Part shown: piece by piece, positions 1-64,000 of the stretch | Position numbering within the stretch: the stretch's first letter is position 1 | Layout of the letters: every line of letters starts with the position of its first letter | Origin: Hyphobacterium sp. CCMP332 | GTDB taxonomy: Bacteria; Pseudomonadota; Alphaproteobacteria; Caulobacterales; Maricaulaceae | DNA length: 64,000 bases | Direction: 5' to 3' | Assembly: GCF_014323565.1 (NCBI RefSeq) | Contig: NZ_CP058669.1 | Location: 2,073,501-2,137,500 of the forward strand | Position numbers and translations under genes: made by a program | Notes under the pieces: generated by a model | What the model was told of the DNA's origin: nothing | The model's input: only the letters and a program-made list of their open reading frames with translations | Database searches by the model: none

Positions 1-95
1 GGGGACGCGGCCGAGCGCCACCCGTCCTCAAGCTGTCGCCAATCGGCACGATCGGATAAACGCACAGCGAGCTCAAGCCCTGCACCCAGCACCAT
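1..95 (-). CDS. possible 5' end of a gene running off the left edge
   Basis: The minus strand is open from an ATG at 95 to the window edge, giving 31 codons without a stop. A GAGAGACGG stretch lies directly upstream. It would be transcribed in the same direction as the tRNA-Ser that precedes it. The translation resembles nothing I recognise and is too short to judge, so this may be a chance open frame. Confidence 0.2.
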   Translation of the reverse strand, partial: MVLGAGLELAVRLSDRADWRQLEDGWRSAAS

Positions 96-122
96 CCGTC
101 TCTCGGGTTCGCTCGAAATGAA

Positions 123-212
123 TGGCGGAGAGAGAGGGATTCGAACCCTCGAGACTCTTCCGAGCCTACACACTTTCCAGGCGTGCGCCTTCGACCACTC
201 GGCCACCTCTCC
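123..212 (-). tRNA. tRNA-Ser (anticodon GGA)
   Basis: Read on the minus strand, this 90-nt segment folds as a class II tRNA. The acceptor stem GGAGAGG pairs with TCTCTCC (one G-U pair). The anticodon loop is CTGGAAA with anticodon GGA. A long variable arm follows, and the T arm is GAGGG-TTCGAAT-CCCTC. The discriminator base is G and the CCA end is encoded (123-125 as TGG on the plus strand). The long variable arm and the GGA anticodon identify a serine tRNA reading UCC and UCU. It stands alone, about 250 bp from msrA on the opposite strand. Confidence 0.97.
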
Positions 213-468
213 GCTGGAAGCCGCGCAAAATAGCCAAGCCTGTGTCAGGGTCAAGCGCGGCGGGCGGTCAGAAGCGCCAATACTCCCGCAGACGCAGCCA
301 TTTCCGGTGAACCGCAAGCCAAACCGCACTGCCGGTGATTTCGCGGACCCGTTGCCCGACGCCGCCCGGCCTTCACCTGCCCCGCCGCATTTTTTGATCA
401 GCGCCGGTCTGGCAGTCTGCCGCCGACGGCTTATCTAGGGAGCTCAACCTTGATCACAGGAGGCCGGA

Positions 469-1113
469 ATGGCCTGGTTTGATTTACGCTGGAAAAAGGA
501 AACCATCCCCGCCGATCGGGCGCTGCCGGGACGCGACACGGCCATTCTCGTGCCGCACCCGCACCATGTCTCCGGGGCTTCGCTGACCGAAGTCAAACCC
601 GGCGAAGAGGTCATCTTTTTCGCCATGGGCTGTTTCTGGGGTGCAGAGCGCATTTTCTGGGAAACGCCGGGCGTGGTCTCCACCGCCGTGGGCTATCAGG
701 GCGGGCACACGAAAAATCCGACCTATCAGGAAGTCTGCTCCGGCGGCACCGGCCATACCGAGGCGGTGCGCGTCGTCTATGACCCGGCCCGCATATCGCT
801 TGAAGACCTGCTGAAGCGCTTCTGGGAAGGACATGACCCGACGCAAGGCATGCGCCAGGGCAATGATGTCGGTACGCAATACCGATCCGCCGTCTACTGG
901 ACGACGGATGCACAGGAAGCCGTCGTCCGCGCCAGCGCAAAAATATATGCCGAGGCGCTGGATCAGGCCGGCCGGCGGGACATCACGACCGAGCTCGCCC
1001 CGGCCCCGCCCTTCTATTATGCCGAGGATGACCACCAGCAATATCTTGCCAAGAATCCGGGCGGTTATTGCGGACTGGGCGGCACAGGCGTCGCTTGCCC
1101 GATCAGCGCCTGA
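469..1113 (+). CDS. msrA: peptide methionine (S)-S-oxide reductase MsrA
   Basis: MsrA reduces the S epimer of methionine sulfoxide in damaged proteins and in free methionine. The 214-residue protein has the family signature GCFWG with catalytic Cys55, the [18 protein letters not shown] stretch, and two C-terminal cysteines (Cys201 and Cys210). These are placed like the resolving cysteines of the three-Cys E. coli type, which is recycled by thioredoxin. There is no signal peptide, so it acts in the cytosol. The start is an ATG at 469 behind a strong AGGAGG at 459-464. It is transcribed alone. Confidence 0.95.
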
Positions 1114-1212
1114 CCGACTAGCTGCCCCGGAAATGTGAATCTCCACATTGCCGCCGCCGCACGGCATTGACCGGCGCGGTGCGCTCATCTGCAAGAGGTT
1201 CGAAAACAATTC

Positions 1213-1230
1213 GCCGATTTCCAAATCGGC
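1213..1230. promoter_or_regulatory. perfect 8-bp inverted repeat upstream of the DUF4386 gene
   Basis: The sequence GCCGATTT-CC-AAATCGGC is a perfect palindrome with a 2-bp spacer, about 60 bp before the start at 1289. No T-tract follows it, so it looks more like an operator than a terminator. No regulator is known for it; the role is inference. Confidence 0.3.
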
Positions 1231-1288
1231 AAGACGCCGGAGCATGGGACAGAGAGGATAGCCGAATTCAATTCCGAATGGAGCTCGC

Positions 1289-2002
1289 TTGACCCTCTCA
1301 CCCCTCCCCCGCCATCCCGTAACGATCGCTCGTCTGTCGGGACTCGCCTATCTCGCCATCATCCTTTGCGGCATTTTAGCCCAGATTGTTGTGCGCAGCA
1401 GTCTGATCGACTGGCAGGACGCCAATGGCACCGCGGCGGCAATCATGTCACAAGACACATTGTTCCGGCTCGGCCTGCTGGCCGACTTTGTGGTCTTCTC
1501 ACTCGATATCCTGCTGGCGGTGACCTTCTATCGCCTGCTCGCCCCGGTCGATCGGGGGGTCGCGCTCTTCGCCTTGTCCGCGCGGCTGGTGATGAGCGCG
1601 GTGATGGTCACGGCGCTGCTGGCCCAGACAGCCCCGCTCCTGCTTGTAGGCGAGTCGCCCATCGCCGGACAGTTTGATACCGAGACCGCGAATACGGTCA
1701 GCCTGTTTTTTCTGGGACTGCACAATGAAGGCTATATTCTCGGCCTGATGCTGTTCGGGCTTCATTGTGGCGCGCTGGGCATCCTGCTCGTCCGCTCCAG
1801 CTATTTTCCGGCCTTTCTGGGTCTGCTCATGGGTCTGTCCGGCATCAGTTATCTGGCACTTGGCGTCGTTCATTTCGGCATGCCGGCGCTCAGCGATGTC
1901 GGGGGGCTGCTGCTTCTGCCCGCCGCCTTGCCGGAATTCGTCTTCGCCGGCTGGCTGATTGTCATCGGCCTCAACCGGAAGAAATGGGAGGCTCAAGGCT
2001 AG
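1289..2002 (+). CDS. DUF4386 family integral membrane protein
   Basis: The 237-residue protein is very hydrophobic, with about six transmembrane segments. It begins with the pattern typical of DUF4386 proteins (short tail, ARLSGLAYLAIILCGI, then QIVVRSSLI). The function of the family is unknown. The start is a TTG at 1289: the nearest upstream ATG (1278) is in another frame and stops after four codons at a TGA (1290-1292) that overlaps this TTG. A GGAG at 1280-1283 sits 5 nt upstream. Its TAG stop overlaps by four bases (CTAG) with the stop of the convergent flavin oxidoreductase gene. Confidence 0.8.
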   Translation: MTLSPLPRHPVTIARLSGLAYLAIILCGILAQIVVRSSLIDWQDANGTAAAIMSQDTLFRLGLLADFVVFSLDILLAVTFYRLLAPVDRGVALFALSARLVMSAVMVTALLAQTAPLLLVGESPIAGQFDTETANTVSLFFLGLHNEGYILGLMLFGLHCGALGILLVRSSYFPAFLGLLMGLSGISYLALGVVHFGMPALSDVGGLLLLPAALPEFVFAGWLIVIGLNRKKWEAQG

Positions 2003-3315
2003 GCCTGACGATCCACGGTCAGCTGCTGGCGATAAGCCTTGGCCATCTTCGCATCCAGCCCGTAGAATTTCAGGAAGACCTTGAGGCCCCCGGCCGCAAG
2101 GTCCACTGACCGGCCATCGGCAATCTCGTGAATCTGGTGATAGAACCAGTGCACGCTGGCCAGCGCGTTGATGACGCGCAGCATGGGAATGGACGAGGAT
2201 GGCCCCAACAGGCCGGGCCCGATGCGGATGGATTTTTCATAGCTCGGCAGATGATCAATCTCGCCGGAAATCAGCTGTGCGGGTCCATCCAGCGCCACGC
2301 ATAACGGCCGGGCCAGTCCGATCAAACCGGCCTCGCCCGCGGCCAGCGCATCATTCATCGCTCCGGCAGAGCGAAACCCGCCGGTGACCATGAGCGGCAT
2401 CCGCGCCAGGCTTTGCACCTCACGTGCATAGTCGAGGAAATAGGCTTCGCGCGCCCGCGTGCTCGCCTTGATGGGCGGCTCCTCGCCATCCTTCAGGCCT
2501 TCCGTGTCGAACATGCGTGGCTGTTCATATGTGCCACCGGAAATCTCGACGAAATCCAGCCCTTCATCATTCAGCATCTCGATAACGGCCATCGACTCCT
2601 CGGACGAAAACCCGCCTTTCTGGAAGTCTGCCGAGTTCAGCTTCACGGCCACGGCAAAGCCCGGCCCCGCCTCAGCCTTGCAGGCCCGGACGATCTCCAG
2701 CAGCAGGCGCGCGCGATTGTTCAGCGGCCCACCCCATTCATCGGTGCGCAAATTGGAACGCGGCGACAGGAACTGGCTCAGAAGATAGCCATGGGCGGCA
2801 TGTATCTGCACACCGTCAAAGCCGGTCTCGCGGCAGATCCGCGTCGCTTGCGCAAAGCGTTCGATCACTGCGGCAATTTCTTCGCCCGTCATCGCACGCG
2901 GCGTCCCGCTCAGCCCGCCGGGCAGATCCAGCGCGACATCGCTGGCCGAGACCGGGTGCGGGTTGACGGCCTTTGGCGTCTGCCGCCCGGCATGGGATAA
3001 TTGCACCATGATTCTGGCGCCCCGGGCTTTCGCAGCCGCCGACCATTCAGCAAGCTTTGCCGATTGGGCATCCGATGGCGGCCCGTCAATCACGACATTG
3101 CCGGCGGCTTCAAGGTTATACCGGTCGACCATGACATTTCCGGTGATCATCAAGCCGATCCCGCCCTCGCCCCAGCGCCGATACAGCGTGATGAGCCGAT
3201 CCGTGACGTCATTGCGCAGATCAGCCAGACGTTCTGTCATCGCCGCTTTCACAAGGCGATTGGGCAGGGTCAGCCCGCACGGCAGGGTGAGAAATGAGGC
3301 AATAGGCTGGGTCAT
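1999..3315 (-). CDS. NADH:flavin oxidoreductase, Old Yellow Enzyme family
   Basis: A 438-residue FMN TIM-barrel oxidoreductase that would reduce activated C=C bonds with NAD(P)H; the physiological substrate is unknown. Visible signatures are QLSHAGRQ (about 105-112), the substrate-binding pair in IHAAHGYL (His172 and His175, followed by catalytic Tyr177), and SQFLSPRSN. The C-terminal 70 residues are longer than in the minimal OYE fold. No iron-sulfur or second flavin domain is present, so it is a classical single-domain type. It is oriented convergently to the DUF4386 gene and divergently from serB. Confidence 0.9.
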   Translation of the reverse strand: MTQPIASFLTLPCGLTLPNRLVKAAMTERLADLRNDVTDRLITLYRRWGEGGIGLMITGNVMVDRYNLEAAGNVVIDGPPSDAQSAKLAEWSAAAKARGARIMVQLSHAGRQTPKAVNPHPVSASDVALDLPGGLSGTPRAMTGEEIAAVIERFAQATRICRETGFDGVQIHAAHGYLLSQFLSPRSNLRTDEWGGPLNNRARLLLEIVRACKAEAGPGFAVAVKLNSADFQKGGFSSEESMAVIEMLNDEGLDFVEISGGTYEQPRMFDTEGLKDGEEPPIKASTRAREAYFLDYAREVQSLARMPLMVTGGFRSAGAMNDALAAGEAGLIGLARPLCVALDGPAQLISGEIDHLPSYEKSIRIGPGLLGPSSSIPMLRVINALASVHWFYHQIHEIADGRSVDLAAGGLKVFLKFYGLDAKMAKAYRQQLTVDRQA

Positions 3316-3392
3316 TTGTAAATCCGAAAGCTATGACAGGCTGAATGGTCAGTCTCACTCTTCGGCCATCCGCCCGGGAAGGTAAACCTGTT

Positions 3393-4055
3393 ATGTTCAA
3401 CGCCCCCCGCCTTGTCTGTTTCGACGTCGATTCAACGCTGCTCGCGGTGGAAAGCCTCGACTTTGTGCTGACCCGCAAGCTCGGCCCGGCGGCCGCCGGG
3501 CAGATCGAGGCGCTGACCTCGGGGGGTATGAATGGCACAATGTCGTTTCGCCAGTCCCTGATGGCGCGGCTGGACATGACGTCGCTCAAGCGCAGTGACA
3601 TCGCCACTGCGGCCGTAGAGCTTCGCCGTCATCTGACGCCGGGCATGACAGACCTGCTGAACGATCTGCGCGCTCGTGGCGATCAGGTCCGCGCCGTCTC
3701 CGGTGGCTTCGAGGATGTCTTGCGGCTCGCCTTGCGCGATCTGGGATTTGGCGTGGGTGAAGCTTTTGCCAATCGCTTCCTGTGGGACGGCGAGACGGTG
3801 GCCGGCATCGACACCGGCAGCCCGCTTTCCGATAATGGCGGGAAGCCGAAACTGCTCTCTGACTTGCGGACCAATGGTCAGTATTCAGCGATCTGGATGG
3901 TCGGGGATGGCGTCACCGATCTGGAAACCCTGACCCATGGCGCGGCCGATCACTTTATCGGCTTTGGCGGCATTGCCCGCCGCGAAGCCGTCGCGGATAA
4001 GGCGCCCGATTTTGCCGAAGATGTCGACGCCTTGCGACAATTCCTGTTGGGTTAG
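3393..4055 (+). CDS. serB: HAD-family phosphatase, probable phosphoserine phosphatase SerB
   Basis: A 220-residue haloacid-dehalogenase phosphatase, expected to hydrolyse phosphoserine in the last step of serine synthesis. All four HAD motifs are visible: CFDVDSTL with nucleophile Asp11 and Asp13, the Ser of AVSGGFEDV, the Lys of NGGKPKLL, and VGDGVTDLE. I chose the ATG at 3393, with a GGGAAGG about 10 nt upstream; an upstream ATG at 3345 would add 16 atypical residues. The gene converges on serA and shares a 4-nt TTAG stop overlap with it, so two serine-pathway genes lie tail to tail, which supports the SerB call over a generic HAD phosphatase. Confidence 0.85.
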   Translation: MFNAPRLVCFDVDSTLLAVESLDFVLTRKLGPAAAGQIEALTSGGMNGTMSFRQSLMARLDMTSLKRSDIATAAVELRRHLTPGMTDLLNDLRARGDQVRAVSGGFEDVLRLALRDLGFGVGEAFANRFLWDGETVAGIDTGSPLSDNGGKPKLLSDLRTNGQYSAIWMVGDGVTDLETLTHGAADHFIGFGGIARREAVADKAPDFAEDVDALRQFLLG

Positions 4056-5257
4056 GCCGTTATGGTCCGGATCCGGATCGTGCCCGTCGCATCCCGCAAT
4101 TGATCGAGCAGGCCCGCTGGCACATCCCCCTCCACATCGGTGGAAACATAGCCGATCCCGCCGGCCGTATTGAGATATTGCGCCGCAATGTTCAGCCCGG
4201 CCTCGCTTACCACCCGGGTCAAAGCCGAGAGATAGCCCGGCGCATTGCCATGCAGCGCCAGAATCCGCGTGCGCCCGGCGACCAGATCGCCCGCCTCCAG
4301 TTCGGGAAAATTCACCGATTTTGCCGATCCGCCCGAGCTGGCATAGCGCGCCAGCTTCATGCCGGCATCCATGCCGATGGCGGCCTGGGCCTCTTCGGTT
4401 GAACCCCCGATATGCGGGGTCAGAAGCGCGGTGTCACACGCGCGCAGCGGGCTGACAAATTCCTCGTCCTTTGACGCCGGCTCTACCGGGAAGACATCCA
4501 CCGCTGCTCCGGCCAGATGGCCGGATCTTAGCGCTTCGGCCAGCGCCTCGACATCGACGAGGTCCCCGCGCGCATGGTTGATCAGGAAAGCACCCGGCTT
4601 CATTTTCGCGATTGCTGCTGCATTCATCATCATCCGGGTTTGCGGTGTGGAGGGCACATGCAATGTGACCACATCGCTGATCGCCAGCAATTCATCCAGC
4701 GACGCCACCGGCCGCGCATTGCCGTGCGCCAGCTTCGGCTCGGTGTCATAGAAATAGACGTGCATGCCATGGCCGGAAGCGAGCACGGATAATTGCGAGC
4801 CGATATTCCCGTATCCGATAATGCCCAGCTTCTTGGCGCGCACTTCATGCGCGCCCGTGGCGGATTTCTGCCATTCGCCGCGGCGGATGGCCGCCAGTTT
4901 CTGCGGAATGCCGCGCATCAGCATGACAGTCGAGGCCAAAGTCAGTTCGGCGACCGAGCGGGTATTGGCAAAGGGCGCATTGAAAACCGCCACGCCGCGT
5001 TGGGCCGCCGCGTCCAGATCCACCTGATTGGTACCTATGCAGAAACAGCCAATCGCCAGAAGGTCCGGCGCAGCATCCAGAATGTCCGCCGTGATTTTGG
5101 TGCGAGAGCGAATGCCCAGAAGGGACACGCCCGCAAGCCGGGCTTTCAGCGCGTCAGGGTCCAGCGCATGGGCCACACGCTCGATCTGTACACCCGGAAG
5201 ACGACACAAGACCTCGTCCGCATCGGGATGCACATTTTCAAGAAGCAGAACTTTCAT
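4052..5257 (-). CDS. serA: D-3-phosphoglycerate dehydrogenase SerA (ACT-domain type)
   Basis: Oxidises 3-phosphoglycerate to 3-phosphohydroxypyruvate with NAD+, the first committed step of serine synthesis. The 401 residues follow the E. coli short form throughout: IGCFCIGTNQVDLDAA (69-84), the Rossmann loop GYGNIG (148-153), catalytic Arg230, Glu259 and His282, then a C-terminal ACT domain (about 328-401) that in the family binds serine for feedback inhibition. The ATG at 5257 begins MKVLLLENVHP as in homologues; a GTG at 5281 would add eight unrelated residues. It converges on serB. Confidence 0.94.
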   Translation of the reverse strand: MKVLLLENVHPDADEVLCRLPGVQIERVAHALDPDALKARLAGVSLLGIRSRTKITADILDAAPDLLAIGCFCIGTNQVDLDAAAQRGVAVFNAPFANTRSVAELTLASTVMLMRGIPQKLAAIRRGEWQKSATGAHEVRAKKLGIIGYGNIGSQLSVLASGHGMHVYFYDTEPKLAHGNARPVASLDELLAISDVVTLHVPSTPQTRMMMNAAAIAKMKPGAFLINHARGDLVDVEALAEALRSGHLAGAAVDVFPVEPASKDEEFVSPLRACDTALLTPHIGGSTEEAQAAIGMDAGMKLARYASSGGSAKSVNFPELEAGDLVAGRTRILALHGNAPGYLSALTRVVSEAGLNIAAQYLNTAGGIGYVSTDVEGDVPAGLLDQLRDATGTIRIRTITA

Positions 5258-5320
5258 CGGGCCGGACCTGTTTCGCTGCACGGCAGCAAAATCCGATTCC
5301 GGCCCGAGGTGAAGCCGTCT

Positions 5321-5851
5321 TTACTCGGCCGCGGAGATCGAACGCAGCGCTTCCAGCGACAAGTCGACATGCTCATACGGGCTGAGCGCATTGTGCGTCA
5401 TGACGACATGCGAGCTCTGGTCGATCACATAGGTGGTCCGATCGGTCCAGCCGGGCCGGGCCAGCATGCGAACTTCGTACTCACTCATCATGCCATCGGC
5501 GATGGCAAAGACCGGAAAGGCGGAAGCGCAATGCTGTGTCGAGAAATCCGAGAGGCGGTCCGTATTGCCGCCCGTTATGCCCACCACGCGCGCGCCCAGC
5601 GCCTCGAACTCGCCAATGCTTTCGGCAAAGCTGGCGGCCTGGGTCTCGCAGCCATCGGTGAAGGCAGCCGGGAAGAAGAAGACCACGACAGGCCCCTCGG
5701 CCAGGGCTTCGGACAGCGTAAAGCTGACCGGCTCACCGGCCTGATAGCCCTCAACGGTGAAATCCGGCGCAACCTCGCCCGGCTCGAGATCGGCCAGAGC
5801 GGCAGTGGAAACAAGCGCGGCAGCAGCGGTAGCAAGAAGCGTGCGGAACAT
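5321..5851 (-). CDS. exported peroxiredoxin (AhpC/TSA, Prx5-like)
   Basis: A 176-residue thiol peroxidase that would reduce H2O2 or alkyl peroxides. It starts with a clear Sec signal peptide (cleavage likely after ALA at residue 20), so it should act in the periplasm, which is less usual than the cytosolic location of most peroxiredoxins. The catalytic motif FFFPAAFTDGCET contains peroxidatic Cys68; Cys108 (QHCAS) may be the resolving cysteine. The gene lies behind serA on the same strand but about 60 bp away, and reads as an independent unit. Confidence 0.87.
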   Translation of the reverse strand: MFRTLLATAAAALVSTAALADLEPGEVAPDFTVEGYQAGEPVSFTLSEALAEGPVVVFFFPAAFTDGCETQAASFAESIGEFEALGARVVGITGGNTDRLSDFSTQHCASAFPVFAIADGMMSEYEVRMLARPGWTDRTTYVIDQSSHVVMTHNALSPYEHVDLSLEALRSISAAE

Positions 5852-6011
5852 GGTGAAACTCCGTATTGTTCACCATCAGATATAGGCGGTATTTCGCGCT
5901 TGGCGAGGGCCAGTGTGATCCGGACCCGCGCAAAGCATAGGCATCACAATTGGCTTGCCTTGCCCGCGCATTGGCCCTAGAGCGCGCCACGCTTTTTAAG
6001 GGCTGCGCCTT

Positions 6012-6695
6012 TTGACCCTTCTTCATCCGGCAGGCTCTGCGCCCGCCCCCTTCTTTGGTGACAACCTCACCGCCACACTCATCGCGGACCTCGCCGAAAA
6101 AGGCTGGGCGCATGTCAGCAAAGCCGTGTCCGACGATCTGGCGGAGGCGTTGCGGGCCCGTCTGGTCGCGCTGGAGGCGGCGGACGCCCTCAAACTTGCC
6201 GCCATTGGCCGGGGTGACAGTCAGATGAAGGCCGCCGCAATCCGTCAGACGCAGATCCGCTGGCTGGACGGATCGGACGCGGCAGAGCGCCGGTTTCTGG
6301 ACGGATGCGAAGCCCTGCGCCGCGCCATCAATGAAGCGCTCTTTGCCGGTCTGTTCGAATTCGAGGCCCATTTCGCCCACTACCCGCCGGGCGGCCATTA
6401 TGCCCGCCATCTCGATGCCTTCGCCGACCGGCCGCGCGACCGCGTCGTCTCGCTCGTCCTCTGGCTGAACGGGAACTGGCAGCCCGGTGATGGCGGTGAA
6501 CTCGATCTCTGGTCCGGGCCGGAAGATCTCGGCCCGCCCGTCGCGACACTCGCCCCGCGCGGCGGGGACATGCTGCTGATGCTGTCGGAACGCATCCCGC
6601 ATGCCGTGCGCGAAACCCACGCCCCGCGCCTTGGCCTCGCCGGCTGGTTCCGGATCAATCCCGGCGTCGGCGGCGTTCTCGACCCGGCGGTGTGA
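6012..6695 (+). CDS. 2OG-Fe(II) dioxygenase (prolyl 4-hydroxylase-like)
   Basis: The 227-residue protein has the double-stranded beta-helix signature of 2-oxoglutarate/iron dioxygenases: PPGGHYARHLDAF with metal ligands His133 and Asp135, VSLVLWLN, DGGEL, and the distal ligand His197 (ERIPHAVRETH) followed by Arg206, the likely 2OG-binding residue. The family includes EGL-9/SM-20 prolyl hydroxylases and bacterial protein hydroxylases; the substrate here cannot be told. The start is a TTG at 6012 with AAGGG 9 nt upstream (5998-6002); no ATG fits. It is transcribed alone. Confidence 0.85.
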   Translation: MTLLHPAGSAPAPFFGDNLTATLIADLAEKGWAHVSKAVSDDLAEALRARLVALEAADALKLAAIGRGDSQMKAAAIRQTQIRWLDGSDAAERRFLDGCEALRRAINEALFAGLFEFEAHFAHYPPGGHYARHLDAFADRPRDRVVSLVLWLNGNWQPGDGGELDLWSGPEDLGPPVATLAPRGGDMLLMLSERIPHAVRETHAPRLGLAGWFRINPGVGGVLDPAV

Positions 6696-6769
6696 GGGGC
6701 GCACAAAAGCTTTCCGACAGTCGCCTATACTAGTTGACCAATGGCCCAAGACCGAATGAGAGTAGGATC

Positions 6770-7606
6770 ATGGTGCAGAGCAATATCCATGGCAATCAAT
6801 GGGCAGATGACGAACTCGATCTCATCGTGGCCGACTACTTGTCAATGTTGCGCGACGAGCTTTCAGGGACGCCATTTATAAAGCTCCATCGCGCAAAAGC
6901 GCTGATGGCGCTTACCGGGAGGTCCCATCGCTCGATTGAATTCAAGCACATGAATATTTCGGCTGTTCTCCGGGAACTCAGCTTTCCAACGATCAAGGGT
7001 TATCGGCCGATGCCAAATATTCAGAGCGCCATATTTGATGCCATTGAACGGGCTTTGCCCCAACACGCTTGGCTAGAAACTGTTGGACTGGGCTCCGCAA
7101 TCGGTGTGGGCGAACGGCCGGCGCTATTTGAGGAAGCGACTCCTTCACTCGCAAAAGCGAAGTCCCCTCAAGAGGGCATGAAGCGCCTCATTCGAAAATT
7201 TGATCCGGTGAAGCGCGATGCCGCGAACAGAACTTTAGGACTGGCCGGTGAAGAGATGGCATTCGAAAACGAGAAAAAACGGCTAACGGATGCTGGGCGA
7301 AAAGATTTAGCGAAGCAGGTGTTTTGGACGGCCCAAGAGGAAGGCGATGGCGCTGGCTATGATATCCTCTCCTTCGAACCGAATGGTCGCGAACGGCTTT
7401 TGGAAGTGAAAACAACCAATGGAAGCCAACGCACACCCTTTTTCCTGTCGCGCAACGAAGAATCTCTTTCCCGCGAAAAACCGGAATCTTTTCAAATCTT
7501 TCGTATCTACGATTTTGCCAGAAAGCCCAGCGCATTCAGAATTGACCCACCGCTGAGCGAGCATGTTCGGTTGGAAACCGACACATTCCGCGCCAGCTTC
7601 AACTAG
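6770..7606 (+). CDS. DUF3883 domain protein, PD-(D/E)XK nuclease-like
   Basis: A 278-residue protein in two parts. The N-terminal half resembles the segment found in front of restriction-type proteins ([20 protein letters not shown], about 42-61). The C-terminal half is a DUF3883 domain with GYDILSF and LLEVKTTNG, that is the D...E-x-K core of PD-(D/E)XK nucleases. DUF3883 occurs in restriction and anti-phage proteins, so DNA cleavage or defence is plausible but not shown. The ATG at 6770 has AGTAGGA just upstream; a TTG at 6734 is possible. GC content is visibly below that of the neighbours, which suggests acquisition by transfer. It ends in a CTAG overlap with lepA. Confidence 0.75.
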
Positions 7607-9410
7607 TCTGAATCCATCTTCAGCGCCGCGATGAACGCTTCCTGCGGGATGTCCACCCGGCCGAACTGGCGCATCTTCTTCTTGCCCTTCTTCTGCTTTT
7701 CCAGAAGCTTGCGCTTGCGGCTGGCATCGCCGCCATAGCATTTCGCGGTCACGTCCTTGCGCAGGGCCGATAGGGTTTCGCGGGCCACGATCCGGCCACC
7801 GATGGCCGCCTGGATCGGGATCTTGAACATGTGCCGCGGGATCAGGTCTTTCAGCTTTTCGCACATCGATCGCCCGCGCGCTTCGGCGCGGGAGCGGTGC
7901 ACGATCATGGACAGCGCATCGACCGGCTCGTCATTGACCAGAACCGTCATCTTCACGAGATCATTCTCGCGATAATCCTTCCACTGATAGTCGAAGGACG
8001 CATAGCCCTTGGTCACCGATTTCAGGCGGTCATAGAAATCGAACACCACTTCATTGAGCGGCAATTCATAGACCACCAGAGCGCGGCTGCCGGCATAGGT
8101 CAGCTGCTGCTGGATGCCGCGCCGGTCCTCGCACAGCTTCAGCACACCGCCCAGATATTCATCCGGAACCAGAATCGTCGCCGTGATCCAGGGCTCCTCG
8201 AAATGATCGATCTGGGAGGGTCGGGCATGTCTGCCGGATTGTGGAGATCGATCTCGGACCCGTCATTCATGTTCAGCTTGTAGACCACGGACGGCGCCGT
8301 CGTGATCAGGTCAACATTGTATTCCCGCTCCAGACGCTCACGGATCACTTCCAGATGAAGCAGGCCGAGGAAGCCGCAGCGGAAGCCGAAGCCGAGCGCC
8401 GCCGAGGTTTCCATCTCGAAGGAGAACGAGGCATCATTCAGCGCCAGCCGCTCGATCGCATCGCGCAGATCTTCAAACTCGGCGCTATCGACCGGGAAGA
8501 GGCCGCAGAACACCACCGGAATGGCGGGCTTGAAGCCCGGCAGCATGGAATCCGTGGGGCGCTTTTCATCGGTGATCGTATCGCCGACCCGCGCATCGCG
8601 CACCTGCTTGATCGAGGCGTTGAGGAAGCCGATTTCGCCCGGGCCCAGCACATCGACACTGGTCTTGGCGGGCGTGAAGACGCCAACGCCATCCACGCCA
8701 TAACTGCCGCCCGTGCCCATCAGGCGCACGCGCATGCCCTTTTTCAGCTGGCCTTCAATCACCCGCACCAGACAGATCACGCCCAGATAGGAATCATACC
8801 AGCTGTCGACCAATAGCGCCTTCAGCGGCGCCGCAGGATCCCCATATTTCGGCGGTGGCAGCTTGTTGACGATGGTCTCCAGCACCTGGTCGACATTGAG
8901 GCCGGTCTTCGCGGAAATCTCCACCGCATCATGGGCCTCGATCCCGATCACATCCTCGATCTGCTGCTTGATGCGTTCCGGCTCGGCGGCGGGCAGGTCG
9001 ATCTTGTTGAGGACGGGCGCAATTTCCAGATCGGCATCAATCGCCTGATAGACATTGGCCAGCGTCTGCGCTTCCACGCCCTGCGCGGCATCCACGACCA
9101 GCAGCGCGCCTTCGCAGGCATAGAGCGAGCGCGAGACTTCATAGGCGAAGTCGACATGGCCGGGCGTGTCGATCAGGTTGAGAATATAGGTCTGGCCATC
9201 CTTGGCCTTGTATTCCAGCCGCACCGTCTGCGCCTTGATGGTGATGCCGCGCTCGCGCTCCAGCTCCATATTGTCGAGCACCTGCTCCTTCATCTCACGC
9301 TCGGTCAACCCGCCGGTGATCTGGATCAGCCGGTCGGCAAGCGTGGATTTCCCGTGGTCGATATGCGCCACGATGGAGAAGTTCCGGATAAGGGATTGAT
9401 CAATGCTCAT
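7603..9410 (-). pseudogene. lepA: elongation factor 4 (LepA), split by a -1 frameshift near 8218
   Basis: LepA is a ribosome-bound translational GTPase. The first part (9410 to about 8220) carries the G motifs AHIDHGKST (15-23), DTPGH and NKID and the EF-G-like domains up to NPADMPDP. The second part (about 8217 to 7603) continues in another frame through [18 protein letters not shown] and the LepA C-terminal domain. The span of 1808 nt is one short of 603 codons, matching a normal protein of about 602 residues. One C (minus strand) is missing where GAC-CC-TCC should read Asp-Pro-Ser, in a G-run at 8218-8220 of the plus strand. No other lesion is seen, so this may be a sequencing error; if real, the gene is inactive or needs frameshifting. 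Confidence 0.92.
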
Positions 9411-9523
9411 GGGGCGGGACGTAGCACTGGCAAGGGCGTCCGCCAAGCGTCCTGTGCGCATGATGACCGGACCCTTGCGAGCGCCGGAATCGCGGCTATT
9501 ATTCCCATAAGAAATATAAGGTT

Positions 9524-9967
9524 ATGGGGGAGCGGGTGACCGTATCACGACTGGTATATATTTCCCGCGCGCGCCAACCGGTCGCGGACGGCATGGTCGA
9601 GGCCATTCTGGAAACCGCGCGGACGAAGAATGCAGAACGGAATGTCACGGGACTCCTGCTGTTTGACGGCATGAATTTCATGCAATTGCTGGAAGGACCG
9701 ACCTACGAGGTTGAGGCGGTTTTCAATGCCATCATTGCCGATGATCGCCACAGCGATGTCGTCCGGATTGTCTCGGAAACCGGCGTCCAGCGGCAATTTC
9801 CAGGCTGGTCGATGGGCTATGCCTTTGCCCCCGGGGATCGCCTGCCCGAGGGGAAAGGCTGGTTTCCACTGACCAATGGATCGCTTCAGGCCGCCCTGCC
9901 TTCAAAGGTCGATCCCGCCGTGCGGATGCTGTTCACCAGCTTCCTCAGCGTGGCACGCGCCGCCTGA
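9524..9967 (+). CDS. stand-alone BLUF blue-light sensor
   Basis: A 147-residue flavin-binding photoreceptor with only the BLUF domain and a short C-terminal tail. The hallmarks are present: RLVYISRA with the photoactive Tyr12, NVTGLLLFDG with Asn40, NFMQLLEG with Gln54, and FPGWSMGYA with Trp95 and Met97. Short BLUF proteins signal through protein partners rather than a fused output domain; none can be named from the context. The start is an ATG at 9524, about 110 bp from the divergent lepA. Neighbouring eipA is on the same strand but more than 90 bp downstream. Confidence 0.92.
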   Translation: MGERVTVSRLVYISRARQPVADGMVEAILETARTKNAERNVTGLLLFDGMNFMQLLEGPTYEVEAVFNAIIADDRHSDVVRIVSETGVQRQFPGWSMGYAFAPGDRLPEGKGWFPLTNGSLQAALPSKVDPAVRMLFTSFLSVARAA

Positions 9968-10063
9968 TATTAACGACACCCTAACCGGATCGTCATTGTC
10001 TTGCCTGAATTGATGTGCAGATTCGAAACCGAATTCGCGCTGATTGTCAGGAAACAGATCGCC

Positions 10064-10660
10064 ATGTCCATACGCCAGTTTGGTTTTGCATTGATCGCCG
10101 CCTTCGGGCTCAGCCTGCCGGCTGCGGCCCAGGATGAGACCGATTACGGCCAGCCCAGCCGCTATTCAGAGGATGTTGACGGATATTCCCAGGAAGAAGT
10201 CGTCGATGCTGTGTCCGATTTCTTCGGCGTCACCGCAGAGGCCGCCGCCGCCGTGGTGGAACGGGTCTTCTCCGATCTTGGCCGGCCCGTCGGCTATGTC
10301 GCGGGCGAGGAAGTTGCCGCCGCCGTGGGCGTCGGCCTGCGCTATGGCGAAGGTTATCTGACCATGCGCGATGGCCGTCAGGAACATGTCTACTGGCAGG
10401 GCCCGTCGATCGGCTTTGATACCGGCGGCAATGCCAGCCGCGTCTTCGTGCTGGTCTATCGCATGGATGATCCGGACCGCATCTTCCGCCGCTTCCCCGG
10501 CGTGGAAGGCTCGGCCTATTTTGTGGGCGGCATGGGCGTGAATTATCAGCGCGCCGATGGCATCACCCTGGCCCCGATCCGCTCCGGTGTCGGCCTGCGC
10601 GCCGGTGCCAATGTCGGCTATCTCGCCTATTCCCGCCGCCGCAACTGGTTGCCCTTCTAG
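10064..10660 (+). CDS. eipA: EipA family (DUF1134) periplasmic envelope-integrity protein
   Basis: A 198-residue secreted protein of the DUF1134 family, whose Brucella member EipA is a periplasmic protein needed for cell-envelope integrity. A Sec signal peptide ends near AAAQ. The mature part carries the conserved stretches WQGPSIGFDTGGNASR, GSAYFVGGMGVNY, and the C-terminal PIRSGVGLRAGANVGYLAYS. I chose the ATG at 10064, preceded by AGGAAA at good spacing and directly followed by the signal peptide; an upstream start would add 21 residues. It is followed 9 bp later by a GNAT gene, so the two are probably cotranscribed. Confidence 0.9.
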   Translation: MSIRQFGFALIAAFGLSLPAAAQDETDYGQPSRYSEDVDGYSQEEVVDAVSDFFGVTAEAAAAVVERVFSDLGRPVGYVAGEEVAAAVGVGLRYGEGYLTMRDGRQEHVYWQGPSIGFDTGGNASRVFVLVYRMDDPDRIFRRFPGVEGSAYFVGGMGVNYQRADGITLAPIRSGVGLRAGANVGYLAYSRRRNWLPF

Positions 10661-10669
10661 GCTGACCCC

Positions 10670-11185
10670 ATGCAGATCCGCATCGCTGATCGCGCCGACT
10701 ATTCCGGCATAAGGGCGGTGCTCGACGAAGCCTTCGGCCAGACTGCCGAAAGCGCCATCGTCGAACGCCTGCGCAGTGATGATGCCGACAGCCTCGAACT
10801 CGTCGCTGATCATCATGGCGATATCATCGGCACGGTGATGTGGTCTCCGGCCAGCGCGCAGCTCGCCTCGGGAGGCAGTCTGTACGGCCTCGGGCTCGGC
10901 CCGGTCGCGGTTATACCCGCACAGCAATCCAAAGGCATCGGCGCGGCCCTGATCGAGGCCGGGCTGGAGCATTTTGCGCCCTATTCCGTCGCCTTCTTCT
11001 GCGTGCTGGGCGCGCCGGACTATTATGCCCGCTTCGGCTTCACCCCGGCCATCGAGCGCGGCTGGCGCTGGGCCGCCGATGACGGCCGTATTCCGGAAAT
11101 GGCGCAAGCCTTCCAGATCCGCCTGCCCCGGCCCTTGCCCAAAGGCGATGCCATCATCCATTACCACCCGGCCTTCGGCCTTTGA
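10670..11185 (+). CDS. GNAT family N-acetyltransferase (YhbS-like)
   Basis: A 171-residue acetyl-CoA-dependent acyltransferase. Motif A is clear: LGPVAVIPAQQSKGIGAALI, the pyrophosphate-binding loop being QQSKGIG. It is followed by VLGAPDYYARFGF, typical of the COG3153/YhbS group. The acceptor (small molecule or protein N-terminus) cannot be deduced. It lies 9 bp behind eipA and probably shares its transcript; no functional link is evident. Confidence 0.85.
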   Translation: MQIRIADRADYSGIRAVLDEAFGQTAESAIVERLRSDDADSLELVADHHGDIIGTVMWSPASAQLASGGSLYGLGLGPVAVIPAQQSKGIGAALIEAGLEHFAPYSVAFFCVLGAPDYYARFGFTPAIERGWRWAADDGRIPEMAQAFQIRLPRPLPKGDAIIHYHPAFGL

Positions 11186-11448
11186 CACGAATTCGTTTGC
11201 TATTGCCGGCGATCCGTGTGACAGAGCGCCCGTCTTCGTGCCGCGCGTAGATGTCCGGTTTTCCGGTCAGGCGGCACGCCATAGGCCGAGCCATCCATCA
11301 TGTTGACGGATCGCCGTAAGCCCCACCCTCACACTTGATGAGGGGCCATCAGGCGGCTGGTCTACGCAAGCTCCCTATTTTGAAAAACCGCAACGCGCGG
11401 GACCGGCCTTTGCCGTTCCGGCGCGGTGTGTCTGTGAAAGTTGAATTT

Positions 11449-12885
11449 TTGACCCAGTTTACCGATTTCGGCCTTGCCGAACCGATCCTCAAAGCCCTCC
11501 TGTCGGAAGGCTATACCACCCCCACCCCGATCCAGGCCGAAGCCATTCCGGCTTTGATGGCCGGACGCGACCTTCTGGGCACCGCCCAGACCGGCACCGG
11601 CAAGACCGCCGCCTTCACCCTGCCCATTCTCGATGCGATTGCGAAATCGAAGGGCCGCGCGCAAGGCAAGTCCTGCACCGCCCTGATCCTCGCACCGACG
11701 CGCGAACTCGCCTTGCAGATCGCTGAATCCGTCAAGACCTATGGCCGTAATACGCGCCCGAATGTGGCGGTTGTCATGGGCGGCGTGAAACCCGGTGCCC
11801 AGATCCGTGCCATGCGCCCCGGTGTGGATGTTCTGATCGCCACGCCCGGCCGTTTGCTCGACCACATGCAGACCGGTGCCATCAATCTTGGCAGTGTGAA
11901 AACCGTCATTCTGGATGAAGCTGACCAGATGATGGATCTCGGCTTCATGCCGGCCATCCGCCGCATTCTGGCGGCCACGCCGTCCAACCGTCAGACGGCC
12001 CTTCTGTCCGCCACCATGCCGAAGCCGATCCGGGCCCTTGCCCATGATTTCCTGACCAATCCGGTTCAGATTTCCGTCGCGCCCGTCGCGCGTCCGATCG
12101 AACAGATCACCCAGTCGGTTCAATTCCTCGACCGCGCCCAGAAGCTGGAACGCCTTGTCCGCGTGCTCAGCGTGCCGGAAATGACCAGCGGGATCGTCTT
12201 CACGCGCACCAAGCGCGGCGCAGACCGTGTTGCCCAGCGTCTGGTGAAAGCCAACCTCGCGGCGGATGCTATCCACGGCAACAAGAGCCAGAACCAGCGC
12301 CAGCGCGCGCTTGATGCCTTCAAGAAGGGCAAGGTCAATATTCTGGTGGCCACCGATATTGCCGCGCGCGGCATTGATATCGACGGCGTATCGCATGTCG
12401 TGAATTTCGAACTGCCGAATGTGCCGGAATCCTATGTCCACCGTATCGGGCGGACCGCACGGGCCGGTAATACCGGCATCGCCGTCGCATTCTGCGATGA
12501 CGAGGAAAAGCCGCTTTTGAAGGATATCGAACGCCTCATCGGCTATCGGCTTGCCGTCACCAATGAGGACGGTGTTGAACAACACCCCTCCAAGCCCTTC
12601 ACCGAAGAAGCCCGCGGTCCGGCACCGGTCAAGAAACCCCGCCCCCGCGGTGGCCGGAACCGCAATCGCGGTCCGCGTCCCGAAGGTCAGGCAGGCGAGC
12701 GCGCACAATCTCCCCGTCCGCAAGGCCAACGCCCGGAGCGCGCCAAAAGCGCCACTGGTCCGGGAAATGACAATGCGGCACCGAACCGTTTCGGAAAGAG
12801 CAAGTTCAAACCAGCCCAGGGTGGCAGCAAGTCGGCATCCCCGGGGCGTCCGCGCGCCGGTGGCCCGAACCGCCGCTCGGCCTGA
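11449..12885 (+). CDS. rhlE: DEAD-box ATP-dependent RNA helicase, RhlE type
   Basis: A 478-residue RNA helicase expected to act in ribosome assembly or RNA turnover. The Q motif (GYTTPTPIQ, 21-29), Walker A AQTGTGKT (46-53), DEAD box (ILDEADQMMD), SAT motif and HRIGRTARAG are all present. A basic tail of about 100 residues rich in Arg, Pro, Gly and Asn follows, as in RhlE proteins. The start is uncertain. TTG at 11449 gives MTQFTDFGLAEP, which matches how homologues begin; GTG at 11428 or earlier is possible. About 260 bp of leader precede it without an obvious gene. Confidence 0.9.
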   Translation: MTQFTDFGLAEPILKALLSEGYTTPTPIQAEAIPALMAGRDLLGTAQTGTGKTAAFTLPILDAIAKSKGRAQGKSCTALILAPTRELALQIAESVKTYGRNTRPNVAVVMGGVKPGAQIRAMRPGVDVLIATPGRLLDHMQTGAINLGSVKTVILDEADQMMDLGFMPAIRRILAATPSNRQTALLSATMPKPIRALAHDFLTNPVQISVAPVARPIEQITQSVQFLDRAQKLERLVRVLSVPEMTSGIVFTRTKRGADRVAQRLVKANLAADAIHGNKSQNQRQRALDAFKKGKVNILVATDIAARGIDIDGVSHVVNFELPNVPESYVHRIGRTARAGNTGIAVAFCDDEEKPLLKDIERLIGYRLAVTNEDGVEQHPSKPFTEEARGPAPVKKPRPRGGRNRNRGPRPEGQAGERAQSPRPQGQRPERAKSATGPGNDNAAPNRFGKSKFKPAQGGSKSASPGRPRAGGPNRRSA

Positions 12886-12910
12886 CGCGCCGCGTCGTCC
12901 GCTGAAAAGA

Positions 12911-13013
12911 TTTCTCCCCCTGCTTGCGGGGGGAGTGTCGCGGAGCGACGAGGGGGGCGGCCCCCCTCCGCCTCGCTGGCTCGGCACCTCCCCCGTAAAC
13001 GGGGGAGGAAATC
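12911..13013. repeat. intergenic nested palindromic element, family A copy 1
   Basis: A 103-bp element fills the gap between the convergent rhlE and pheT ends. Its left part is TTTCTCCCCC-TGCTTGC-GGGGGGAG and its right part CTCCCCC-GTAAA-CGGGGGAGGAAA. Each folds as a strong hairpin, and the two outer ends are inverse complements. A second copy with the same ends and a different centre lies at 51981-52098, also between convergent genes. The position suggests bidirectional termination. Confidence 0.75.
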
Positions 13014-15412
13014 TACCCCCGTAAAACCGCTCCCGTCGCTTTCTCGACCGACGCCACAATCTTCGCCGCAACCGCTTCGATTTCCTTGTCAGTGAGGGTT
13101 TTCTCACGCGGCTGGATGACCGCCTCGATGGCCAGCGAGACCTGCCCCTCGGGCACGCCCTTGCCGGCATAGACATCAAACACGGAAACGTCCGCAATCA
13201 TCGCCTTGTCCGCGCCCTTGGCCGCCCGGACCAGCGTATCCGCAGCGACGGTGGAATCGACGAGGAAAGCGAAATCGCGCTTCACGGGTGTCAGCTCGGC
13301 GCGATCCAGCGCCGGACGCGCCTTGGTTGCGGCCTTCTTCTTCGGGTCGGGAATACCGTCGAGAATGATCTCGAAGCCAATAACGCGGCCATCAATACCG
13401 AGTGCTTTCAGAACGCGCGGATGAATTTCGCCAAACTCGGCCAGCACATTCTTTGGCCCCAGACGCAAAACGCCAGAGCGCCCCGGATGCCACCAGTTGC
13501 GCGCCTCGGCTGCAACCTGTAGCGACTCCACCGGCGCACCGGCGGCGTCCAGCGCCGCCATCGCATCGGCCTTGGCATCAAACAGATCGGCTTCGCGCGT
13601 CCCGGCCCAGCGCCGTCCGGCAGCGACAAAACGCACACCCGACACCGCCATGCGTTGGCCGTCCGGCGCATCGGTCAGATAGATCGGACCGGCTTCAAAC
13701 AGGCGCGGATCCGCAATGCCCTTGTCGGCATTGTCCTGCAACGCGGTCAGAAGATGGATCAGCGCCGTCGGCCGCATCACATCAAGATCGGACGAAATCG
13801 GATTGGCCAGCTCCAGCCCCTCGCCATGTCCGCCAAACAAGGCAGCCTGATCCCGGTGACAGAAGGACCAGGTGACCGCCTCGTTATAGCCGCGCACCGC
13901 CAGCGCCCGGCGGGCATGGCGGGCGCGGTTCTGCCCCTCGGTGGCGGTCGGCTCGCGCCGCCCCGGCAGTTTCGGCAGTGAAATGGCTTCAATCCGGTTA
14001 TAGCCGTGAATGCGCGCCACCTCCTCGACGAGGTCGGCCTTCATCGTGCAATCGCGGCGGAAGGTCGGCACTTCCACATGCAGCGTGTCACCCGAACCCG
14101 CGACGCCGAAGCCCAGATCCATCAGGATTTTCGTGATCGTCTCCGGTGTCAGATCCAGCCCGGTCAGACGCCTGACCTCGGAGACCGGAAACGTGATCGG
14201 TGCCGGTGCCGCCGGAGCTTCACCCGCAACCCGGATTTCGGAAACCTCGCCGCCGCACAAGTCGACGATCATCTGTGTGGCCAGATCGATCCCGGTCTGG
14301 ATCGAACCGGTATCGACACCACGCTCGAACCGGTAGCGCGCATCCGATTCAATGCCGGTCGCCCGGCCTGTGGCGCGGGTGATCTCGGGATCAAACCAGG
14401 CGCTCTCGATAAAGACATTAACGGTGCCGTCGGTGACGCCGGACATCTCCCCGCCCATCACACCACCCAGGCCAAGGCAATTGTCTTCATCGGCAATCAC
14501 GCACTGCTCGGCGGTCGGCGTATAGTGTTTGCCATCCAGCGCCTCGAACCGATCCGCCTCGCCCTTGCCCCGGCGGGCAATGATGGTCGGGCCGATCTTG
14601 TCGGCATCATAGACGTGCAAGGGGCGGCAGCGGTCATAGGAGACGAGATTGGTGATATCGGCGAGGATGTTGATCGGGCGCAGGCCGATGGCTTCCAGCT
14701 TGCGTTTCAGCCAGTCCGGCGAGGGACCATTCTTGACGCCGCGAATATAGCGCCCGGCAAAGACCGGACAGGCCTCCGGATAGTCCAGCCGGATCTCGAT
14801 CGGGCAGGGAAAAGCGCCCTTGATCTGCTTCGGTGCCGGCGTGATCACCTTGCCCAGTCCTGCAGCGGCGAGGTCGCGCGCAATCCCGTCCACGCCCAGC
14901 CAGTCCGGGCGGTTGGGCGTCACTTCAAAATCAATCACCGGATCATTCGCGCCCAGCGCCTCGGCGGCGGGGCCCCCGACCGCCCAATCACCTTTGAGAT
15001 CGATAATGCCGTCATGATCCTCACCGGCATTCAGTTCCTTCGCGGAACACAGCATGCCGTGGGATTCAATGCCGCGAATCTTGCGAGGCTTTTTATCCAG
15101 CGCGAAATCCGCGCCCGGAATCCAGGTGCCGAGCGGCGCATAGATCGCCTTCATCCCGGCATGCGCATTGGGCGCGCCGCAGACAATCTGTTTGGTGCCT
15201 TCATACGTCTCGACGGTGCAGACTTTCAGCTTGTCGGCATCGGGGTGTTTTTCTGCCGAGATGACATGCGCCACGGTAAAGGCCGACAGGGCTTCAGCCG
15301 GGTTGTCGACATGCTCAACTTCAAGACCGGCCATGGTCATCGCTTCAACGATCTCGTCGACGGAGGCATCGGTTTCCAGATGCTCTTTCAGCCAGGACAG
15401 GGTGAATTTCAT
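13013..15412 (-). CDS. pheT: phenylalanine--tRNA ligase beta subunit
   Basis: The 799-residue beta chain of the alpha2-beta2 phenylalanyl-tRNA synthetase. It has the N-terminal tRNA-binding (EMAP-like) domain (VAHVISAEKHPDADKLKVC, about 48-66), the B3/B4 editing region that removes mis-charged tyrosine, the B5 domain, and the C-terminal ferredoxin-fold anticodon-binding domain ending at the stop. Length is normal. Its ATG overlaps the stop of the upstream unknown gene (ATGA, 15409-15412), which implies translational coupling; pheS lies two genes further upstream. Confidence 0.97.
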   Translation of the reverse strand: MKFTLSWLKEHLETDASVDEIVEAMTMAGLEVEHVDNPAEALSAFTVAHVISAEKHPDADKLKVCTVETYEGTKQIVCGAPNAHAGMKAIYAPLGTWIPGADFALDKKPRKIRGIESHGMLCSAKELNAGEDHDGIIDLKGDWAVGGPAAEALGANDPVIDFEVTPNRPDWLGVDGIARDLAAAGLGKVITPAPKQIKGAFPCPIEIRLDYPEACPVFAGRYIRGVKNGPSPDWLKRKLEAIGLRPINILADITNLVSYDRCRPLHVYDADKIGPTIIARRGKGEADRFEALDGKHYTPTAEQCVIADEDNCLGLGGVMGGEMSGVTDGTVNVFIESAWFDPEITRATGRATGIESDARYRFERGVDTGSIQTGIDLATQMIVDLCGGEVSEIRVAGEAPAAPAPITFPVSEVRRLTGLDLTPETITKILMDLGFGVAGSGDTLHVEVPTFRRDCTMKADLVEEVARIHGYNRIEAISLPKLPGRREPTATEGQNRARHARRALAVRGYNEAVTWSFCHRDQAALFGGHGEGLELANPISSDLDVMRPTALIHLLTALQDNADKGIADPRLFEAGPIYLTDAPDGQRMAVSGVRFVAAGRRWAGTREADLFDAKADAMAALDAAGAPVESLQVAAEARNWWHPGRSGVLRLGPKNVLAEFGEIHPRVLKALGIDGRVIGFEIILDGIPDPKKKAATKARPALDRAELTPVKRDFAFLVDSTVAADTLVRAAKGADKAMIADVSVFDVYAGKGVPEGQVSLAIEAVIQPREKTLTDKEIEAVAAKIVASVEKATGAVLRG

Positions 15413-16044
15413 TGTTCGGCTCCCGCCGTTTCTTGTGTGTCGTCTTCAAGGGGTGTTGGCGGGATGAACGCTTCCGAACCATAGCGTTCGAAAACATCAA
15501 TCCCGGGGTCCGGACAGGTGGCGACGGACTGCCGGTCCGGCACCTGAACGGTGGCGATCCAGCAGCGATCGAAAACCGAGCAGTAACAGATCTCGACGTC
15601 CCAGCGTTCCCATTCCGCGAACAGGGCGGAAATATGGTCCGCATCCACCTCATCCGCCGGCCAGGCGGCAGAAATCGGCGTGACCAGTTCGCCCGGCGCG
15701 ATCACACGGCCGGTCAGCGTTACCCACGACCGGTCGACCTGTCCTGCGGGCATGGCGCTGAACATGCCATCAATTCGATCAACCGGTTCGCCATCCTGCA
15801 GCGGCGTGACATTGCGGATAAAGGCCGGGCCGACCCCATTATTCGCGACGCGCAGACCCAGCGTGAGCTGGTCCTCAACGGTTCGCGTGAAGGCATCCAC
15901 CTGCAGCGCCGGCACGACGGCGCCATGTTGCTGGGCGCGCATCACCCGCGCCTGATCCCACGCCACATAAAGCGCCGCGAGACCCACGACCATCGCGCCG
16001 ATGGCGGTGAGCGCCTGATGATTGGATTTGAACCAGCGGAGCAT
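15409..16044 (-). CDS. unknown membrane-anchored protein between pheS and pheT (second)
   Basis: A 211-residue protein of no recognised family. One transmembrane segment lies near the N-terminus (about 12-29, ALTAIGAMVVGLAALYVAW), followed by a likely periplasmic or cytosolic globular part with ADEVDADHISALFAEWERWD and a Cys-containing CYCSVFDRCW stretch. The ATG at 16044 is fixed by a TAATG overlap with the upstream gene; the 3' end overlaps the pheT start by ATGA. It is therefore coupled on both sides inside the pheS-pheT operon. No link to tRNA charging is visible. Confidence 0.75.
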   Translation of the reverse strand: MLRWFKSNHQALTAIGAMVVGLAALYVAWDQARVMRAQQHGAVVPALQVDAFTRTVEDQLTLGLRVANNGVGPAFIRNVTPLQDGEPVDRIDGMFSAMPAGQVDRSWVTLTGRVIAPGELVTPISAAWPADEVDADHISALFAEWERWDVEICYCSVFDRCWIATVQVPDRQSVATCPDPGIDVFERYGSEAFIPPTPLEDDTQETAGAEQ

Positions 16045-16535
16045 TATGAAAGCACCCAAGTATACTCGTCTTGTCCGGGGCACGATGACCAGATGCCATC
16101 AGCTATCAGATCACTCGCAGACACCAAGATCCGACCGTCGTCGACAGGCTCTATTGTCATATCGTGACCAGTATCGGTTTCGATCACCCATGGAGAACGG
16201 TGGGTCTGGAAATTCAAAGCATGCGGCAGCGGTCGTTCACGGTCCACAGTCCGGAAATACATTTCCCAATCGGAGTACTCACCATCTAACTGCCCCAACA
16301 CCATAATGTTACTTCCGCGACCGATACGATAGATGACGACATCGCCTTGGCCGGGCGTCTGCCAGCATCCGGGAAGGTGCCGGACAGCATAGCGGCTTTG
16401 GGCCTCCCGCCAGAACATATTCAGAATATCCGGACTGGACCAGATCACAACGCCCATAATGATCGGTACGGACACCATTAAGCCGACCAGCAGCCTATTG
16501 GTCGTCCGCGGTGATATGCCTGTCCCGAAAATCAT
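16044..16535 (-). CDS. unknown membrane-anchored protein between pheS and pheT (first)
   Basis: A 163-residue protein with a single N-terminal transmembrane helix (about 15-33) and a soluble C-terminal part with paired cysteines (LPGCWQTPGQGD near the middle, SSCPGQ near the end), suggesting an exported, disulfide-bonded domain. No family recognised. It follows pheS by 9 bp and is coupled to the next gene by a TAATG overlap. Its base composition is more AT-rich than pheS and pheT, hinting at a late insertion into the operon. Confidence 0.72.
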   Translation of the reverse strand: MIFGTGISPRTTNRLLVGLMVSVPIIMGVVIWSSPDILNMFWREAQSRYAVRHLPGCWQTPGQGDVVIYRIGRGSNIMVLGQLDGEYSDWEMYFRTVDRERPLPHALNFQTHRSPWVIETDTGHDMTIEPVDDGRILVSASDLIADGIWSSCPGQDEYTWVLS

Positions 16536-16544
16536 GAGTGCAAC

Positions 16545-17627
16545 CTAACTCAACCCGGTCGCGAGATTGGCTTGCAAGAGCGGCGAGAAGCCGTAATGCG
16601 CCAGCCAGCGCGTATCATTGGCGAAATAATCGCGCAGATCCGGTGCGCCATATTTCAGCATGGCAAGGCGATCCACGCCCATCCCCCAGGCAAAGCCCTG
16701 ATATTCGTCCGGATCGAGCCCGCAGGAGCGGATCACATTCGGATGCACCATGCCGCAGCCCAGAATCTCCATCCAGCTATCGCCCTCGCCGATCTTCACC
16801 GCATCACCAACGCGGGAGTATCTGACGTCCATCTCGGCGGACGGTTCGGTGAAGGGGAAATGGTGCGGGCGGAATTGCGCCTCCACCGTATCGGTCTCAA
16901 AAAAGGCGGCGAGGAAATCCATCAGGATGCCCTTGAGGTGGCCCATATGAGCCCCCTTGTCGATGACAAGGCCTTCGACCTGATGGAACATCGGCGTATG
17001 GGTCTGGTCCCAGTCACAGCGATAGACGCGGCCCGGCGCAATGATCCGGATCGGCGGTTTCTGCGTCATCATCGTGCGGATCTGCACCGGCGAGGTGTGG
17101 GTGCGCAAAACCATCTGCGAACCGTCCGCGCGCGGCTTCATGAAGAAGGTGTCGTGCGTATCGCGCGCCGGATGGCCTTCGGGAAAGTTCAGCGCGGTGA
17201 AATTGTGGAAATCATCTTCCACATCCGGGCCTTCCGCGACGGTAAAGCCCATATCCGAGAAGATGACGGCGAGCTCTTCCATCACCTGGGTGACCGGGTG
17301 CAGCTTGCCGCGCGGTTCGGGACGGATGGGCAGGGTGACATCGGCGCGCTCGGTGGCCAGACGCGCATCCAGCGCGGCATCGTCCAGCGCGGCTTTCTTC
17401 GCGGTGATCGCATCGCCAATCGTGTTTTTCAGACTGTTCAGGGCCGGGCCCATCACCTGACGCTCTTCCGGGCTCATCTGGCCCATGCCGCGCATCATCA
17501 GGGAGATCTGCCCCTTCTTGCCCAGCGCCTCGACGCGCAGGGCTTCCAGAGACGCTGCATCACCCGCAGCGGCAACCGCCGCCAGAAGCTCGGTTTTCAG
17601 GGCCTCGATATCGGAAGGTCCGGCCAT
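16545..17627 (-). CDS. pheS: phenylalanine--tRNA ligase alpha subunit
   Basis: The 360-residue catalytic alpha chain of phenylalanyl-tRNA synthetase, which activates phenylalanine and charges tRNA-Phe. The N-terminal coiled coil is followed by the class II core: DTHDTFFM, the motif 2 region [21 protein letters not shown], and motif 3 [13 protein letters not shown] near the C-terminus. Length and start (ATG at 17627) are standard. It sits downstream of rplT and the DUF1272 gene on the same strand and upstream of two unknown genes and pheT. Confidence 0.97.
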
Positions 17628-17698
17628 AATGTCTCATCCTCGCATTGCACAGCGCCTGTGCGCTGGTCTACCGCCCGGAAACGGAAATGGCGAGGGGA

Positions 17699-17884
17699 TC
17701 AGGACCGCTTTATGCGTTTGGGCCGGGCCACAAGCTCGCCGCCGCAATTCGGGCAGACATGTTTGTGAACATCCTCGGTGCAGGGCGCACAGAAGGAGCA
17801 TTCAAAGCTGCAGATATAGGCCGGGCCGTCGGGGAGAATCGCCCGCTCGCACGTCTGGCAAGCGGGCTTCATCTCGAGGGCCAT
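17699..17884 (-). CDS. DUF1272 small zinc-ribbon-like protein
   Basis: A 61-residue cysteine-rich protein. It has the DUF1272 layout: MALEMKPACQTCE, ICSFECSFCAPC, and CPNCGGEL before a basic tail, giving four Cys pairs that would bind zinc. The family has no known function. It lies 6 bp after rplT and about 70 bp before pheS on the same strand, so it is likely part of the translation transcript. Confidence 0.88.
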   Translation of the reverse strand: MALEMKPACQTCERAILPDGPAYICSFECSFCAPCTEDVHKHVCPNCGGELVARPKRIKRS

Positions 17885-17890
17885 CAGACG

Positions 17891-18247
17891 TTAGTCCAGT
17901 GCGGCCTGTGCCTGATCGACCAGGGCTTTGAAGGCCTCGGGTTCCCGAATGGCCAGATCGGAGAGCACCTTGCGGTCCACTTCAATCCCGGCCTTCGTGA
18001 GGCCGGCCATAAATCGGGAATAGGTCGTGCCGTGCAGACGGGCACCGGCATTGATCCGCTGGATCCACAAGGCGCGGAAAGTGCGCTTCTTGGTGCGGCG
18101 GTCGCGATAGGCGTACTGGCCGGCTTTCTCGACGGCCTGTACCGCAACGCGGTAAACATTTTTCCGGCGGCCATAATAACCTTTGGCCTGGGAAATAACT
18201 TTTTTGTGGCGGGCGCGGGAGACGGTGCCGCGTTTAACTCGTGCCAT
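17891..18247 (-). CDS. rplT: 50S ribosomal protein L20
   Basis: The 118-residue L20 binds 23S rRNA and is needed early in 50S assembly. The sequence has the typical basic N-terminus ([17 protein letters not shown]), [12 protein letters not shown], and [13 protein letters not shown]. In several bacteria L20 represses its own rpmI-rplT mRNA; no leader mimic could be assigned by eye here. It follows rpmI by 35 bp. Confidence 0.98.
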
Positions 18248-18282
18248 GATTCAAGCTCCGTAACGGGTGATTCCAGTACGCC

Positions 18283-18486
18283 TTAAAGGCCGTAGGGAAT
18301 GTAATTCTTTTTCACGATCTTCTGGTCGGCATCCGCCATGACGGTGGTGCCACGCTTGTTGCGGATCTGCTTATTCGTCCGCTTGATCATGCCGTGACGT
18401 TTTCCAGCCTGGCCGGCTTTCACCTTGCCTGTGGCCGTAAGCTTGAAGCGCTTTTTGGCGCCGCTCTTGGTCTTCAACTTCGACAT
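18283..18486 (-). CDS. rpmI: 50S ribosomal protein L35
   Basis: The 67-residue basic L35 of the large ribosomal subunit: [15 protein letters not shown] at the start and [12 protein letters not shown]-type end ([12 protein letters not shown]). I chose the ATG at 18486, which matches homologues and follows GGAG; an upstream start would add four residues. It is the first gene of the rpmI-rplT-DUF1272-pheS-pheT series. infC, often adjacent, is 7.3 kb away on the same strand. Confidence 0.97.
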
Positions 18487-18614
18487 TTTTCGCTCCATTT
18501 CCGGCGGGGTAGGCTCCGCCTTGCGTTCGTCGGCTGCCGGGCATGTCGATCTGGCCCGGGTGGCCGGTGTTTCAAAGAGCGCGCGTCTTATGGGAAAAGC
18601 CGCGCGATTGCAAG

Positions 18615-18914
18615 TCAGACCGGCCGCCGCAAAGCCACATCTATCAGTTCCGCGAATTTCTGCCGCTGGTCCTCGATATCACCCGATGCCAGCGCGTTCT
18701 CAACACAATGATCGGCGTGCGATTTCAGCACTTCACGCTCCACCGCCGTCAACGCCGATTTGATCGCCGAAATCTGGGTCAGAATGTCGATGCAATAGCG
18801 CTCGGTCTCGATCATTCCGGCCACGCCGCGCACCTGTCCCTCGATCCGTTTCAATCGGCCCAGAAGGGCGGTGTGATCGGCGGCAGATGTTGCGTGGTCG
18901 CAGATGTCAGACAT
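18615..18914 (-). CDS. csoR: CsoR-type copper-sensing repressor
   Basis: A 99-residue all-helical metal-sensing repressor. The Cu(I) ligand set of CsoR is present at Cys41, His66 and Cys70, with the same spacing (25 and 4) as the Cys36/His61/Cys65 of the characterised Mycobacterium protein. [12 protein letters not shown] (20-31) is the family DNA/dimer motif. The ATG at 18914 gives a compact product; longer starts run through the operator and promoter. It is divergent from the copper genes, and a 17-bp palindrome with C4/G4 arms lies between them, so it should repress both directions until copper binds. Confidence 0.93.
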
Positions 18915-18934
18915 GATGTAGAAGCGCTCCTTGT

Positions 18935-18951
18935 ATACCCCATAGGGGTAT
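18935..18951. promoter_or_regulatory. CsoR operator, copper-responsive
   Basis: ATACCCC-ATA-GGGGTAT is a perfect 7-bp inverted repeat with 3-bp spacer, the classical form of CsoR-family operators. It lies 21 bp from the csoR start and 15 bp from the start of the TolC-like gene, so one site can control both divergent transcripts and leaves room for only a very short leader on the copper operon. Confidence 0.85.
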
Positions 18952-18966
18952 GTTACGCCTCCGCGC

Positions 18967-20310
18967 ATGTCAATTCGTACCGTCATTCTTGTGTTGGCTT
19001 CAGCCTCGCTTCTTGCGGGCTGCATCACCGTGGACCCGGCCGCCGAACGCCAGGCGACGCTGGACCGGGGCGCCGCTCTCGACACGCCGATCTTCGGCCC
19101 GTTGGGCGAGATGGGCGATACCGTTTCGGAAGATCAGGCCGTCGCCGCCGCTGTCGCGCGAAATCCCCGCCTCGCCGCCGACCTGGCCGAGGCCGGGCTG
19201 GCCCGCGCGGAATGGGCGTCCGCCGTATTACCGCCCAACCTCATCGCCGAGCTGACCTACTTCAATCCGGAAGGCGCTGGCGGTGTGCTCGATGCCGATA
19301 TCCGCGCGCCCATTGCCGCCATCATCGGCTGGCCCCAACGCGCCGCCGCAGCGCGCGCCAATTATGATGCCGCGCAGGCGCGCGCGCTCCAGCGCCTGAT
19401 CGACTTTTCTGCCGAAACCCGCCTCGCCTGGGTAGAGGTCGTCGCCGCCCGCGAACGCGCCAACATGTATGCCCGCATCCTGCAATCTGCTGAGGCCGCC
19501 TTGCTGGTCGCTGAGGAAATCGATGAACTGGGCAATGCCGCGCCGCTCGACCTGACCCGCCAGCGCGTCAATGCGCTCGCCGCACAGGCCGCTGCCGAGG
19601 ACGCAGAGCAGGCGGCACTGGCTGCCGAAATCCGGCTGGAAACAATCCTGACCATGGCAGCCGAACTGCCGGAGCGGCTGCCCACGGACATGGCAGAACT
19701 GCCGGACGCTGGCACAGCCCGCACAACTGCGCTGGAGGCCAGCCTGCCGCTGGCCGTCGCTCGTGCGGACGCCGAGGCTGCCGCACAAGCCGCCGGATAT
19801 ACCGGGATTGAAAGCCTGCTGCATGGCGAGCTGGGTATAGCGCTCGATATAGAAGACGGCGACACGGAACGCGGCGTCTCGGCCCATTTCGACATCCCCA
19901 CGAACGGTTTTGGCCATCCGCAGCGCGCCGCGGCCCGCATTCGCGCCCAACAGGCGGCGGATCGCTATGCGGCCCTGCAAACCGAAATTGCGGGAGAAGT
20001 CGAGCTTCATATCATGGAAATGGATCGCGCCGCCGCCCGCATGGTGCTGATACGCGAGGAGTGGCTGCCTGCCTCCACGCTCGCTCTGGAACAGACGCTG
20101 CAACAGTATAACGGCATGCAGGTGGGCGTTTATGCCCTGCTGGATGCCTTCAATGCACAGGTGGAGGCCGGGCGCGCCTATGTCGACACGCTGGAGCGCT
20201 ATCACCGGGCCCGTATTGCCCTGACCGCGCTCGTGCAAGGCGGATCGCCCATGGGCATGGCCGCATCATCCGGCCTGAACGCAGGAAACGCTGGCGGGGA
20301 AGGGCATTGA
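18967..20310 (+). CDS. TolC-family outer-membrane efflux lipoprotein (CzcC/CusC-like)
   Basis: A 447-residue outer-membrane factor. The signal peptide ends in the lipobox LLAGC with acylated Cys19. The rest is long, Ala-rich and amphipathic helix with two similar halves, as in CusC/CzcC channel proteins (for example LAWVEVVAARERANMYARI and VGVYALLDAFNAQVEAGRAY). It would carry ions or copper-loaded molecules across the outer membrane, but no RND pump or membrane-fusion protein is encoded here. First gene of the copper operon; one base separates it from the oxidase gene. Confidence 0.88.
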   Translation: MSIRTVILVLASASLLAGCITVDPAAERQATLDRGAALDTPIFGPLGEMGDTVSEDQAVAAAVARNPRLAADLAEAGLARAEWASAVLPPNLIAELTYFNPEGAGGVLDADIRAPIAAIIGWPQRAAAARANYDAAQARALQRLIDFSAETRLAWVEVVAARERANMYARILQSAEAALLVAEEIDELGNAAPLDLTRQRVNALAAQAAAEDAEQAALAAEIRLETILTMAAELPERLPTDMAELPDAGTARTTALEASLPLAVARADAEAAAQAAGYTGIESLLHGELGIALDIEDGDTERGVSAHFDIPTNGFGHPQRAAARIRAQQAADRYAALQTEIAGEVELHIMEMDRAAARMVLIREEWLPASTLALEQTLQQYNGMQVGVYALLDAFNAQVEAGRAYVDTLERYHRARIALTALVQGGSPMGMAASSGLNAGNAGGEGH

Positions 20311-20311
20311 T

Positions 20312-21655
20312 ATGAGTTTTTCCCGCAGAGACGCCCTTCTGGCCGGTGCCACCGGCCTGGTCGCCACACCCTTTCTGGCCTCCTCCGCCTCAGCGCAAAC
20401 CCGCTCCGGCCCGGCTCATTCCGCCAGTGTGAGCCATTCTGTCCAATACCGCCCCGGACGGCCGAATGAAGATTATCGCCCGGTCATTACGCCCAATGGG
20501 ACCACGCTCGATTATCGCGTGGTCGACGGGGTGAAGGTCTTCCACCTCGTCGCCGGTGAAGTCGATCACGAATTCGCCAGCGGTCTCACCGCCCGCACCT
20601 GGGGCTATAATGGCCGCACCCACGGGCCGACGATCGAATGTGTCGAAGGCGACCGCGTGCGCATCTATGTCACCAACCGGCTGATCGCACCGACCACCGT
20701 GCACTGGCACGGCGTCATCCTGCCGTCGGGCATGGACGGCGTCGGGGGCCTGTCACAGGCCGCGATCCAGCCGGGCGAGACCTTTGTCTATGAGTGGACC
20801 TTCCGCCAGCACGGCACCTTCATGTATCACTCCCACCATGACGAGATGACCCAGATGGCCATGGGTCTGATGGGCATGATCGTCGTGCATCCGCGCCGCC
20901 CGCGCGGACCGCTTCCGGATCGTGATTACGCCATCCTGCTCTCGACCTGGAAGCTGGAGCCGGGCGCGCGCAGCCCCGATCCCAACGAGATGACGGATTT
21001 CAACCTGTTGACCATGAATGCACGGGTCTATCCGGGCACCGAACCTCTGCTCGCCGAGCGCGGCGAACGTGTGCGCATCCGCCTCGGCAATCTCTCGGGC
21101 ATGGACCACCACCCCATCCATCTGCACGGCTATGCCTTCCGCATCACCGAGACCGATGGCGGCGAAATTCCCGAGACGGCCCAGCACCCCGACACCACGG
21201 TTCTGGTGCCGACCGGTGCCACGCGAACGGTCGAATTTGTGGCTGACAATCCCGGCGACTGGGCCATGCATTGCCATATGACCCATCATGTCATGAACCA
21301 GATGGGCCACGGCCTTCCCAATCTGCTCGGCGTCAATGCGCGCGTCATTGATCGCGCCGTCGGCCAGCTCCTGCCCACCTATATGACGATGGGGCAGGAC
21401 GGCATGGGCGAGCATGGTGCCCATATCGAGATGGGTCACATGGATGTGCCGGACAATTCCATCCCCATGGTCGGGGCCCGCGGACCACACGATTACATCA
21501 CCATGGGCGGCATGTTCACGATTCTGAAAGTGCGCGACCGGCTGAACGGGACTGCCGATCCGGGCTGGTATCAGGCCCCCGAAGGCACGCAGGCGCGCGA
21601 AGCGACGACCGCAGAATTACAACGCGACGGTATAAATCCGAACCGCCAGAGCTGA
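20312..21655 (+). CDS. Tat-exported multicopper oxidase
   Basis: A 447-residue periplasmic laccase/CopA-like oxidase, likely oxidising Cu(I) to the less toxic Cu(II). A twin-arginine signal (SRRDALLAGATG) leads. All copper motifs are seen: HWHG (131-134), HSHH (173-176), HHPIHLHG (266-273) and HCHMTHHVMNQM (320-331) with Cys321, His326 and axial Met331. A Met/His-rich segment (about 358-380, TMGQDGMGEHGAHIEMGHMD) resembles copper-gathering loops of CueO/CopA. Second gene of the CsoR-controlled operon. Confidence 0.93.
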   Translation: MSFSRRDALLAGATGLVATPFLASSASAQTRSGPAHSASVSHSVQYRPGRPNEDYRPVITPNGTTLDYRVVDGVKVFHLVAGEVDHEFASGLTARTWGYNGRTHGPTIECVEGDRVRIYVTNRLIAPTTVHWHGVILPSGMDGVGGLSQAAIQPGETFVYEWTFRQHGTFMYHSHHDEMTQMAMGLMGMIVVHPRRPRGPLPDRDYAILLSTWKLEPGARSPDPNEMTDFNLLTMNARVYPGTEPLLAERGERVRIRLGNLSGMDHHPIHLHGYAFRITETDGGEIPETAQHPDTTVLVPTGATRTVEFVADNPGDWAMHCHMTHHVMNQMGHGLPNLLGVNARVIDRAVGQLLPTYMTMGQDGMGEHGAHIEMGHMDVPDNSIPMVGARGPHDYITMGGMFTILKVRDRLNGTADPGWYQAPEGTQAREATTAELQRDGINPNRQS

Positions 21656-21666
21656 CAGGAAACACA

Positions 21667-21987
21667 ATGGAAATTTTCTTTGCACTCGCCCTCATGACCG
21701 CGCCGGTCGATCATGGCTCCGATGGTCATGACCACCATGCCGAAGAAACGGCAGCGCAGTCGCGTGTCGCCGCCGATGTGCGGACAGTTGATGCCCATGC
21801 GCGGATAGCTCTCTTGCGTCACGAAGCCATGCCGGAGCTGGGCATGCCCTCCATGGTTATGCAATTTGCAATCGCCGATGATGTGGATCTCGCCCTCTTT
21901 GAACCGGGTGCGGCCCTGACGATCACCGCCACGATGGGCGAGGATGGCCTCACCGTCATCGCCGCCGAACCGGAAACAACAGAGTAA
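21667..21987 (+). CDS. CusF-like periplasmic copper-binding protein
   Basis: A 106-residue small protein with an N-terminal hydrophobic export segment and a His-rich stretch (HGSDGHDHH, 16-24). The C-terminal fold matches CusF: RHEAMPELGMPSMVMQF places His52, Met63 and Met65 at the spacing of the CusF ligands His36, Met47 and Met49. The Trp44 that covers Cu(I) in CusF is replaced by Met60. It should bind Cu(I)/Ag(I) in the periplasm and pass it to the oxidase or efflux channel. It overlaps the next gene by TAATG. Confidence 0.82.
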   Translation: MEIFFALALMTAPVDHGSDGHDHHAEETAAQSRVAADVRTVDAHARIALLRHEAMPELGMPSMVMQFAIADDVDLALFEPGAALTITATMGEDGLTVIAAEPETTE

Positions 21988-22691
21988 TGCGCCCGCTCAT
22001 CCGCTGGCTGATAACGCTGCACAAATGGGCCGCCCTGATCATCGGCCTGCAGGTTCTGGCCTGGGTCGCGGGCGGGCTGGTGATGAGCGCCATTCCCATC
22101 CAGCAGGTCCGCGGAGAGCACAATATTGCCGGGCAGACGGCAGAGCTGGATCTGGCCGGTGTCATGTCACCGGGGGAAGCCGCAGCGATTGCCGGCATCA
22201 CGCCCACAGGCGTTGAATTGCGCCCCTGGCTGGGCCGGACCGTTTACGAATTTGGCCGCGATCAAGGCGCTTCCCTGATCATGGATGCTGTCACAGGCGA
22301 TATCCTGTCACCGATTGATGCCGACACGGCCCGGGCGGTCGCGCTGGCCGATTATGCCGGTGAACCGGCGATAGATGCCGTGACCTTCTTCCCCGAGGCA
22401 ACCTGGGAATCGCGCCGCGCCATGCCCACCTGGCGCGTGGATTTCGCCGATGGCGAAGGTACGCGGCTCTATGTCAGCGCGGCCACGGGCGAAGTCATTG
22501 CCCGCCGCAACGACACCTGGCGTTTCTATGATTTCTTCTGGATGCTGCACATCATGGATTATGGCGACCGGTCACACTTCAACCATCCGCTCCTGATCCT
22601 CGCCAGCCTGTTTGCGCTGGGAATGAGCCTGTTCGGCTTTATCCTGCTATTCCCGTGGCTGGGGCGGATGCTGTCGCGGCGAAAAGCCTAG
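21987..22691 (+). CDS. PepSY domain-containing membrane protein
   Basis: A 234-residue protein with an N-terminal transmembrane helix (about 13-36), a large periplasmic segment with two PepSY-like halves (AAAIAGITPTGVELRP; TRLYVSAATGEVIARRND) and a C-terminal helix (about 204-225). PepSY-TM proteins are often found with metal uptake and detoxification genes and may act in periplasmic electron transfer or metal handling; no heme-ligand cluster is obvious. Last gene of the copper operon, coupled to the CusF-like gene by TAATG. It ends in a CTAG overlap with the convergent merC-like gene. Confidence 0.82.
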   Translation: MRPLIRWLITLHKWAALIIGLQVLAWVAGGLVMSAIPIQQVRGEHNIAGQTAELDLAGVMSPGEAAAIAGITPTGVELRPWLGRTVYEFGRDQGASLIMDAVTGDILSPIDADTARAVALADYAGEPAIDAVTFFPEATWESRRAMPTWRVDFADGEGTRLYVSAATGEVIARRNDTWRFYDFFWMLHIMDYGDRSHFNHPLLILASLFALGMSLFGFILLFPWLGRMLSRRKA

Positions 22692-23119
22692 TCCTCGCAC
22701 ATTCCGCATTCGCGTTCGTGGTTGTGCCCGGCGGCCTGACGACGGCGCCAGTTGGCAAAATGAGCGCCCAGAAGCAGGCTGACGCCCGTCACCGTCAGAA
22801 GCGTCTCGAACGGTTGGGCCACAATGTGCGAGGCGCCGGTCAGCATCAGCACCAGACCGAGCCCGGCGAAAAGCATCGTCCATTTGCCGGCCCGCATTGC
22901 CTTCTCGCCCCAGAAAAACGCCAGCAGCGTCACCGGGGCCGCAATCAGGAACAGGAACAGATGTGCCGGGCCTTCCACCAGAGACAGGCGCTCCGCCAGT
23001 TCCGGTGCCAGGGCCGGTGCCGCGACCGCTGCTGTCGGCAGGGCCAGACAGTGCAGCAGGCATATAAGCGAAAGTCCTGTGCCGGACATGTCCAGAATGG
23101 ATTTGGTTTGGTGCGTCAT
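22688..23119 (-). CDS. MerC domain-containing membrane protein
   Basis: A 143-residue protein with four predicted transmembrane helices. Helix 1 contains the paired-cysteine pattern ICLLHCLALP of MerC-type metal transporters. The C-terminus is rich in His and Cys (HNHERECGMCED), a plausible metal-binding tail. The family includes mercury importers, but in genomes without mer genes MerC-like proteins are probably transporters of other soft metals; zinc is suggested by a Zur-box-like site upstream. Convergent with the copper operon. Confidence 0.83.
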   Translation of the reverse strand: MTHQTKSILDMSGTGLSLICLLHCLALPTAAVAAPALAPELAERLSLVEGPAHLFLFLIAAPVTLLAFFWGEKAMRAGKWTMLFAGLGLVLMLTGASHIVAQPFETLLTVTGVSLLLGAHFANWRRRQAAGHNHERECGMCED

Positions 23120-23142
23120 GGGGAAGAGCTCATCCTTGTCCC

Positions 23143-23165
23143 GAAATGATATAATGTAACAAGTC
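23143..23165 (-). promoter_or_regulatory. candidate Zur box upstream of the MerC-like gene
   Basis: The 23-bp AT-rich site matches the enterobacterial Zur consensus (GAAATG-T-TATAAT-A-TAACATTTC) at 19 of 23 positions, in a GC-rich genome where such a stretch is unusual. It begins 24 bp upstream of the merC-like start codon. The match was made by eye; the Zur gene itself is not in the window. Confidence 0.5.
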
Positions 23166-23203
23166 AGGAATTCAAAGCCCTGTTTGCCGGATAACTGTGA
23201 ATC

Positions 23204-23230
23204 AAAAAGGGCGGCTCCGGAGAACCGCCC
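23204..23230 (-). terminator. intrinsic terminator after the four-repeat secreted protein
   Basis: On the minus strand GGGCGG and CCGCCC arms (23209-23214, 23225-23230) enclose a 10-base loop, followed by five Ts (23204-23208). It lies 25 bp after the stop at 23255 and reads as a rho-independent terminator. Confidence 0.8.
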
Positions 23231-23254
23231 TTTCTGTCAGCTTATAGATTGCGG

Positions 23255-25078
23255 CTAGTTGTCGCCGAAGCCAAGCTCCGAGATATGCAGGGTGGCAGGC
23301 GGTGTGCCAGCCGAGGAGGAATATGTTCCCACCCAGATATCATAGACACCGGATGCCGGGTTGGTGAATTCAATACCCGGATTCAGACCTTCAGCCCCGT
23401 CGTCATTGCACCACCAGCTGCCATCGGGCGCATTGACGATCAACACGGTATCCGTACCCGATGTGGCGGATACAAAGAGGTCGAACGCATTGCCGGCTTC
23501 ATAAGTGAGCTCGAAATCCGGCGCGGCGGTCGTATAACCCCAGCATCCGTCCGGTCCGCTTTCGCGTACATTGATGTCGCCGCCCGCGGCGATCTGGACA
23601 TTGTACGGATCCGGGATGAAGCCCGAAGACAGGGACGTCGATCCGTAATTCGCATTCAGCGTATAATCGAGCAGATTGACGTCGGGTACGGGTGATCCGC
23701 CATAGCCAATCTCCGAAATGTGGAGTGTGGCGGCAGGCGTGCCGGCAGACGACGAATACGTTCCCACCCAGATGTCGTAGACACCCGATTGCGGGCTATC
23801 GAATGTGAGGCCCGGATTGAGGCCTTCAGCCCCGTCATCATTGCACCACCAGCTGCCATCGGGTGCGTTGACAATGATCACCGTATCGCTGCTGGAGGTT
23901 GCCGAAAGATAGAGGTCGTACGTGCTACCTGCCGAATAGGTCAGCTCGTAGTCCGGAGCCGCAGTGGTATAGCCCCAGCACATATCGCCGATGGAGGTCG
24001 ATGAGACATCGATATCGCCGCCAGCCGCGATCTGGATATTGACCGGGTCCGGAACGAAACCGGTCCGCAGGGACTGGCCACCATAATTGGCCGGCAGGGA
24101 GACATCGAGTTCGGCCGATGAGCCCGGACCTTCATAGTCTTCGAAGTAGTCATCCGTGGTCGTTCCATCAGCGCCAAAGCCCAGCTCGGAAATGTGGAGC
24201 GTCGCCGGAGGTGTGCCCGCGCCCGATGAATACGTCCCCACCCAGATGTCATAGACACCCGATTGCGGGTTCTCGAACATCAGACCCGGATTGAGCCCAG
24301 CAGAACCGTCATCATCACACGCCCATCGACCATCCGGACCATTGACGATGATCACCGTGTCGCTGTCGGACGTGGCCGAGAGATAGAGATCGAAAGTATT
24401 GCCGGCCTCATAGGTCAGTTCATAATCTGGCGCAGCCGAGGCATACCCCCAGCACATATCGTCAATACCGGCTTCGGCAACGTCGATATTGCCGCCCGCC
24501 GCGATATTGATATTCACGGGGTCCGGAATGAAGCCGGTTTGCAGCGACTGCCCGCCATAGTTGGCTGGCAGCGTGTAATCGAGACCACTGCCCGACCCCG
24601 ATGGGCGCGGACCAAAGCCGATCTCGGATATGAATAGCGTGGCGGGTGGTGTGCTGCCCGCATTGGAATAGGTGCCGACCCAGACATTGTAGAGGCCGGA
24701 GGCAGGCCGCTCGATCCGGACACCCGGATTCAGCGCACCCTCGCCGCCATCATCATCGCAATACCAGTTCCCGCGCGCGTCATTGACGACGATCGTGGTA
24801 TCGGCCTGCGATATGGCGGAGAAAAAGAGATCAAACGAACCGGCCGTATAATAGACATTGAAATCGGGCGCGCTGGCGATATTGCCACGGCACACACCGT
24901 TTCCATCCACCGTCACAGGCACATTCCCGCCCGCCCGGATCTGGACGCTGTGCGGATCCGGCAGATAGCCGGAATCCAGCGTGATCGACCCGTAGCTGGG
25001 TGGTGCAGAGATGTCTTGGGCGGCTACGGACGCGGCGGCTAATGCCGCCACGCCGAGAGCCGGAAGGATATGTTTCAT
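23255..25078 (-). CDS. secreted protein with four tandem PPC-like domains
   Basis: A 607-residue exported protein (Sec signal ending near VAAQ, residue 21). It consists of four copies of one domain of about 130 residues (27-155, 167-301, 325-459, 470-604) joined by short Gly/Ser/Asp linkers. Each unit has YxPDP or FxPDP, two cysteines 44-45 apart (63/107, 209/254, 367/412, 512/557), a CDDDG or CNDDG acidic loop, NPG, and YDIWVGTYS. The pattern recalls pre-peptidase C-terminal (PPC-like) beta-sandwich domains; the conserved cysteine pair points to one disulfide per domain. No enzyme part is present. The ATG at 25078 follows GGGGAGG. The next upstream gene encodes a single copy. Confidence 0.8.
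   Translation of the reverse strand: MKHILPALGVAALAAASVAAQDISAPPSYGSITLDSGYLPDPHSVQIRAGGNVPVTVDGNGVCRGNIASAPDFNVYYTAGSFDLFFSAISQADTTIVVNDARGNWYCDDDGGEGALNPGVRIERPASGLYNVWVGTYSNAGSTPPATLFISEIGFGPRPSGSGSGLDYTLPANYGGQSLQTGFIPDPVNINIAAGGNIDVAEAGIDDMCWGYASAAPDYELTYEAGNTFDLYLSATSDSDTVIIVNGPDGRWACDDDGSAGLNPGLMFENPQSGVYDIWVGTYSSGAGTPPATLHISELGFGADGTTTDDYFEDYEGPGSSAELDVSLPANYGGQSLRTGFVPDPVNIQIAAGGDIDVSSTSIGDMCWGYTTAAPDYELTYSAGSTYDLYLSATSSSDTVIIVNAPDGSWWCNDDGAEGLNPGLTFDSPQSGVYDIWVGTYSSSAGTPAATLHISEIGYGGSPVPDVNLLDYTLNANYGSTSLSSGFIPDPYNVQIAAGGDINVRESGPDGCWGYTTAAPDFELTYEAGNAFDLFVSATSGTDTVLIVNAPDGSWWCNDDGAEGLNPGIEFTNPASGVYDIWVGTYSSSAGTPPATLHISELGFGDN
23267..25000 (-). repeat. intragenic tandem repeat of four ~400-bp units
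   Basis: The four protein domains are also recognisable in DNA: for example the block coding ISELGFG-type ends and the block around the CNDDGAEGLNPG loop recur at 435-475 bp steps. Units 3 and 4 are the closest pair and unit 1 is the most diverged, which fits stepwise duplication at the 3' end of the gene. The array could change copy number by recombination. Confidence 0.7.
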
Positions 25079-25117
25079 GATGGGCCTCCCCGGTCCGTTG
25101 ATCGTCAATTGTGCCGA

Positions 25118-25600
25118 TTAGTAGGAACGGAGTTCCGAAATCGACAACGTCGCATTCTGATACGACGCATTGCCGTATGTGCCGACATAAATATCATACT
25201 GACCCGATGGCGGGCTGTTCCAGCGCAGGGACGGATTGAGACCCTGACCGCCATCATCATCGCAATACCAGCGGCCATCCGGCCCATTGATCACGAGCGT
25301 CGTGTCAGCATTCGAGCTGACCGAAATGATCAGCGGAAGCACATTGCCGGCGCTGTACTGCAAGCGGAAATCGGGGGCGTTGGCGACATAGCCGCGGCAG
25401 GAACCGCCGATCGATTGCGATGCATTGATGGAGCCGCCCGATTGCAGGCTGATCAGATAGGGGTCCGGAGAGAATCCGGACACCAGGGAAACGGAGCCAT
25501 AGGATGGATTGAGACGCCAATCCTGAGCTTCGGCGGCGCCGGCCATCGCAAAGATGGCCAAAGCGGAAGCAGCGGCTGAAAGAGTGAATTTACGAAGCAT
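25118..25600 (-). CDS. secreted single-copy PPC-like domain protein
   Basis: A 160-residue exported protein: signal peptide to about AEAQ (residue 26) and then one domain of the type repeated four times in the next gene, with GFSPDPY, the CRGY and WYCDDDGGQG cysteines, and YDIYVGTYGN. The ATG at 25600 is preceded by GGGGAC. It lies 39 bp upstream of the four-repeat gene on the same strand and is probably the parental form or a partner. Function unknown; structural or ligand-binding role inferred. Confidence 0.8.
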   Translation of the reverse strand: MLRKFTLSAAASALAIFAMAGAAEAQDWRLNPSYGSVSLVSGFSPDPYLISLQSGGSINASQSIGGSCRGYVANAPDFRLQYSAGNVLPLIISVSSNADTTLVINGPDGRWYCDDDGGQGLNPSLRWNSPPSGQYDIYVGTYGNASYQNATLSISELRSY

Positions 25601-25747
25601 GTTACTGTCCCCTGTTTTCGCCCGACCCCGACCATCGGGGGCGGCGCGGAACGGAAAGGTCCTCCTCCCCATTCTCGCGATAGAGACTAACATTAAAACC
25701 CGGTAACAGGTGAACCCCACTTGAACGAAAAAATCGTCGCACCGGCA

Positions 25748-25792
25748 GAAAAACGGCAAACTCCCGCCACAATTCGCGTGTGACGGGAGTTT
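25748..25792 (-). terminator. intrinsic terminator of infC
   Basis: On the minus strand AAACTCCCG and CGGGAGTTT arms (25784-25792, 25758-25766) pair around a loop that holds a further CACA/TGTG pairing, followed by GCCG and a TTTTT tract (25748-25753). It stands 26 bp after the infC stop. Confidence 0.82.
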
Positions 25793-25817
25793 CAGGCCTT
25801 ATCGGCGCAATTCGGGA

Positions 25818-26357
25818 CTATCGCGGCGCGAGCACCATCGTCATCTGCCGACCTTCAAGCTTGGGCTCGAATTCGACCTTTGCAATGGCGGCAAAGTCTT
25901 CCTTGACGCGAATCATGACATCCATGCCGCGATCCTGGTGCGCCATCTCCCGGCCCCGGAATCGCAAGGTCACCTTGACCTTGTCGCCGTCTTCAAAGAA
26001 GCGCGTCATGGCCCGGGTCTTGACCTGATAATCATGAGTGTCGATGTTCGGACGCATTTTTATCTCTTTGATATCTTGCGTCTTCTGCTTCCGGCGGGCC
26101 TCCGCCTTCTTTTTCTGTTCAGCGTATCTCAGCTTGCCGTAATCGAGAATCTTGCAGACCGGAGGATCGCCATTCGGCGAGACCTCGACGAGATCAAGCC
26201 CCGCCTCCACGGCCGCTTCAATCGCAGCTTCGGTTGGCATGACTCCCTGCTTTTCACCGTGTTCATCGATGAGCAGGACGCGCGGAACGCGAATATCTTG
26301 ATTTATGCGTGGGCCCTCTTTTTTGGGGGGCGTCGCAGCAACAGGTCGGCGAGCTAT
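25818..26357 (-). CDS. infC: translation initiation factor IF-3 (ATA start)
   Basis: IF-3 keeps ribosomal subunits apart and checks the initiator tRNA. From the ATA at 26357 the protein has 179 residues, beginning [21 protein letters not shown] and continuing through [23 protein letters not shown] and the C-terminal domain ([10 protein letters not shown]). The first ATG in frame (26240) would delete most of the N-terminal domain, so it cannot be the start. GGAG stands 7 nt before the ATA. A rare start codon that IF-3 itself rejects is the known autoregulation device of infC (AUU in E. coli). The gene is separated from rpmI-rplT. Confidence 0.93.
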
Positions 26358-26482
26358 GTAACTTCTCCACTATCAGCCAGAATTCGAAAAATACCACAAT
26401 CGCAGGAAAAGGCGACGGTCAAGAGACAGCCCTTCCGCCTGCAAGGCAGCGGTGCAGTGTTATGAGGGTCACGGGCAGAAAA

Positions 26483-27460
26483 TCAAGCCGCACGCGGTGA
26501 TTCCTCGAAGCCGCCCGCCACGCGCATGGCCTGCAAGGCCTCCTCGGCTGTGACTTGCGCCAGCACCGGTGCATGCAACAGAACCACCGGAGAGGCACCG
26601 CGCGGTGCCTTGAGCGCCGGATTTTCGCCATCAGGGTAGAGCGCAGCCGCAGGCGGTCCCGCTGCGACGAGGAGATGGATGAGATCGGTATCCTCGCCAA
26701 AGACAAAACGTGTCCGGCGCGCCAGTCCGGCCAGCTGAACCAGCTTGGCCTTGCCTGTGACGTCGCGGGAATTGGGGACGTTCTCGGACACAAAGCGCCC
26801 GACATCGCGCGCAGACGGCCCGCCCACAATCGCGGGCGTGATGCCCAGGTCGAGCAATGCCGCGGCCAGCGCCGCCCAGCGTTCCCGCGGCCAGCGCAGA
26901 TTGGCCTTCACTTCCTCACCGGCGGGGGCCAGCAGGGCAAAAGGACCATTGAGGCCGAAATATTCCGGCTCCAGCATGCGGGAGGTTCGGGCCAGATAAT
27001 CCACCCAGGACACATCCGGTGCCGGCGCTTCGCCGAGGCGATAATCCTCGCGGCCCAGGCCGGACCGTCCCAGCGCGACAGCCGCAGCTTCAACGGGATG
27101 AACCCCGTCCATCGGCCGCGGAGCCGCATCGATCCACTTGATTCTGGAAAACCGCAGCCCGCCCCTGATCCGGCGCGCATCGGCATCGCCCACAAGATCA
27201 TAGACATATTTGGGCTTGGTCACCTTGATCCGCTTCGAGGTCAGCTTGCCGGCCGGACCCGTCGCAGTGGCATCGGTTTCGATCTGGCTGAAATGCGGAC
27301 AGTGCTTCAGAAGCGCTTCATAGTCCGGCGCCGTCAGAAGGATCAGCCTGGCGCGCGGATGAGCTTCACGGATTCGCTGACACGAGGCCAGCCCGCGGAC
27401 GGTCGATGGCAGATCGCCCCACAAAAGGACGTAGATAATATCTTTGACCGCTTCGTTCAT
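26483..27460 (-). CDS. glycosyltransferase family 9 (heptosyltransferase-like)
   Basis: A 325-residue GT-B fold transferase. The N-terminal half has LLWGDLPSTVRGLASCQRIR and the C-terminal nucleotide-sugar half FALLAPAGEE, RWPRERWAALAAALLDLG, VGGPSARDV, GKAKLVQLAGL and FVFGEDTDLIHLLVAAGPP, the GT9 pattern. It lies 4 bp after the GT4 gene on the same strand, so the two act together, probably on lipopolysaccharide core or another envelope glycan. In heptosyltransferases the segment is usually GxDTGxxH; here GEDTDLIH keeps D, T and H but loses the second Gly. Confidence 0.82.
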   Translation of the reverse strand: MNEAVKDIIYVLLWGDLPSTVRGLASCQRIREAHPRARLILLTAPDYEALLKHCPHFSQIETDATATGPAGKLTSKRIKVTKPKYVYDLVGDADARRIRGGLRFSRIKWIDAAPRPMDGVHPVEAAAVALGRSGLGREDYRLGEAPAPDVSWVDYLARTSRMLEPEYFGLNGPFALLAPAGEEVKANLRWPRERWAALAAALLDLGITPAIVGGPSARDVGRFVSENVPNSRDVTGKAKLVQLAGLARRTRFVFGEDTDLIHLLVAAGPPAAALYPDGENPALKAPRGASPVVLLHAPVLAQVTAEEALQAMRVAGGFEESPRAA

Positions 27461-27464
27461 GCAC

Positions 27465-28595
27465 TCACTCTAGAAGCTCGCGATAGACCCGCAAGGTGGA
27501 AGTCTGCAAAGATGACACCGTGAAACGCTGCAAAACCCGTTGCCGCCCGGCCTGCCCCTTGGCCTGACGCGCGGCGATATCAAGCTCCATCGCGACTTGC
27601 AATGTTTTTGCCAGCGCCCCGGCATCCCCCGGAAGGGTTCGCCACCCGGTCACGCCGTCTTCCACCACCTCCCGCGCCCCACCATGATCGGCGACGATCA
27701 CCGGCAGGCCTGCCGCGCTCGCTTCAGCCGCCGTCCGCCCGAAGGCTTCCGGATCGGTCGACGGGTTCAGCGCGACATCAGCGAGGGAAAAGGCGGCCGG
27801 CATGTCGTTGCAATGACCGACGAGCCAGACAGTGTTTTCAAGCTCATGGCGGCCAATCAGCCATTCAATCTCTTCGCGATAGCCGGTGCGGCCCTGATCG
27901 CCGCCAACCAGTATCAGGACAGGGACATCCAGCCCCTCGGCCTTCATCCGGCCCAACGCCTCGATGGCGACCAGCTGGCCCTTCCACCGTGTCAGGCGGG
28001 CCGGCAGCACGGCAATAAACCGCCGCTCGGGCAACGCCCATTCAGTCGCGAGATCCCGCCCGCGCTGCCTGACCATTTCGGTCATCTCGAAACGGTCGAC
28101 ATCCACGCCGCGCGGAATGACGGTGATCGCCTCGGCGGGGAGGCCGTGCTCGGTGACAATATGGTCGCGAATGAATTCGGAATTGGCGATGACCCGATCA
28201 CCGCGCGCCATCACCGAATTGTAGAAACGTTTCAGGCCAGATTTCGCATTATAGGTGCCGTGATAGGTCGTCACGAATTTCGCATTCGTGCCTTGCACGG
28301 CCCGCAAGGCCGACCAGGCCGGAGCGCGCGAACGCGCATGGACGATATCAATATTGCGAGCATTGATCAGCGCCTTCAGGCGGGACGCATTATTCAGCAG
28401 GGTAAAGAGATTTTTCGACGCCAGCGGCAGGCGGATCAGCTCGCCGCCCACCGCCGCCAATTCCGCCTCCATGGCGCCGCCTTCACTCGCCACCAGCGCC
28501 TCATGCCCGTCACGGACCAGCGCTTGTGCGACCTCGATCGTGGTGCGTTCCGCCCCGCCGGTTTCCAGACCGGGAATGACCTGCAGCACTTTCAT
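27465..28595 (-). CDS. glycosyltransferase family 4
   Basis: A 376-residue GT-B retaining glycosyltransferase. Start MKVLQVIPGLETGGAERTTI is the typical GT4 N-terminus; the donor-binding half has VLPARLTRWKGQ, GGDQGRTGYREE, and PEAFGRTAAEASAAGLPVI, the E-x7-E motif region. The ATG at 28595 is preceded by AGGAGAA. It is followed by a GT9 gene 4 bp downstream; together they probably extend lipopolysaccharide or capsule. The divergent neighbour is an alpha/beta hydrolase. Confidence 0.9.
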   Translation of the reverse strand: MKVLQVIPGLETGGAERTTIEVAQALVRDGHEALVASEGGAMEAELAAVGGELIRLPLASKNLFTLLNNASRLKALINARNIDIVHARSRAPAWSALRAVQGTNAKFVTTYHGTYNAKSGLKRFYNSVMARGDRVIANSEFIRDHIVTEHGLPAEAITVIPRGVDVDRFEMTEMVRQRGRDLATEWALPERRFIAVLPARLTRWKGQLVAIEALGRMKAEGLDVPVLILVGGDQGRTGYREEIEWLIGRHELENTVWLVGHCNDMPAAFSLADVALNPSTDPEAFGRTAAEASAAGLPVIVADHGGAREVVEDGVTGWRTLPGDAGALAKTLQVAMELDIAARQAKGQAGRQRVLQRFTVSSLQTSTLRVYRELLE

Positions 28596-28683
28596 CGAGG
28601 CGTCGTTCTCCTGTTGCCGGTCTTGACCCGCGTGTCCGGATTGCGGGAAAGATGCCACCATCTTGTTTCACAGGACTTAAACC

Positions 28684-29460
28684 ATGACAAACTCGCCGGA
28701 CATTCAGTTTCTGTACCGCGGCGATGGCGAGAAAATCGCCTTCGTCCGGCAGGCGGCACAGCCGGGAAAAGCCAGCCTGGTCTGGCTCGGCGGTTTCAAG
28801 TCCGACATGGGCGGCACCAAGGTCATGGCGCTGGACGCCTGGGCGAAAGCCACCGGGCGCGGCCTTTTGCGCTTCGACTATTATGGGCATGGTGCCTCTT
28901 CCGGTGATTTCGAGGACGGCACGATTGGCCGCTGGCGCGAGGATGCGCTGGCCATCATCGACGCCCTGACCGATGGCCCGCAAATCCTCGTCGGTTCCTC
29001 CATGGGCGGCTGGATCAGCCTGCTGACGGCTAGGGAACGGGCAGGGCGCATTAGCGCCATGCTGCTGATTGCGCCGGCACCGGATTTCACGTCCGAACTG
29101 ATGTGGCCGGGCTTTTCAGACGAAGTGCGCCACACGATTGAGACAACCGGGCGGTTTGAAGAGCCCTCTCCCTATGACGACGAGGTTTTCATCGTCACGA
29201 AAAAACTGATCGAGGACGGAAAGAACTGGTCGGTTCTGGGCAAGCCAATCCCCTTTGACGGGCCGGTTCGTATTCTTCAGGGCATGCTGGATGACAGCGT
29301 GCCGTGGGAACATGCGCGCAAATGCGTCGATGTCCTGACCAGCCAGGACATCGTCTTCACCCTGATCAAGAATGGCGATCACCGCCTGTCGTCCGGCCCG
29401 GAGCTGGCGCGCCTGATCTCGACCGCAGAAGCGCTCGCGGCTCAGATCGAGGCGTCGTAA
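28684..29460 (+). CDS. alpha/beta hydrolase (ABHD10-like esterase)
   Basis: A 258-residue hydrolase. It shows a nucleophile elbow GSSMGG with Ser106, oxyanion-region LGGFKSDM, an acid in GMLDDSVPW and the catalytic His of NGDHRLS. The layout and the RFDYYGHGASSG stretch recall the ABHD10/acyl-thioesterase group that removes acyl chains from proteins or glucuronides; this subgroup is inference. It overlaps the convergent NAD(P)-binding protein gene by 19 bp. Confidence 0.83.
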   Translation: MTNSPDIQFLYRGDGEKIAFVRQAAQPGKASLVWLGGFKSDMGGTKVMALDAWAKATGRGLLRFDYYGHGASSGDFEDGTIGRWREDALAIIDALTDGPQILVGSSMGGWISLLTARERAGRISAMLLIAPAPDFTSELMWPGFSDEVRHTIETTGRFEEPSPYDDEVFIVTKKLIEDGKNWSVLGKPIPFDGPVRILQGMLDDSVPWEHARKCVDVLTSQDIVFTLIKNGDHRLSSGPELARLISTAEALAAQIEAS

Positions 29461-30296
29461 ATCGCCTGCAATCCCTTGCGATAATCTGGATATTTTAGCG
29501 TCCAGCCGAGCGCCGCGCGCGTGGCCTCGCTGGAAACACGCCGCGAGGACGAGAAAAAGCTGCGCATCATCGCGCTCATCCCGGCGGAGTTGAAATCCTC
29601 AATGGGCGGCGGGTCAACGCCGAGTAATTCGGCGGCAAAAGCCGTCACATCGGCCTGCGGGGCGGGCATCTCGTCGGCCAGATTGAACGGACCGGCAACA
29701 TCGGGCCGGGCAATGGACGCCATCAACGCTGCCGCGATATCGTCAACATGAATGCGCGAAAAGACCTGCCCCGGCTTGACGATACGCCGGGCCGTGCCGG
29801 CTGTGACCCTGTCCAGCGCCGAGCGCCCCGGGCCATATATTCCCGACAGACGGAAAATCCGTGTCCTGTCCGATCGGGCTTGCCAGGCCTGCTCCGCTTC
29901 CAGCCGCCGCATCGAGCGGGCTTCAGCCGGATCCGGCGGCGTCGCCTCGGTCACCCAGCCGCCCTGCGCATCGCCATAAACGCCCGTGGTCGAGAGATAT
30001 CCGAGCCAGTCCAGTGCGGAGAAATCCACATCCCCGCCCAGTGCCTCCAGCACCGGATCTCCGCCTCCGCCAGGTGGCACCGATACCAGAATATGCGAAG
30101 CAGCGGCCATCGCCTCGTGCAACTCATCGACCGCCGGGTCAATCAGCGGCGTCACGCCCAGCGCGCGCATTTCATTCGACTTTTCAATGGACCGGCTGGT
30201 CCCGGCAAGCTGAAAGCCTGCGGCCCGAAGATGCGGAGCCGTGGCTTTTGCGACATAGCCGAAACCCAATAGCAAGGCGGAGCGGGTGTGTGACAT
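29442..30296 (-). CDS. NAD(P)-binding SDR-type epimerase/reductase (YeeZ-like)
   Basis: A 284-residue extended Rossmann-fold protein. The glycine-rich loop is LLGFGYVAKA, less canonical than GxxGxxG, and is followed by VSVPPGGGGD, YLSTTGVYGD and FRLSGIYGPGRS, the YeeZ/SDR family pattern. The ATG at 30296 gives MSHTRSALLLG; a TTG nine bases upstream is possible. Substrate unknown. It is convergent with the hydrolase and divergent from the TPR gene. Confidence 0.8.
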   Translation of the reverse strand: MSHTRSALLLGFGYVAKATAPHLRAAGFQLAGTSRSIEKSNEMRALGVTPLIDPAVDELHEAMAAASHILVSVPPGGGGDPVLEALGGDVDFSALDWLGYLSTTGVYGDAQGGWVTEATPPDPAEARSMRRLEAEQAWQARSDRTRIFRLSGIYGPGRSALDRVTAGTARRIVKPGQVFSRIHVDDIAAALMASIARPDVAGPFNLADEMPAPQADVTAFAAELLGVDPPPIEDFNSAGMSAMMRSFFSSSRRVSSEATRAALGWTLKYPDYRKGLQAIYDASI

Positions 30297-30355
30297 GGAC
30301 GTCAATCTACCGCCCGCCTATGGTAGGTCCAGTGGGCATACGGGAGCTTATCGAC

Positions 30356-31009
30356 ATGAAGCGTCTTCTTTTTGCAGCTGCGGCAAGCGTGGCCTTTACC
30401 TCTATGGCATTTGCACAGGCACGTGATCATGACCGCTACGAAGCCTGCCTCAGTGGCGTGGAAGCCAATCCGGACGCTGCCTATGAAGAAGCGCTCGCCT
30501 GGCGGTTTGAAGGCGGCGGCTGGCCGGCCCGTCATTGCGTGGCGCGCGCGCTGATTGCACTTGGCGAGGAAGCCGAAGGTGCATTCCGCCTTCAGGCGCT
30601 GGCCGAAGCCCCCGATGGGGGCCCCGCAGCCATGAAAGTACTCTATCTGGCCGAGGCCGGCGAAGCCTGGATGTCCAGTGGTCATCCCGAAGAAGCCCGC
30701 CGCGTCTATTCCCGCGCCGTCGAATTCTCCCCGCAATCGGCTCCGCTCTGGCTGGGCCGCGCCCGCGCCGCGGCGGAGATGGGCGAATGGGCAGCGGTCG
30801 AGGCCGATGCCGCACAGGCCATTTCCCATGAGCCACAAAATTTCGAGGGCTGGCGCACCCGCGCTCAGGCGCGTCTGGAGCTCGGCGATCTTGATGCTGC
30901 CGAAGCCGACATGCAGCGCGCCCTGTCACTGACGACAACGGATGAAGAGACGGTCTCTGTCCTCCTCATCCGTGGCCATATCAACGAGGCTCGACGGACG
31001 GGGGGTTAG
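30356..31009 (+). CDS. periplasmic TPR-repeat protein
   Basis: A 217-residue protein with a Sec signal peptide (ending SMAFAQA near residue 22) and four to five tetratricopeptide units (for example AGEAWMSSGHPEEARRVYSR, APLWLGRARAAAEMG, FEGWRTRAQARLELGDL). TPRs are scaffolds for protein contacts; the partner is not visible. The ATG at 30356 is the only start that is followed directly by the signal peptide. The stop overlaps that of the convergent DUF885 gene by TTAG. Confidence 0.83.
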   Translation: MKRLLFAAAASVAFTSMAFAQARDHDRYEACLSGVEANPDAAYEEALAWRFEGGGWPARHCVARALIALGEEAEGAFRLQALAEAPDGGPAAMKVLYLAEAGEAWMSSGHPEEARRVYSRAVEFSPQSAPLWLGRARAAAEMGEWAAVEADAAQAISHEPQNFEGWRTRAQARLELGDLDAAEADMQRALSLTTTDEETVSVLLIRGHINEARRTGG

Positions 31010-32769
31010 TCCTCCGCCGCGCCGTCCTCCCCGGCTTCTGCCTCTTCCAGCGTCGCTTCGATCCAGGCCATGGTCCGGTTTTCGAGATAGCCCAGCGGCA
31101 CGGCGCCTTCGCTCAGCAGCTCGTCATGGAAATCGCGGATGTCGAAATGCTCGCCCAGCCGTGTCTCGGCCCGCTGGCGCAGATCCCGCATCAGCAATTC
31201 GCCGGTCTTGTAGGCCAGCGCCTGGCCCGGCCATGAGATATAGCGCGAGACTTCGGTGCGGATATTGTGCGGCGCGAGAGCGGAATTTTCGAGGAAGCAG
31301 GCCTCGGCCTGATCCCGCGTCCAGCCCATATAATGGATGCCGGTGTCGACGACGAGACGGCAGGCGCGCCACATCTCGTAGGTCAGGCGGCCAAACTGGT
31401 CATAGGGCGTGGAATACATGCCCATCTCTTCCGCCAGGAATTCCGTATAGAGCCCCCAGCCCTCGCCAAAGGCGGTGATATAGGTGTTGCGGCGAAACGC
31501 CGGCACATCTTCCAGCTCTTGTGCCAGCGCGATCTGGTGATGGTGGCCCGGCACGGCCTCGTGCACGGTCAGGGCCGGCAGATTATAGAGCGGACGCTGC
31601 GAGAGATTATAGGTATTGACCATGTATCCCCCGGCCACGCCATTCTCCAGCGATCCCGGCCAGTAGCGGCCCGTCGTATAGGTCGGCGCAATCGAGGCCG
31701 GCACCGGACGCACGCCGTAAGGCAGGCGCGGCAGACGGCCAAAGAAGCGCGGCATGGCATCATCGGCCCGCTTGGCCAGCCATGAGGCATACATCATCAG
31801 CTCTTCTTCGCTCTCCGCATAGAATTGCGGGTCGGTCCGCATGAAGTTCAGGAATTCGGCAAATGTGCCGTCAAACCCGACCTCCTCGATGATGGCTTCC
31901 ATCTCCGAGCGGATCCGCGCCACTTCGGCGAGACCGCGCTGATGGACTTCCTCTGGAGAGGTATCCAGCGTGGTGTGGTAACGCACCAGCGCCTGGTATT
32001 GCGCGCGGCCGTCCGGCACCGAGGAAATGCCCAGCTCTGTCCGCGCCGCCGGCACGTATTCTTCGTCCATGAAGTCGAGCAGCGCCTGATAGGCCGGCAG
32101 GACATGATCGGCGACCGCCGCCTCGGCCTCGGCGCGCAGACGCGCCCGCTCGGCGTCCGGCACGCTGGCCGGCAGGGCGTCGATCGGCTCCACCATGCCG
32201 GTTTCTTCAACGCTCATGGCGGCAATCGCCGCAATCTGGTCGCGGACGCCGCCGATGATATTGGCGGGCTGGGTATAGCCAGCCTCTATGCCTTCACGCA
32301 TCCAGTAGATGTTTTCATCCAGATAACGCGGCAGATCTTCCAGCCGGGCAATCCAGTTTTCCGCCGCCTCGACATTGCGGGGACGAGTGGAGGAGGCGAC
32401 ATAGAGCGGGGTCGAGAAGAAGCCGCTATCATTGGAGAAGGGTGCGCGCTGCATGTCGAATTGCGCGAGCTCGACGCGGAAGCGCAGGAGATAATCCAGC
32501 GTCGCGAAATTGACGATCTCGCCGGCGGGCAGATTGTTTTCGTCAATCGCTTCCAGCCGGTCCAGGAACACCATATCCGCGGCCCGGTCCTCGGCATATC
32601 GTTCCGGCGAGAGATCACCCCAGCGTCCGGCGGCGTCCGGATTCTCATCCGGATCATCGCGGTTTTCATGCGCCTCGAAATCGGCAATCAGCGATTGGAA
32701 GTCTTCGGCATCATCCGCAAGAACGGGTGCCGAAAAAAGCAGGCCTGAAATCAGAAGGGCACGCAGCAT
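31006..32769 (-). CDS. DUF885 family zinc metallopeptidase-like protein, exported
   Basis: A 587-residue protein with a signal peptide (about 1-18). The DUF885 family contains HExxH-type peptidases; here the motif HEAVPGHH at about residue 402 is the metal site with HExxxGHH, and GEGWGLYTEF lies about 30 residues later with a possible third ligand. Location is periplasmic or outer-membrane associated. Substrate unknown; members are thought to be peptidases. The neighbour on the same strand is an SDR about 60 bp upstream. Confidence 0.87.
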   Translation of the reverse strand: MLRALLISGLLFSAPVLADDAEDFQSLIADFEAHENRDDPDENPDAAGRWGDLSPERYAEDRAADMVFLDRLEAIDENNLPAGEIVNFATLDYLLRFRVELAQFDMQRAPFSNDSGFFSTPLYVASSTRPRNVEAAENWIARLEDLPRYLDENIYWMREGIEAGYTQPANIIGGVRDQIAAIAAMSVEETGMVEPIDALPASVPDAERARLRAEAEAAVADHVLPAYQALLDFMDEEYVPAARTELGISSVPDGRAQYQALVRYHTTLDTSPEEVHQRGLAEVARIRSEMEAIIEEVGFDGTFAEFLNFMRTDPQFYAESEEELMMYASWLAKRADDAMPRFFGRLPRLPYGVRPVPASIAPTYTTGRYWPGSLENGVAGGYMVNTYNLSQRPLYNLPALTVHEAVPGHHHQIALAQELEDVPAFRRNTYITAFGEGWGLYTEFLAEEMGMYSTPYDQFGRLTYEMWRACRLVVDTGIHYMGWTRDQAEACFLENSALAPHNIRTEVSRYISWPGQALAYKTGELLMRDLRQRAETRLGEHFDIRDFHDELLSEGAVPLGYLENRTMAWIEATLEEAEAGEDGAAED

Positions 32770-32827
32770 GTCTCTCTCCCCGAGTGTTCGCCGGAGAGAC
32801 TAGACCAGATTCTTCAGATGTCAGCCC

Positions 32828-33712
32828 TTAGTCGCGCTTCAGGTCTTCCGGACGCAGGGCCAGGCGCTTGATGACCTGCTTGTCGACGAATTCTTCCGGC
32901 AGAAGGCGCGGCATGGTCCAGTTTTCAAACCGCTGCGGCACTTCCGCATAGCGGTTCTTCGGCTTTGGCGCGGTCAGGCAGAAATGCACACGCTCGCCGA
33001 TCTGGCGGGGCGGCAGGCCTTTCGGGCCGCGATCCAGCATCCAGTGAAACACCCGCTCCATGGATTTGATGTAATCGGTGTGGCGGTATTTATCGAGCTC
33101 GCTGGTATCATCCGCCTTGTCCCAGATCGGCGTGGCGACCGCCCCCGGCCCGATGATGTGAACGCCGATGCCATAAAGCGCCAATTCCTTGCGCAGGGAT
33201 TTCGACAGGCCTTCCAACGCGTGTTTGGACGCGGCATAGGGCCCGACAAAGGGCATGCCCATTTTCCCGGCGACAGACGACATGGTGACGACCCGGCCCG
33301 GCTTTCCGGTGAGGGTCTTGTCCGCGCCCAGAAGCGGGCCGAAGGCCTGCACCGTGCGCACCACGCCCAGCACATTGATGTTCAGCTGGGTTTCAAATTC
33401 CTCGACCGGAATGTGCAGGATCGGCCCGGTCACCGCGACACCGGCATTGCAGACCAGGCCTTGCAGCGTCTTTCCGCCCAGCGCCTCGCGTACCTTTTCC
33501 CCCGCCGCATTCATGGAGGCCGAATCCGTTACTTCCATTTTCAGCGGCGTGACGCTGTCACCGAATTCCTGGCTCAGCCGCGCGGCATCCTCATCCTTGC
33601 GCACCCCGGCAAAGACATGAAAGCCGTTCTCGATCAGCACTTGCGTCGTCGCATGACCGATCCCGGTTGAGGCTCCGGTGACAACGGCGGCGGGTTTGGT
33701 GAGGGTGGTCAT
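32828..33712 (-). CDS. short-chain dehydrogenase/reductase
   Basis: A 294-residue classical SDR. TGASTGIG (about 13-20) binds the dinucleotide, NAGVAVTG follows, Ser in SSVAGKMG and YAASK give the catalytic Ser-Tyr-Lys. The C-terminal extension after PTxIWDKADD is about 60 residues longer than minimal SDRs and resembles retinol/17-beta-hydroxysteroid dehydrogenase-like members. The Ser-x12-Tyr-x3-Lys spacing is standard. Substrate unknown. Confidence 0.88.
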   Translation of the reverse strand: MTTLTKPAAVVTGASTGIGHATTQVLIENGFHVFAGVRKDEDAARLSQEFGDSVTPLKMEVTDSASMNAAGEKVREALGGKTLQGLVCNAGVAVTGPILHIPVEEFETQLNINVLGVVRTVQAFGPLLGADKTLTGKPGRVVTMSSVAGKMGMPFVGPYAASKHALEGLSKSLRKELALYGIGVHIIGPGAVATPIWDKADDTSELDKYRHTDYIKSMERVFHWMLDRGPKGLPPRQIGERVHFCLTAPKPKNRYAEVPQRFENWTMPRLLPEEFVDKQVIKRLALRPEDLKRD

Positions 33713-33827
33713 GGCGTGAGGTCTCCCTTTGGTTATCCCTGTTTACGCATAACATGGGCGCAAGGATTGCTTTTGACGAATCCGGCACACAGGCTAACGT
33801 GATCGGAACGCTTTGGGAGGGGCCATC

Positions 33828-35219
33828 ATGATCATTCGTACACTCACACTCGCTGTCAGTCTGACACTCACCGGCACGGCCATGGCGCAGGAGCGTCAGG
33901 CGCTGGTCGGTGGTACTTTGCTGGATGGCAATGGCGGCCCGCCCATCCGCAATTCCGTCATTCTGGTCGAGGATGACCGCATCACCGCCGTCGGCAATCA
34001 GGATTCGCTGATCGTGCCGGAAGGCTACGAGATCATCTCCACCGAAGGCATGACGGTCCTGCCCGGATTGTGGGAGATGCACGCCCATCTGATGCTGACC
34101 GGCCATGCCGATTACGATCACTGGCACCCCACCTATGCCGACCGCATGGAAGACGAGATCATGCCCGCCTCGGCGGTCCAGCTCCTGCTGGCCGGCGTCA
34201 CCACGGCGCGCGATCTCGGCGCACCGCTCGACATCAGCCTTTCGATCCGCGACCGCATCAATTCCGGCGAACTGCCCGGCCCGCGCCTGTTCGTCTCCGG
34301 CCCCTTCATCCAGCACCGCACCCGCCCCGGCGCCGAGCATTACCGTTGGGGCATTGAGGGCGAGCGCGAAGCCCGCGCCCGCGTCAATGAACTCGCCGAT
34401 GCCGGCGTGGATGTTATCAAGCTGATTGATCAGGACGAAATGACGCTGGCCGAAGCCCGCGCTGTCGTCGATCAGGCGCATCAGCGCGGCCTGACCGTGG
34501 TGGCCCACTCCCATCGCCCGAATGAAATCCTGCGCGGTCTGGAAATCGGCGTCGATAATTTCGAACATACCGGGCTGACAACCGCACCGGCATATCCCGA
34601 TCATGTCATCGACGCGCTGGTCGCCCGCACCGCCCGCGGCCGCATCAGCGGCGGGCCGCTCTTCTGGACGCCGACCATTGAAGGCCTGTGGAATTACGAG
34701 CGCACACGCGACAATCCCGAACGTCTGGACAATACCTGCTGGCATCGCGGCCTGCAGCCCGACACCATTGCCGACATTGCCGCCTCTCTGGAACATGTCG
34801 ACCAGCTGGAATACATGCAGCTCACACCGCTGCGCCGCCCGACCCTGCAGCGCAAATTCGAGCAATTGCGCGAAGCTGGTGTGGTCATGCTGGTCGGCAC
34901 GGATTCGGGCATCCCGACCAAATTCCATTGCCAGTCGACCTGGAATGAAATCGATGTCTGGACCCGCGAGCTGGACGTGCCGGTTATGGATGTCATCCGC
35001 TCGGCCACCTACTGGCCGTCCGTCCTGATGGGCGTGCAGGATCAATGGGGCCGCATTCAGGAAGGCCAGTATGCCGACATCATCGCCGTGGATGGCGATC
35101 TTCTCACCTATCCCAGCCTCCTCCAGAATGTCGATTTCGTGATGAAGGGCGGCGTGGTTTACGTTGAAGACGGCAATGTCAACGAGGAGCGATTGCCGGA
35201 ATCGCTGAGGATGGATTGA
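33828..35219 (+). CDS. exported amidohydrolase
   Basis: A 463-residue metal-dependent hydrolase with a signal peptide (ending TAMAQE, about residue 20). The metal motif LPGLWEMHAHLM, the central HSHRP histidines, the His of FEHTGL and VGTDSG provide the binuclear site of the amidohydrolase superfamily; the closest pattern is imidazolonepropionase/prolidase-like family proteins in the periplasm. The ATG at 33828 has a GGGAGGGG upstream. Substrate unknown. It reads alone, divergent from the SDR and just upstream of sdhC on the same strand. Confidence 0.87.
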   Translation: MIIRTLTLAVSLTLTGTAMAQERQALVGGTLLDGNGGPPIRNSVILVEDDRITAVGNQDSLIVPEGYEIISTEGMTVLPGLWEMHAHLMLTGHADYDHWHPTYADRMEDEIMPASAVQLLLAGVTTARDLGAPLDISLSIRDRINSGELPGPRLFVSGPFIQHRTRPGAEHYRWGIEGEREARARVNELADAGVDVIKLIDQDEMTLAEARAVVDQAHQRGLTVVAHSHRPNEILRGLEIGVDNFEHTGLTTAPAYPDHVIDALVARTARGRISGGPLFWTPTIEGLWNYERTRDNPERLDNTCWHRGLQPDTIADIAASLEHVDQLEYMQLTPLRRPTLQRKFEQLREAGVVMLVGTDSGIPTKFHCQSTWNEIDVWTRELDVPVMDVIRSATYWPSVLMGVQDQWGRIQEGQYADIIAVDGDLLTYPSLLQNVDFVMKGGVVYVEDGNVNEERLPESLRMD

Positions 35220-35305
35220 CCACAAGCGCATCCCCGCGTTGACCAAGAGCCGACGCGGCTTATTGTCTGCGTCGAAACGGGCTTTGTCTGATCAGGGAAA
35301 TCCAA

Positions 35306-35710
35306 ATGGCCAGCGGAAATACCGATACACGGCCGCTTTCGCCGCATCTTCAGGTGTGGCGTTGGCATCCGACCATGCTGTCGTCCATCCTTCACCGGGT
35401 CTCCGGCATCGGAAATTATCTTGGCGCGCTGGCGCTGACGGTCTGGCTGGTCATGCTGGCCACAGGCACGGAAGGCAGTGTCGCCTTCCTGTTTGACGGC
35501 CCGATGCTGTGGGTGACGCGCTTCGGCCTGATCCTTCTGACCTGGTCGGTCAGCTTTCACTTCCTCAATGGCATCCGCCATCTGGTCTGGGATGCGGGCA
35601 AGGGGTTTGATCCGAAAGGCTCCAACCAGCGCTCGGTCCTGATCATCGTCTTTTCCTTTGTCCTGCCGGCCCTTCTCTGGGGCTTTGCCCTGACGGGAGG
35701 CGCATCATGA
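35306..35710 (+). CDS. sdhC: succinate dehydrogenase cytochrome b556 subunit SdhC
   Basis: A 134-residue membrane anchor with three transmembrane helices. [23 protein letters not shown] (quinone-site Ser and Arg) and the heme-ligand His in [13 protein letters not shown] are typical of SdhC. It anchors the flavoprotein and iron-sulfur subunits and binds quinone and heme b. First gene of sdhCDA; it overlaps sdhD by ATGA. Confidence 0.95.
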
Positions 35711-36090
35711 AATCGATGATGACCCCCGCCAAGCGCACCAACCGCCTCGGCTCTGCCAAATCCGGCACGCATCACTTCATCACCCAGCGCGTCAGTGCCA
35801 TTGCGCTGGTGATCGCCCTGCCAATCTTTGTGATCGCCTTCACCTTTTCGGGCGCTCCAGATGCGGACGCGTCGCGCGCCTTTTTCGGCTCGGCCTTTGG
35901 CGCGCTGATCACGCTGATCACAATGATTGCGACGCTTTATCACATGCGGCTGGGTTTGCAGGTCGTGATCGAGGACTACATCCACGAAGCAGGGCTGAAA
36001 TTCACCCTGCTGATCGCAAATACGCTGATCACTTATGGACTGATGCTGGCGGGTGCCTACGCGCTGATCCGCCTCGCGCTGGCCGGCTGA
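35707..36090 (+). CDS. sdhD: succinate dehydrogenase membrane anchor SdhD
   Basis: A 127-residue membrane protein with three helices. [16 protein letters not shown] and [22 protein letters not shown] are conserved; the His in YHMRLG is the likely second heme ligand. Together with SdhC it forms the quinone-reducing anchor of complex II. It overlaps sdhC by 4 bp, and sdhA follows after 20 bp. Confidence 0.94.
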
Positions 36091-36110
36091 TACGGGAAGA
36101 AGAGAGACAC

Positions 36111-37898
36111 ATGTCTGACTATAAGTGGATTGATCACACCTATGACGTTGTGGTGGTCGGAGCTGGCGGCGCCGGTCTTCGGGCGGCGCTCGGCGCGGCG
36201 CAATCCGGGCTGAAAACCGCCTGTATCTCGAAAGTCTTCCCGACGCGCTCCCACACGGTTGCAGCGCAGGGCGGCATTTCCGCCAGCCTCGGCAATATGG
36301 GCGAGGATGACTGGCGCTGGCACATGTATGACACCGTGAAGGGGTCAGACTGGCTGGGCGACCAGGACGCTATCGAATATCTCTGCCGCAATGCACCGGC
36401 CGCCGTTTACGAGCTGGAACACTGGGGTGTGCCCTTCTCGCGCACCGAGGACGGCAAGATCTATCAGCGCGCCTTTGGCGGCATGACCCGCAATTACGGC
36501 GAAGGCTCGGTGCAACGCACCTGCGCTGCCGCCGACCGCACCGGCCACGCCATCCTGCACACGCTCTACGGCCAGTGCGTGAAGGAAGAGACCGAATTCT
36601 TCATCGAATACTTCGCCCTCGATCTGATCATGGACGAGGACGGCGTCTGCCGCGGCATCACCGCCTGGAAGCTGGACGATGGCACTTTGCACCGCTTCCG
36701 CGCCAAATCCGTGATTCTGGCCACTGGCGGCTATGGCCGCGCCTATTTCTCGTGCACCTCGGCGCACACCTGCACCGGCGATGGCAATGCCATGGTGCTG
36801 CGCGCCGGCCTGCCGCTTCAGGACATGGAATTTGTCCAGTTTCACCCGACCGGCATTTATGGCGCGGGCGTCCTCATCACCGAAGGCGTGCGCGGCGAAG
36901 GCGGCTATCTGACCAATTCAGAGGGCGAACGCTTCATGGAGCGCTATGCGCCCTCGGCCAAGGATCTGGCCAGCCGCGATGTGGTGTCTCGATCGATGAC
37001 CATCGAGATTCGCGAAGGCCGCGGCGTCGGGCCGAAGAAAGACCATATCTATCTCCATCTCGATCACCTCGATCCGGAGATCATTCACAAACGCCTGCCG
37101 GGCATTTCCGAAAGCGCGCGCGTCTTCTCCGGCGTCGATGTGACCAAGGAGCCCATCCCGGTTCTGCCGACCGTCCACTATAATATGGGCGGCATTCCGA
37201 CCAATTATCATGGCGAGGTTCTCACCGTGAACGGCAAGGGTGAAGAGATCACCGTGCCTGGCCTGATGGCGGTGGGCGAAGCCGCCTGCGTGTCCGTGCA
37301 CGGCGCCAACCGCCTCGGCTCCAACTCGCTGATCGACCTGGTCGTCTTCGGCCGGGCGGCGGGCCTGCGCGTCGGCGAAACCGTCGATGCCGCCGCCAGT
37401 CAGCCGGAATTGCCGAAAGGCGCGGGCGATAATTCGCTCGCCCGTCTCGACAAATACCGCAACGCCAAGGGCAAGACGCCGACCGCGCGCCTGCGCGATG
37501 ACATGCAGGCCGCCATGCAGGAAAACTGCGCCGTTTTCCGCACCGGCGAGGTCATGTCCGAAGGCGTGGAGCGTATCAAGCAGGTCTATGCCGGTCTGCC
37601 GGATATCGCCGTCTCCGACCGCACCATGATCTGGAATACCGACCTCATGGAAACCCTTGAGCTGGACAATCTCGTCGCCCAGGCCGCCGTTACCGTCAAC
37701 GGTGCAGTCGCCCGCGAGGAAAGCCGCGGCGCCCATGCCCGCGAGGACTTCCCGGATCGCGATGACAAGGACTGGATGACCCACACCCTCGCCTGGATTG
37801 ACGAGACCGGTGAGGTCAGCCTCAAATATCGCGGCGTCCACACCTACACCATGTCGAACGACATTGCGTACATTGAGCCGAAAGCGCGGGTTTACTGA
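36111..37898 (+). CDS. sdhA: succinate dehydrogenase flavoprotein subunit SdhA
   Basis: The 595-residue FAD subunit oxidises succinate to fumarate in the TCA cycle. The FAD loop [13 protein letters not shown], the flavinylation motif [11 protein letters not shown] with the covalent His, and [11 protein letters not shown] are clear. Length is standard for alphaproteobacteria. The gene ends with no sdhB behind it: the next 2.3 kb hold repeats and four other genes before sdhB. Confidence 0.97.
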
Positions 37899-37913
37899 TC
37901 TACGATTCGCATC

Positions 37914-37936
37914 ATCCTCCGATTTAATCGGAGGAT
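37914..37936. repeat. perfect hairpin after sdhA
   Basis: ATCCTCCGATT-T-AATCGGAGGAT is an 11-bp perfect inverted repeat 16 bp after the sdhA stop. It can terminate the sdhCDA transcript, although no T-tract follows. A similar element (48679-48701) lies behind queG. Confidence 0.6.
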
Positions 37937-37945
37937 CTCGAGAGA

Positions 37946-37994
37946 CCCTCCGGTCCCCCGTTTTCACGAGGGCAAGCAAGCCGGAGGGCGACGG
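37946..37994. repeat. dispersed intergenic repeat, family B copy 1
   Basis: A mosaic of CCCTCCGG, GTTTTCACGAGGGCAAGC and GCCGGAGGG. Its 33-bp core (37952-37984) is the exact reverse complement of 48627-48659. The outer CCCTCCGG/CCGGAGGG arms pair into a hairpin. This is one of several small palindromes in the 271-bp gap between sdhA and the next gene. Confidence 0.75.
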
Positions 37995-38113
37995 GTGTGA
38001 TGGAATGCGTGCTTCTCGGCCTTTCTCGCGGAAAGCGCCTCACCATAAGATGAGTAGAATGACGTCATGCCCCGGCCGCGCCAGCTCAGGTCCGGGGCAT
38101 CTCGCTTCTGGAG

Positions 38114-38136
38114 ATCACCCGGACAAGCCGGGTGAT
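38114..38136. repeat. small palindrome of intergenic repeat type
   Basis: ATCACCCGG-ACAAG-CCGGGTGAT, a perfect 9-bp stem with 5-base loop. Such units are common in alphaproteobacterial intergenic regions and often occur next to other repeat parts, as here behind the family B element. Confidence 0.6.
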
Positions 38137-38169
38137 GACGAAATAGAAAATCACCGCTAGCCTTCACGC

Positions 38170-38580
38170 ATGATTGCCCGCTCGCTTGTGCTCGCCATTT
38201 TGATGGCCTTTGCCTGCGCCGCCTGTGATAGCGGCCAAACCCGGCTGGTCGGCGAATACTCGATCTGCTGGACAGACATCCCAGAAGAGGCGGGGCTCTG
38301 CCGCGCAGAGAGTGAAGGAGCATTCCGTTTCAGCAGTCCGCCTGTTGTGGCAGCAGGTTACAGCGCAAGCCATATCGGCCTGCAAACCTGTGGACCAGAT
38401 GGCGTTCAGCACTACTCGGTCGAGCGCGACTACACGACTTCCGACCGTTTCGAGGCCATTGGTCCCCTCACAACCGAGGATCGGACCGAAAGACAAATTA
38501 CGTCCCCTGAAATCTGGCCAGACTACTCTCATCGGGATACACGTTTAGCTCATTTGCTTTGCGGGGAAGAAGATGCTTGA
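38170..38580 (+). CDS. unknown exported, probable lipoprotein
   Basis: A 136-residue protein with a short signal peptide (MIARSLVLAILMAFACAAC) and a weak lipobox; the mature part has six further cysteines and no known domain. More AT-rich than the sdh genes. The last four codons overlap the next gene start by 8 bp (start ATG at 38573, stop at 38578-38580), suggesting coupling. Confidence 0.65.
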   Translation: MIARSLVLAILMAFACAACDSGQTRLVGEYSICWTDIPEEAGLCRAESEGAFRFSSPPVVAAGYSASHIGLQTCGPDGVQHYSVERDYTTSDRFEAIGPLTTEDRTERQITSPEIWPDYSHRDTRLAHLLCGEEDA

Positions 38581-38989
38581 GGCAGGCTATTCCGCCACGC
38601 CCCTGCCGAAGAAGCTTGGCCTGAAAGACGGTCAGGCCGTGTGTTTTATCAACCTGCCGGAGAGCCTGCGCTGGCTTACCAACGCCGCGCAATTCATAAA
38701 CCTGACCGACACGCCAGACCCCGGCGGAGCGCTGGATGTTGTCCACCTCTTCGTGATGTCGCGCGACCGGCTGAACACCGCCTTGCCGCAAGCCCGGCTC
38801 GCCATCGCACAGGACGGCATGATCTGGGTGAGCTGGCCCAAGAAAGCCTCGAAAGTCGATACCGATATGAGCGAGGACGCGGTCCGCGAGTCCGCCTTTC
38901 CGCTCGGCCTCGTTGACATCAAGGTCTGCGCCGTCGACGAAATCTGGTCCGGCCTGAAACTCGTCATCCGCAAGGAAAACCGGCGCTGA
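38573..38989 (+). CDS. DUF3052 family protein
   Basis: A 138-residue soluble protein. The layout AGYSATPLPKKLGLKDGQ, then FVMSRDRLNTALPQAR, MIWVSWPKKAS and GLVDIKVCAVDEIWSGLKLVIRKENR corresponds to the DUF3052 group, whose function is unknown. Coupled to the lipoprotein gene upstream. It lies inside the sdhA-sdhB interval with no apparent link to respiration. Confidence 0.8.
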   Translation: MLEAGYSATPLPKKLGLKDGQAVCFINLPESLRWLTNAAQFINLTDTPDPGGALDVVHLFVMSRDRLNTALPQARLAIAQDGMIWVSWPKKASKVDTDMSEDAVRESAFPLGLVDIKVCAVDEIWSGLKLVIRKENRR

Positions 38990-39070
38990 TTGGCGGATGC
39001 GCCCCCATCCTTGCCGGCATTCACTTTATATTTTAAAGTAGATTCTCAACTCGCCAGATGAGCGCCGAAT

Positions 39071-39478
39071 ATGAATCTCGACCCTGTGTTCGAAGCCTCG
39101 CTGGCCATCCAGCTACATTTCTACACGGTGGTCCCGGCTTTTGTTCTGGGCACCATCCAGATGGGGCTCCCCAAGGGCACGCCGCTGCATCGCTGGAATG
39201 GTTATGTCTACATGGCGCTGATGATGTTTACGGCAACCGCCGCCATCTTCATCCCCAGCTTCATGCAAAGCGGACGGTTATTCGGCCATTTCGGTTTCAT
39301 CCATCTATTCGTCCCGCTGACCTATGTCTCGGTCCCGCTGGCACTCTACAATGCGCGCAAGGGGAATATACGGGCGCATCGCGGGGCCATGATCGGCCTA
39401 TATATTGGCGGGCTTCTGATCGCCGGCGGACTCGCTTTCATGCCGGGCCGCATCATGCACGACATGTTCTTTGGATAG
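39071..39478 (+). CDS. DUF2306-like membrane protein
   Basis: A 135-residue protein with four transmembrane helices and the sequence LHFYTVVPAFVLGTIQM, HRWNGYVYMALM, IHLFVPLT and HRGAMIGLYIGGL, as in DUF2306 membrane proteins. Conserved histidines in the helices could bind a cofactor, but the function is unknown. Reads alone, after an AT-rich 80-bp gap. Confidence 0.78.
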   Translation: MNLDPVFEASLAIQLHFYTVVPAFVLGTIQMGLPKGTPLHRWNGYVYMALMMFTATAAIFIPSFMQSGRLFGHFGFIHLFVPLTYVSVPLALYNARKGNIRAHRGAMIGLYIGGLLIAGGLAFMPGRIMHDMFFG

Positions 39479-39543
39479 ACAGGCCTCTTGCGGCAATTCT
39501 ATCCCTGCGCCAGTCTCGACAGCCTGATCTGATGGAGACTGCC

Positions 39544-40164
39544 ATGTTGCTGACCGCCCTCCTCTCCCTGACCATCGCGCAGACCGAAGCCGCGCCGCAG
39601 GAAGTGCAATCCATCCTCTTCCTTGAGATCATCGCCCGGCGGGCGCCGCAATGCGAATTACTGGAAGACTGGCAGTCCGCGGCCATCCGCACCCAGACGG
39701 CGCAGGCCTTGCGCGGCTATGACATCGCCTCGCAGGATCTGTTCGAGACCGAAATCGCCGCCCGTGTGCCGGGCGTCGCCTGCGATGATCCGCAGATGAT
39801 CGCCTGGATTGCCGGGGTCGAACCCGGCATTGCGCGGGAGTTCCTGCCGCAATTTCTCGTCGCCTATCGCGCCTTTGCCCGGCTGGAGACACCACCCGTC
39901 ATCTTCACGTCCGAAGCAGAGGCCGACCCGGATCGGGCTCTGTCCCGGATTGATGCCGAGATTGCGCGCCTGGCCGACGCCGGCATTACCCCGGAAGGCG
40001 GTGGTGACTGGGCGACACATCAGGCCCGCGTCGATGCGGCCGCCCTCTCCATCGCCGACATCCTTGAGACAGGCGAGTCCGATGGCATGCCGCCCGCAGA
40101 CGCCGCCATTCTGGTCCGCGATGCCGTGACAGTCACGGAGCTCTGGCTCGCCGCGCAGGAATAG
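39544..40164 (+). CDS. unknown exported protein upstream of sdhB
   Basis: A 206-residue protein with a short hydrophobic N-terminus (MLLTALLSLTIAQTEAA, likely a signal peptide) and an acidic helical body. No domain recognised. The ATG at 39544 has GGAG 7 nt upstream (39534-39537); an ATG at 39532 adds four residues. It precedes sdhB by about 90 bp on the same strand. Confidence 0.62.
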   Translation: MLLTALLSLTIAQTEAAPQEVQSILFLEIIARRAPQCELLEDWQSAAIRTQTAQALRGYDIASQDLFETEIAARVPGVACDDPQMIAWIAGVEPGIAREFLPQFLVAYRAFARLETPPVIFTSEAEADPDRALSRIDAEIARLADAGITPEGGGDWATHQARVDAAALSIADILETGESDGMPPADAAILVRDAVTVTELWLAAQE

Positions 40165-40253
40165 GCTGTTTCCTCTGCCGCTTGCGGGTCGACTTCCCCG
40201 CCGCGGGGTATACATTCAGCGTCAGTTTGAAATGAACATTTGTGGAGTCTCAA

Positions 40254-41030
40254 ATGGTTGAGCTGGCCCTGCCACGCGGATCAAAACCCAAAAAGGGCAA
40301 GACATGGGACAAGCCGGAAGGCGCGACCAACACCCGCACCTTCAAGGTCTACCGCTATGATCCGGAAGCCGGCGGCAATCCCAGCTGGGACACCTATACC
40401 GTCGATCTCGACGATTGCGGGCCGATGGTGCTCGACGCGCTGTTGTGGATCAAGAACAATGTCGACTCATCGCTCGCCTTCCGCCGCTCCTGCCGGGAAG
40501 GCGTGTGTGGCTCCTGCGCCATGAATATCGGCGGCCGCAACACGATTGCCTGCACCAAGGGCATGGACGAGATGACGGGGCGGTGAATCTATCCGCTGCC
40601 GCACCAGCCGGTGGTACGCGACCTCATTCCCGACCTCACCGATTTCTATGCCCAGCAGGCCTTCGTGCAGCCCTATCTACAGACCAAGACCGCGGCGCCG
40701 GAAAAGGAATGGCGTCAGTCCGAAGAGGATCGCGCCAAGGTCGACGGGCTGTATGAATGCATCATGTGCGCCTGCTGTTCGACCGCCTGCCCGTCCTATT
40801 GGTGGAATGGCGACAAATATCTCGGCCCGGCGGCCCTGCTTCACGCCTATCGCTGGATTGCCGACAGCCGCGATGAAATGACCGGCGAGCGGCTCGACGA
40901 TCTCGAAGATCCGTTCAAGCTCTATCGCTGCCACACCATCATGAATTGCGCGCAAACCTGCCCCAAGGGTCTGAACCCCGCCAAGGCGATTGCCGAGATC
41001 AAGAAGATGATGGTCGAGCGCGAAGGCTAG
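40254..41030 (+). pseudogene. sdhB: succinate dehydrogenase iron-sulfur subunit SdhB with in-frame TGA
   Basis: SdhB passes electrons from FAD through 2Fe-2S, 4Fe-4S and 3Fe-4S clusters to quinone. The first part has [18 protein letters not shown], with the 2Fe-2S cysteines. After GMDEMTGR a TGA at 40584-40586 stops translation. The same frame continues as [33 protein letters not shown] and [17 protein letters not shown] with all cluster cysteines. The total is 259 codons including the stop. Homologues have about one more residue between GMDE and IYPLPH, with a GAVKI-type sequence, which points to small deletions beside the GGGG run at 40577-40580. It may be a sequencing error. ATG at 40254 follows GGAG. 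Confidence 0.9.
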
Positions 41031-41141
41031 GAAAGCCTTTTCCGCCGAAAACCGCCGCAAAAGTGTCGATTCCACCCGATCGGGTGATGTCCTGCGCGCG
41101 TTTTGCGCTAGCGTAGCGCTATGAACGCGAAAGGACACGCC

Positions 41142-41522
41142 ATGACACAAAGCTCTCTGGGCGCATTTTCCATCAGCCTCGCCGTCAAGGACATCGAAGC
41201 CTCGAAGACGTTTTATGAAACGCTCGGCTTTTCGAAGATGGGCGGAGATCAGTCACAAGGCTGGCTGATCCTGAAGAATGGCCCGACAGTCGTCGGCCTC
41301 TTCCAGGGCATGTTCGATAAAAATTGCCTCACCTTCAATCCGGGCTGGGATCAGGACGCGAAGAATGTGGAAAAGTTTGAGGATGTCCGCGCTCTGCAAA
41401 AGCGCTTGTCAGCGGCGGGCCTGGATGTCGGCGAGCTGATAGACGCCGCAAGCGAAGGCCCGGCCCATTTCACCCTGACCGATCCGGACGGCAATCCGGT
41501 CCTGATTGACCAGCACCGCTAG
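41142..41522 (+). CDS. VOC family (glyoxalase/bleomycin-resistance-like) protein
   Basis: A 126-residue vicinal-oxygen-chelate protein: FSISLAVKDIEASKTFYETLGF begins the fold and PAHFTLTDPDGNPVLIDQ ends it. Family members bind metals or small molecules; function cannot be set. The ATG at 41142 has AAAGGA upstream; an ATG seven codons earlier is possible. It ends in a CTAG overlap with the convergent acyltransferase. Confidence 0.85.
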   Translation: MTQSSLGAFSISLAVKDIEASKTFYETLGFSKMGGDQSQGWLILKNGPTVVGLFQGMFDKNCLTFNPGWDQDAKNVEKFEDVRALQKRLSAAGLDVGELIDAASEGPAHFTLTDPDGNPVLIDQHR

Positions 41523-42370
41523 CGCCGCCACGCCAGCTGTTCACAGGCGGCTTTGACAATCGCGGTCGCCTCGGCCTCGCTCTCGGGCAGGGCGGCTGGA
41601 TCAATCGGCGCGCCAAACCGCAAGGGATAGTGCGCGCCCTTCTTGCCCATGAAGCCGTGAAACACGGTCATGTCTTTCAGCTCGGTATGCACCTGGGCGA
41701 GCGCATAATAGAGGATCGGCATGCGCTGGCGTACACCCAGCGGAATGATGGGTTGTTTGAATCGCCGGGCAAAACTGACCGCCGTCGGCGCCCATGGCTT
41801 TTCATCCAGCGTGAAGCGCTTCCAGTTCCATTCCGCCATGCGCCCGGCGGGAAAGATCACCACGCACCGGTCCGACTTGAACGCCTCCAGCGCAGAGCGC
41901 AGCGTCTCGCGTGCATTCTGACGGCTGCGCAGATTCTGGCGCCATTCGACCGGAATGATCAGATCGGCCAGACCCGGACTGACCCGCAAGGCATCGCGAT
42001 TGGCAAAGAAGCACACGTCCGGGCGTTTTTCCCGGAGCGCATCCCAGACCGCCACACCATCGGCAATCCCGCCAGGGTGATTGGCAATGACCACACAGCC
42101 GCCCGCCTCCGGCACGATATCCAGATTTTCCGGCTGCGGCTGCAGGTGAAGATATTCGCTGACCCAGTGCAGCGTTTCGTCGCCGGACTTGTCGGCAATC
42201 GCATCGGCAATGGCGACGGCCTTTTTATACCCCAGCATGGGATAGGCGATATTGCGAATCGCCGCCCAGACGCGCGGGCGCGAGATGAGACGCGGCGCGC
42301 GCTCCTCAATCAGGCGGTCCACGACATGACGATTCATATCGTCGCTCGGCGGGGCATAGGCATACTCCAT
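41519..42370 (-). CDS. lysophospholipid acyltransferase (PlsC-like) family protein
   Basis: A 283-residue acyltransferase. The NHPGGIADG segment is the NHx4D motif (His98 and Asp103) and FPAGRMAEW is the second motif, as in PlsC-type enzymes that acylate lysophosphatidic acid or related lipids. It has a longer N-terminal part (about 70 residues) than minimal PlsC. Substrate unknown. Convergent with the VOC gene. Confidence 0.85.
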   Translation of the reverse strand: MEYAYAPPSDDMNRHVVDRLIEERAPRLISRPRVWAAIRNIAYPMLGYKKAVAIADAIADKSGDETLHWVSEYLHLQPQPENLDIVPEAGGCVVIANHPGGIADGVAVWDALREKRPDVCFFANRDALRVSPGLADLIIPVEWRQNLRSRQNARETLRSALEAFKSDRCVVIFPAGRMAEWNWKRFTLDEKPWAPTAVSFARRFKQPIIPLGVRQRMPILYYALAQVHTELKDMTVFHGFMGKKGAHYPLRFGAPIDPAALPESEAEATAIVKAACEQLAWRR

Positions 42371-42496
42371 GTCGCATTCATCGCATGACCATAAAAACCT
42401 GCAAGCAGGAACGGCATTAACCTCTTGGCAAGACTTGGCCTTCGCCTTGCGAGGGAATGTTCCGACGTTAACACACTGTACACGATTGGGACGATC

Positions 42497-43051
42497 ATGG
42501 CCGTTGTCGATACCGCATTTGCTCCGTCATTCCTGACCCGCCTTGCGTCACCTTTGCGCAAGATGCAACGCTCGGCCTTGCGCCGCCGCGGTCCGCTGGA
42601 TGCCGCGCTGGAGGATTATCTCGGCGAGATTGCCCATGCCGGTGACAAGGTGCTGCAACTGGGCGCTTCAGACGGAATCTCTGCGGCTTTTCTGGATCGC
42701 GGCGTCTTTTCATCACCCGTCGCTCCGGCGGCCTCGGCCGATACGGTTGAAGCGATCTGCCAGCTGCGCGGCTGCAGCGCGGCCCGCCTGCGGGTCTTTG
42801 CCAATATCGGTCATTCCGGTTCTGCGGGAGAGGTCGACACGGTCTGGCTTGCGCGAACCCCGTCTCTGGCCGTGCTCGCCGCCCATTTCCGTCATGCCAT
42901 GGCCCGTCTGAAATGTGGCGGCCTGCTCCTGATCGAGGGCATTGATACCGAATTCGGCAAGACGCTGTTCAAACAGCTCTCACACGATATGGACTGGCGT
43001 CTGGATGAAACGATTGCCGGTCAGGTCGCGGCGTTTCGCCGTCTGGCCTGA
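42497..43051 (+). CDS. unknown protein, methyltransferase-like fold
   Basis: A 184-residue protein. GDKVLQLGASDGISAAFLD looks like the SAM-binding motif I of Rossmann methyltransferases and GGLLLIEGID like motif IV/V, but the signature is weak and no family is recognised. The ATG at 42497 gives MAVVDTAF; longer starts are possible. It lies between the acyltransferase and the arsenic operon, about 75 bp from arsR. Confidence 0.55.
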   Translation: MAVVDTAFAPSFLTRLASPLRKMQRSALRRRGPLDAALEDYLGEIAHAGDKVLQLGASDGISAAFLDRGVFSSPVAPAASADTVEAICQLRGCSAARLRVFANIGHSGSAGEVDTVWLARTPSLAVLAAHFRHAMARLKCGGLLLIEGIDTEFGKTLFKQLSHDMDWRLDETIAGQVAAFRRLA

Positions 43052-43103
43052 CCGGACAAAACAAGCGCCATAGCAACAGACAATTCCGCTTTGCCGCAAT
43101 TCC

Positions 43104-43127
43104 ATTTTTCGATAATACTCGAAATAT
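43104..43127 (+). promoter_or_regulatory. candidate ArsR operator overlapping the arsR start
   Basis: TTTCGA-TAATAC-TCGAAA is a 6-bp perfect palindrome extended to ATTTTTCGA/TCGAAATAT (8 of 9 matches). It ends within the ATG (43126) of arsR and contains a GATAAT (43111-43116) that fits a -10 element. ArsR binding here would block transcription and translation. Match by eye. Confidence 0.55.
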
Positions 43128-43464
43128 GGAATTGACAGACGCCACGACAATTTTCGCCGCCCTGGGGCATGAGACCCGCCTGGCCCTGTTCCGCCGCCTG
43201 TTGCGGTCGGCGCCGGAGGCCATCAGCGCCGGTGTGCTGGCGCTCGAACTGGATATTCCGCCCTCCACGCTGACTTCGCATCTTCAGACATTGCAGCGCA
43301 GCGGTCTTATCCAGTCGCGGCGACAGTCGCGCACCATTCTCTATTCCGTCCGGGCTGAAACCGTTCAGGCCATCGTCGGCTTTCTGGTCAGCGATTGCTG
43401 CCGCGGCCGCCCGGAATTATGCGGCACACGCCTTCCCGAAATCCACAAGGACGAGGCGAGATGA
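43126..43464 (+). CDS. arsR: ArsR family arsenic-responsive repressor
   Basis: A 112-residue winged-helix repressor. HTH region EISAGVLALELDIPPSTLTSHLQTL is followed by GLIQSRRQSRTILYSV (wing). Cys91, Cys92 and Cys99 near the C-terminus form a CC-x6-C As(III)-binding set like that of the Acidithiobacillus ArsR (Cys95, Cys96, Cys102), rather than the N-terminal site of E. coli R773 ArsR. It starts the arsR-arsC-acr3 operon; its stop overlaps the arsC ATG by ATGA. Confidence 0.93.
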   Translation: MELTDATTIFAALGHETRLALFRRLLRSAPEAISAGVLALELDIPPSTLTSHLQTLQRSGLIQSRRQSRTILYSVRAETVQAIVGFLVSDCCRGRPELCGTRLPEIHKDEAR

Positions 43465-43949
43465 AGACTGTCCTGTTTCTCTGCACCGGAAATTCGGCCC
43501 GCTCCATCCTTGCCGAATGCCTGTTGAACCGGCTCGGCAAGGGCCGCTTTCGTGCCCTGTCGGCCGGCTCCCTGCCCGCCGGAAAGGTCAATCCGTTTGC
43601 GCTGGAATTACTCGACTCCCTCGACTACGACACCACCGGCCTGCGCTCGAAAAACTGGAGCGAATTTGCCGATGGCGAGAGCCGGGAGGCCGGAATAGAC
43701 TTCGTCTTTACCGTCTGTGATTCTGCAGCCGCCGAGGCCTGTCCGGTCTGGCCGGGCACACCCGTAACGGCGCATTGGGGATTACCGGACCCGGCCGCCA
43801 TAGAGGGCAGTGACGCCGAGAAACGAGTCGCCTTTCTCGACACCTACAAGGCACTGGCCCGCCGCATCGAAGCCTTCGTCAACCTGCCCATGGACTCACT
43901 CGACCGGCTCGCCTTGCGCCGCGCCGCAGCAAGGATCGGCAAATCATGA
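43461..43949 (+). CDS. arsC: arsenate reductase ArsC (low-Mr phosphatase type)
   Basis: A 162-residue enzyme with the CTGNSARS loop (Cys8 to Arg14, CX5R) of the low-molecular-weight tyrosine phosphatase fold, which reduces arsenate to arsenite. Further cysteines in [13 protein letters not shown] are placed like the resolving pair of thioredoxin-dependent ArsC. Start ATG at 43461 and stop overlap by ATGA with arsR and acr3, so all three are coupled. Product arsenite goes to the Acr3 pump. Confidence 0.94.
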
Positions 43950-45028
43950 CATCCGGTCACAAGCCCGTTCCCGCGCCGGACACACCAGACACCCAAATGG
44001 GCCTGTTCGAAGGCTGGTTGTCCGTCTGGGTGGCTCTTGCCATCGGGCTGGGCCTGTTGCTTGGCAATCTGGTGCCCGGCGCTTTTGCGTTTCTCAGCAC
44101 GCTGGAGATCTTCTCGGTCAATCTCGCCGTCGGCGTGCTGATCTGGGTGATGATCTATCCGATGATGGTCAATATCGATCCGGCCAGCCTCGCCCGCATC
44201 GGTGACCGGCCCAAGGGCCTGCTGATCACCATCATCGTCAACTGGGCCATCAAGCCCTTCACCATGGCGGCGCTGGGCATTGTCTTTTTCCGCTATGTCT
44301 TCGCGCCCTTCATGGAGAGCGCCGATGCCGAGCAATATATCGCCGGCCTGATCATTCTGGGCGCGGCGCCCTGCACCGCCATGGTCTTTGTCTGGTCGCG
44401 GCTGACCGGCGGCGATGCCGAATACACACTGCTTCAGGTCACGGTGAATGACCTGATCATGATCATCGCCTTTGCGCCGATTGTCGGCTTTCTGCTGGGC
44501 GTGACCGGACTGACCGTGCCCTGGGAGACCCTGCTCTTGTCGGCCGGCCTGTTTGTGGCTGCGCCGCTGGCGGCCGGAATCGCGACACGAAGTGCCTTGT
44601 TGCGGGGAAATCGCGCACAGGGCGAAGCGCGTCTGGACGCCTTCTCGGCGCGGATCAAGCCCCTGTCGGCGGGCGGCCTGCTTTTGACCGTAGTGCTGCT
44701 CTTCGGATTTCAGGGCAATGTCATTCTGGAACAGCCGCTTCTGATCGCCATGATCGCCGTGCCCCTGCTGATCCAGACCTATGGCATATTCTTCCTCGCC
44801 TATGGCGCCGCCTGGGCGCTGAAATCACCCCACGCCATCGCAGCCCCCTGCGCGCTGATCGGCACCTCGAATTTCTTCGAACTGGCGGTCGCCGTCGCCA
44901 TCGGGCTTTACGGCCTCAACTCCGGAGCCGCGCTGGCCACCGTTGTCGGCGTTCTGGTGGAAGTCCCGGTCATGCTGTCGCTGGTCGCCATCGCCAACCG
45001 CACCCGCTCGGGCTTTGCGCAGCGCTAG
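43946..45028 (+). CDS. acr3: arsenite efflux transporter Acr3
   Basis: A 360-residue BART-superfamily carrier with about ten transmembrane helices. [15 protein letters not shown] contains the essential Cys143 of Acr3, and [12 protein letters not shown] and [14 protein letters not shown] are typical. It exports As(III) by proton antiport. Last gene of the arsenic operon; the stop is 3 bp from that of the convergent lipoprotein gene. Confidence 0.95.
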
Positions 45029-45031
45029 ACG

Positions 45032-45706
45032 CTAGTAGGGCGAGCCGGGTTGCCGGCGCTGTGATCCCTGAGGGGATGTCATCGGCGTTGTGGCACGCTG
45101 GCGGCCGGAGGGTTCGCGATCACCCTGGATGGCGGCATTGCACTCCTCGCTCGGACGGCCGGGCGGAATGCGTTGCGGGACAAACTGCAGCGCGCGAAGC
45201 TGCGTCTGCGCGAATTGTTCGGCCGACACGCTGTCGCGAATGTCGCCAATCGTATCCGTGTCCATCCGGGTCAGACCCAGCGACATTTCACGCACATTGT
45301 TTGTGTAGAGCATGGTCCAGTAGACGGCCTCGTCGGCATTGCCCTGCGCATGATAATATTCCGCCAGCGCCGCCTGTGAGGCACCCCAGCCGGCCAGACC
45401 CGACGTGGTCAGATAATATTCGCCATCCTCGCGATAACCGTCAGCGTCTTCACCGCCCGCATCGGCCAGTTCCAGCGCCGTCGTACCGGCATAATACCAG
45501 GCCACTTCATAACCGCCGCCAAATTGCGCCGCGCAGGCAAAATACTCATTCGCCTGGTCGATCCGTCCCGCTTCCAGCGCGCGAAGACCGCGTCCGTAAG
45601 CGGCGTCGCCGCCCGCTCCACCACGAAAGGTCGGGGCCCGGTCATTGGTGGAACCACAGGCCGCGAGGCCCAGAGCGAGAGCGAGGACAGGAAGCGAATA
45701 TCTCAT
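45032..45706 (-). CDS. unknown lipoprotein with TPR/Sel1-like repeats
   Basis: A 224-residue protein with a lipobox (LGLAACGS, Cys20-region) and helical repeats (AAYGRGLRALEAGRIDQANEYF, ASQAALAEYYHAQGNADEAVY) followed by a low-complexity polar tail rich in Pro, Gln, Arg and Ser. It is probably an envelope scaffold. The ATG at 45706 is the only start followed directly by the lipoprotein signal. It is convergent with acr3. Confidence 0.75.
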   Translation of the reverse strand: MRYSLPVLALALGLAACGSTNDRAPTFRGGAGGDAAYGRGLRALEAGRIDQANEYFACAAQFGGGYEVAWYYAGTTALELADAGGEDADGYREDGEYYLTTSGLAGWGASQAALAEYYHAQGNADEAVYWTMLYTNNVREMSLGLTRMDTDTIGDIRDSVSAEQFAQTQLRALQFVPQRIPPGRPSEECNAAIQGDREPSGRQRATTPMTSPQGSQRRQPGSPY

Positions 45707-45846
45707 TCCGGTATCATCGCGCAGCAAAGCGGGTCGGCGCAAGACCAACGTGCTGTAAATTCGATTCCGTCGGCTCGGCCTGACAATCATTCTTTATTGC
45801 AAACTTGGGGTTTGACGCTTCAATCCGCATTACGTCATAAACAGGC

Positions 45847-46827
45847 ATGCCACACGATCATGCCCATCACGACGCAGGCCCGGGCCGCATGGACCCGGGC
45901 GAAGCGCGCAAGATCACCAGCCGCGCCACGACGCTGTCCGTTCTGGTGGCGTCGACACTGGTCATCACCAAGCTCGCCGCCTGGATCGCCTCCGGCTCTG
46001 TCGCCTTGCTGGCCTCGCTGGCCGATAGCGCGCTCGATCTGGCGGCCTCCATCACCACCTTCCTTGCCGTGCGCTATGCCGCCGCGCCCGCCGATGACGA
46101 TCACCGCTACGGGCACGGCAAGGCAGAGGCCTTTGCCAGCTTCCTGCAAGCCCTGTTTATCGCCCTGTCGGCCGTTCTGCTTTTGCGGGAGGCGTGGTTG
46201 CACGCCATTGATCCGCGGCCCGTTCTGAATGGGGGCTGGGCCATCGCCGTCATGGTGTTGTCCATCATCCTGACGGCCGGTCTGGTCTGGGCCCAGACCA
46301 AAGCCGTGCAGCAAACCGGTTCCGTCGCCGTCTCCGGCGACCGGGCGCATTATGTGGCCGACCTCGCCTCCAACTTTGCCGTGATTGCAGGGATCGGGGC
46401 CGCCGCTTTCCTGTCCATCCCCGTCGCTGACCCGATTATCGGGGCCGGGGTGGCTCTCTGGCTGGCCTGGTCGGCGATAGAAGTCGGACGCGGCGCGCTG
46501 ACCCATCTGCTCGATCAGGAATTGCCGGACCGCGAACGCCGCCGGATCATCGAGATCGCCGAGGACGATCCGCGCGTCATCGATGTGCACCAGGTCCGTA
46601 CCCGTGCCGCCGGGCCGCTCATCCATATCCAGATGCACATGGATCTCGATGCGAAGCTGACGCTGGAAGCCGCTCACGAAATCGTCGTCGCGGCGGAAAA
46701 ACGCCTGCTGGAGCGCTATCCCGCAGCTGATATCCTCATCCACGCCGACCCGCACGGCAAAGCCGAACCGCACGGGCTGGACTTTTTCCGCTCGGAAAAT
46801 GATGCCGAAACAGCCAAAGACACTTAA
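45847..46827 (+). CDS. cation diffusion facilitator (CDF/FieF-like)
   Basis: A 326-residue six-helix proton/metal antiporter for Zn, Fe or related ions. N-terminal His-rich (MPHDHAHHDAG), helix 2 LLASLADSALDLAAS (Asp ligands), helix 5 HYVADLASN, and a C-terminal ferredoxin-like domain. Substrate not decided by the sequence. It is preceded by TTGACG (45812-45817), a possible -35, and followed by a GST gene. Confidence 0.93.
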   Translation: MPHDHAHHDAGPGRMDPGEARKITSRATTLSVLVASTLVITKLAAWIASGSVALLASLADSALDLAASITTFLAVRYAAAPADDDHRYGHGKAEAFASFLQALFIALSAVLLLREAWLHAIDPRPVLNGGWAIAVMVLSIILTAGLVWAQTKAVQQTGSVAVSGDRAHYVADLASNFAVIAGIGAAAFLSIPVADPIIGAGVALWLAWSAIEVGRGALTHLLDQELPDRERRRIIEIAEDDPRVIDVHQVRTRAAGPLIHIQMHMDLDAKLTLEAAHEIVVAAEKRLLERYPAADILIHADPHGKAEPHGLDFFRSENDAETAKDT

Positions 46828-46858
46828 ACGCGGCGAAAAATCACCCTAGCGTGCGCCC

Positions 46859-47524
46859 ATGCGACGTCTCCACCACTGGCCCCTTGATCCCGGATCCCGC
46901 GCAGCGCGCTTCGCGCTTGCGGAAAAGGGGCTGGATTTTGATCTCGAGGAAGAACGCCCCTGGCTGAGGCCGGAGCCGCTCTTTCGCCTCAACCCGGCGG
47001 GCCATCTGCCCGTGCTGGAAGATAACGGCGCCACCATCGCCGAGATGCGCCCGATCCTGGAATATCTCGAAGACGCCTTTCCGGGACAGCCGCTTCTGCC
47101 GCGTGGCGCGGTTGAGCGCGCCGAAGTGCGCCGCCTGATGGGCTGGTTCGAGCTGAAATATGATGGCGAGGTCAATGCCTATCTCCTGCATGAAAAGCTG
47201 GAAAAGCGCGCGCAATCACTCGGCGCGCCGGACCCGCAGGCCATCCGCGAGGGGCGCGATCATCTGCGCTGGCACATGGATTATCTGACCGGGCTTCTGG
47301 ACGAACGCGACGGTCTGGCCGGACCGCGCTTCACCCTCGCCGATATTGTCGGGGCTGCGCATTTGTCCTGCGCGGACTATCTCGGCGATGCGCCCTTCGA
47401 GGAATTTCCGGCCGTGAAGACCTGGTATACCCGCATCAAATGCCGCCCCGCCTTCCGCGGCCTGCTCAATGACCGCTTGCCCGGCGTCCCGCCGTCAAAG
47501 CATTATGATGATCTCGACTTCTAG
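46859..47524 (+). CDS. glutathione S-transferase family protein
   Basis: A 221-residue GST: thioredoxin-like N-terminal domain ([21 protein letters not shown]; the GSH-binding cis-Pro in HLPVLED) and an all-helical C-terminal domain with [11 protein letters not shown], the N-capping motif. Substrate unknown. It overlaps queG by 20 bp at its 3' end, so the two are probably cotranscribed. Confidence 0.88.
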
Positions 47525-48539
47525 AGCCGCGCTCGAAGAAATAGCCACCTCGCTCGGCTTCTCCGACGTCCGCGTTTGCCGCGCGGATGAGGCCTGGGCG
47601 GCGGCCGGACGGCTGGAGGAATTTGTCGAGCAAGGCCGTCATGGCTCTATGGGCTGGATGGAGACAACGCTGCAGCGCCGCAAGCAGCCCACCAATATGT
47701 GGCCGGAGGCGAAATCCGCGCTGGTCGTTGCCATGAATTACGGACCGGAGAGCGACCCGCTCGAAGACCTGAAAGCCACCTCCACCGGCAATATTTCCGT
47801 CTATGCCCGGCACCGCGATTATCACGACGTGATGAAGGGCAAGCTGAAACAGCTCGCGCAGACATTTGCGCGCGAGACCGGCGAGGAGGTGAAAGTCTTT
47901 GTCGATACCGCGCCCCTGATGGAAAAGCCGCTGGCCGAAAAGGCGGGGCTCGGCTGGCAGGGCAAGCACACCAATCTCGTCAGCCGGGAACATGGCTCGT
48001 GGCTCTTCCTCGGCGTCATGCTGACCACGGCAGAACTGGAACCGGATACGCCCGAGGCCGATTATTGCGGCTCCTGTACCGCCTGCCTCGACATCTGCCC
48101 GACCGATGCCTTCCCCGCGCCCTATCAACTCGATGCGCGGCGCTGCATCTCCTATCTCACCATCGAGCATAAAGGCCCGATTCCGGTGGAATTCCGTAAA
48201 GCCATGGGCAACCGGATCTATGGCTGCGACGATTGTCTGGCCGTCTGCCCCTGGAACAAATTCGCCGCGACAGCCTCAGAAGCCAAACTCGTCGCCCGCG
48301 ACGATCTGAAGTCCCCGCCACTCGCCGATCTGCTCGTGCTGGATGATGCCGGTTTCCGCAGCCTGTTCTCCGGCTCTCCCATCAAGCGCATCGGGCGGGA
48401 TCGCTTCATCCGCAATTGCCTCATTGCGGCGGGCAATTCCGGCGACGCGGCGCTTTTGCCGCTGGTCGATGGGTTGCGATCCGATCCCGACCCGGTGGTG
48501 GCCGAAGCAGCGGACTGGGCGCTTGCCCAACTAAAATAG
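47505..48539 (+). CDS. queG: epoxyqueuosine reductase QueG
   Basis: The 344-residue cobalamin and 4Fe-4S enzyme performs the last step of queuosine synthesis, reducing epoxyqueuosine in tRNA. Two ferredoxin-like cluster motifs are visible, [12 protein letters not shown] and [11 protein letters not shown], after the cobalamin-binding half ([37 protein letters not shown]). A HEAT-like tail ends the protein. ATG at 47505 or 47508; both lie within the end of the GST gene. Confidence 0.93.
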
Positions 48540-48568
48540 CCGTCACCCCTGCTTCCTGATCCTTCGAG

Positions 48569-48599
48569 GCTCGCTGGCGCGAGCACCTCAGGATGAGGT
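48569..48599. repeat. small palindromes of intergenic repeat type after queG
   Basis: GCTCGC-TGGC-GCGAGC (48569-48584) and CCTCA-GGA-TGAGG (48586-48598) stand side by side, a unit whose inverse (CCTCATCCTGAGG...) is frequent in alphaproteobacterial intergenic DNA. They start the 226-bp repeat mosaic between the convergent queG and arsC. Confidence 0.6.
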
Positions 48600-48626
48600 G
48601 GGGGATGCAAATACAACCGTCATCGT

Positions 48627-48701
48627 CCGGCTTGCTTGCCCTCGTGAAAACGGGGGACCGGACGATCTCGTCATAGAGACCCTCCGATCAAGTCGGAGGG
48701 T
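48627..48701. repeat. dispersed intergenic repeat, family B copy 2 with hairpin
   Basis: Bases 48627-48659 are the exact 33-bp reverse complement of 37952-37984. A perfect stem ACCCTCCGA/TCGGAGGGT (48679-48687, 48693-48701) follows, as a relative of the hairpin at 37914-37936. The mosaic lies between convergent genes and may terminate both. Confidence 0.75.
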
Positions 48702-48765
48702 GACGTGTAAATACTTGCCTCATGGTGAGGTACCGCCGCAGGCGGCCTCGAACCACGCAAAACGC

Positions 48766-49113
48766 CTACAATATCCCCAGCACATTCTCCGGCGGGCGGC
48801 CGAGCGCGGCCTTGCCATTGGCGATCACCACCGGGCGCTCGATCAGCTTGGGATGGGCGGCCATGGCTTCCAGCAACTTGTCGTCCTTGTCCTCGCCCTT
48901 GAGGTTCAGCGTCTTGTAATCGGCCTCATTGGTGCGAATCCATTCCCGCGCCGAGCTGAAGCCGAGCTGTTTCAGCACGGTTTTCAGTTCCGCCACGCTG
49001 GGCACATCCACCAGATATTCGCGCACTTCGGGCTTATGGCCGTGGTCTTCGAGATATTTCAGCGTCTCGCGCGACTTCGTGCAGCGGGGATTATGCCAGA
49101 TCACAACACTCAT
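48766..49113 (-). CDS. arsC: arsenate reductase (glutaredoxin-coupled type) ArsC
   Basis: A 115-residue ArsC/Spx-fold protein. WHNPRCTKSRETL contains catalytic Cys11, like the HNPxCxxSR of E. coli ArsC, and IERPVV carries the arsenate-binding Arg. It reduces arsenate with glutathione and glutaredoxin. Family relatives without arsenic function exist. It is unrelated in fold to the arsC at 43461. Start overlaps the citE-like gene by ATGA, and it is the last gene of that pair. Confidence 0.9.
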   Translation of the reverse strand: MSVVIWHNPRCTKSRETLKYLEDHGHKPEVREYLVDVPSVAELKTVLKQLGFSSAREWIRTNEADYKTLNLKGEDKDDKLLEAMAAHPKLIERPVVIANGKAALGRPPENVLGIL

Positions 49114-49955
49114 TTTGCGTCCTTTACCTGTTTCAGTATCGCCTCGGCCTCGGCCAGATGCAGACGTTCGGCCATTGTGCCTTCAAAGGGTATTGCCCCC
49201 TTTTCCGCATTTTCGGGCAAGGCAAAGGCGGCCACAAGCCGCTTCGCGCGGGCGATCTCGTCTTGCGACGGGCCGAAAGCGTCATTCGCGCCCGCGACCT
49301 GTGAAGGGTGGATCAGCGTCTTGCCGGTATAGCCCAGCGCCTTGCCCTCTGCCGCTTCGGCGGCAAACCCGTCTCCATCCTGATAGGCATTGTAAACGCC
49401 ATCCAGCGGCACCAGCCCCCAGCCCCGCGCGGCGGCCACGATCAATGCGAGGTGCGGCACCAGCGCCGCCCGGCTCGTCGTCTTCAATGCCTTGGCGAGA
49501 TCATTCGTCCCGGCGATCAGCCCGGCCAGCCCCAGCGCCGCAGAGGCCTCGCCGATTTCGCGCAGATGGAACAAGGCTCCCGGCGTCTCGATCATCGCCC
49601 AGAGCGGCGGGCCTTCGGGGATCAACACGCGCGCGGCCTGCAGATCGGTCACGCTTTCCACCTTGGGCAGGACAATCGCATCGGCTCCGCGCGCCGCGGC
49701 GATGTCACCGCCCTCAAGGCCGGAGCCGATACCATTGACGCGCACAGCGCGGATCGCGCCACACCCCGCCCAATGGGCCAGCGCGTCATCCACACGGCCG
49801 CGCGCGGCGGACTTTTCCTCCGGCCCGGCGGCGTCTTCAAGATCAAGGATGAGCATGTCCGCGCCCAGACCGGCGGCTTTTTCAATCGCACGCGGACGCG
49901 ATCCCGGCACAAACAGCGCCGACCGGATGAGGCGAATCGAGCTCTGGTCAGTCAT
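49110..49955 (-). CDS. HpcH/HpaI aldolase / citrate lyase beta-like (CoA ester lyase)
   Basis: A 281-residue TIM-barrel enzyme. ALFVPGSRPRAIEKA, LILDLEDAAGPEEK (metal-binding Asp/Glu), VLPKVESV and MIETPGALFHL and HPSQV match the CitE/MCL group that cleaves CoA esters such as malyl-CoA or citramalyl-CoA. No citrate lyase alpha or gamma gene is near. The ATG at 49955 has AGGGATGG upstream; a longer start gives unrelated residues. Coupled to the arsC that follows. Confidence 0.88.
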   Translation of the reverse strand: MTDQSSIRLIRSALFVPGSRPRAIEKAAGLGADMLILDLEDAAGPEEKSAARGRVDDALAHWAGCGAIRAVRVNGIGSGLEGGDIAAARGADAIVLPKVESVTDLQAARVLIPEGPPLWAMIETPGALFHLREIGEASAALGLAGLIAGTNDLAKALKTTSRAALVPHLALIVAAARGWGLVPLDGVYNAYQDGDGFAAEAAEGKALGYTGKTLIHPSQVAGANDAFGPSQDEIARAKRLVAAFALPENAEKGAIPFEGTMAERLHLAEAEAILKQVKDAK

Positions 49956-49978
49956 GTCCATCCCTATAACATGCGGGC

Positions 49979-50809
49979 ATGACGCGCGTCCTGATTCTCT
50001 CCTCTCATGTTGCAGCCAGCCGTGTCGGCGGACGCGTCGCTGTCTCGGCCATGGAAGCGCGCGGCATCGACACCGTCTTCTGCCCGACCGTCCTTCTGGG
50101 GCGGCATCCGGGCCACGGCGCGCCGGGCGGCGGGGCCGTGCCGCCGGAACAATTCGGCTCCATGCTGGAAGGGGTCGCGGCACAAGGATTATTCGCGCAA
50201 TTCGATGCGGTCCTGACCGGCTATTTCGCCAGCGCCGAACAGGTAGAGATTGCCGCAGCCGCCATCGGCGAAATCCGCAAGGCCTCGCCGCACCCGCTCA
50301 TCGTCGTCGACCCGATCATTGGCGATCATGGCGCGCTCTATGTCGCGGAAGACGTTGCCATTGCCATCCGCGATCAGCTTCTGCCGCTGGCGAACATCAT
50401 CACACCCAATGCGTTCGAGCTGGGGTGGCTGAGTGGTCGAGAGATTACATCGCCAGATGATTTCATCGCTGCGGCCGGTGCGGTGTCGCCCGTCACCTTC
50501 ATGACATCAGCCCGGTTTGGCGACCGTTTCGGCACCGCCTACCATTCCGGCGGTCATGCCGTGCTCGCCGCCCATGCCGAGCTGGATGGATTGCCCAACG
50601 GAACCGGTGATTTTCTGACCGCGGAATGGCTGGCCGAATTGCTGACCGGCGCTGAACCGGGGACAGCTTTCGAGACGGCGGCCCGCAACACGCTCGATGT
50701 GGCGCTGAAGGCGCGTGAGGGTCAGATGTCCGACCTCCCCGACATCCACGCCCGCCAGCTGCCCCTGCACCCGGACGCCGGGATTGATTTGCAGCCGCTA
50801 AACGACTAG
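49979..50809 (+). CDS. pdxY: pyridoxal kinase PdxY
   Basis: A 276-residue ribokinase-family enzyme that phosphorylates pyridoxal to PLP in the salvage pathway. SSHVAASRVGGRVA, VVDPIIGDHG, TPNAFELGWLSG and NGTGDFLTAEW (anion hole and catalytic Asp) are the signature. Start ATG 49979, 23 bp from the divergent CitE-like gene. Followed 9 bp later by a beta-lactamase-fold gene. Confidence 0.92.
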   Translation: MTRVLILSSHVAASRVGGRVAVSAMEARGIDTVFCPTVLLGRHPGHGAPGGGAVPPEQFGSMLEGVAAQGLFAQFDAVLTGYFASAEQVEIAAAAIGEIRKASPHPLIVVDPIIGDHGALYVAEDVAIAIRDQLLPLANIITPNAFELGWLSGREITSPDDFIAAAGAVSPVTFMTSARFGDRFGTAYHSGGHAVLAAHAELDGLPNGTGDFLTAEWLAELLTGAEPGTAFETAARNTLDVALKAREGQMSDLPDIHARQLPLHPDAGIDLQPLND

Positions 50810-50818
50810 CTCCGCCTC

Positions 50819-51952
50819 ATGACCGATACACCCGACATTCACGGATTTACCGCGCCCGGCTTTGAACCCGTCCGCGACGCCTTCGCGTCTCTCTGGGACG
50901 GCAACGATGAAATCGGCGCCGCCTTCGCCATCGAGATCGACGGAAAACCCGTCATCGACCTCTGGGGCGGATGGACCGGCAAGAAACGCGAGGCCGAATG
51001 GGCTGAAGATACAATCGTGCCCGTCTTCTCCACCGGCAAGGCGATAACCGCCCTGGTCATGGGTTGGCTGAAGGATCAGGGCCATTTTGCCTTTACCGAC
51101 CGGGTTGCCGATTACTGGCCGGACTTTGCCGCCAATGGCAAAAGCGAGGTCACCATCGCGCAGGCGCTCTCGCATCAGGCGGGCCTCTCCGGTCTCATCG
51201 AACCGATGGAAGCCGGTGACTGGTTTGACCGCGATTTCATCGAGGCCCGCATTGCCGCGCAAGCCCCGCTCTGGCCGCCCGGTGACGGGTCCGGCTACAG
51301 TCCGCTGGTCTATGGTTTCATCGCCGATGCCATTGCCCTGCGGACAGATGGCCGCTCCATCGGGCAGATATTGAAGGCCGAAATCACAGGTTCACACGGC
51401 ATTGATTTCTTCATTGGCACACCGGAAAGCGAGCACGCCCGCACCGCCGAGCACCGCCTGCCGCCCAAAGCGCCCGATCTGGGCGAGATCAACGAGATCA
51501 CAAAGCTCGCCTTCCTCAAACCCTGGTCCAGCCCCGGCCGCCGCGGCGCAGCCGAATGGCGCAAGGCCGAATTTCCCGCCGCCAACGGCCACGGCAATGC
51601 CCGGTCCATCGCGGCGCTGATGGGGCTTTATGCCAATGAGGGCCGGCTGGGCGATGACGCGCTCATCGCACCCGCAACGATTGCCGAGCTCATGGCCGAA
51701 CAGGTGCGCGGACCCGACCGGGTTCTGCCCTTTGACCTGTCGCTGGGCATGGGCGTGATGCGCAATACGACCAACGGGTTTTACGGCCCGGAGAGCGCCA
51801 GTATCGGTCATTACGGCATGGGCGGGTCGTGCGGCTTTGCCGATCCGGTGCGCCATCTCTCCGGCAGCTATACGCCCTGCCAGCTCAGCTTCCACCTCGC
51901 CGGCGACCCGCGCGCCGTGTCGCTGATCAATGCGGTTTACGGGTGTTTGTAG
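50819..51952 (+). CDS. serine hydrolase, beta-lactamase/EstB-like
   Basis: A 377-residue class-C-like serine hydrolase. SxxK is FSTGKAITAL (Ser and Lys), the second motif is a YxN-like GYSPLVYGF, and HYGMGGSCGF replaces the KTG. Members are esterases or D-amino acid peptidases rather than true beta-lactamases. No signal peptide, so it is cytosolic. It lies 9 bp after pdxY and ends before a family A repeat. Confidence 0.88.
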   Translation: MTDTPDIHGFTAPGFEPVRDAFASLWDGNDEIGAAFAIEIDGKPVIDLWGGWTGKKREAEWAEDTIVPVFSTGKAITALVMGWLKDQGHFAFTDRVADYWPDFAANGKSEVTIAQALSHQAGLSGLIEPMEAGDWFDRDFIEARIAAQAPLWPPGDGSGYSPLVYGFIADAIALRTDGRSIGQILKAEITGSHGIDFFIGTPESEHARTAEHRLPPKAPDLGEINEITKLAFLKPWSSPGRRGAAEWRKAEFPAANGHGNARSIAALMGLYANEGRLGDDALIAPATIAELMAEQVRGPDRVLPFDLSLGMGVMRNTTNGFYGPESASIGHYGMGGSCGFADPVRHLSGSYTPCQLSFHLAGDPRAVSLINAVYGCL

Positions 51953-51980
51953 CGCGCCATTCCGGGAATTAGCGCTCCTT

Positions 51981-52098
51981 TTTCTCCCCCCGCTTGCGGG
52001 GGGAGTGGTCCCCAGGACCGAGGGGGGCGAATGGCGGGTGGCAACACGCCCCCTCCACCGCTACGCGGTCCCCCTCCCCCGTAAACGGGGGAGGAAAA
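51981..52098. repeat. intergenic nested palindromic element, family A copy 2
   Basis: The left end TTTCTCCCCCCGCTTGCGG and the right end CTCCCCC-GTAAA-CGGGGGAGGAAA match copy 1 (12911-13013); the centre is different. Both are strong hairpins and lie between convergent genes, here the serine hydrolase and the epoxide hydrolase. Confidence 0.75.
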
Positions 52099-52110
52099 CC
52101 GTCATGGCTC

Positions 52111-53067
52111 TCAACCGAACCGCCGCATCGCCCAGTCCTCGATAAAGCCGGCCAGATCATTCGGCCGTTCCCACATCGTCCAGTGGCCACAGCCCTCCAG
52201 CACATGGGTTTCCAGATCCGAGCACAGCGCCGGCATCCATTGCATGAGCACCGGCGGCAGCATGAAATCGGCATCCGCGCCAATCATCAGACAGGGCATG
52301 GACAGGCGATGATCCACCCCGCCCATCCGCTCCCAGTTGCGGTCGAAATTGCGATAGATATGCGTCGGCGTGACAGCGCCGGTCTTCGCATAGGCGCGAG
52401 CATAGACATCGCGGTCGGCCTTGGGCACGACGAGTTCGGCTTCTGACCGGCCGCCGTGCTTTTTGAAATTCCGGATGATGTGCGTCACGCCGGGAAAAAG
52501 TTGATCCAGCATGTCAGCCGGCGGCGGCGCGGCAAAAATATAGTTGAAGAAGGCGTCTTCCTGGCCTTCAAACGCCTCGCGCACAGTCTCGGGGTTCTGG
52601 AATTGCAGGATGTAGTGATCCTCCCCGCCCATGCCCATGAAGGCTTCCGAGGGCGGCGTGGAGGGGCGCGGCAGGTGCGGCGTATTCACGCCGATCGCGC
52701 CGAGGAAACGCTCCGGCACAAGGCAGGCCGCCTGCCACATGATGATGCCGCCCCAGTCATGCCCGCACCAGACCGCTTTCTCTATGCCCAGCGTATCGAG
52801 CAGGCCCGTCAGGTCTGCCGTCATTTCGTCAATGCCATACTGATCCACATCCTCCGGCGCATCCGAGGCACCAAAGCCCTTGAGATCGGGTGCAATCACG
52901 CGGAAGCCGGCATTCACCAGAGGATCCCAGACCGGCTTCCAGGAATAACCCAGCTCCGGCCAGCCATGCAGAAGGAGCAGCGGAATGCCCTCGCCCGGCC
53001 CTCCGATATGGACGGACATCTCGATATCACCGCTTTTGACCCGGACCGGATTGGGGAATGTCGTCAT
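52111..53067 (-). CDS. alpha/beta hydrolase, epoxide hydrolase-like
   Basis: A 318-residue hydrolase. HGWPE (34-38) and CGHDWGG with nucleophile Asp104 are the motifs of soluble epoxide hydrolases, and a His lies in EGCGHWTMWERP. The substrate and the ring-opening Tyr pair in the cap cannot be fixed by eye. Overlaps the rarD gene by 4 bp at its start (ATGA), so the two are an operon. Confidence 0.87.
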   Translation of the reverse strand: MTTFPNPVRVKSGDIEMSVHIGGPGEGIPLLLLHGWPELGYSWKPVWDPLVNAGFRVIAPDLKGFGASDAPEDVDQYGIDEMTADLTGLLDTLGIEKAVWCGHDWGGIIMWQAACLVPERFLGAIGVNTPHLPRPSTPPSEAFMGMGGEDHYILQFQNPETVREAFEGQEDAFFNYIFAAPPPADMLDQLFPGVTHIIRNFKKHGGRSEAELVVPKADRDVYARAYAKTGAVTPTHIYRNFDRNWERMGGVDHRLSMPCLMIGADADFMLPPVLMQWMPALCSDLETHVLEGCGHWTMWERPNDLAGFIEDWAMRRFG

Positions 53068-53957
53068 GTAGATTGAACCTTTCGTCGGCGCAGCATGGAG
53101 ACGGTGAAACAGGCCAGCCCCGCCCAGATGAAGGCGAAGGTCAGCGCATGCGCCGCCGTGAACGGTTCACCATAGGCCACTGCGACGGCAAATTGGAGCG
53201 TCGGTGCCAGAAATTGCAGTATGCCCACCGTGGCAAAATGCAGCCCCCGCGCCCCGATGATGAACAGGAGGAGCGGCGCGACCGTCATCGGCCCGGCCAT
53301 GATCAGAAGGAAAGCCTGCAACGGGCCATCGGTGAAATGCCCGGCAGGTGAGGTTTCGATGAAGCTCAGGACAATCAGCGAAGGCAGGAAGATGACCAGT
53401 GTCTCGACGAAAAGACCGACCCGCCCGTCGACCGCAATCGTCTTGCGGATATAGGCATAGACGGTAAACGAGCCCGCCAGCGCCAGCGCGATCAGCGGCA
53501 GGCTGCCCACGGTCAGGATCTGGTTGATCACGCCGATCGCCGCCAGACCAATCGCCGCCGCCCGCCACCAGCCAAAACTTTCCCGGAAGACGATGATGCC
53601 GACCGCCACATTCATCAGCGGGTTGATGTAATAGCCCAGCGAGACTTCCAGCACCTGATCGGTCTGAACCGCAAAGATGAACAACCACCAGTTTCCGGCA
53701 ATCAGGATACCCGAGAAGACCAGCAGACCCAGTGTTTTCGGCCGGGTCAGAACCGAGACCACACTGCTCCAGCTGCGCGCCAGCCAGATCACCAGCGCCA
53801 GGGTCGGCACCGACCACACCGCCCGGTGCAGGACAATCTCGGCGGCGCCCGCAAAGCCCAGAAGCTTGTAGAAGATCGGCGACAGCCCCCAGATCGTATA
53901 GCTGGCAATCGCCGCGGAGGCAGCGCGGACGGGGCTGGCATGACCGGATTCAGGCAT
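53064..53957 (-). CDS. rarD: EamA/RarD family membrane transporter
   Basis: A 297-residue protein with ten transmembrane helices. AAIASYTIWGLSPIFYKLL, HRAVWSVP, NWWLFIFAV and EVSLGYYINPLMNV are the RarD signatures. RarD-type permeases belong to the drug/metabolite superfamily; the substrate is unclear. First gene of an operon with the epoxide hydrolase-like gene. Confidence 0.92.
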   Translation of the reverse strand: MPESGHASPVRAASAAIASYTIWGLSPIFYKLLGFAGAAEIVLHRAVWSVPTLALVIWLARSWSSVVSVLTRPKTLGLLVFSGILIAGNWWLFIFAVQTDQVLEVSLGYYINPLMNVAVGIIVFRESFGWWRAAAIGLAAIGVINQILTVGSLPLIALALAGSFTVYAYIRKTIAVDGRVGLFVETLVIFLPSLIVLSFIETSPAGHFTDGPLQAFLLIMAGPMTVAPLLLFIIGARGLHFATVGILQFLAPTLQFAVAVAYGEPFTAAHALTFAFIWAGLACFTVSMLRRRKVQST

Positions 53958-54081
53958 CCATATCGTTCCTCATAGAGAGCGCGTCTCTAGAATATACGGA
54001 TACGATACGCGACCCGATTATTGCGGCGGCGCGGTCACGATTATCCGCCCCGTATTTCAATCCCACGAGTCAGATCCCTGA

Positions 54082-55098
54082 TCAGCCGATCAGGCCGCGA
54101 TTGTTCAGCGCTTCGGCGATCTGAACCGCATTGAGCGCCGCACCCTTGCGCAGATTGTCACAGACCACCCACATGGCCAGGCCGTGCTCGACGGTCGGGT
54201 CCTCGCGCACCCGGGAAACGAAGACGGCAAACTCGCCGACGCACTCGACCGGTGTGACGAAGCCGTCATCCTCACGATTATCAACCAGCATCAGGCCCGG
54301 CGATTCCCGCAGCAAGTCCCGCGCGTCCTTGGCTGAAACCGGCTTGTTGAATTCGACGTGCAGATTCATGCCATGGCCGACAAAGACCGGGACGCGCACG
54401 CAAGAGGCAATGACGCGGATATCCGGGTCGAGCATCTTATGGGTCTCATCGACCATTTTCTGCTCTTCGGTGGTTGCGCCGCCCTTCACCAGATCACCGA
54501 TGCGCGGGATCACATTGAAGGCGATCTGCTTTGTGAATTCGTGCTTCTCCACCCCGTCATTGACGAAGATGCCGCGGGTCTGACGCCACAACTCGTCCAT
54601 GGCGGCGTTGCCGGCGCCGGAGACCGATTGATAGGTCGAGACCGAAATCCGGCTGATATCAGCCAGGTCATGCAGGGGTTTGAGTGCCACAACCATCTGG
54701 ATGGTGGAACAATTGGGGTTGGCCACGATCCGCTTGTTCCTGACACCTTCCAGCGCGTCCGGATTGACCTCCGGCACCACGAGCGGCACGTCGGGATCCA
54801 TTCGGAAGGCCGAGGAGTTATCAATCACGATGGCGCCGGCAGCCGCGATTTTCGGTGCCATATCCAGCGCCACATCCGCGCCGGCGGATATCAGCACCAG
54901 ATCAACGGTCGAGAAATCGAAGGTCGCCACATCCTTCACCTTCAGATCGCGGTCTCCGTAGGACACTTCCACACCCATCGACTTGCGCGTGGCAAGTGCG
55001 TGAATTTCGTCTGCCGGAAAGAGGCGCTCGGCCAGAATCGTCAGCATTTCCTTGCCGACCGCTCCTGTGGCACCCAGTACCGCAACTTTCAAACCCAT
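54082..55098 (-). CDS. asd: aspartate-semialdehyde dehydrogenase
   Basis: A 338-residue enzyme that makes aspartate semialdehyde for lysine, diaminopimelate, methionine and threonine. GATGAVGKEM (NADP loop), NPNCSTIQM with catalytic Cys, VSTYQSVSGAG and a His in HEFTKQIAFNVIP are typical of the Gram-negative type. ATG at 55098 gives MGLKVAVLG; an ATG seven codons upstream is possible. It stands alone. Confidence 0.96.
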   Translation of the reverse strand: MGLKVAVLGATGAVGKEMLTILAERLFPADEIHALATRKSMGVEVSYGDRDLKVKDVATFDFSTVDLVLISAGADVALDMAPKIAAAGAIVIDNSSAFRMDPDVPLVVPEVNPDALEGVRNKRIVANPNCSTIQMVVALKPLHDLADISRISVSTYQSVSGAGNAAMDELWRQTRGIFVNDGVEKHEFTKQIAFNVIPRIGDLVKGGATTEEQKMVDETHKMLDPDIRVIASCVRVPVFVGHGMNLHVEFNKPVSAKDARDLLRESPGLMLVDNREDDGFVTPVECVGEFAVFVSRVREDPTVEHGLAMWVVCDNLRKGAALNAVQIAEALNNRGLIG

Positions 55099-55286
55099 GG
55101 TGGAATCCCTTAACGTCATTGATGGATGCGCGGCATATACCCTTTACGCCGATATGGGGAGGGGCCAGATGAATGTCAGGGGCCCGCACCTGCGTTTCAG
55201 AGCGCCTGCCCACAGCGTCCGGCAAGACGCTTTCAGCGACAATCCCCCTTTGGCGCACCGCCCGCCTGTTCTATTTTTCTCCGGAT

Positions 55287-55437
55287 GAGTGGTTGGACCG
55301 TCTTCGCCATCATCGTCAACGCAGCCATATTCATTGGCCTGTGGGTCATTGATATTCGCCCGCGCCACAAAACACCCCGCAATGCCGGTCCTCAGCGCGA
55401 GGATGAGGCGTCGTCCACGTCATCATCCGCATCCTGA
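55287..55437 (+). CDS. possible small membrane protein
   Basis: A 50-residue frame with one transmembrane helix (MSGWTVFAIIVNAAIFIGLWVID) and a charged C-terminal half. It ends 46 bp inside the opposite-strand membrane protein gene, so only one of the two may be true over the overlap. The upstream bases are not a strong ribosome site. Confidence 0.3.
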
Positions 55438-55751
55438 GACCGCGCGCGCGACGAGCGCCACAAGGCCCAGGCAGCATACACGCCGATCGAGAGAATGATG
55501 GCATATTCCAGAAGGGATCCGCCGAGAAACACCGGCCGGGTGATCGCATCGAGGCTGGCGAAATTCTGCATCCAGCCCGATTCCATCCGTTCGGAATCAA
55601 ATCCGATAAACACCGCAATCCCGATCAGGATCGCCGCGACCAGCCCGGCAAACCGCATCATGGCGGCCGGATTGATCAGGTCGCGCGATTGTTTTGCCTT
55701 GCGTTGGCGGGCCCGGTAGGTGCGGTCGAGGAAGTCTCTGCGGCGATTCAT
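55392..55751 (-). CDS. unknown membrane protein with two helices
   Basis: A 119-residue protein with a basic N-terminus (MNRRRDFLDRTYRARQRKAK), two transmembrane helices (about 32-50 and 82-98) and an acidic end. No family recognised. The ATG at 55751 is divergent from the cspA promoter region. Confidence 0.6.
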   Translation of the reverse strand: MNRRRDFLDRTYRARQRKAKQSRDLINPAAMMRFAGLVAAILIGIAVFIGFDSERMESGWMQNFASLDAITRPVFLGGSLLEYAIILSIGVYAAWALWRSSRARSQDADDDVDDASSSR

Positions 55752-56059
55752 GTGTCTGTCCCGGTCGGCAATTTCACCGTAAATACAATATCATTCCTGT
55801 CGGCGGAAAGGGTCAATTCAAGCATCACAAAGACTTTGATTGATTTCTCTCACGCTTTGAGGCATATATCGCCTTGCACGGGCGGCCTTGTTTACAGGCC
55901 CGGCGGAAATACAAGACTGTCCTATTTGATTTCCTGAGTCATCAGGCACGTAAGACTTCAGACTTTCCCCGAAATAGCTTGCTCGTCGCCCCGCCGGGAC
56001 GCTGGCCGGGCTATGATTGCTTATGTGATGGACGCATCACACGAGGAAAGCTTATTATT
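55752..56059 (+). promoter_or_regulatory. cspA promoter and long leader
   Basis: A 308-bp gap before cspA. A fitting promoter is TTGATT (55840-55845) - 17 bp - CATATA (55863-55868), which would give a leader of about 180 nt. Long leaders are common on cold-shock mRNAs and change fold with temperature. Short open frames inside it show no gene-like sequence. Confidence 0.55.
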
Positions 56060-56272
56060 ATGGCTCAAGGTACAGTCAAATTCTTCAACCACAGCAAAGG
56101 CTTCGGCTTTGTCACTCCTGACGAGGGCGGCGCAGATGTGTTCGTTCACATCTCTGCAGTCAACGCATCGGGTCTGCCAGGCCTCGAAGACGGCCAGCGT
56201 GTCACGTTCGACACCGAGCCGGATCGCCGTGGCAAGGGTCCAAAGGCTGTGAACCTGCAATACGCAGAATAG
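56060..56272 (+). CDS. cspA: cold-shock domain protein CspA
   Basis: A 70-residue single-domain cold-shock protein that binds single-stranded RNA/DNA. RNP1 KGFGFVTPD and RNP2 VFVHISAV are present. The ATG at 56060 follows GAGGAAAG (56043-56050). A strong terminator lies 33 bp downstream. It has the long leader typical of cold-induced members. Confidence 0.96.
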   Translation: MAQGTVKFFNHSKGFGFVTPDEGGADVFVHISAVNASGLPGLEDGQRVTFDTEPDRRGKGPKAVNLQYAE

Positions 56273-56304
56273 TCACACCTTCGTTCTGATTTCAGGACAG
56301 TGAG

Positions 56305-56339
56305 ACGGCCGCCGGTTCCTCCGGCGGCCGTTTTCTTTT
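56305..56339 (+). terminator. intrinsic terminator of cspA
   Basis: ACGGCCGCCGG-TTCCT-CCGGCGGCCGT, a perfect 11-bp stem, is followed by TTTCTTTT. It lies between the convergent cspA and the GDPD gene. Confidence 0.9.
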
Positions 56340-56344
56340 GCGGT

Positions 56345-57346
56345 CTACTCGGCCGCCATTTCGGCCCGGACCCGCACCGCCGTCGCCGGAAAATCGGTGA
56401 ACACCGCATCCACACCGAGCGCATAAAGCGCGCGCAGTTCGTCTTCGACGGTCTCGCCCACGACCGGCTCGCGGTCATCGCGTACCGTCCAGACATGGAT
56501 ATCGAGCCCGAGCGCATGGGCCTCTTCCAGCAATCCGGTCGAGCTGCCATCGGGATTGAGCAGCAAGGCCTTGTTGGCGCCCAGACCGTCGGCAAACTGT
56601 GCCACCGCTTCCAGCGGATAGCCATTCATATCCCCGCCCGGCTCGTCCGGAGACGAATACAGCATCGCCAGACGGACCGGCGCGACCGCGCTCATACGGA
56701 TCAGGAAGCCCGCATCAAAGGATTGCACCACAACCGGCGCATCCTCGGCATAAAGGCCATGATCCAGCAGGGCCTGATTGAGCAGCGGCAAGGGATCGAG
56801 GCCGGCTTCGGCAAACTCTTCGGGATGTTTCACTTCCGGTTCGATCCCGATCACGCAGTCACACGCGGCTTCGGCCGCATCCACCAGGTTCAGAACCTCT
56901 TCAAATGTCGGGATCATGTAGAGCCCGTTATAGGACTGATCACGGTCGGGCTGGGGCTGGACGGCGCGCAGCGTGCGCAATTCCTCCAGCGTGAAATCAT
57001 GCACCCACCAGTCCGTATGACCGAGAAATTCGCGCCGGCGATCGGCAAATTCGGGATGATCGGCCACATTTGTCGTGGTTGACAGATAGGCGTCATGGCG
57101 CGCCACAAGAACGCCATCGGCGGTGACGACAAGGTCGGGCTCGATGACGTCTGCGCCCTGTTCGATGGCCAGCGCATAGCCCTCAAGCGTGTGCTCGGGC
57201 AGATCCCCGCTCGCCCCGCGATGGGCGATGACCTGCGGCGGTGCGCCGGTGCGCGTATTCCACATCACCGTCTCCGATGACGGCGAATCGGCGGCCGGCG
57301 AACACGCCATCAAAGCCAGGCCGGCCAGTAGAATTGCTGTGCGCAT
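56345..57346 (-). CDS. glycerophosphodiester phosphodiesterase lipoprotein
   Basis: A 333-residue lipoprotein: MRTAILLAGLALMACSP has the lipobox Cys. The GDPD motifs VIAHRGASGDLPEHT, EPDLVVTADGVLVARHD and IGIEPEVKH give the metal site and catalytic His pair. It hydrolyses glycerophosphodiesters to glycerol-3-phosphate and alcohol in the periplasm, for phosphate or lipid recycling. Start at the ATG 57346 gives the shortest signal. Confidence 0.92.
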   Translation of the reverse strand: MRTAILLAGLALMACSPAADSPSSETVMWNTRTGAPPQVIAHRGASGDLPEHTLEGYALAIEQGADVIEPDLVVTADGVLVARHDAYLSTTTNVADHPEFADRRREFLGHTDWWVHDFTLEELRTLRAVQPQPDRDQSYNGLYMIPTFEEVLNLVDAAEAACDCVIGIEPEVKHPEEFAEAGLDPLPLLNQALLDHGLYAEDAPVVVQSFDAGFLIRMSAVAPVRLAMLYSSPDEPGGDMNGYPLEAVAQFADGLGANKALLLNPDGSSTGLLEEAHALGLDIHVWTVRDDREPVVGETVEDELRALYALGVDAVFTDFPATAVRVRAEMAAE

Positions 57347-57409
57347 GTCACCCCTCCCCAATCTCTCGGCAACAGGCTAGCCTGACTTCATGATGATTGG
57401 GAGACAAAG

Positions 57410-57934
57410 ATGAGCGCGCCCACCCGTTTTGACACCCTGGCTGAAGCCGCCAGCCGTTATGGTCAGGCCAGCCTCGATAATTATTCGCTGGTGCGGTCGC
57501 TCGCCGAACAGATATCGACGGGCTTTTGCAAATATCTCGGCGACTCTAAGAAATGCGTCTATCTGGTGCCGCCGGACGGCCCGTTCTCACCGGTGGATCA
57601 TGGCTCCGGAGCTTTTTCCGTATCCGGCCAGGGCTTTCTGCCACTGGGCGAGATCAAGTTCGGCCTCGCCGTACGGGTCTCTCACACCGGCGACTGGATC
57701 CGCGTGGTCCTGTCGGCCGAAAAGGAAGGCCCGGATCTGGATGTCGGCATTGTCGGCGGCCGCAACTTTGCCTTCCGCCTGCCGATCACCGAAGAACGGT
57801 TGCAGGAATTCTTCGCCATACTGTTCGAGCACCTGACCGACTGGTTCAATGACCAAGCCAACCATTATGCCAATGGCGTCTATGGCGGCGGCGCCATGGG
57901 CTTTGAATTTCTGCATTCTGAAGAGGGCGAATAG
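57410..57934 (+). CDS. conserved hypothetical soluble protein
   Basis: A 174-residue protein without signal peptide or membrane helix. It has MSAPTRFDTLAEAASRYGQA, a YLVPPDGPF and a GGGAMGFEFL end. No known domain recognised. ATG at 57410 has AGACAAAG upstream. Convergent with the small membrane gene that follows, 7 bp away. Confidence 0.7.
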   Translation: MSAPTRFDTLAEAASRYGQASLDNYSLVRSLAEQISTGFCKYLGDSKKCVYLVPPDGPFSPVDHGSGAFSVSGQGFLPLGEIKFGLAVRVSHTGDWIRVVLSAEKEGPDLDVGIVGGRNFAFRLPITEERLQEFFAILFEHLTDWFNDQANHYANGVYGGGAMGFEFLHSEEGE

Positions 57935-57941
57935 CGAGGCC

Positions 57942-58250
57942 CTAGTCCGGCAAAGTGTCCATCAGTTCAGCCGCCTGTGCCACGTCTAGGAATTGCGACT
58001 GGAACCAGCTGACGGCATCGCCCATTTCCACCGGCTGCACACCCAGCGCACTGGCCGCCGCCAGTCCCGCGGACGCCGCGGCACCGAGCACGGCGGTCGA
58101 CACACCGCGCCGGCGCATCGCAAAGCCCGCCATGTGACGCAGCGCGGTAAACAGCCATTTCGAACCGAAGGCCCGGACCGCGCCGCCGATCAGCAGGGCG
58201 CACAAAGCTGCGACCGGTATGATATCAAGATAGTCTGGCAAGAAATCCAT
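57942..58250 (-). CDS. unknown membrane-associated protein
   Basis: A 102-residue protein with an N-terminal transmembrane helix (IIPVAALCALLIGGAVRAFG) and an Ala-rich amphipathic part. The ATG at 58250 is set by a very strong GGGGAGGTGATC directly before it. No family recognised. Confidence 0.65.
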   Translation of the reverse strand: MDFLPDYLDIIPVAALCALLIGGAVRAFGSKWLFTALRHMAGFAMRRRGVSTAVLGAAASAGLAAASALGVQPVEMGDAVSWFQSQFLDVAQAAELMDTLPD

Positions 58251-58370
58251 GATCACCTCCCCTGTGGGTGAAGGAAGAAAACACCAGTGGATTTGAGCAA
58301 AACCTGAAAGCCGCACTCATCCCGCATTCATGTGCGGCGCAGCAGTCCAAACCCTTTATGAGTACAGACG

Positions 58371-58550
58371 CTAAGGCCAGTCAGAGGGTTCGCCACCTCC
58401 CGGCTGGTCGCCCGAACAATACGGCCAGTTCGGATCACTGGGACCATTGCCCTCGCAAACCGACGGGCGGCCCTCATAGGGCGTGATGCAGCCCGACAGG
58501 GCGAGTGCACCGGCGGCCGCCAGAATAAAAACGCTGATACGCTTCAACAT
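58371..58550 (-). CDS. small lipoprotein
   Basis: A 59-residue protein: signal and lipobox LALSGC, then a short Cys-paired polar tail (SVCEGNGPSDPNWPYCSGDQ). ATG at 58550 follows GAGAGGGG. Function unknown; probably a small envelope lipoprotein. Confidence 0.72.
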   Translation of the reverse strand: MLKRISVFILAAAGALALSGCITPYEGRPSVCEGNGPSDPNWPYCSGDQPGGGEPSDWP

Positions 58551-58676
58551 GGATACCCCTCTCAACCCCTGCAAAAGAGGCCGAAATCATGGTGCGGCAG
58601 GGAAAAGCGCGGCGCAAGGGCGGATTATGAAGAATCGCCACATTCACGCCGCCTTAACGCCGTCAGGCGATCAAGC

Positions 58677-60653
58677 TTGCAGGATAAACGGATAACGATT
58701 CCCGCCGGAGCAACGCGCCCCTTGAGCCAGACCCGCAAACCCCCCGCCCCCTGGAGGCGGCGTCAAAGCCCGCAGCGCCGGCCCGCGCCGCCCGGCCGGC
58801 AACGCTTTGGCTGGTTCCGATTCATTCTGTCGATTGCCGTCATCGGCTTTCTCGCCGGGGCCGCCTTTCTGGTGGCGATCACGCGCGACCTCCCCAATGT
58901 CTCCGATATCGAGCTGGCCCAGCCCAGACTGGGCGGCGAAGTCTATCTGGACCGCAACGGGCAGGTGATCTCGCGCCGTGGGGCCAGCCGCGGTGCCTCG
59001 CTTTCGGTCGCGGAATTGCCGGACTATCTGGTCAATGCCGTCCTCAGTGTCGAGGACCGGCGTTTCTATGACCATGGCGGCGTCGATTTGCGCGGCATAG
59101 CGCGCGCCATGCTGGCGAATATCCGTGCCGGACGCGTTGTGCAGGGCGGCTCGACCATCACCCAGCAGCTGGCCAAGAATCTGTTCCTGACGTCCGACCG
59201 GACCTTTGTCCGCAAGATTCAGGAGATGGTGCTCGCCTGGCAATTGGAGCAGCGCTTTTCCAAGGATGAAATCATCGCGCTCTATCTCGACCGCGTCTAT
59301 TTCGGGGCGGGTGCCTATGGCGTGGAAGCCGCCGCCCAGCGTTATTTCGGCCGTTCCGCGCGGGATGTGACCCTGGGTGAAGCGGCGCTTCTGGCCGGAC
59401 TGTTGAAAGCCCCGTCGCGCTATTCGCCCGCCAACGACATGGAACGCGCAGCGGCGCGGGCGACCGTCGTTCTGGACCTGATGTACGAGACCGGCCGCAT
59501 CACCGAGGAAGAGCGCATTGAAGCCGCCCAGACGCCCATTCGCGTCGCGCGCGCCGCCTCGACGCCGGGCGCTGGCTATTTCATAGACACCATCGAGGCA
59601 CAAGCCCGCGAGCTGGCCGGTGACCGCGAGGCGGATATCGTCGTTTACACCACGCTGGACATTCCGGCCCAGCGCGCCGCCGAAGCCGCCGTGCGCAGCG
59701 TTATGACCAATCCGGAAACCGCCCGCGGCGCCGATCAGGCCGCGCTTGTCGCCATGTTCGGAGACGGAGCGATACGGGCCATGGTGGGCGGGGTCGATTA
59801 TGCCGCCAGCCCCTATAACCGCGCCCTCAATGCCAGGCGCCAGCCCGGCTCGGCCTTCAAGGTCTTTGTCTATGCCGCGGCGTTTGAAAGCGGTTTGCGG
59901 CCCGAAGATGTCCGCGATGACATGCCGGTCTCCTGGGGAAACTGGTCACCGACGAATTATAATGGCCAGTATTCCGGCCCGATGACGCTGGAAACGGCCT
60001 TCTCTCGCTCCTCCAATGTGGTCGCCGCCCGCGTGGCCGAAGAAACCGGCCATGGCTTCATCGCCGAGCTGGCGCATCGCCTCGGTATCGAGAGCGAAAT
60101 CCGCGTTGACCGCTCCATGGCGCTGGGCTCGTTCGAGGTCACACCCGTCGAGCTGGCCACCGCCTATACCGCCTTTGCCAATGGCGGCCAGCGCGCCCAT
60201 TCCCACATGATCGAACGGATCGAGACCGTCGATGGCGAGCTGCTCTGGCAACGCGACGTGCCGGACATCGAGACCGTACTGGATCAGCGCACCCTGTCCT
60301 GGATGCGGCGTCTGCTGGAAACCACGGCCCGCTCCGGCACGGCGCGTTTCGCCGCCCCGCCCGGCACGGTCACCGGTGCGAAGACCGGCACCACGAATGA
60401 CAATCGCGACGCCTGGATTGCCGGATATACGGGTGGCCTGACCGCGGCGGTCTGGGTTGGCAATGATGATTCCTCGCCCACCGACCGCGCCGCCGGCTCC
60501 GGGCCGCCTGCCGCCATCTTCCGGGCCTTCATGACCGCCGCCCCGCCGGAAGCCGGCGTCCCAGCCAACTGGACAGAGCCGGAGATTCCGGACGAGGAAG
60601 AGGAACGCGATCCTATCTCTTCCCTCTTGTCTCGCATCGGCGTTGGCGGTTAG
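58677..60653 (+). CDS. class A penicillin-binding protein (PBP1A-type)
   Basis: A 658-residue bifunctional peptidoglycan synthase anchored by one helix (about 47-68). Glycosyltransferase part: VEDRRFYDHGGVD (catalytic Glu126) and GGSTITQQLAKN. Transpeptidase part: SxxK at 392-395 (PGSAFK), SSN at 445-447, and GAKTGTTN. It polymerises and cross-links the cell wall. Start TTG at 58677 or TTG at 58722; both leave the Pro/Arg-rich cytosolic tail. Acidic C-terminal end (EEEERD). Confidence 0.94.
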   Translation: MQDKRITIPAGATRPLSQTRKPPAPWRRRQSPQRRPAPPGRQRFGWFRFILSIAVIGFLAGAAFLVAITRDLPNVSDIELAQPRLGGEVYLDRNGQVISRRGASRGASLSVAELPDYLVNAVLSVEDRRFYDHGGVDLRGIARAMLANIRAGRVVQGGSTITQQLAKNLFLTSDRTFVRKIQEMVLAWQLEQRFSKDEIIALYLDRVYFGAGAYGVEAAAQRYFGRSARDVTLGEAALLAGLLKAPSRYSPANDMERAAARATVVLDLMYETGRITEEERIEAAQTPIRVARAASTPGAGYFIDTIEAQARELAGDREADIVVYTTLDIPAQRAAEAAVRSVMTNPETARGADQAALVAMFGDGAIRAMVGGVDYAASPYNRALNARRQPGSAFKVFVYAAAFESGLRPEDVRDDMPVSWGNWSPTNYNGQYSGPMTLETAFSRSSNVVAARVAEETGHGFIAELAHRLGIESEIRVDRSMALGSFEVTPVELATAYTAFANGGQRAHSHMIERIETVDGELLWQRDVPDIETVLDQRTLSWMRRLLETTARSGTARFAAPPGTVTGAKTGTTNDNRDAWIAGYTGGLTAAVWVGNDDSSPTDRAAGSGPPAAIFRAFMTAAPPEAGVPANWTEPEIPDEEEERDPISSLLSRIGVGG

Positions 60654-60736
60654 CCTTAACAAAGTCATTTTTGGCTGCAGAACTGCCGGTGAGCGGCAGG
60701 TCTGTTGGCGTGTCACATTTTATCCGGGGACCCTTC

Positions 60737-62416
60737 ATGAAAACGGCATTGATTATTTCTGTATCCGCACTGGCATTGGTGGCCTGTAGCGACGAGACCG
60801 CATCCGATAGCGGCGATATCCAGATCACCCGGGTTGACGAGGCGACCGCCGCCAGCGCGCTGGAAGCCCTGCACCTTGCCAATTCCGGCGATGGCGCGGT
60901 CAGCTGGGACAGCCGCACATTTGACGATGGCACCTATACCTTCACCGGCCTGACCTTCACCTTTCCCGATAGCGGCGATGATCTGGAAGCGGTCGAGGAT
61001 GACGGCACCAAGAGCCAGGATACCGGCGAAGCCGAAACCATGGACGAGAACAGCGGCGGAAGCGGCAATAATACGCTGACCGCGGCGACCATGACACTGG
61101 CCGCACCACGCTTCGATGAGTCGGGCAATGTTGTCTTCGACCGGCTTTCCATCGACGACATTCTGGTCGGCGAGAATGATGACGCGTTTGACGGCTCGAT
61201 CGACCGTTTCCTGATCGAACAACCCAATGCCTCCATGGCCTCGGCGGTTGCGCTCGGATTCTCCGGCGAATCCGATATTGATGTTGAAATGGATCAGGAC
61301 CGCTGGACCTATGGCCTGTTTGCGATTGAAGGCCTGAATATTTCCGGCACCGAAGACGGCAACAATTTTGCCGTGTCGCTCGGCCGCCTCGCAATTGACG
61401 ATCTGGCCGAATATACGATTGGCCGTTTCGAGCTGATGGACTTTGCCATTGAAGGCACGGACGACGAGATCGGCATTATTGATTTCCGTCTGGACGAAAT
61501 GTCCGCTGACGCGATTGGCCAGGCCATCACCTATCCGTTTGTCGCCCAGTTTGCGTTGATGAATGCGGCCCTGTCGGACGAGACGCCGAATGATGACGTC
61601 ACCGATGTTCCGGAATTGCCGGAGGATTTTGACCCGCTGGATGCGTATGAAAGCGCCACCATTCGCGGCTTGAGCGCCAATGTCGGCGGCATCACCGTTC
61701 AGCTCGATTCCCTGACCGCCAATGTCGACGATAATGGCAATGAGGTCCGCTATGTGTCGGAAATGACGCCGCTGATCATTGCGCCGGACACCGATTATGC
61801 GCTGGGCGCGCAGATGGCGATGGGGCTCGGCATGCTGAATTACAGCCAGCTCGAATTCGTCTCCGAAGGCGCATCCGTCTATGAACGCGATACCGACCGG
61901 GCCTATACGGACGGCGAAAACTACTTCGCCATGCGCGATGGTTTCCGGGTCGAGATCGAAAGCGACATGACCGGCCTGATGGCCTATTCCCTCGCCGCCA
62001 TGCAGATGGGCTATACGATGGATGAGCCGTCACCCGAGCAGATCATGACCCTGCTCGAACCGCTGGTTCTGAACAGCTTCGTCTTCCGCCTCGAGGACCA
62101 GTCCCTGATGGACCGCGCCCTGACCGCCGCGTCGGCCATGCAGGGCATGTCGAAGGAACAATTGCGTAATCAGGCCGGTGCCATGATCGCGCTCGGCACA
62201 ATGGGCGCACCGGCGGAAATACCGCGCGCCTTGCTGACGGAATTCTCGACCGCCATGACCAGCTTCATTGCCAATGGCGGCTCGGTCGAGGTTCGCATGA
62301 CGCCCGACGCCCCGGTCAGCGTGGCCGAACTGGTGGCTCAGGCCGAAGCCGGCAATCTGGATTATGAGGCGATGGGCATTTCCATCACCGCGATTCCTGC
62401 CGAAGGCGACGAATAG
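60737..62416 (+). CDS. large acidic lipoprotein of unknown function
   Basis: A 559-residue protein: signal MKTALIISVSALALVAC with acylated Cys17, then a long Asp/Glu-rich body of beta-strand-like repeats (TIGRFELMDFAIEGTDDEIG, SATIRGLSANVGGITVQLDSL). No known domain. It starts behind GGGGAC and is probably an outer-membrane lipoprotein; a surface or envelope role is inferred. Ends 1 bp from the stop of the convergent sugar dehydrogenase. Confidence 0.75.
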   Translation: MKTALIISVSALALVACSDETASDSGDIQITRVDEATAASALEALHLANSGDGAVSWDSRTFDDGTYTFTGLTFTFPDSGDDLEAVEDDGTKSQDTGEAETMDENSGGSGNNTLTAATMTLAAPRFDESGNVVFDRLSIDDILVGENDDAFDGSIDRFLIEQPNASMASAVALGFSGESDIDVEMDQDRWTYGLFAIEGLNISGTEDGNNFAVSLGRLAIDDLAEYTIGRFELMDFAIEGTDDEIGIIDFRLDEMSADAIGQAITYPFVAQFALMNAALSDETPNDDVTDVPELPEDFDPLDAYESATIRGLSANVGGITVQLDSLTANVDDNGNEVRYVSEMTPLIIAPDTDYALGAQMAMGLGMLNYSQLEFVSEGASVYERDTDRAYTDGENYFAMRDGFRVEIESDMTGLMAYSLAAMQMGYTMDEPSPEQIMTLLEPLVLNSFVFRLEDQSLMDRALTAASAMQGMSKEQLRNQAGAMIALGTMGAPAEIPRALLTEFSTAMTSFIANGGSVEVRMTPDAPVSVAELVAQAEAGNLDYEAMGISITAIPAEGDE

Positions 62417-62417
62417 G

Positions 62418-63542
62418 CTAGCGCGACAGGCGGATAACCGAGCCATCAAAGGCATCGGTCAGCACATAGAGGCTGCCATCCGGCGCGGTACGGATATCCC
62501 GCACCCGGGCGTCCAGCTCTCCAAGGATTACGGTCTGCCCCTGTGGCAGGCCGTTTTCGTTGAGGTCCACAATCCGGATATGGCCTGAATTTGTGTCCGC
62601 ATTGCCGGGCTGGAGCGTCGCTATCAGGAGATCACCCTGCCATTCCGGAAACATGTCGCCGCGATAAAGCGTCATGCCCGCCGGGGCGATGGACGGATCC
62701 CACACCACAATCGGGTCACGCATGCCGGGATAGGTTTCATACGGGCTGATGATCGCCCCGGAATAATCAATCCCGAAGGTCGCAATCGGCCAGCCATAAT
62801 TGACGCCGGGTTCGATGATATTGACCTCATCGCCGCCGCGCGGGCCATGCTCGTGCGAGATGATCCGCCCGGTCTCCGCGTCATACAGAATCGCCTGCGC
62901 ATTGCGGTGGCCCCAGGAATAGACGCCGGGTGCGCCGTTCTCGATGTCCGGATTGTCCGCCGGGACGGAGCCGTCATCATTGAGCCGGACCGTCGTGCCG
63001 AAATGGTTGGATGGGTCCTGCGCTTCCTCGCGATAGTCAAAGCCTTCGCCGATGGTGACGATGAAAGTGCCGTCCGGCAGGAAGGTCATGCGTCCGGCAT
63101 AATGGGCATCGGTATCCTTGGTGATATTGGCGGTGAAGATCGTCTCGACATCGCTGAGCGCCCCGTCGGCATAGCGCCCGCGGGCAATGGCCAGCGCATT
63201 GGCGCGGCGATCACCGGACGCATAGGTCAGATAGACCCAGCCATTCTCCGCAAAATCCGGGTGCAGGACGACGTCCAGCATTCCGCCCTGACCGGCGACA
63301 TAGGGCTCGGGCGCGCCGGAGACCGGCTCAGCCACCAGCCCGACTTCCGTGATCAGGCGCAATCGCCCGCCGCGCTCGGTCACCAGCAGATCGCCATCGG
63401 GTAAAAAGGCCAGAGACCAGGGGTGCACCAGTCCACTGGCCACGACTTCCGTCTCGCCGTCAAAAGCCGTGTTCGGCACCGGCTCCTGAGCCAGAACCGG
63501 GCTGGAAAGCGCCAGAATCATCAGCGAGGATCGAAACCACAT
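62418..63542 (-). CDS. PQQ-dependent aldose sugar dehydrogenase, exported
   Basis: A 374-residue beta-propeller with a signal peptide (ending VLAQE). HPWSLAFLPDGDLLVTERGGRL begins the first blade; GHRNAQAILYD and HGPRGGDEVNI carry conserved Arg/His; VNYGWP and LLIATLQP follow. It corresponds to soluble glucose dehydrogenases of the YliI/Asd type that use PQQ and calcium. No pqq genes are in the window. Confidence 0.9.
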   Translation of the reverse strand: MWFRSSLMILALSSPVLAQEPVPNTAFDGETEVVASGLVHPWSLAFLPDGDLLVTERGGRLRLITEVGLVAEPVSGAPEPYVAGQGGMLDVVLHPDFAENGWVYLTYASGDRRANALAIARGRYADGALSDVETIFTANITKDTDAHYAGRMTFLPDGTFIVTIGEGFDYREEAQDPSNHFGTTVRLNDDGSVPADNPDIENGAPGVYSWGHRNAQAILYDAETGRIISHEHGPRGGDEVNIIEPGVNYGWPIATFGIDYSGAIISPYETYPGMRDPIVVWDPSIAPAGMTLYRGDMFPEWQGDLLIATLQPGNADTNSGHIRIVDLNENGLPQGQTVILGELDARVRDIRTAPDGSLYVLTDAFDGSVIRLSR

Positions 63543-63607
63543 GGTGTCACCTGTCCTGTCTTGCGTTACATACCGGTATCAAGATAGCGCCCGGATTGGA
63601 TTTGAAC

Positions 63608-64000
63608 ATGCCCGGCTGGACCCGACCTGTTATCGCCTACCTTGCCGCTGTCGTGACGGGCGGCCTGGCGACAACCATCCTGTCCACCCAAATTGTGCTG
63701 CAATATCTGGTCAATGCCGGAGCGGCCATGCCTCTGGACGCGCGGCTGGACGCCACGCTGACAGACCTGACCGGATTCGCCCCGACGCTCATTCTTCTGA
63801 CTGCCATCGGCTATCTGATCGCCTTTCCGGTGGCCCGCCTGATCTCGCGGCAACTCGGTGCGCTCAGAACCTTCGGCTACGTCCTCGCCGGCTTCGTCAC
63901 CATCATGGTGATGATTTACGCCATTGAGGTCTTTTACCAGACTATCCTCGCCTCCACGATCACGCCCATCGGATCGGGCCGTGATCTCTGGGGCCTTCTG
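63608..64000 (+). CDS. membrane protein, 5' part (cut by window end)
   Basis: The first 131 codons of a gene that runs off the window. The protein has three predicted transmembrane helices (about 8-35, 57-75, 86-110), with a YLVNAGAAMPLDARLD loop. No family recognised. ATG at 63608. Divergent from the sugar dehydrogenase gene. Confidence 0.65.
   Translation, partial: MPGWTRPVIAYLAAVVTGGLATTILSTQIVLQYLVNAGAAMPLDARLDATLTDLTGFAPTLILLTAIGYLIAFPVARLISRQLGALRTFGYVLAGFVTIMVMIYAIEVFYQTILASTITPIGSGRDLWGLL

Follow-up and report, generated by a model that had tools for sequence, protein, structure and literature searches.

TolC-fold channels of the outer membrane are conventionally presented as passive end pieces of pumps, and the locus described here raises the question of what such a channel does in a copper operon that encodes no pump. 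It lies in a stretch of 64,000 nucleotides (hereafter the window, positions 2,073,501–2,137,500) of the single-contig genome of Hyphobacterium sp. CCMP332 (2,690,927 bases, completeness 99.63%). The original prediction placed a CsoR operator between csoR and an operon for a TolC-like lipoprotein, a multicopper oxidase (MCO), a CusF-like protein and a PepSY protein, with neither a P1B-type ATPase nor an RND pump among its genes. Family matches, a lipobox in the outer-membrane factor (OMF) and an operator free of mismatches bear out this layout:

18615–18914, minus strand: csoR, copper-sensing repressor (PF02583, 99.3 bits; best PDB match 4m1p)
18935–18951, strand not applicable: CsoR-type operator ATACCCCATAGGGGTAT, 0 mismatches, between the divergent genes
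18967–20310, plus strand: predicted TolC-fold outer-membrane lipoprotein, the OMF (PF02321, 28.2 bits; lipobox LAGC; Met384 at the tip; C-terminal His)
20312–21655, plus strand: two-domain MCO (PF07732, 127.5 bits, and PF07731, 109.3 bits; signal SRRDAL; all copper-ligand motifs)
21667–21987, plus strand: CusF-like periplasmic copper-binding protein (PF11604, 62.5 bits)
21987–22691, plus strand: PepSY/PepSY_TM inner-membrane protein (PF03413, 38.7 bits, and PF03929, 32.4 bits)

The four operon genes thus run OMF, MCO, CusF-like and PepSY on the plus strand, divergent from csoR across an intergenic stretch of 52 bases. No P-type ATPase or RND gene is found inside the operon (18967–22691), no azurin-like reading frame between 20312 and 22691, where the PepSY gene stands instead, and no Rfam match in 18000–23400.

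The regulator is the only CsoR-family gene of the genome, and the nearest sequence in the PDB is CsoR 4m1p (4.4e-20). It carries Cys41/His66/Cys70, which we take to be the CsoR copper ligands, and together with PF02583 and a GC-rich palindromic predicted operator this supports the original assignment of the operon to putative CsoR control. The exact operator core TACCCCNNNGGGGTA occurs once in the genome, all other places listed having two mismatches, so that the exact-site regulon, judged by sequence, would consist of the csoR/OMF-MCO divergon alone. An operator with a 4-base spacer was also considered and rejected, having no match at 18935–18951 and one chance-level match elsewhere; the spacer is 3 bases. 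Among 30 OMF-MCO loci from the same order, csoR lies near the OMF gene in 18, divergently in 12 (L048–L059) and on the same strand in six. The operator core, allowing up to one mismatch, is found upstream of the OMF gene in 13 of the 30, including 11 of the 12 divergent loci, where it sits 85 to 91 bases ahead of the lipobox Cys codon; the pattern read backwards, used as a control, gave 0/30 at the same tolerance. In the remaining divergent locus (L055) the site, at 10429–10443, shows two mismatches. In the stretch examined for order loci without a nearby csoR no site with up to one mismatch is present, suggesting that regulation varies among lineages.

A survey of the copper P-type ATPase, RND and PcoB/CopB families extended the question to the whole genome. 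A check for copA and cusA, as proposed with the original prediction, found no ATPase of CopA type and no CusA; the single copper P-type ATPase follows fixH and fixG and is of the FixI/CcoI type, presumably serving the cbb3 oxidase. A complete CusCBA set elsewhere, named beforehand as the finding that would speak against the prediction, was sought and not found. Five RND genes score 370.7, 287.2, 289.8, 245.6 and 252.9 bits on the CusA/CzcA model, the cut-off of which is 701.45 bits; no RND gene of the genome is matched at E 1e-120, and an HME-type RND (CusA) is found neither in the operon nor in the genome. The PcoB/CopB β-barrel (PF05275) has no match in the genome, and the control search was positive in Caulobacter. 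Three OMF genes reach the family cut-off, namely a TolC-like gene (L008), one beside the RND gene L004, and that of the operon. A second RND gene, L005, has an OMF gene about 3 kb away, and none is present in the flank seen of the other three. For the standard copper pumps the ‘no pump’ description therefore holds genome-wide on predicted gene content, FixI being the reservation.

The original prediction regarded an OMF without an inner-membrane partner as unusual, a view that surveys of related loci overturn. In the order, 35 of 299 genomes matched, and 34 loci were analysed, one per genome, the window's own being kept apart and a second, partial G178 hit left out. In 30 of these 34 the OMF gene is followed by an MCO gene of the same orientation. 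The weakest hits (E 9e-12 to 1e-8) account for the other four, and comprise one whose contig ends inside the OMF (L078), two CusCBA-like loci with RND neighbours (L079 and L080) and a TolC-like protein matched by the TolC query alone (L081). In the phylum, at E 1e-25 and with at most four candidates per genome scored, at least 58 of 397 genomes matched at no fewer than 74 places. All of the 74 except G000 and G021 were analysed, giving 72 loci. Their OMF scores separate at a gap that runs from 132 to 181 bits. At 181 bits or more (the high group) an MCO gene comes next in 47/48 loci, and at 132 bits or less (the low group) an RND gene comes next in 24/24 and an MCO in 0/24. L193, the one high-scoring locus that departs from this, has no MCO but an RND gene upstream. 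An RND gene accompanies the MCO within the stretch in phylum loci L160, L178, L190 and L199 and in L062 and L075 of the order. Both kinds of OMF occur together in ten genomes, each kind with its own partner. The lack of an inner-membrane partner is thus the usual state in the MCO-linked clade, which is found in at least 47 of the 397 phylum genomes sampled. A scan of genome contigs had a single match, Hyphobacterium indicum, a sister species assigned to the same genus, and the two OMFs are 79% identical; a plasmid search with the window OMF returned no match, and with the OMFs of relatives as queries it returned 338 and 339 records.

The division between the two kinds of OMF recurs in their phylogeny and at the periplasmic tip. 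PF02321 matches the OMF in two stretches, and a profile search hits OprJ (1e-5). In a tree of 104 OMFs, 78 MCO-type rows (L193 included) separate from the 24 RND-linked rows and the two other OMFs of the genome with an SH-aLRT of 99, as obtained by a quick tree search in which long branches are present. The 635-residue OMF of L075 was excluded from the alignment and consequently from the tree and the tip count of 77 rows, and the alignment starts of L049, L057, L071 and L072 may hold a few extra upstream residues. Position 384 is Met in 76 of 77 MCO-adjacent rows (30/30 in the order, 46/47 in the phylum, with Asn in L200) and Gly in 24/24 RND-linked rows and in the two other OMFs of the genome; the tip Met of L193, which rests on an alignment gap, is not counted. 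The Gly of one RND-linked row aligns with that of the E. coli TolC sequence YSVGTR. Five positions beyond the tip residue, Leu is found in 22/24 RND-linked rows and Phe in 60/78 MCO-type rows, and nine positions beyond it Asp occupies 23/24 RND-linked rows versus 7/78 MCO-type rows. In CusC, rings formed by Leu403 and by Asp407 are reported to shut the periplasmic end (PMC3017539), and the Leu-x3-Asp spacing suggests that the +5 and +9 positions correspond to these two residues. The C-terminal residue is His in 64/78 MCO-type and 2/24 RND-linked rows. The tip Met is inherited within one clade, and represents one event rather than 76 independent ones. No report of the tip signature was found by title or abstract in the open-licence literature.

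The partner enzyme aligns in one continuous stretch with the two-domain MCOs 2zwn, 3g5w, 3gdc and 7rab, and in two stretches with the three-domain CueO and laccases. It is of the two-domain type, with two cupredoxin domains, no middle domain and motifs at 131, 173, 267 and 320, and carries a twin-arginine-like signal (SRRDAL). The motifs HWHG and HCH-x3-H-x4-M, which we assume to be trinuclear and T1 copper ligands, are present in 77/77 MCO partners (30 from the order, 47 from the phylum), so that both the T1 and the trinuclear site look complete. Structure predictions from two sequences each (pLDDT 48.5 for the OMF, 34.3 for the MCO) were too poor to use.

Other genomes of the order repeat the combination of OMF-MCO and few pumps. 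A CopA-type ATPase is missing in 11 of 31 order genomes with OMF-MCO; in ten of these the sole ATPase found is FixI-like (G000, G068, G138, G168, G183, G198, G013, G048, G038, G021), and G093 has no copper P-type ATPase match. The two types were told apart by similarity to FixI of the window's genome and by fixGH neighbours: FixI-like ATPases score 690.7–1528 bits against it and have fixH and fixG adjacent, and CopA-type ATPases score 264–308 bits and have no fixH/fixG neighbours. E-value bands for this split were dropped because they misplaced G083 and G178 (a split match). Eight of the 11 genomes (G000, G068, G093, G138, G168, G183, G198, G038) are also without an RND over the CusA cut-off and without PcoB, with sub-cut-off RND matches of 452.2 bits in G138 and 464.3 bits in G168; they represent five genera and two families, at 98–100% completeness. 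Counting all 31 genomes, 12 are without an RND that exceeds the CusA/CzcA cut-off. It would appear that copper defence can run without CopA, CusA or PcoB in several genera. Several components missing from the window's genome are present in the sister species (G009), where they lie some 40 kb from the OMF-MCO operon: PcoB, an MCO with three domains, a second OMF, a CopA-type ATPase and RND pumps that exceed the CusA cut-off. Mutual exclusion of PcoB and OMF-MCO is not claimed, since the difference in the order (7/31 versus 169/268, Fisher p 2.5e-5) ignores kinship, and within the window's family it stands at 3/18 versus 16/42 (p 0.14).

An OMF-MCO operon is already known as the copper-induced resistance operon of Sinorhizobium (S.) meliloti. 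In strain CCNWSX0020, the locus tags of omp and cueO are adjacent, and copper is reported to induce the two genes 646-fold and 243-fold, respectively; the omp mutant is described as copper-hypersensitive (PMC4932525). A review likewise lists an MCO operon of Omp, CueO, an azurin-like protein and a chaperone, and cites the suggestion that copper, once oxidised to Cu(II), is exported across the outer membrane (PMC6266702). Our sequence comparison was made with strain Ak57, which differs from the phenotype strain and is linked to it by gene order; its pSymB encodes, in this order, a TolC family protein, a copper oxidase, an azurin family protein and a copper-binding protein. On the clade profile this OMF, which contains YNGM, reaches 353.5 bits; the MCO is 49% identical to that of the window over 435 residues. 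The two operons share the OMF clade, the MCO family, an OMF placed directly before the MCO, a CusF-like gene and the absence of an RND gene. They differ in the azurin-like gene that S. meliloti has between its MCO and CusF-like genes; in the window csoR is divergent and a PepSY gene comes after CusF.

Other systems are more distant. PcoAB of Caulobacter and of the E. coli plasmid also combines a periplasmic MCO with an outer-membrane protein in an operon without a pump, and in the sister species (L228) a PepSY gene also stands beside pcoAB; however, PcoB is a β-barrel of a family missing from the window's genome, and PcoA of L228 has three Cu-oxidase domains where the window MCO has two. For Caulobacter PcoB an efflux role is proposed (PMC12509749), whereas an uptake role is proposed for E. 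coli PcoB (PMC9210255). CusCFBA likewise has a CusF-like protein and a lipoprotein OMF, its TolC fold being predicted for the window OMF too, but the window's genome has no CusA and its operon no CusB, and the OMF belongs to another clade with Met in place of Gly at the tip. In Bradyrhizobium liaoningense csoR is reported to be divergent from the copper-resistance gene cueA (PMC5057107), an arrangement similar to ours except that the target is a P-type ATPase rather than an OMF-MCO operon. Insertions in tolC and the MCO gene copA of that species reportedly lower copper tolerance, the tolC insertion lowering tolerance to other metals too (PMC5057107).

Taken together, the operon anatomy, the unique operator, the absence of pumps, the choice of partner, the tip signature and the S. 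meliloti pair favour reading the locus as an omp-cueO copper-resistance operon in a variant form that CsoR represses, with the OMF acting beside the MCO without RND or adaptor; we put the probability of this reading as a whole at roughly 0.6. Cytosolic Cu(I) would bind CsoR and free the single operator, resulting in derepression. The exported two-domain MCO would then use O2 to convert Cu(I) in the periplasm to Cu(II), and the CusF-like protein, judging by its family, may carry Cu(I) to the MCO or buffer it. The OMF most likely works beside the MCO as PcoB does with PcoA, and may serve as an exit pore for oxidised copper, as an outer-membrane dock stabilising the oxidase, or both. The direction of flux, independence from an adaptor and a Met ring are points that we infer. 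The most serious objection is that no passive pore can by itself work against an excess of copper outside; either oxidation and gradients would have to supply the energy, or the OMF would serve the MCO otherwise. Inward conduction by E. coli PcoB (as reported in PMC9210255), the compatibility of OMF-MCO adjacency with a pump elsewhere (three of the five RND genes having no OMF gene in the flank seen), L193 with its RND gene, and the phylum and order loci where an RND gene accompanies the MCO are further points against. A bolder version, in which MCO-linked OMFs form a pump-free and adaptor-free copper exit, the adaptor-docking tip is rebuilt so that three Met384 side chains, one from each protomer, make a ring that senses or delivers Cu(I) at the periplasmic mouth, and oxidation by the MCO makes the step one-way, is speculative, and we hold it to be doubtful.

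The alternatives differ mainly in the role that they assign to the OMF. The original prediction allowed it to pair with a pump elsewhere, as the exit duct of a tripartite system whose RND (one of the five in the genome) and adaptor are encoded at other loci. TolC-fold proteins do normally require an adaptor, the nearest other OMFs sit in CusCBA-type clusters, and only L004 and L005 among the five RND genes have an OMF gene beside or near them. This pairing is nonetheless disfavoured and we deem it unlikely, as the best RND score falls well below the cut-off, a housekeeping TolC is present, a considerable share of OMF-MCO genomes have no RND over that cut-off, and the adaptor-contacting tip is rewritten across the whole clade. 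That the OMF moves no copper and is chiefly an assembly or docking partner stabilising the MCO at the outer membrane would agree with the near-perfect OMF-MCO pairing, as well as with the reported stabilisation of PcoA by the N-terminal domain of Caulobacter PcoB (PMC12509749). A mere dock would not, however, need the full OMF length and both PF02321 repeats, which are kept, and we view this too as distinctly unlikely.

Less probable by far is a role in admitting copper to the periplasm, whether to load the MCO or for storage there. Such uptake is proposed for E. coli PcoB, which alone is reported to sensitise cells and to conduct copper inward in vitro (PMC9210255); PcoB is an unrelated β-barrel, and the hypersensitivity reported for S. 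meliloti omp mutants (PMC4932525) runs counter to the effect expected from simply losing an importer. Hardly credible is a CsoR that senses something other than copper, making the operon no copper response at all. The family does include Ni/Co, formaldehyde and sulfur sensors, and weak RcnR and FrmR matches were obtained, but the best solved relative is a CsoR, the Cys-His-Cys set is present and the target genes all encode copper proteins.

Under the favoured omp-cueO reading, the significance of the locus extends beyond Hyphobacterium. The MCO-linked clade couples a predicted TolC-fold channel to an oxidase instead of a pump, and the tip at which it departs from pump-linked channels is exactly the part gripped by adaptors. 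S. meliloti omp, which already has a copper phenotype, is a member, so that the known rhizobial operon lends itself to asking how copper gets out of a cell without a pump. If the exit model is true, redox-driven passage over the outer membrane would be the main copper defence in bacteria without CopA, CusA and PcoB.

The CusF-like protein (21667-21987) carries the motif GMPSMVM at the place where the Trp of E. coli CusF stands, ahead of that protein's two Met ligands; relative to E. coli CusF, the sequence suggests a Trp-to-Met replacement. Beyond the PepSY gene lie three further genes:

22688-23119, minus strand, MerC-like membrane protein (PF03203, 62.5 bits)
23255-25108, minus strand, 617-aa protein of repeated units, with a pre-peptidase C-terminal domain match
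25118-25759, minus strand, short neighbour resembling the 617-aa protein in sequence

The MerC-like and PepSY genes are convergent, and they also adjoin in the csoR-divergent locus (L048) of the sister species Hyphobacterium indicum. This species additionally possesses a cluster (L228-L229, G009:C4:724000-763000; PcoB, three-domain MCO, PepSY gene, RND pumps and CopA-type ATPase) that is absent from the window's genome.

At order level, the single OMF-MCO pair of locus L072 (G013) is flanked by two CsoR-like genes inside 5 kb (L072 coordinates):

8747-9028, CsoR-like gene
13823-14104, CsoR-like gene

The phylum-level OMF of L193 (G429) belongs to the MCO-type clade, adjoins an RND gene, has no MCO and shows an altered periplasmic tip, a possible reversion to partnership with a pump.
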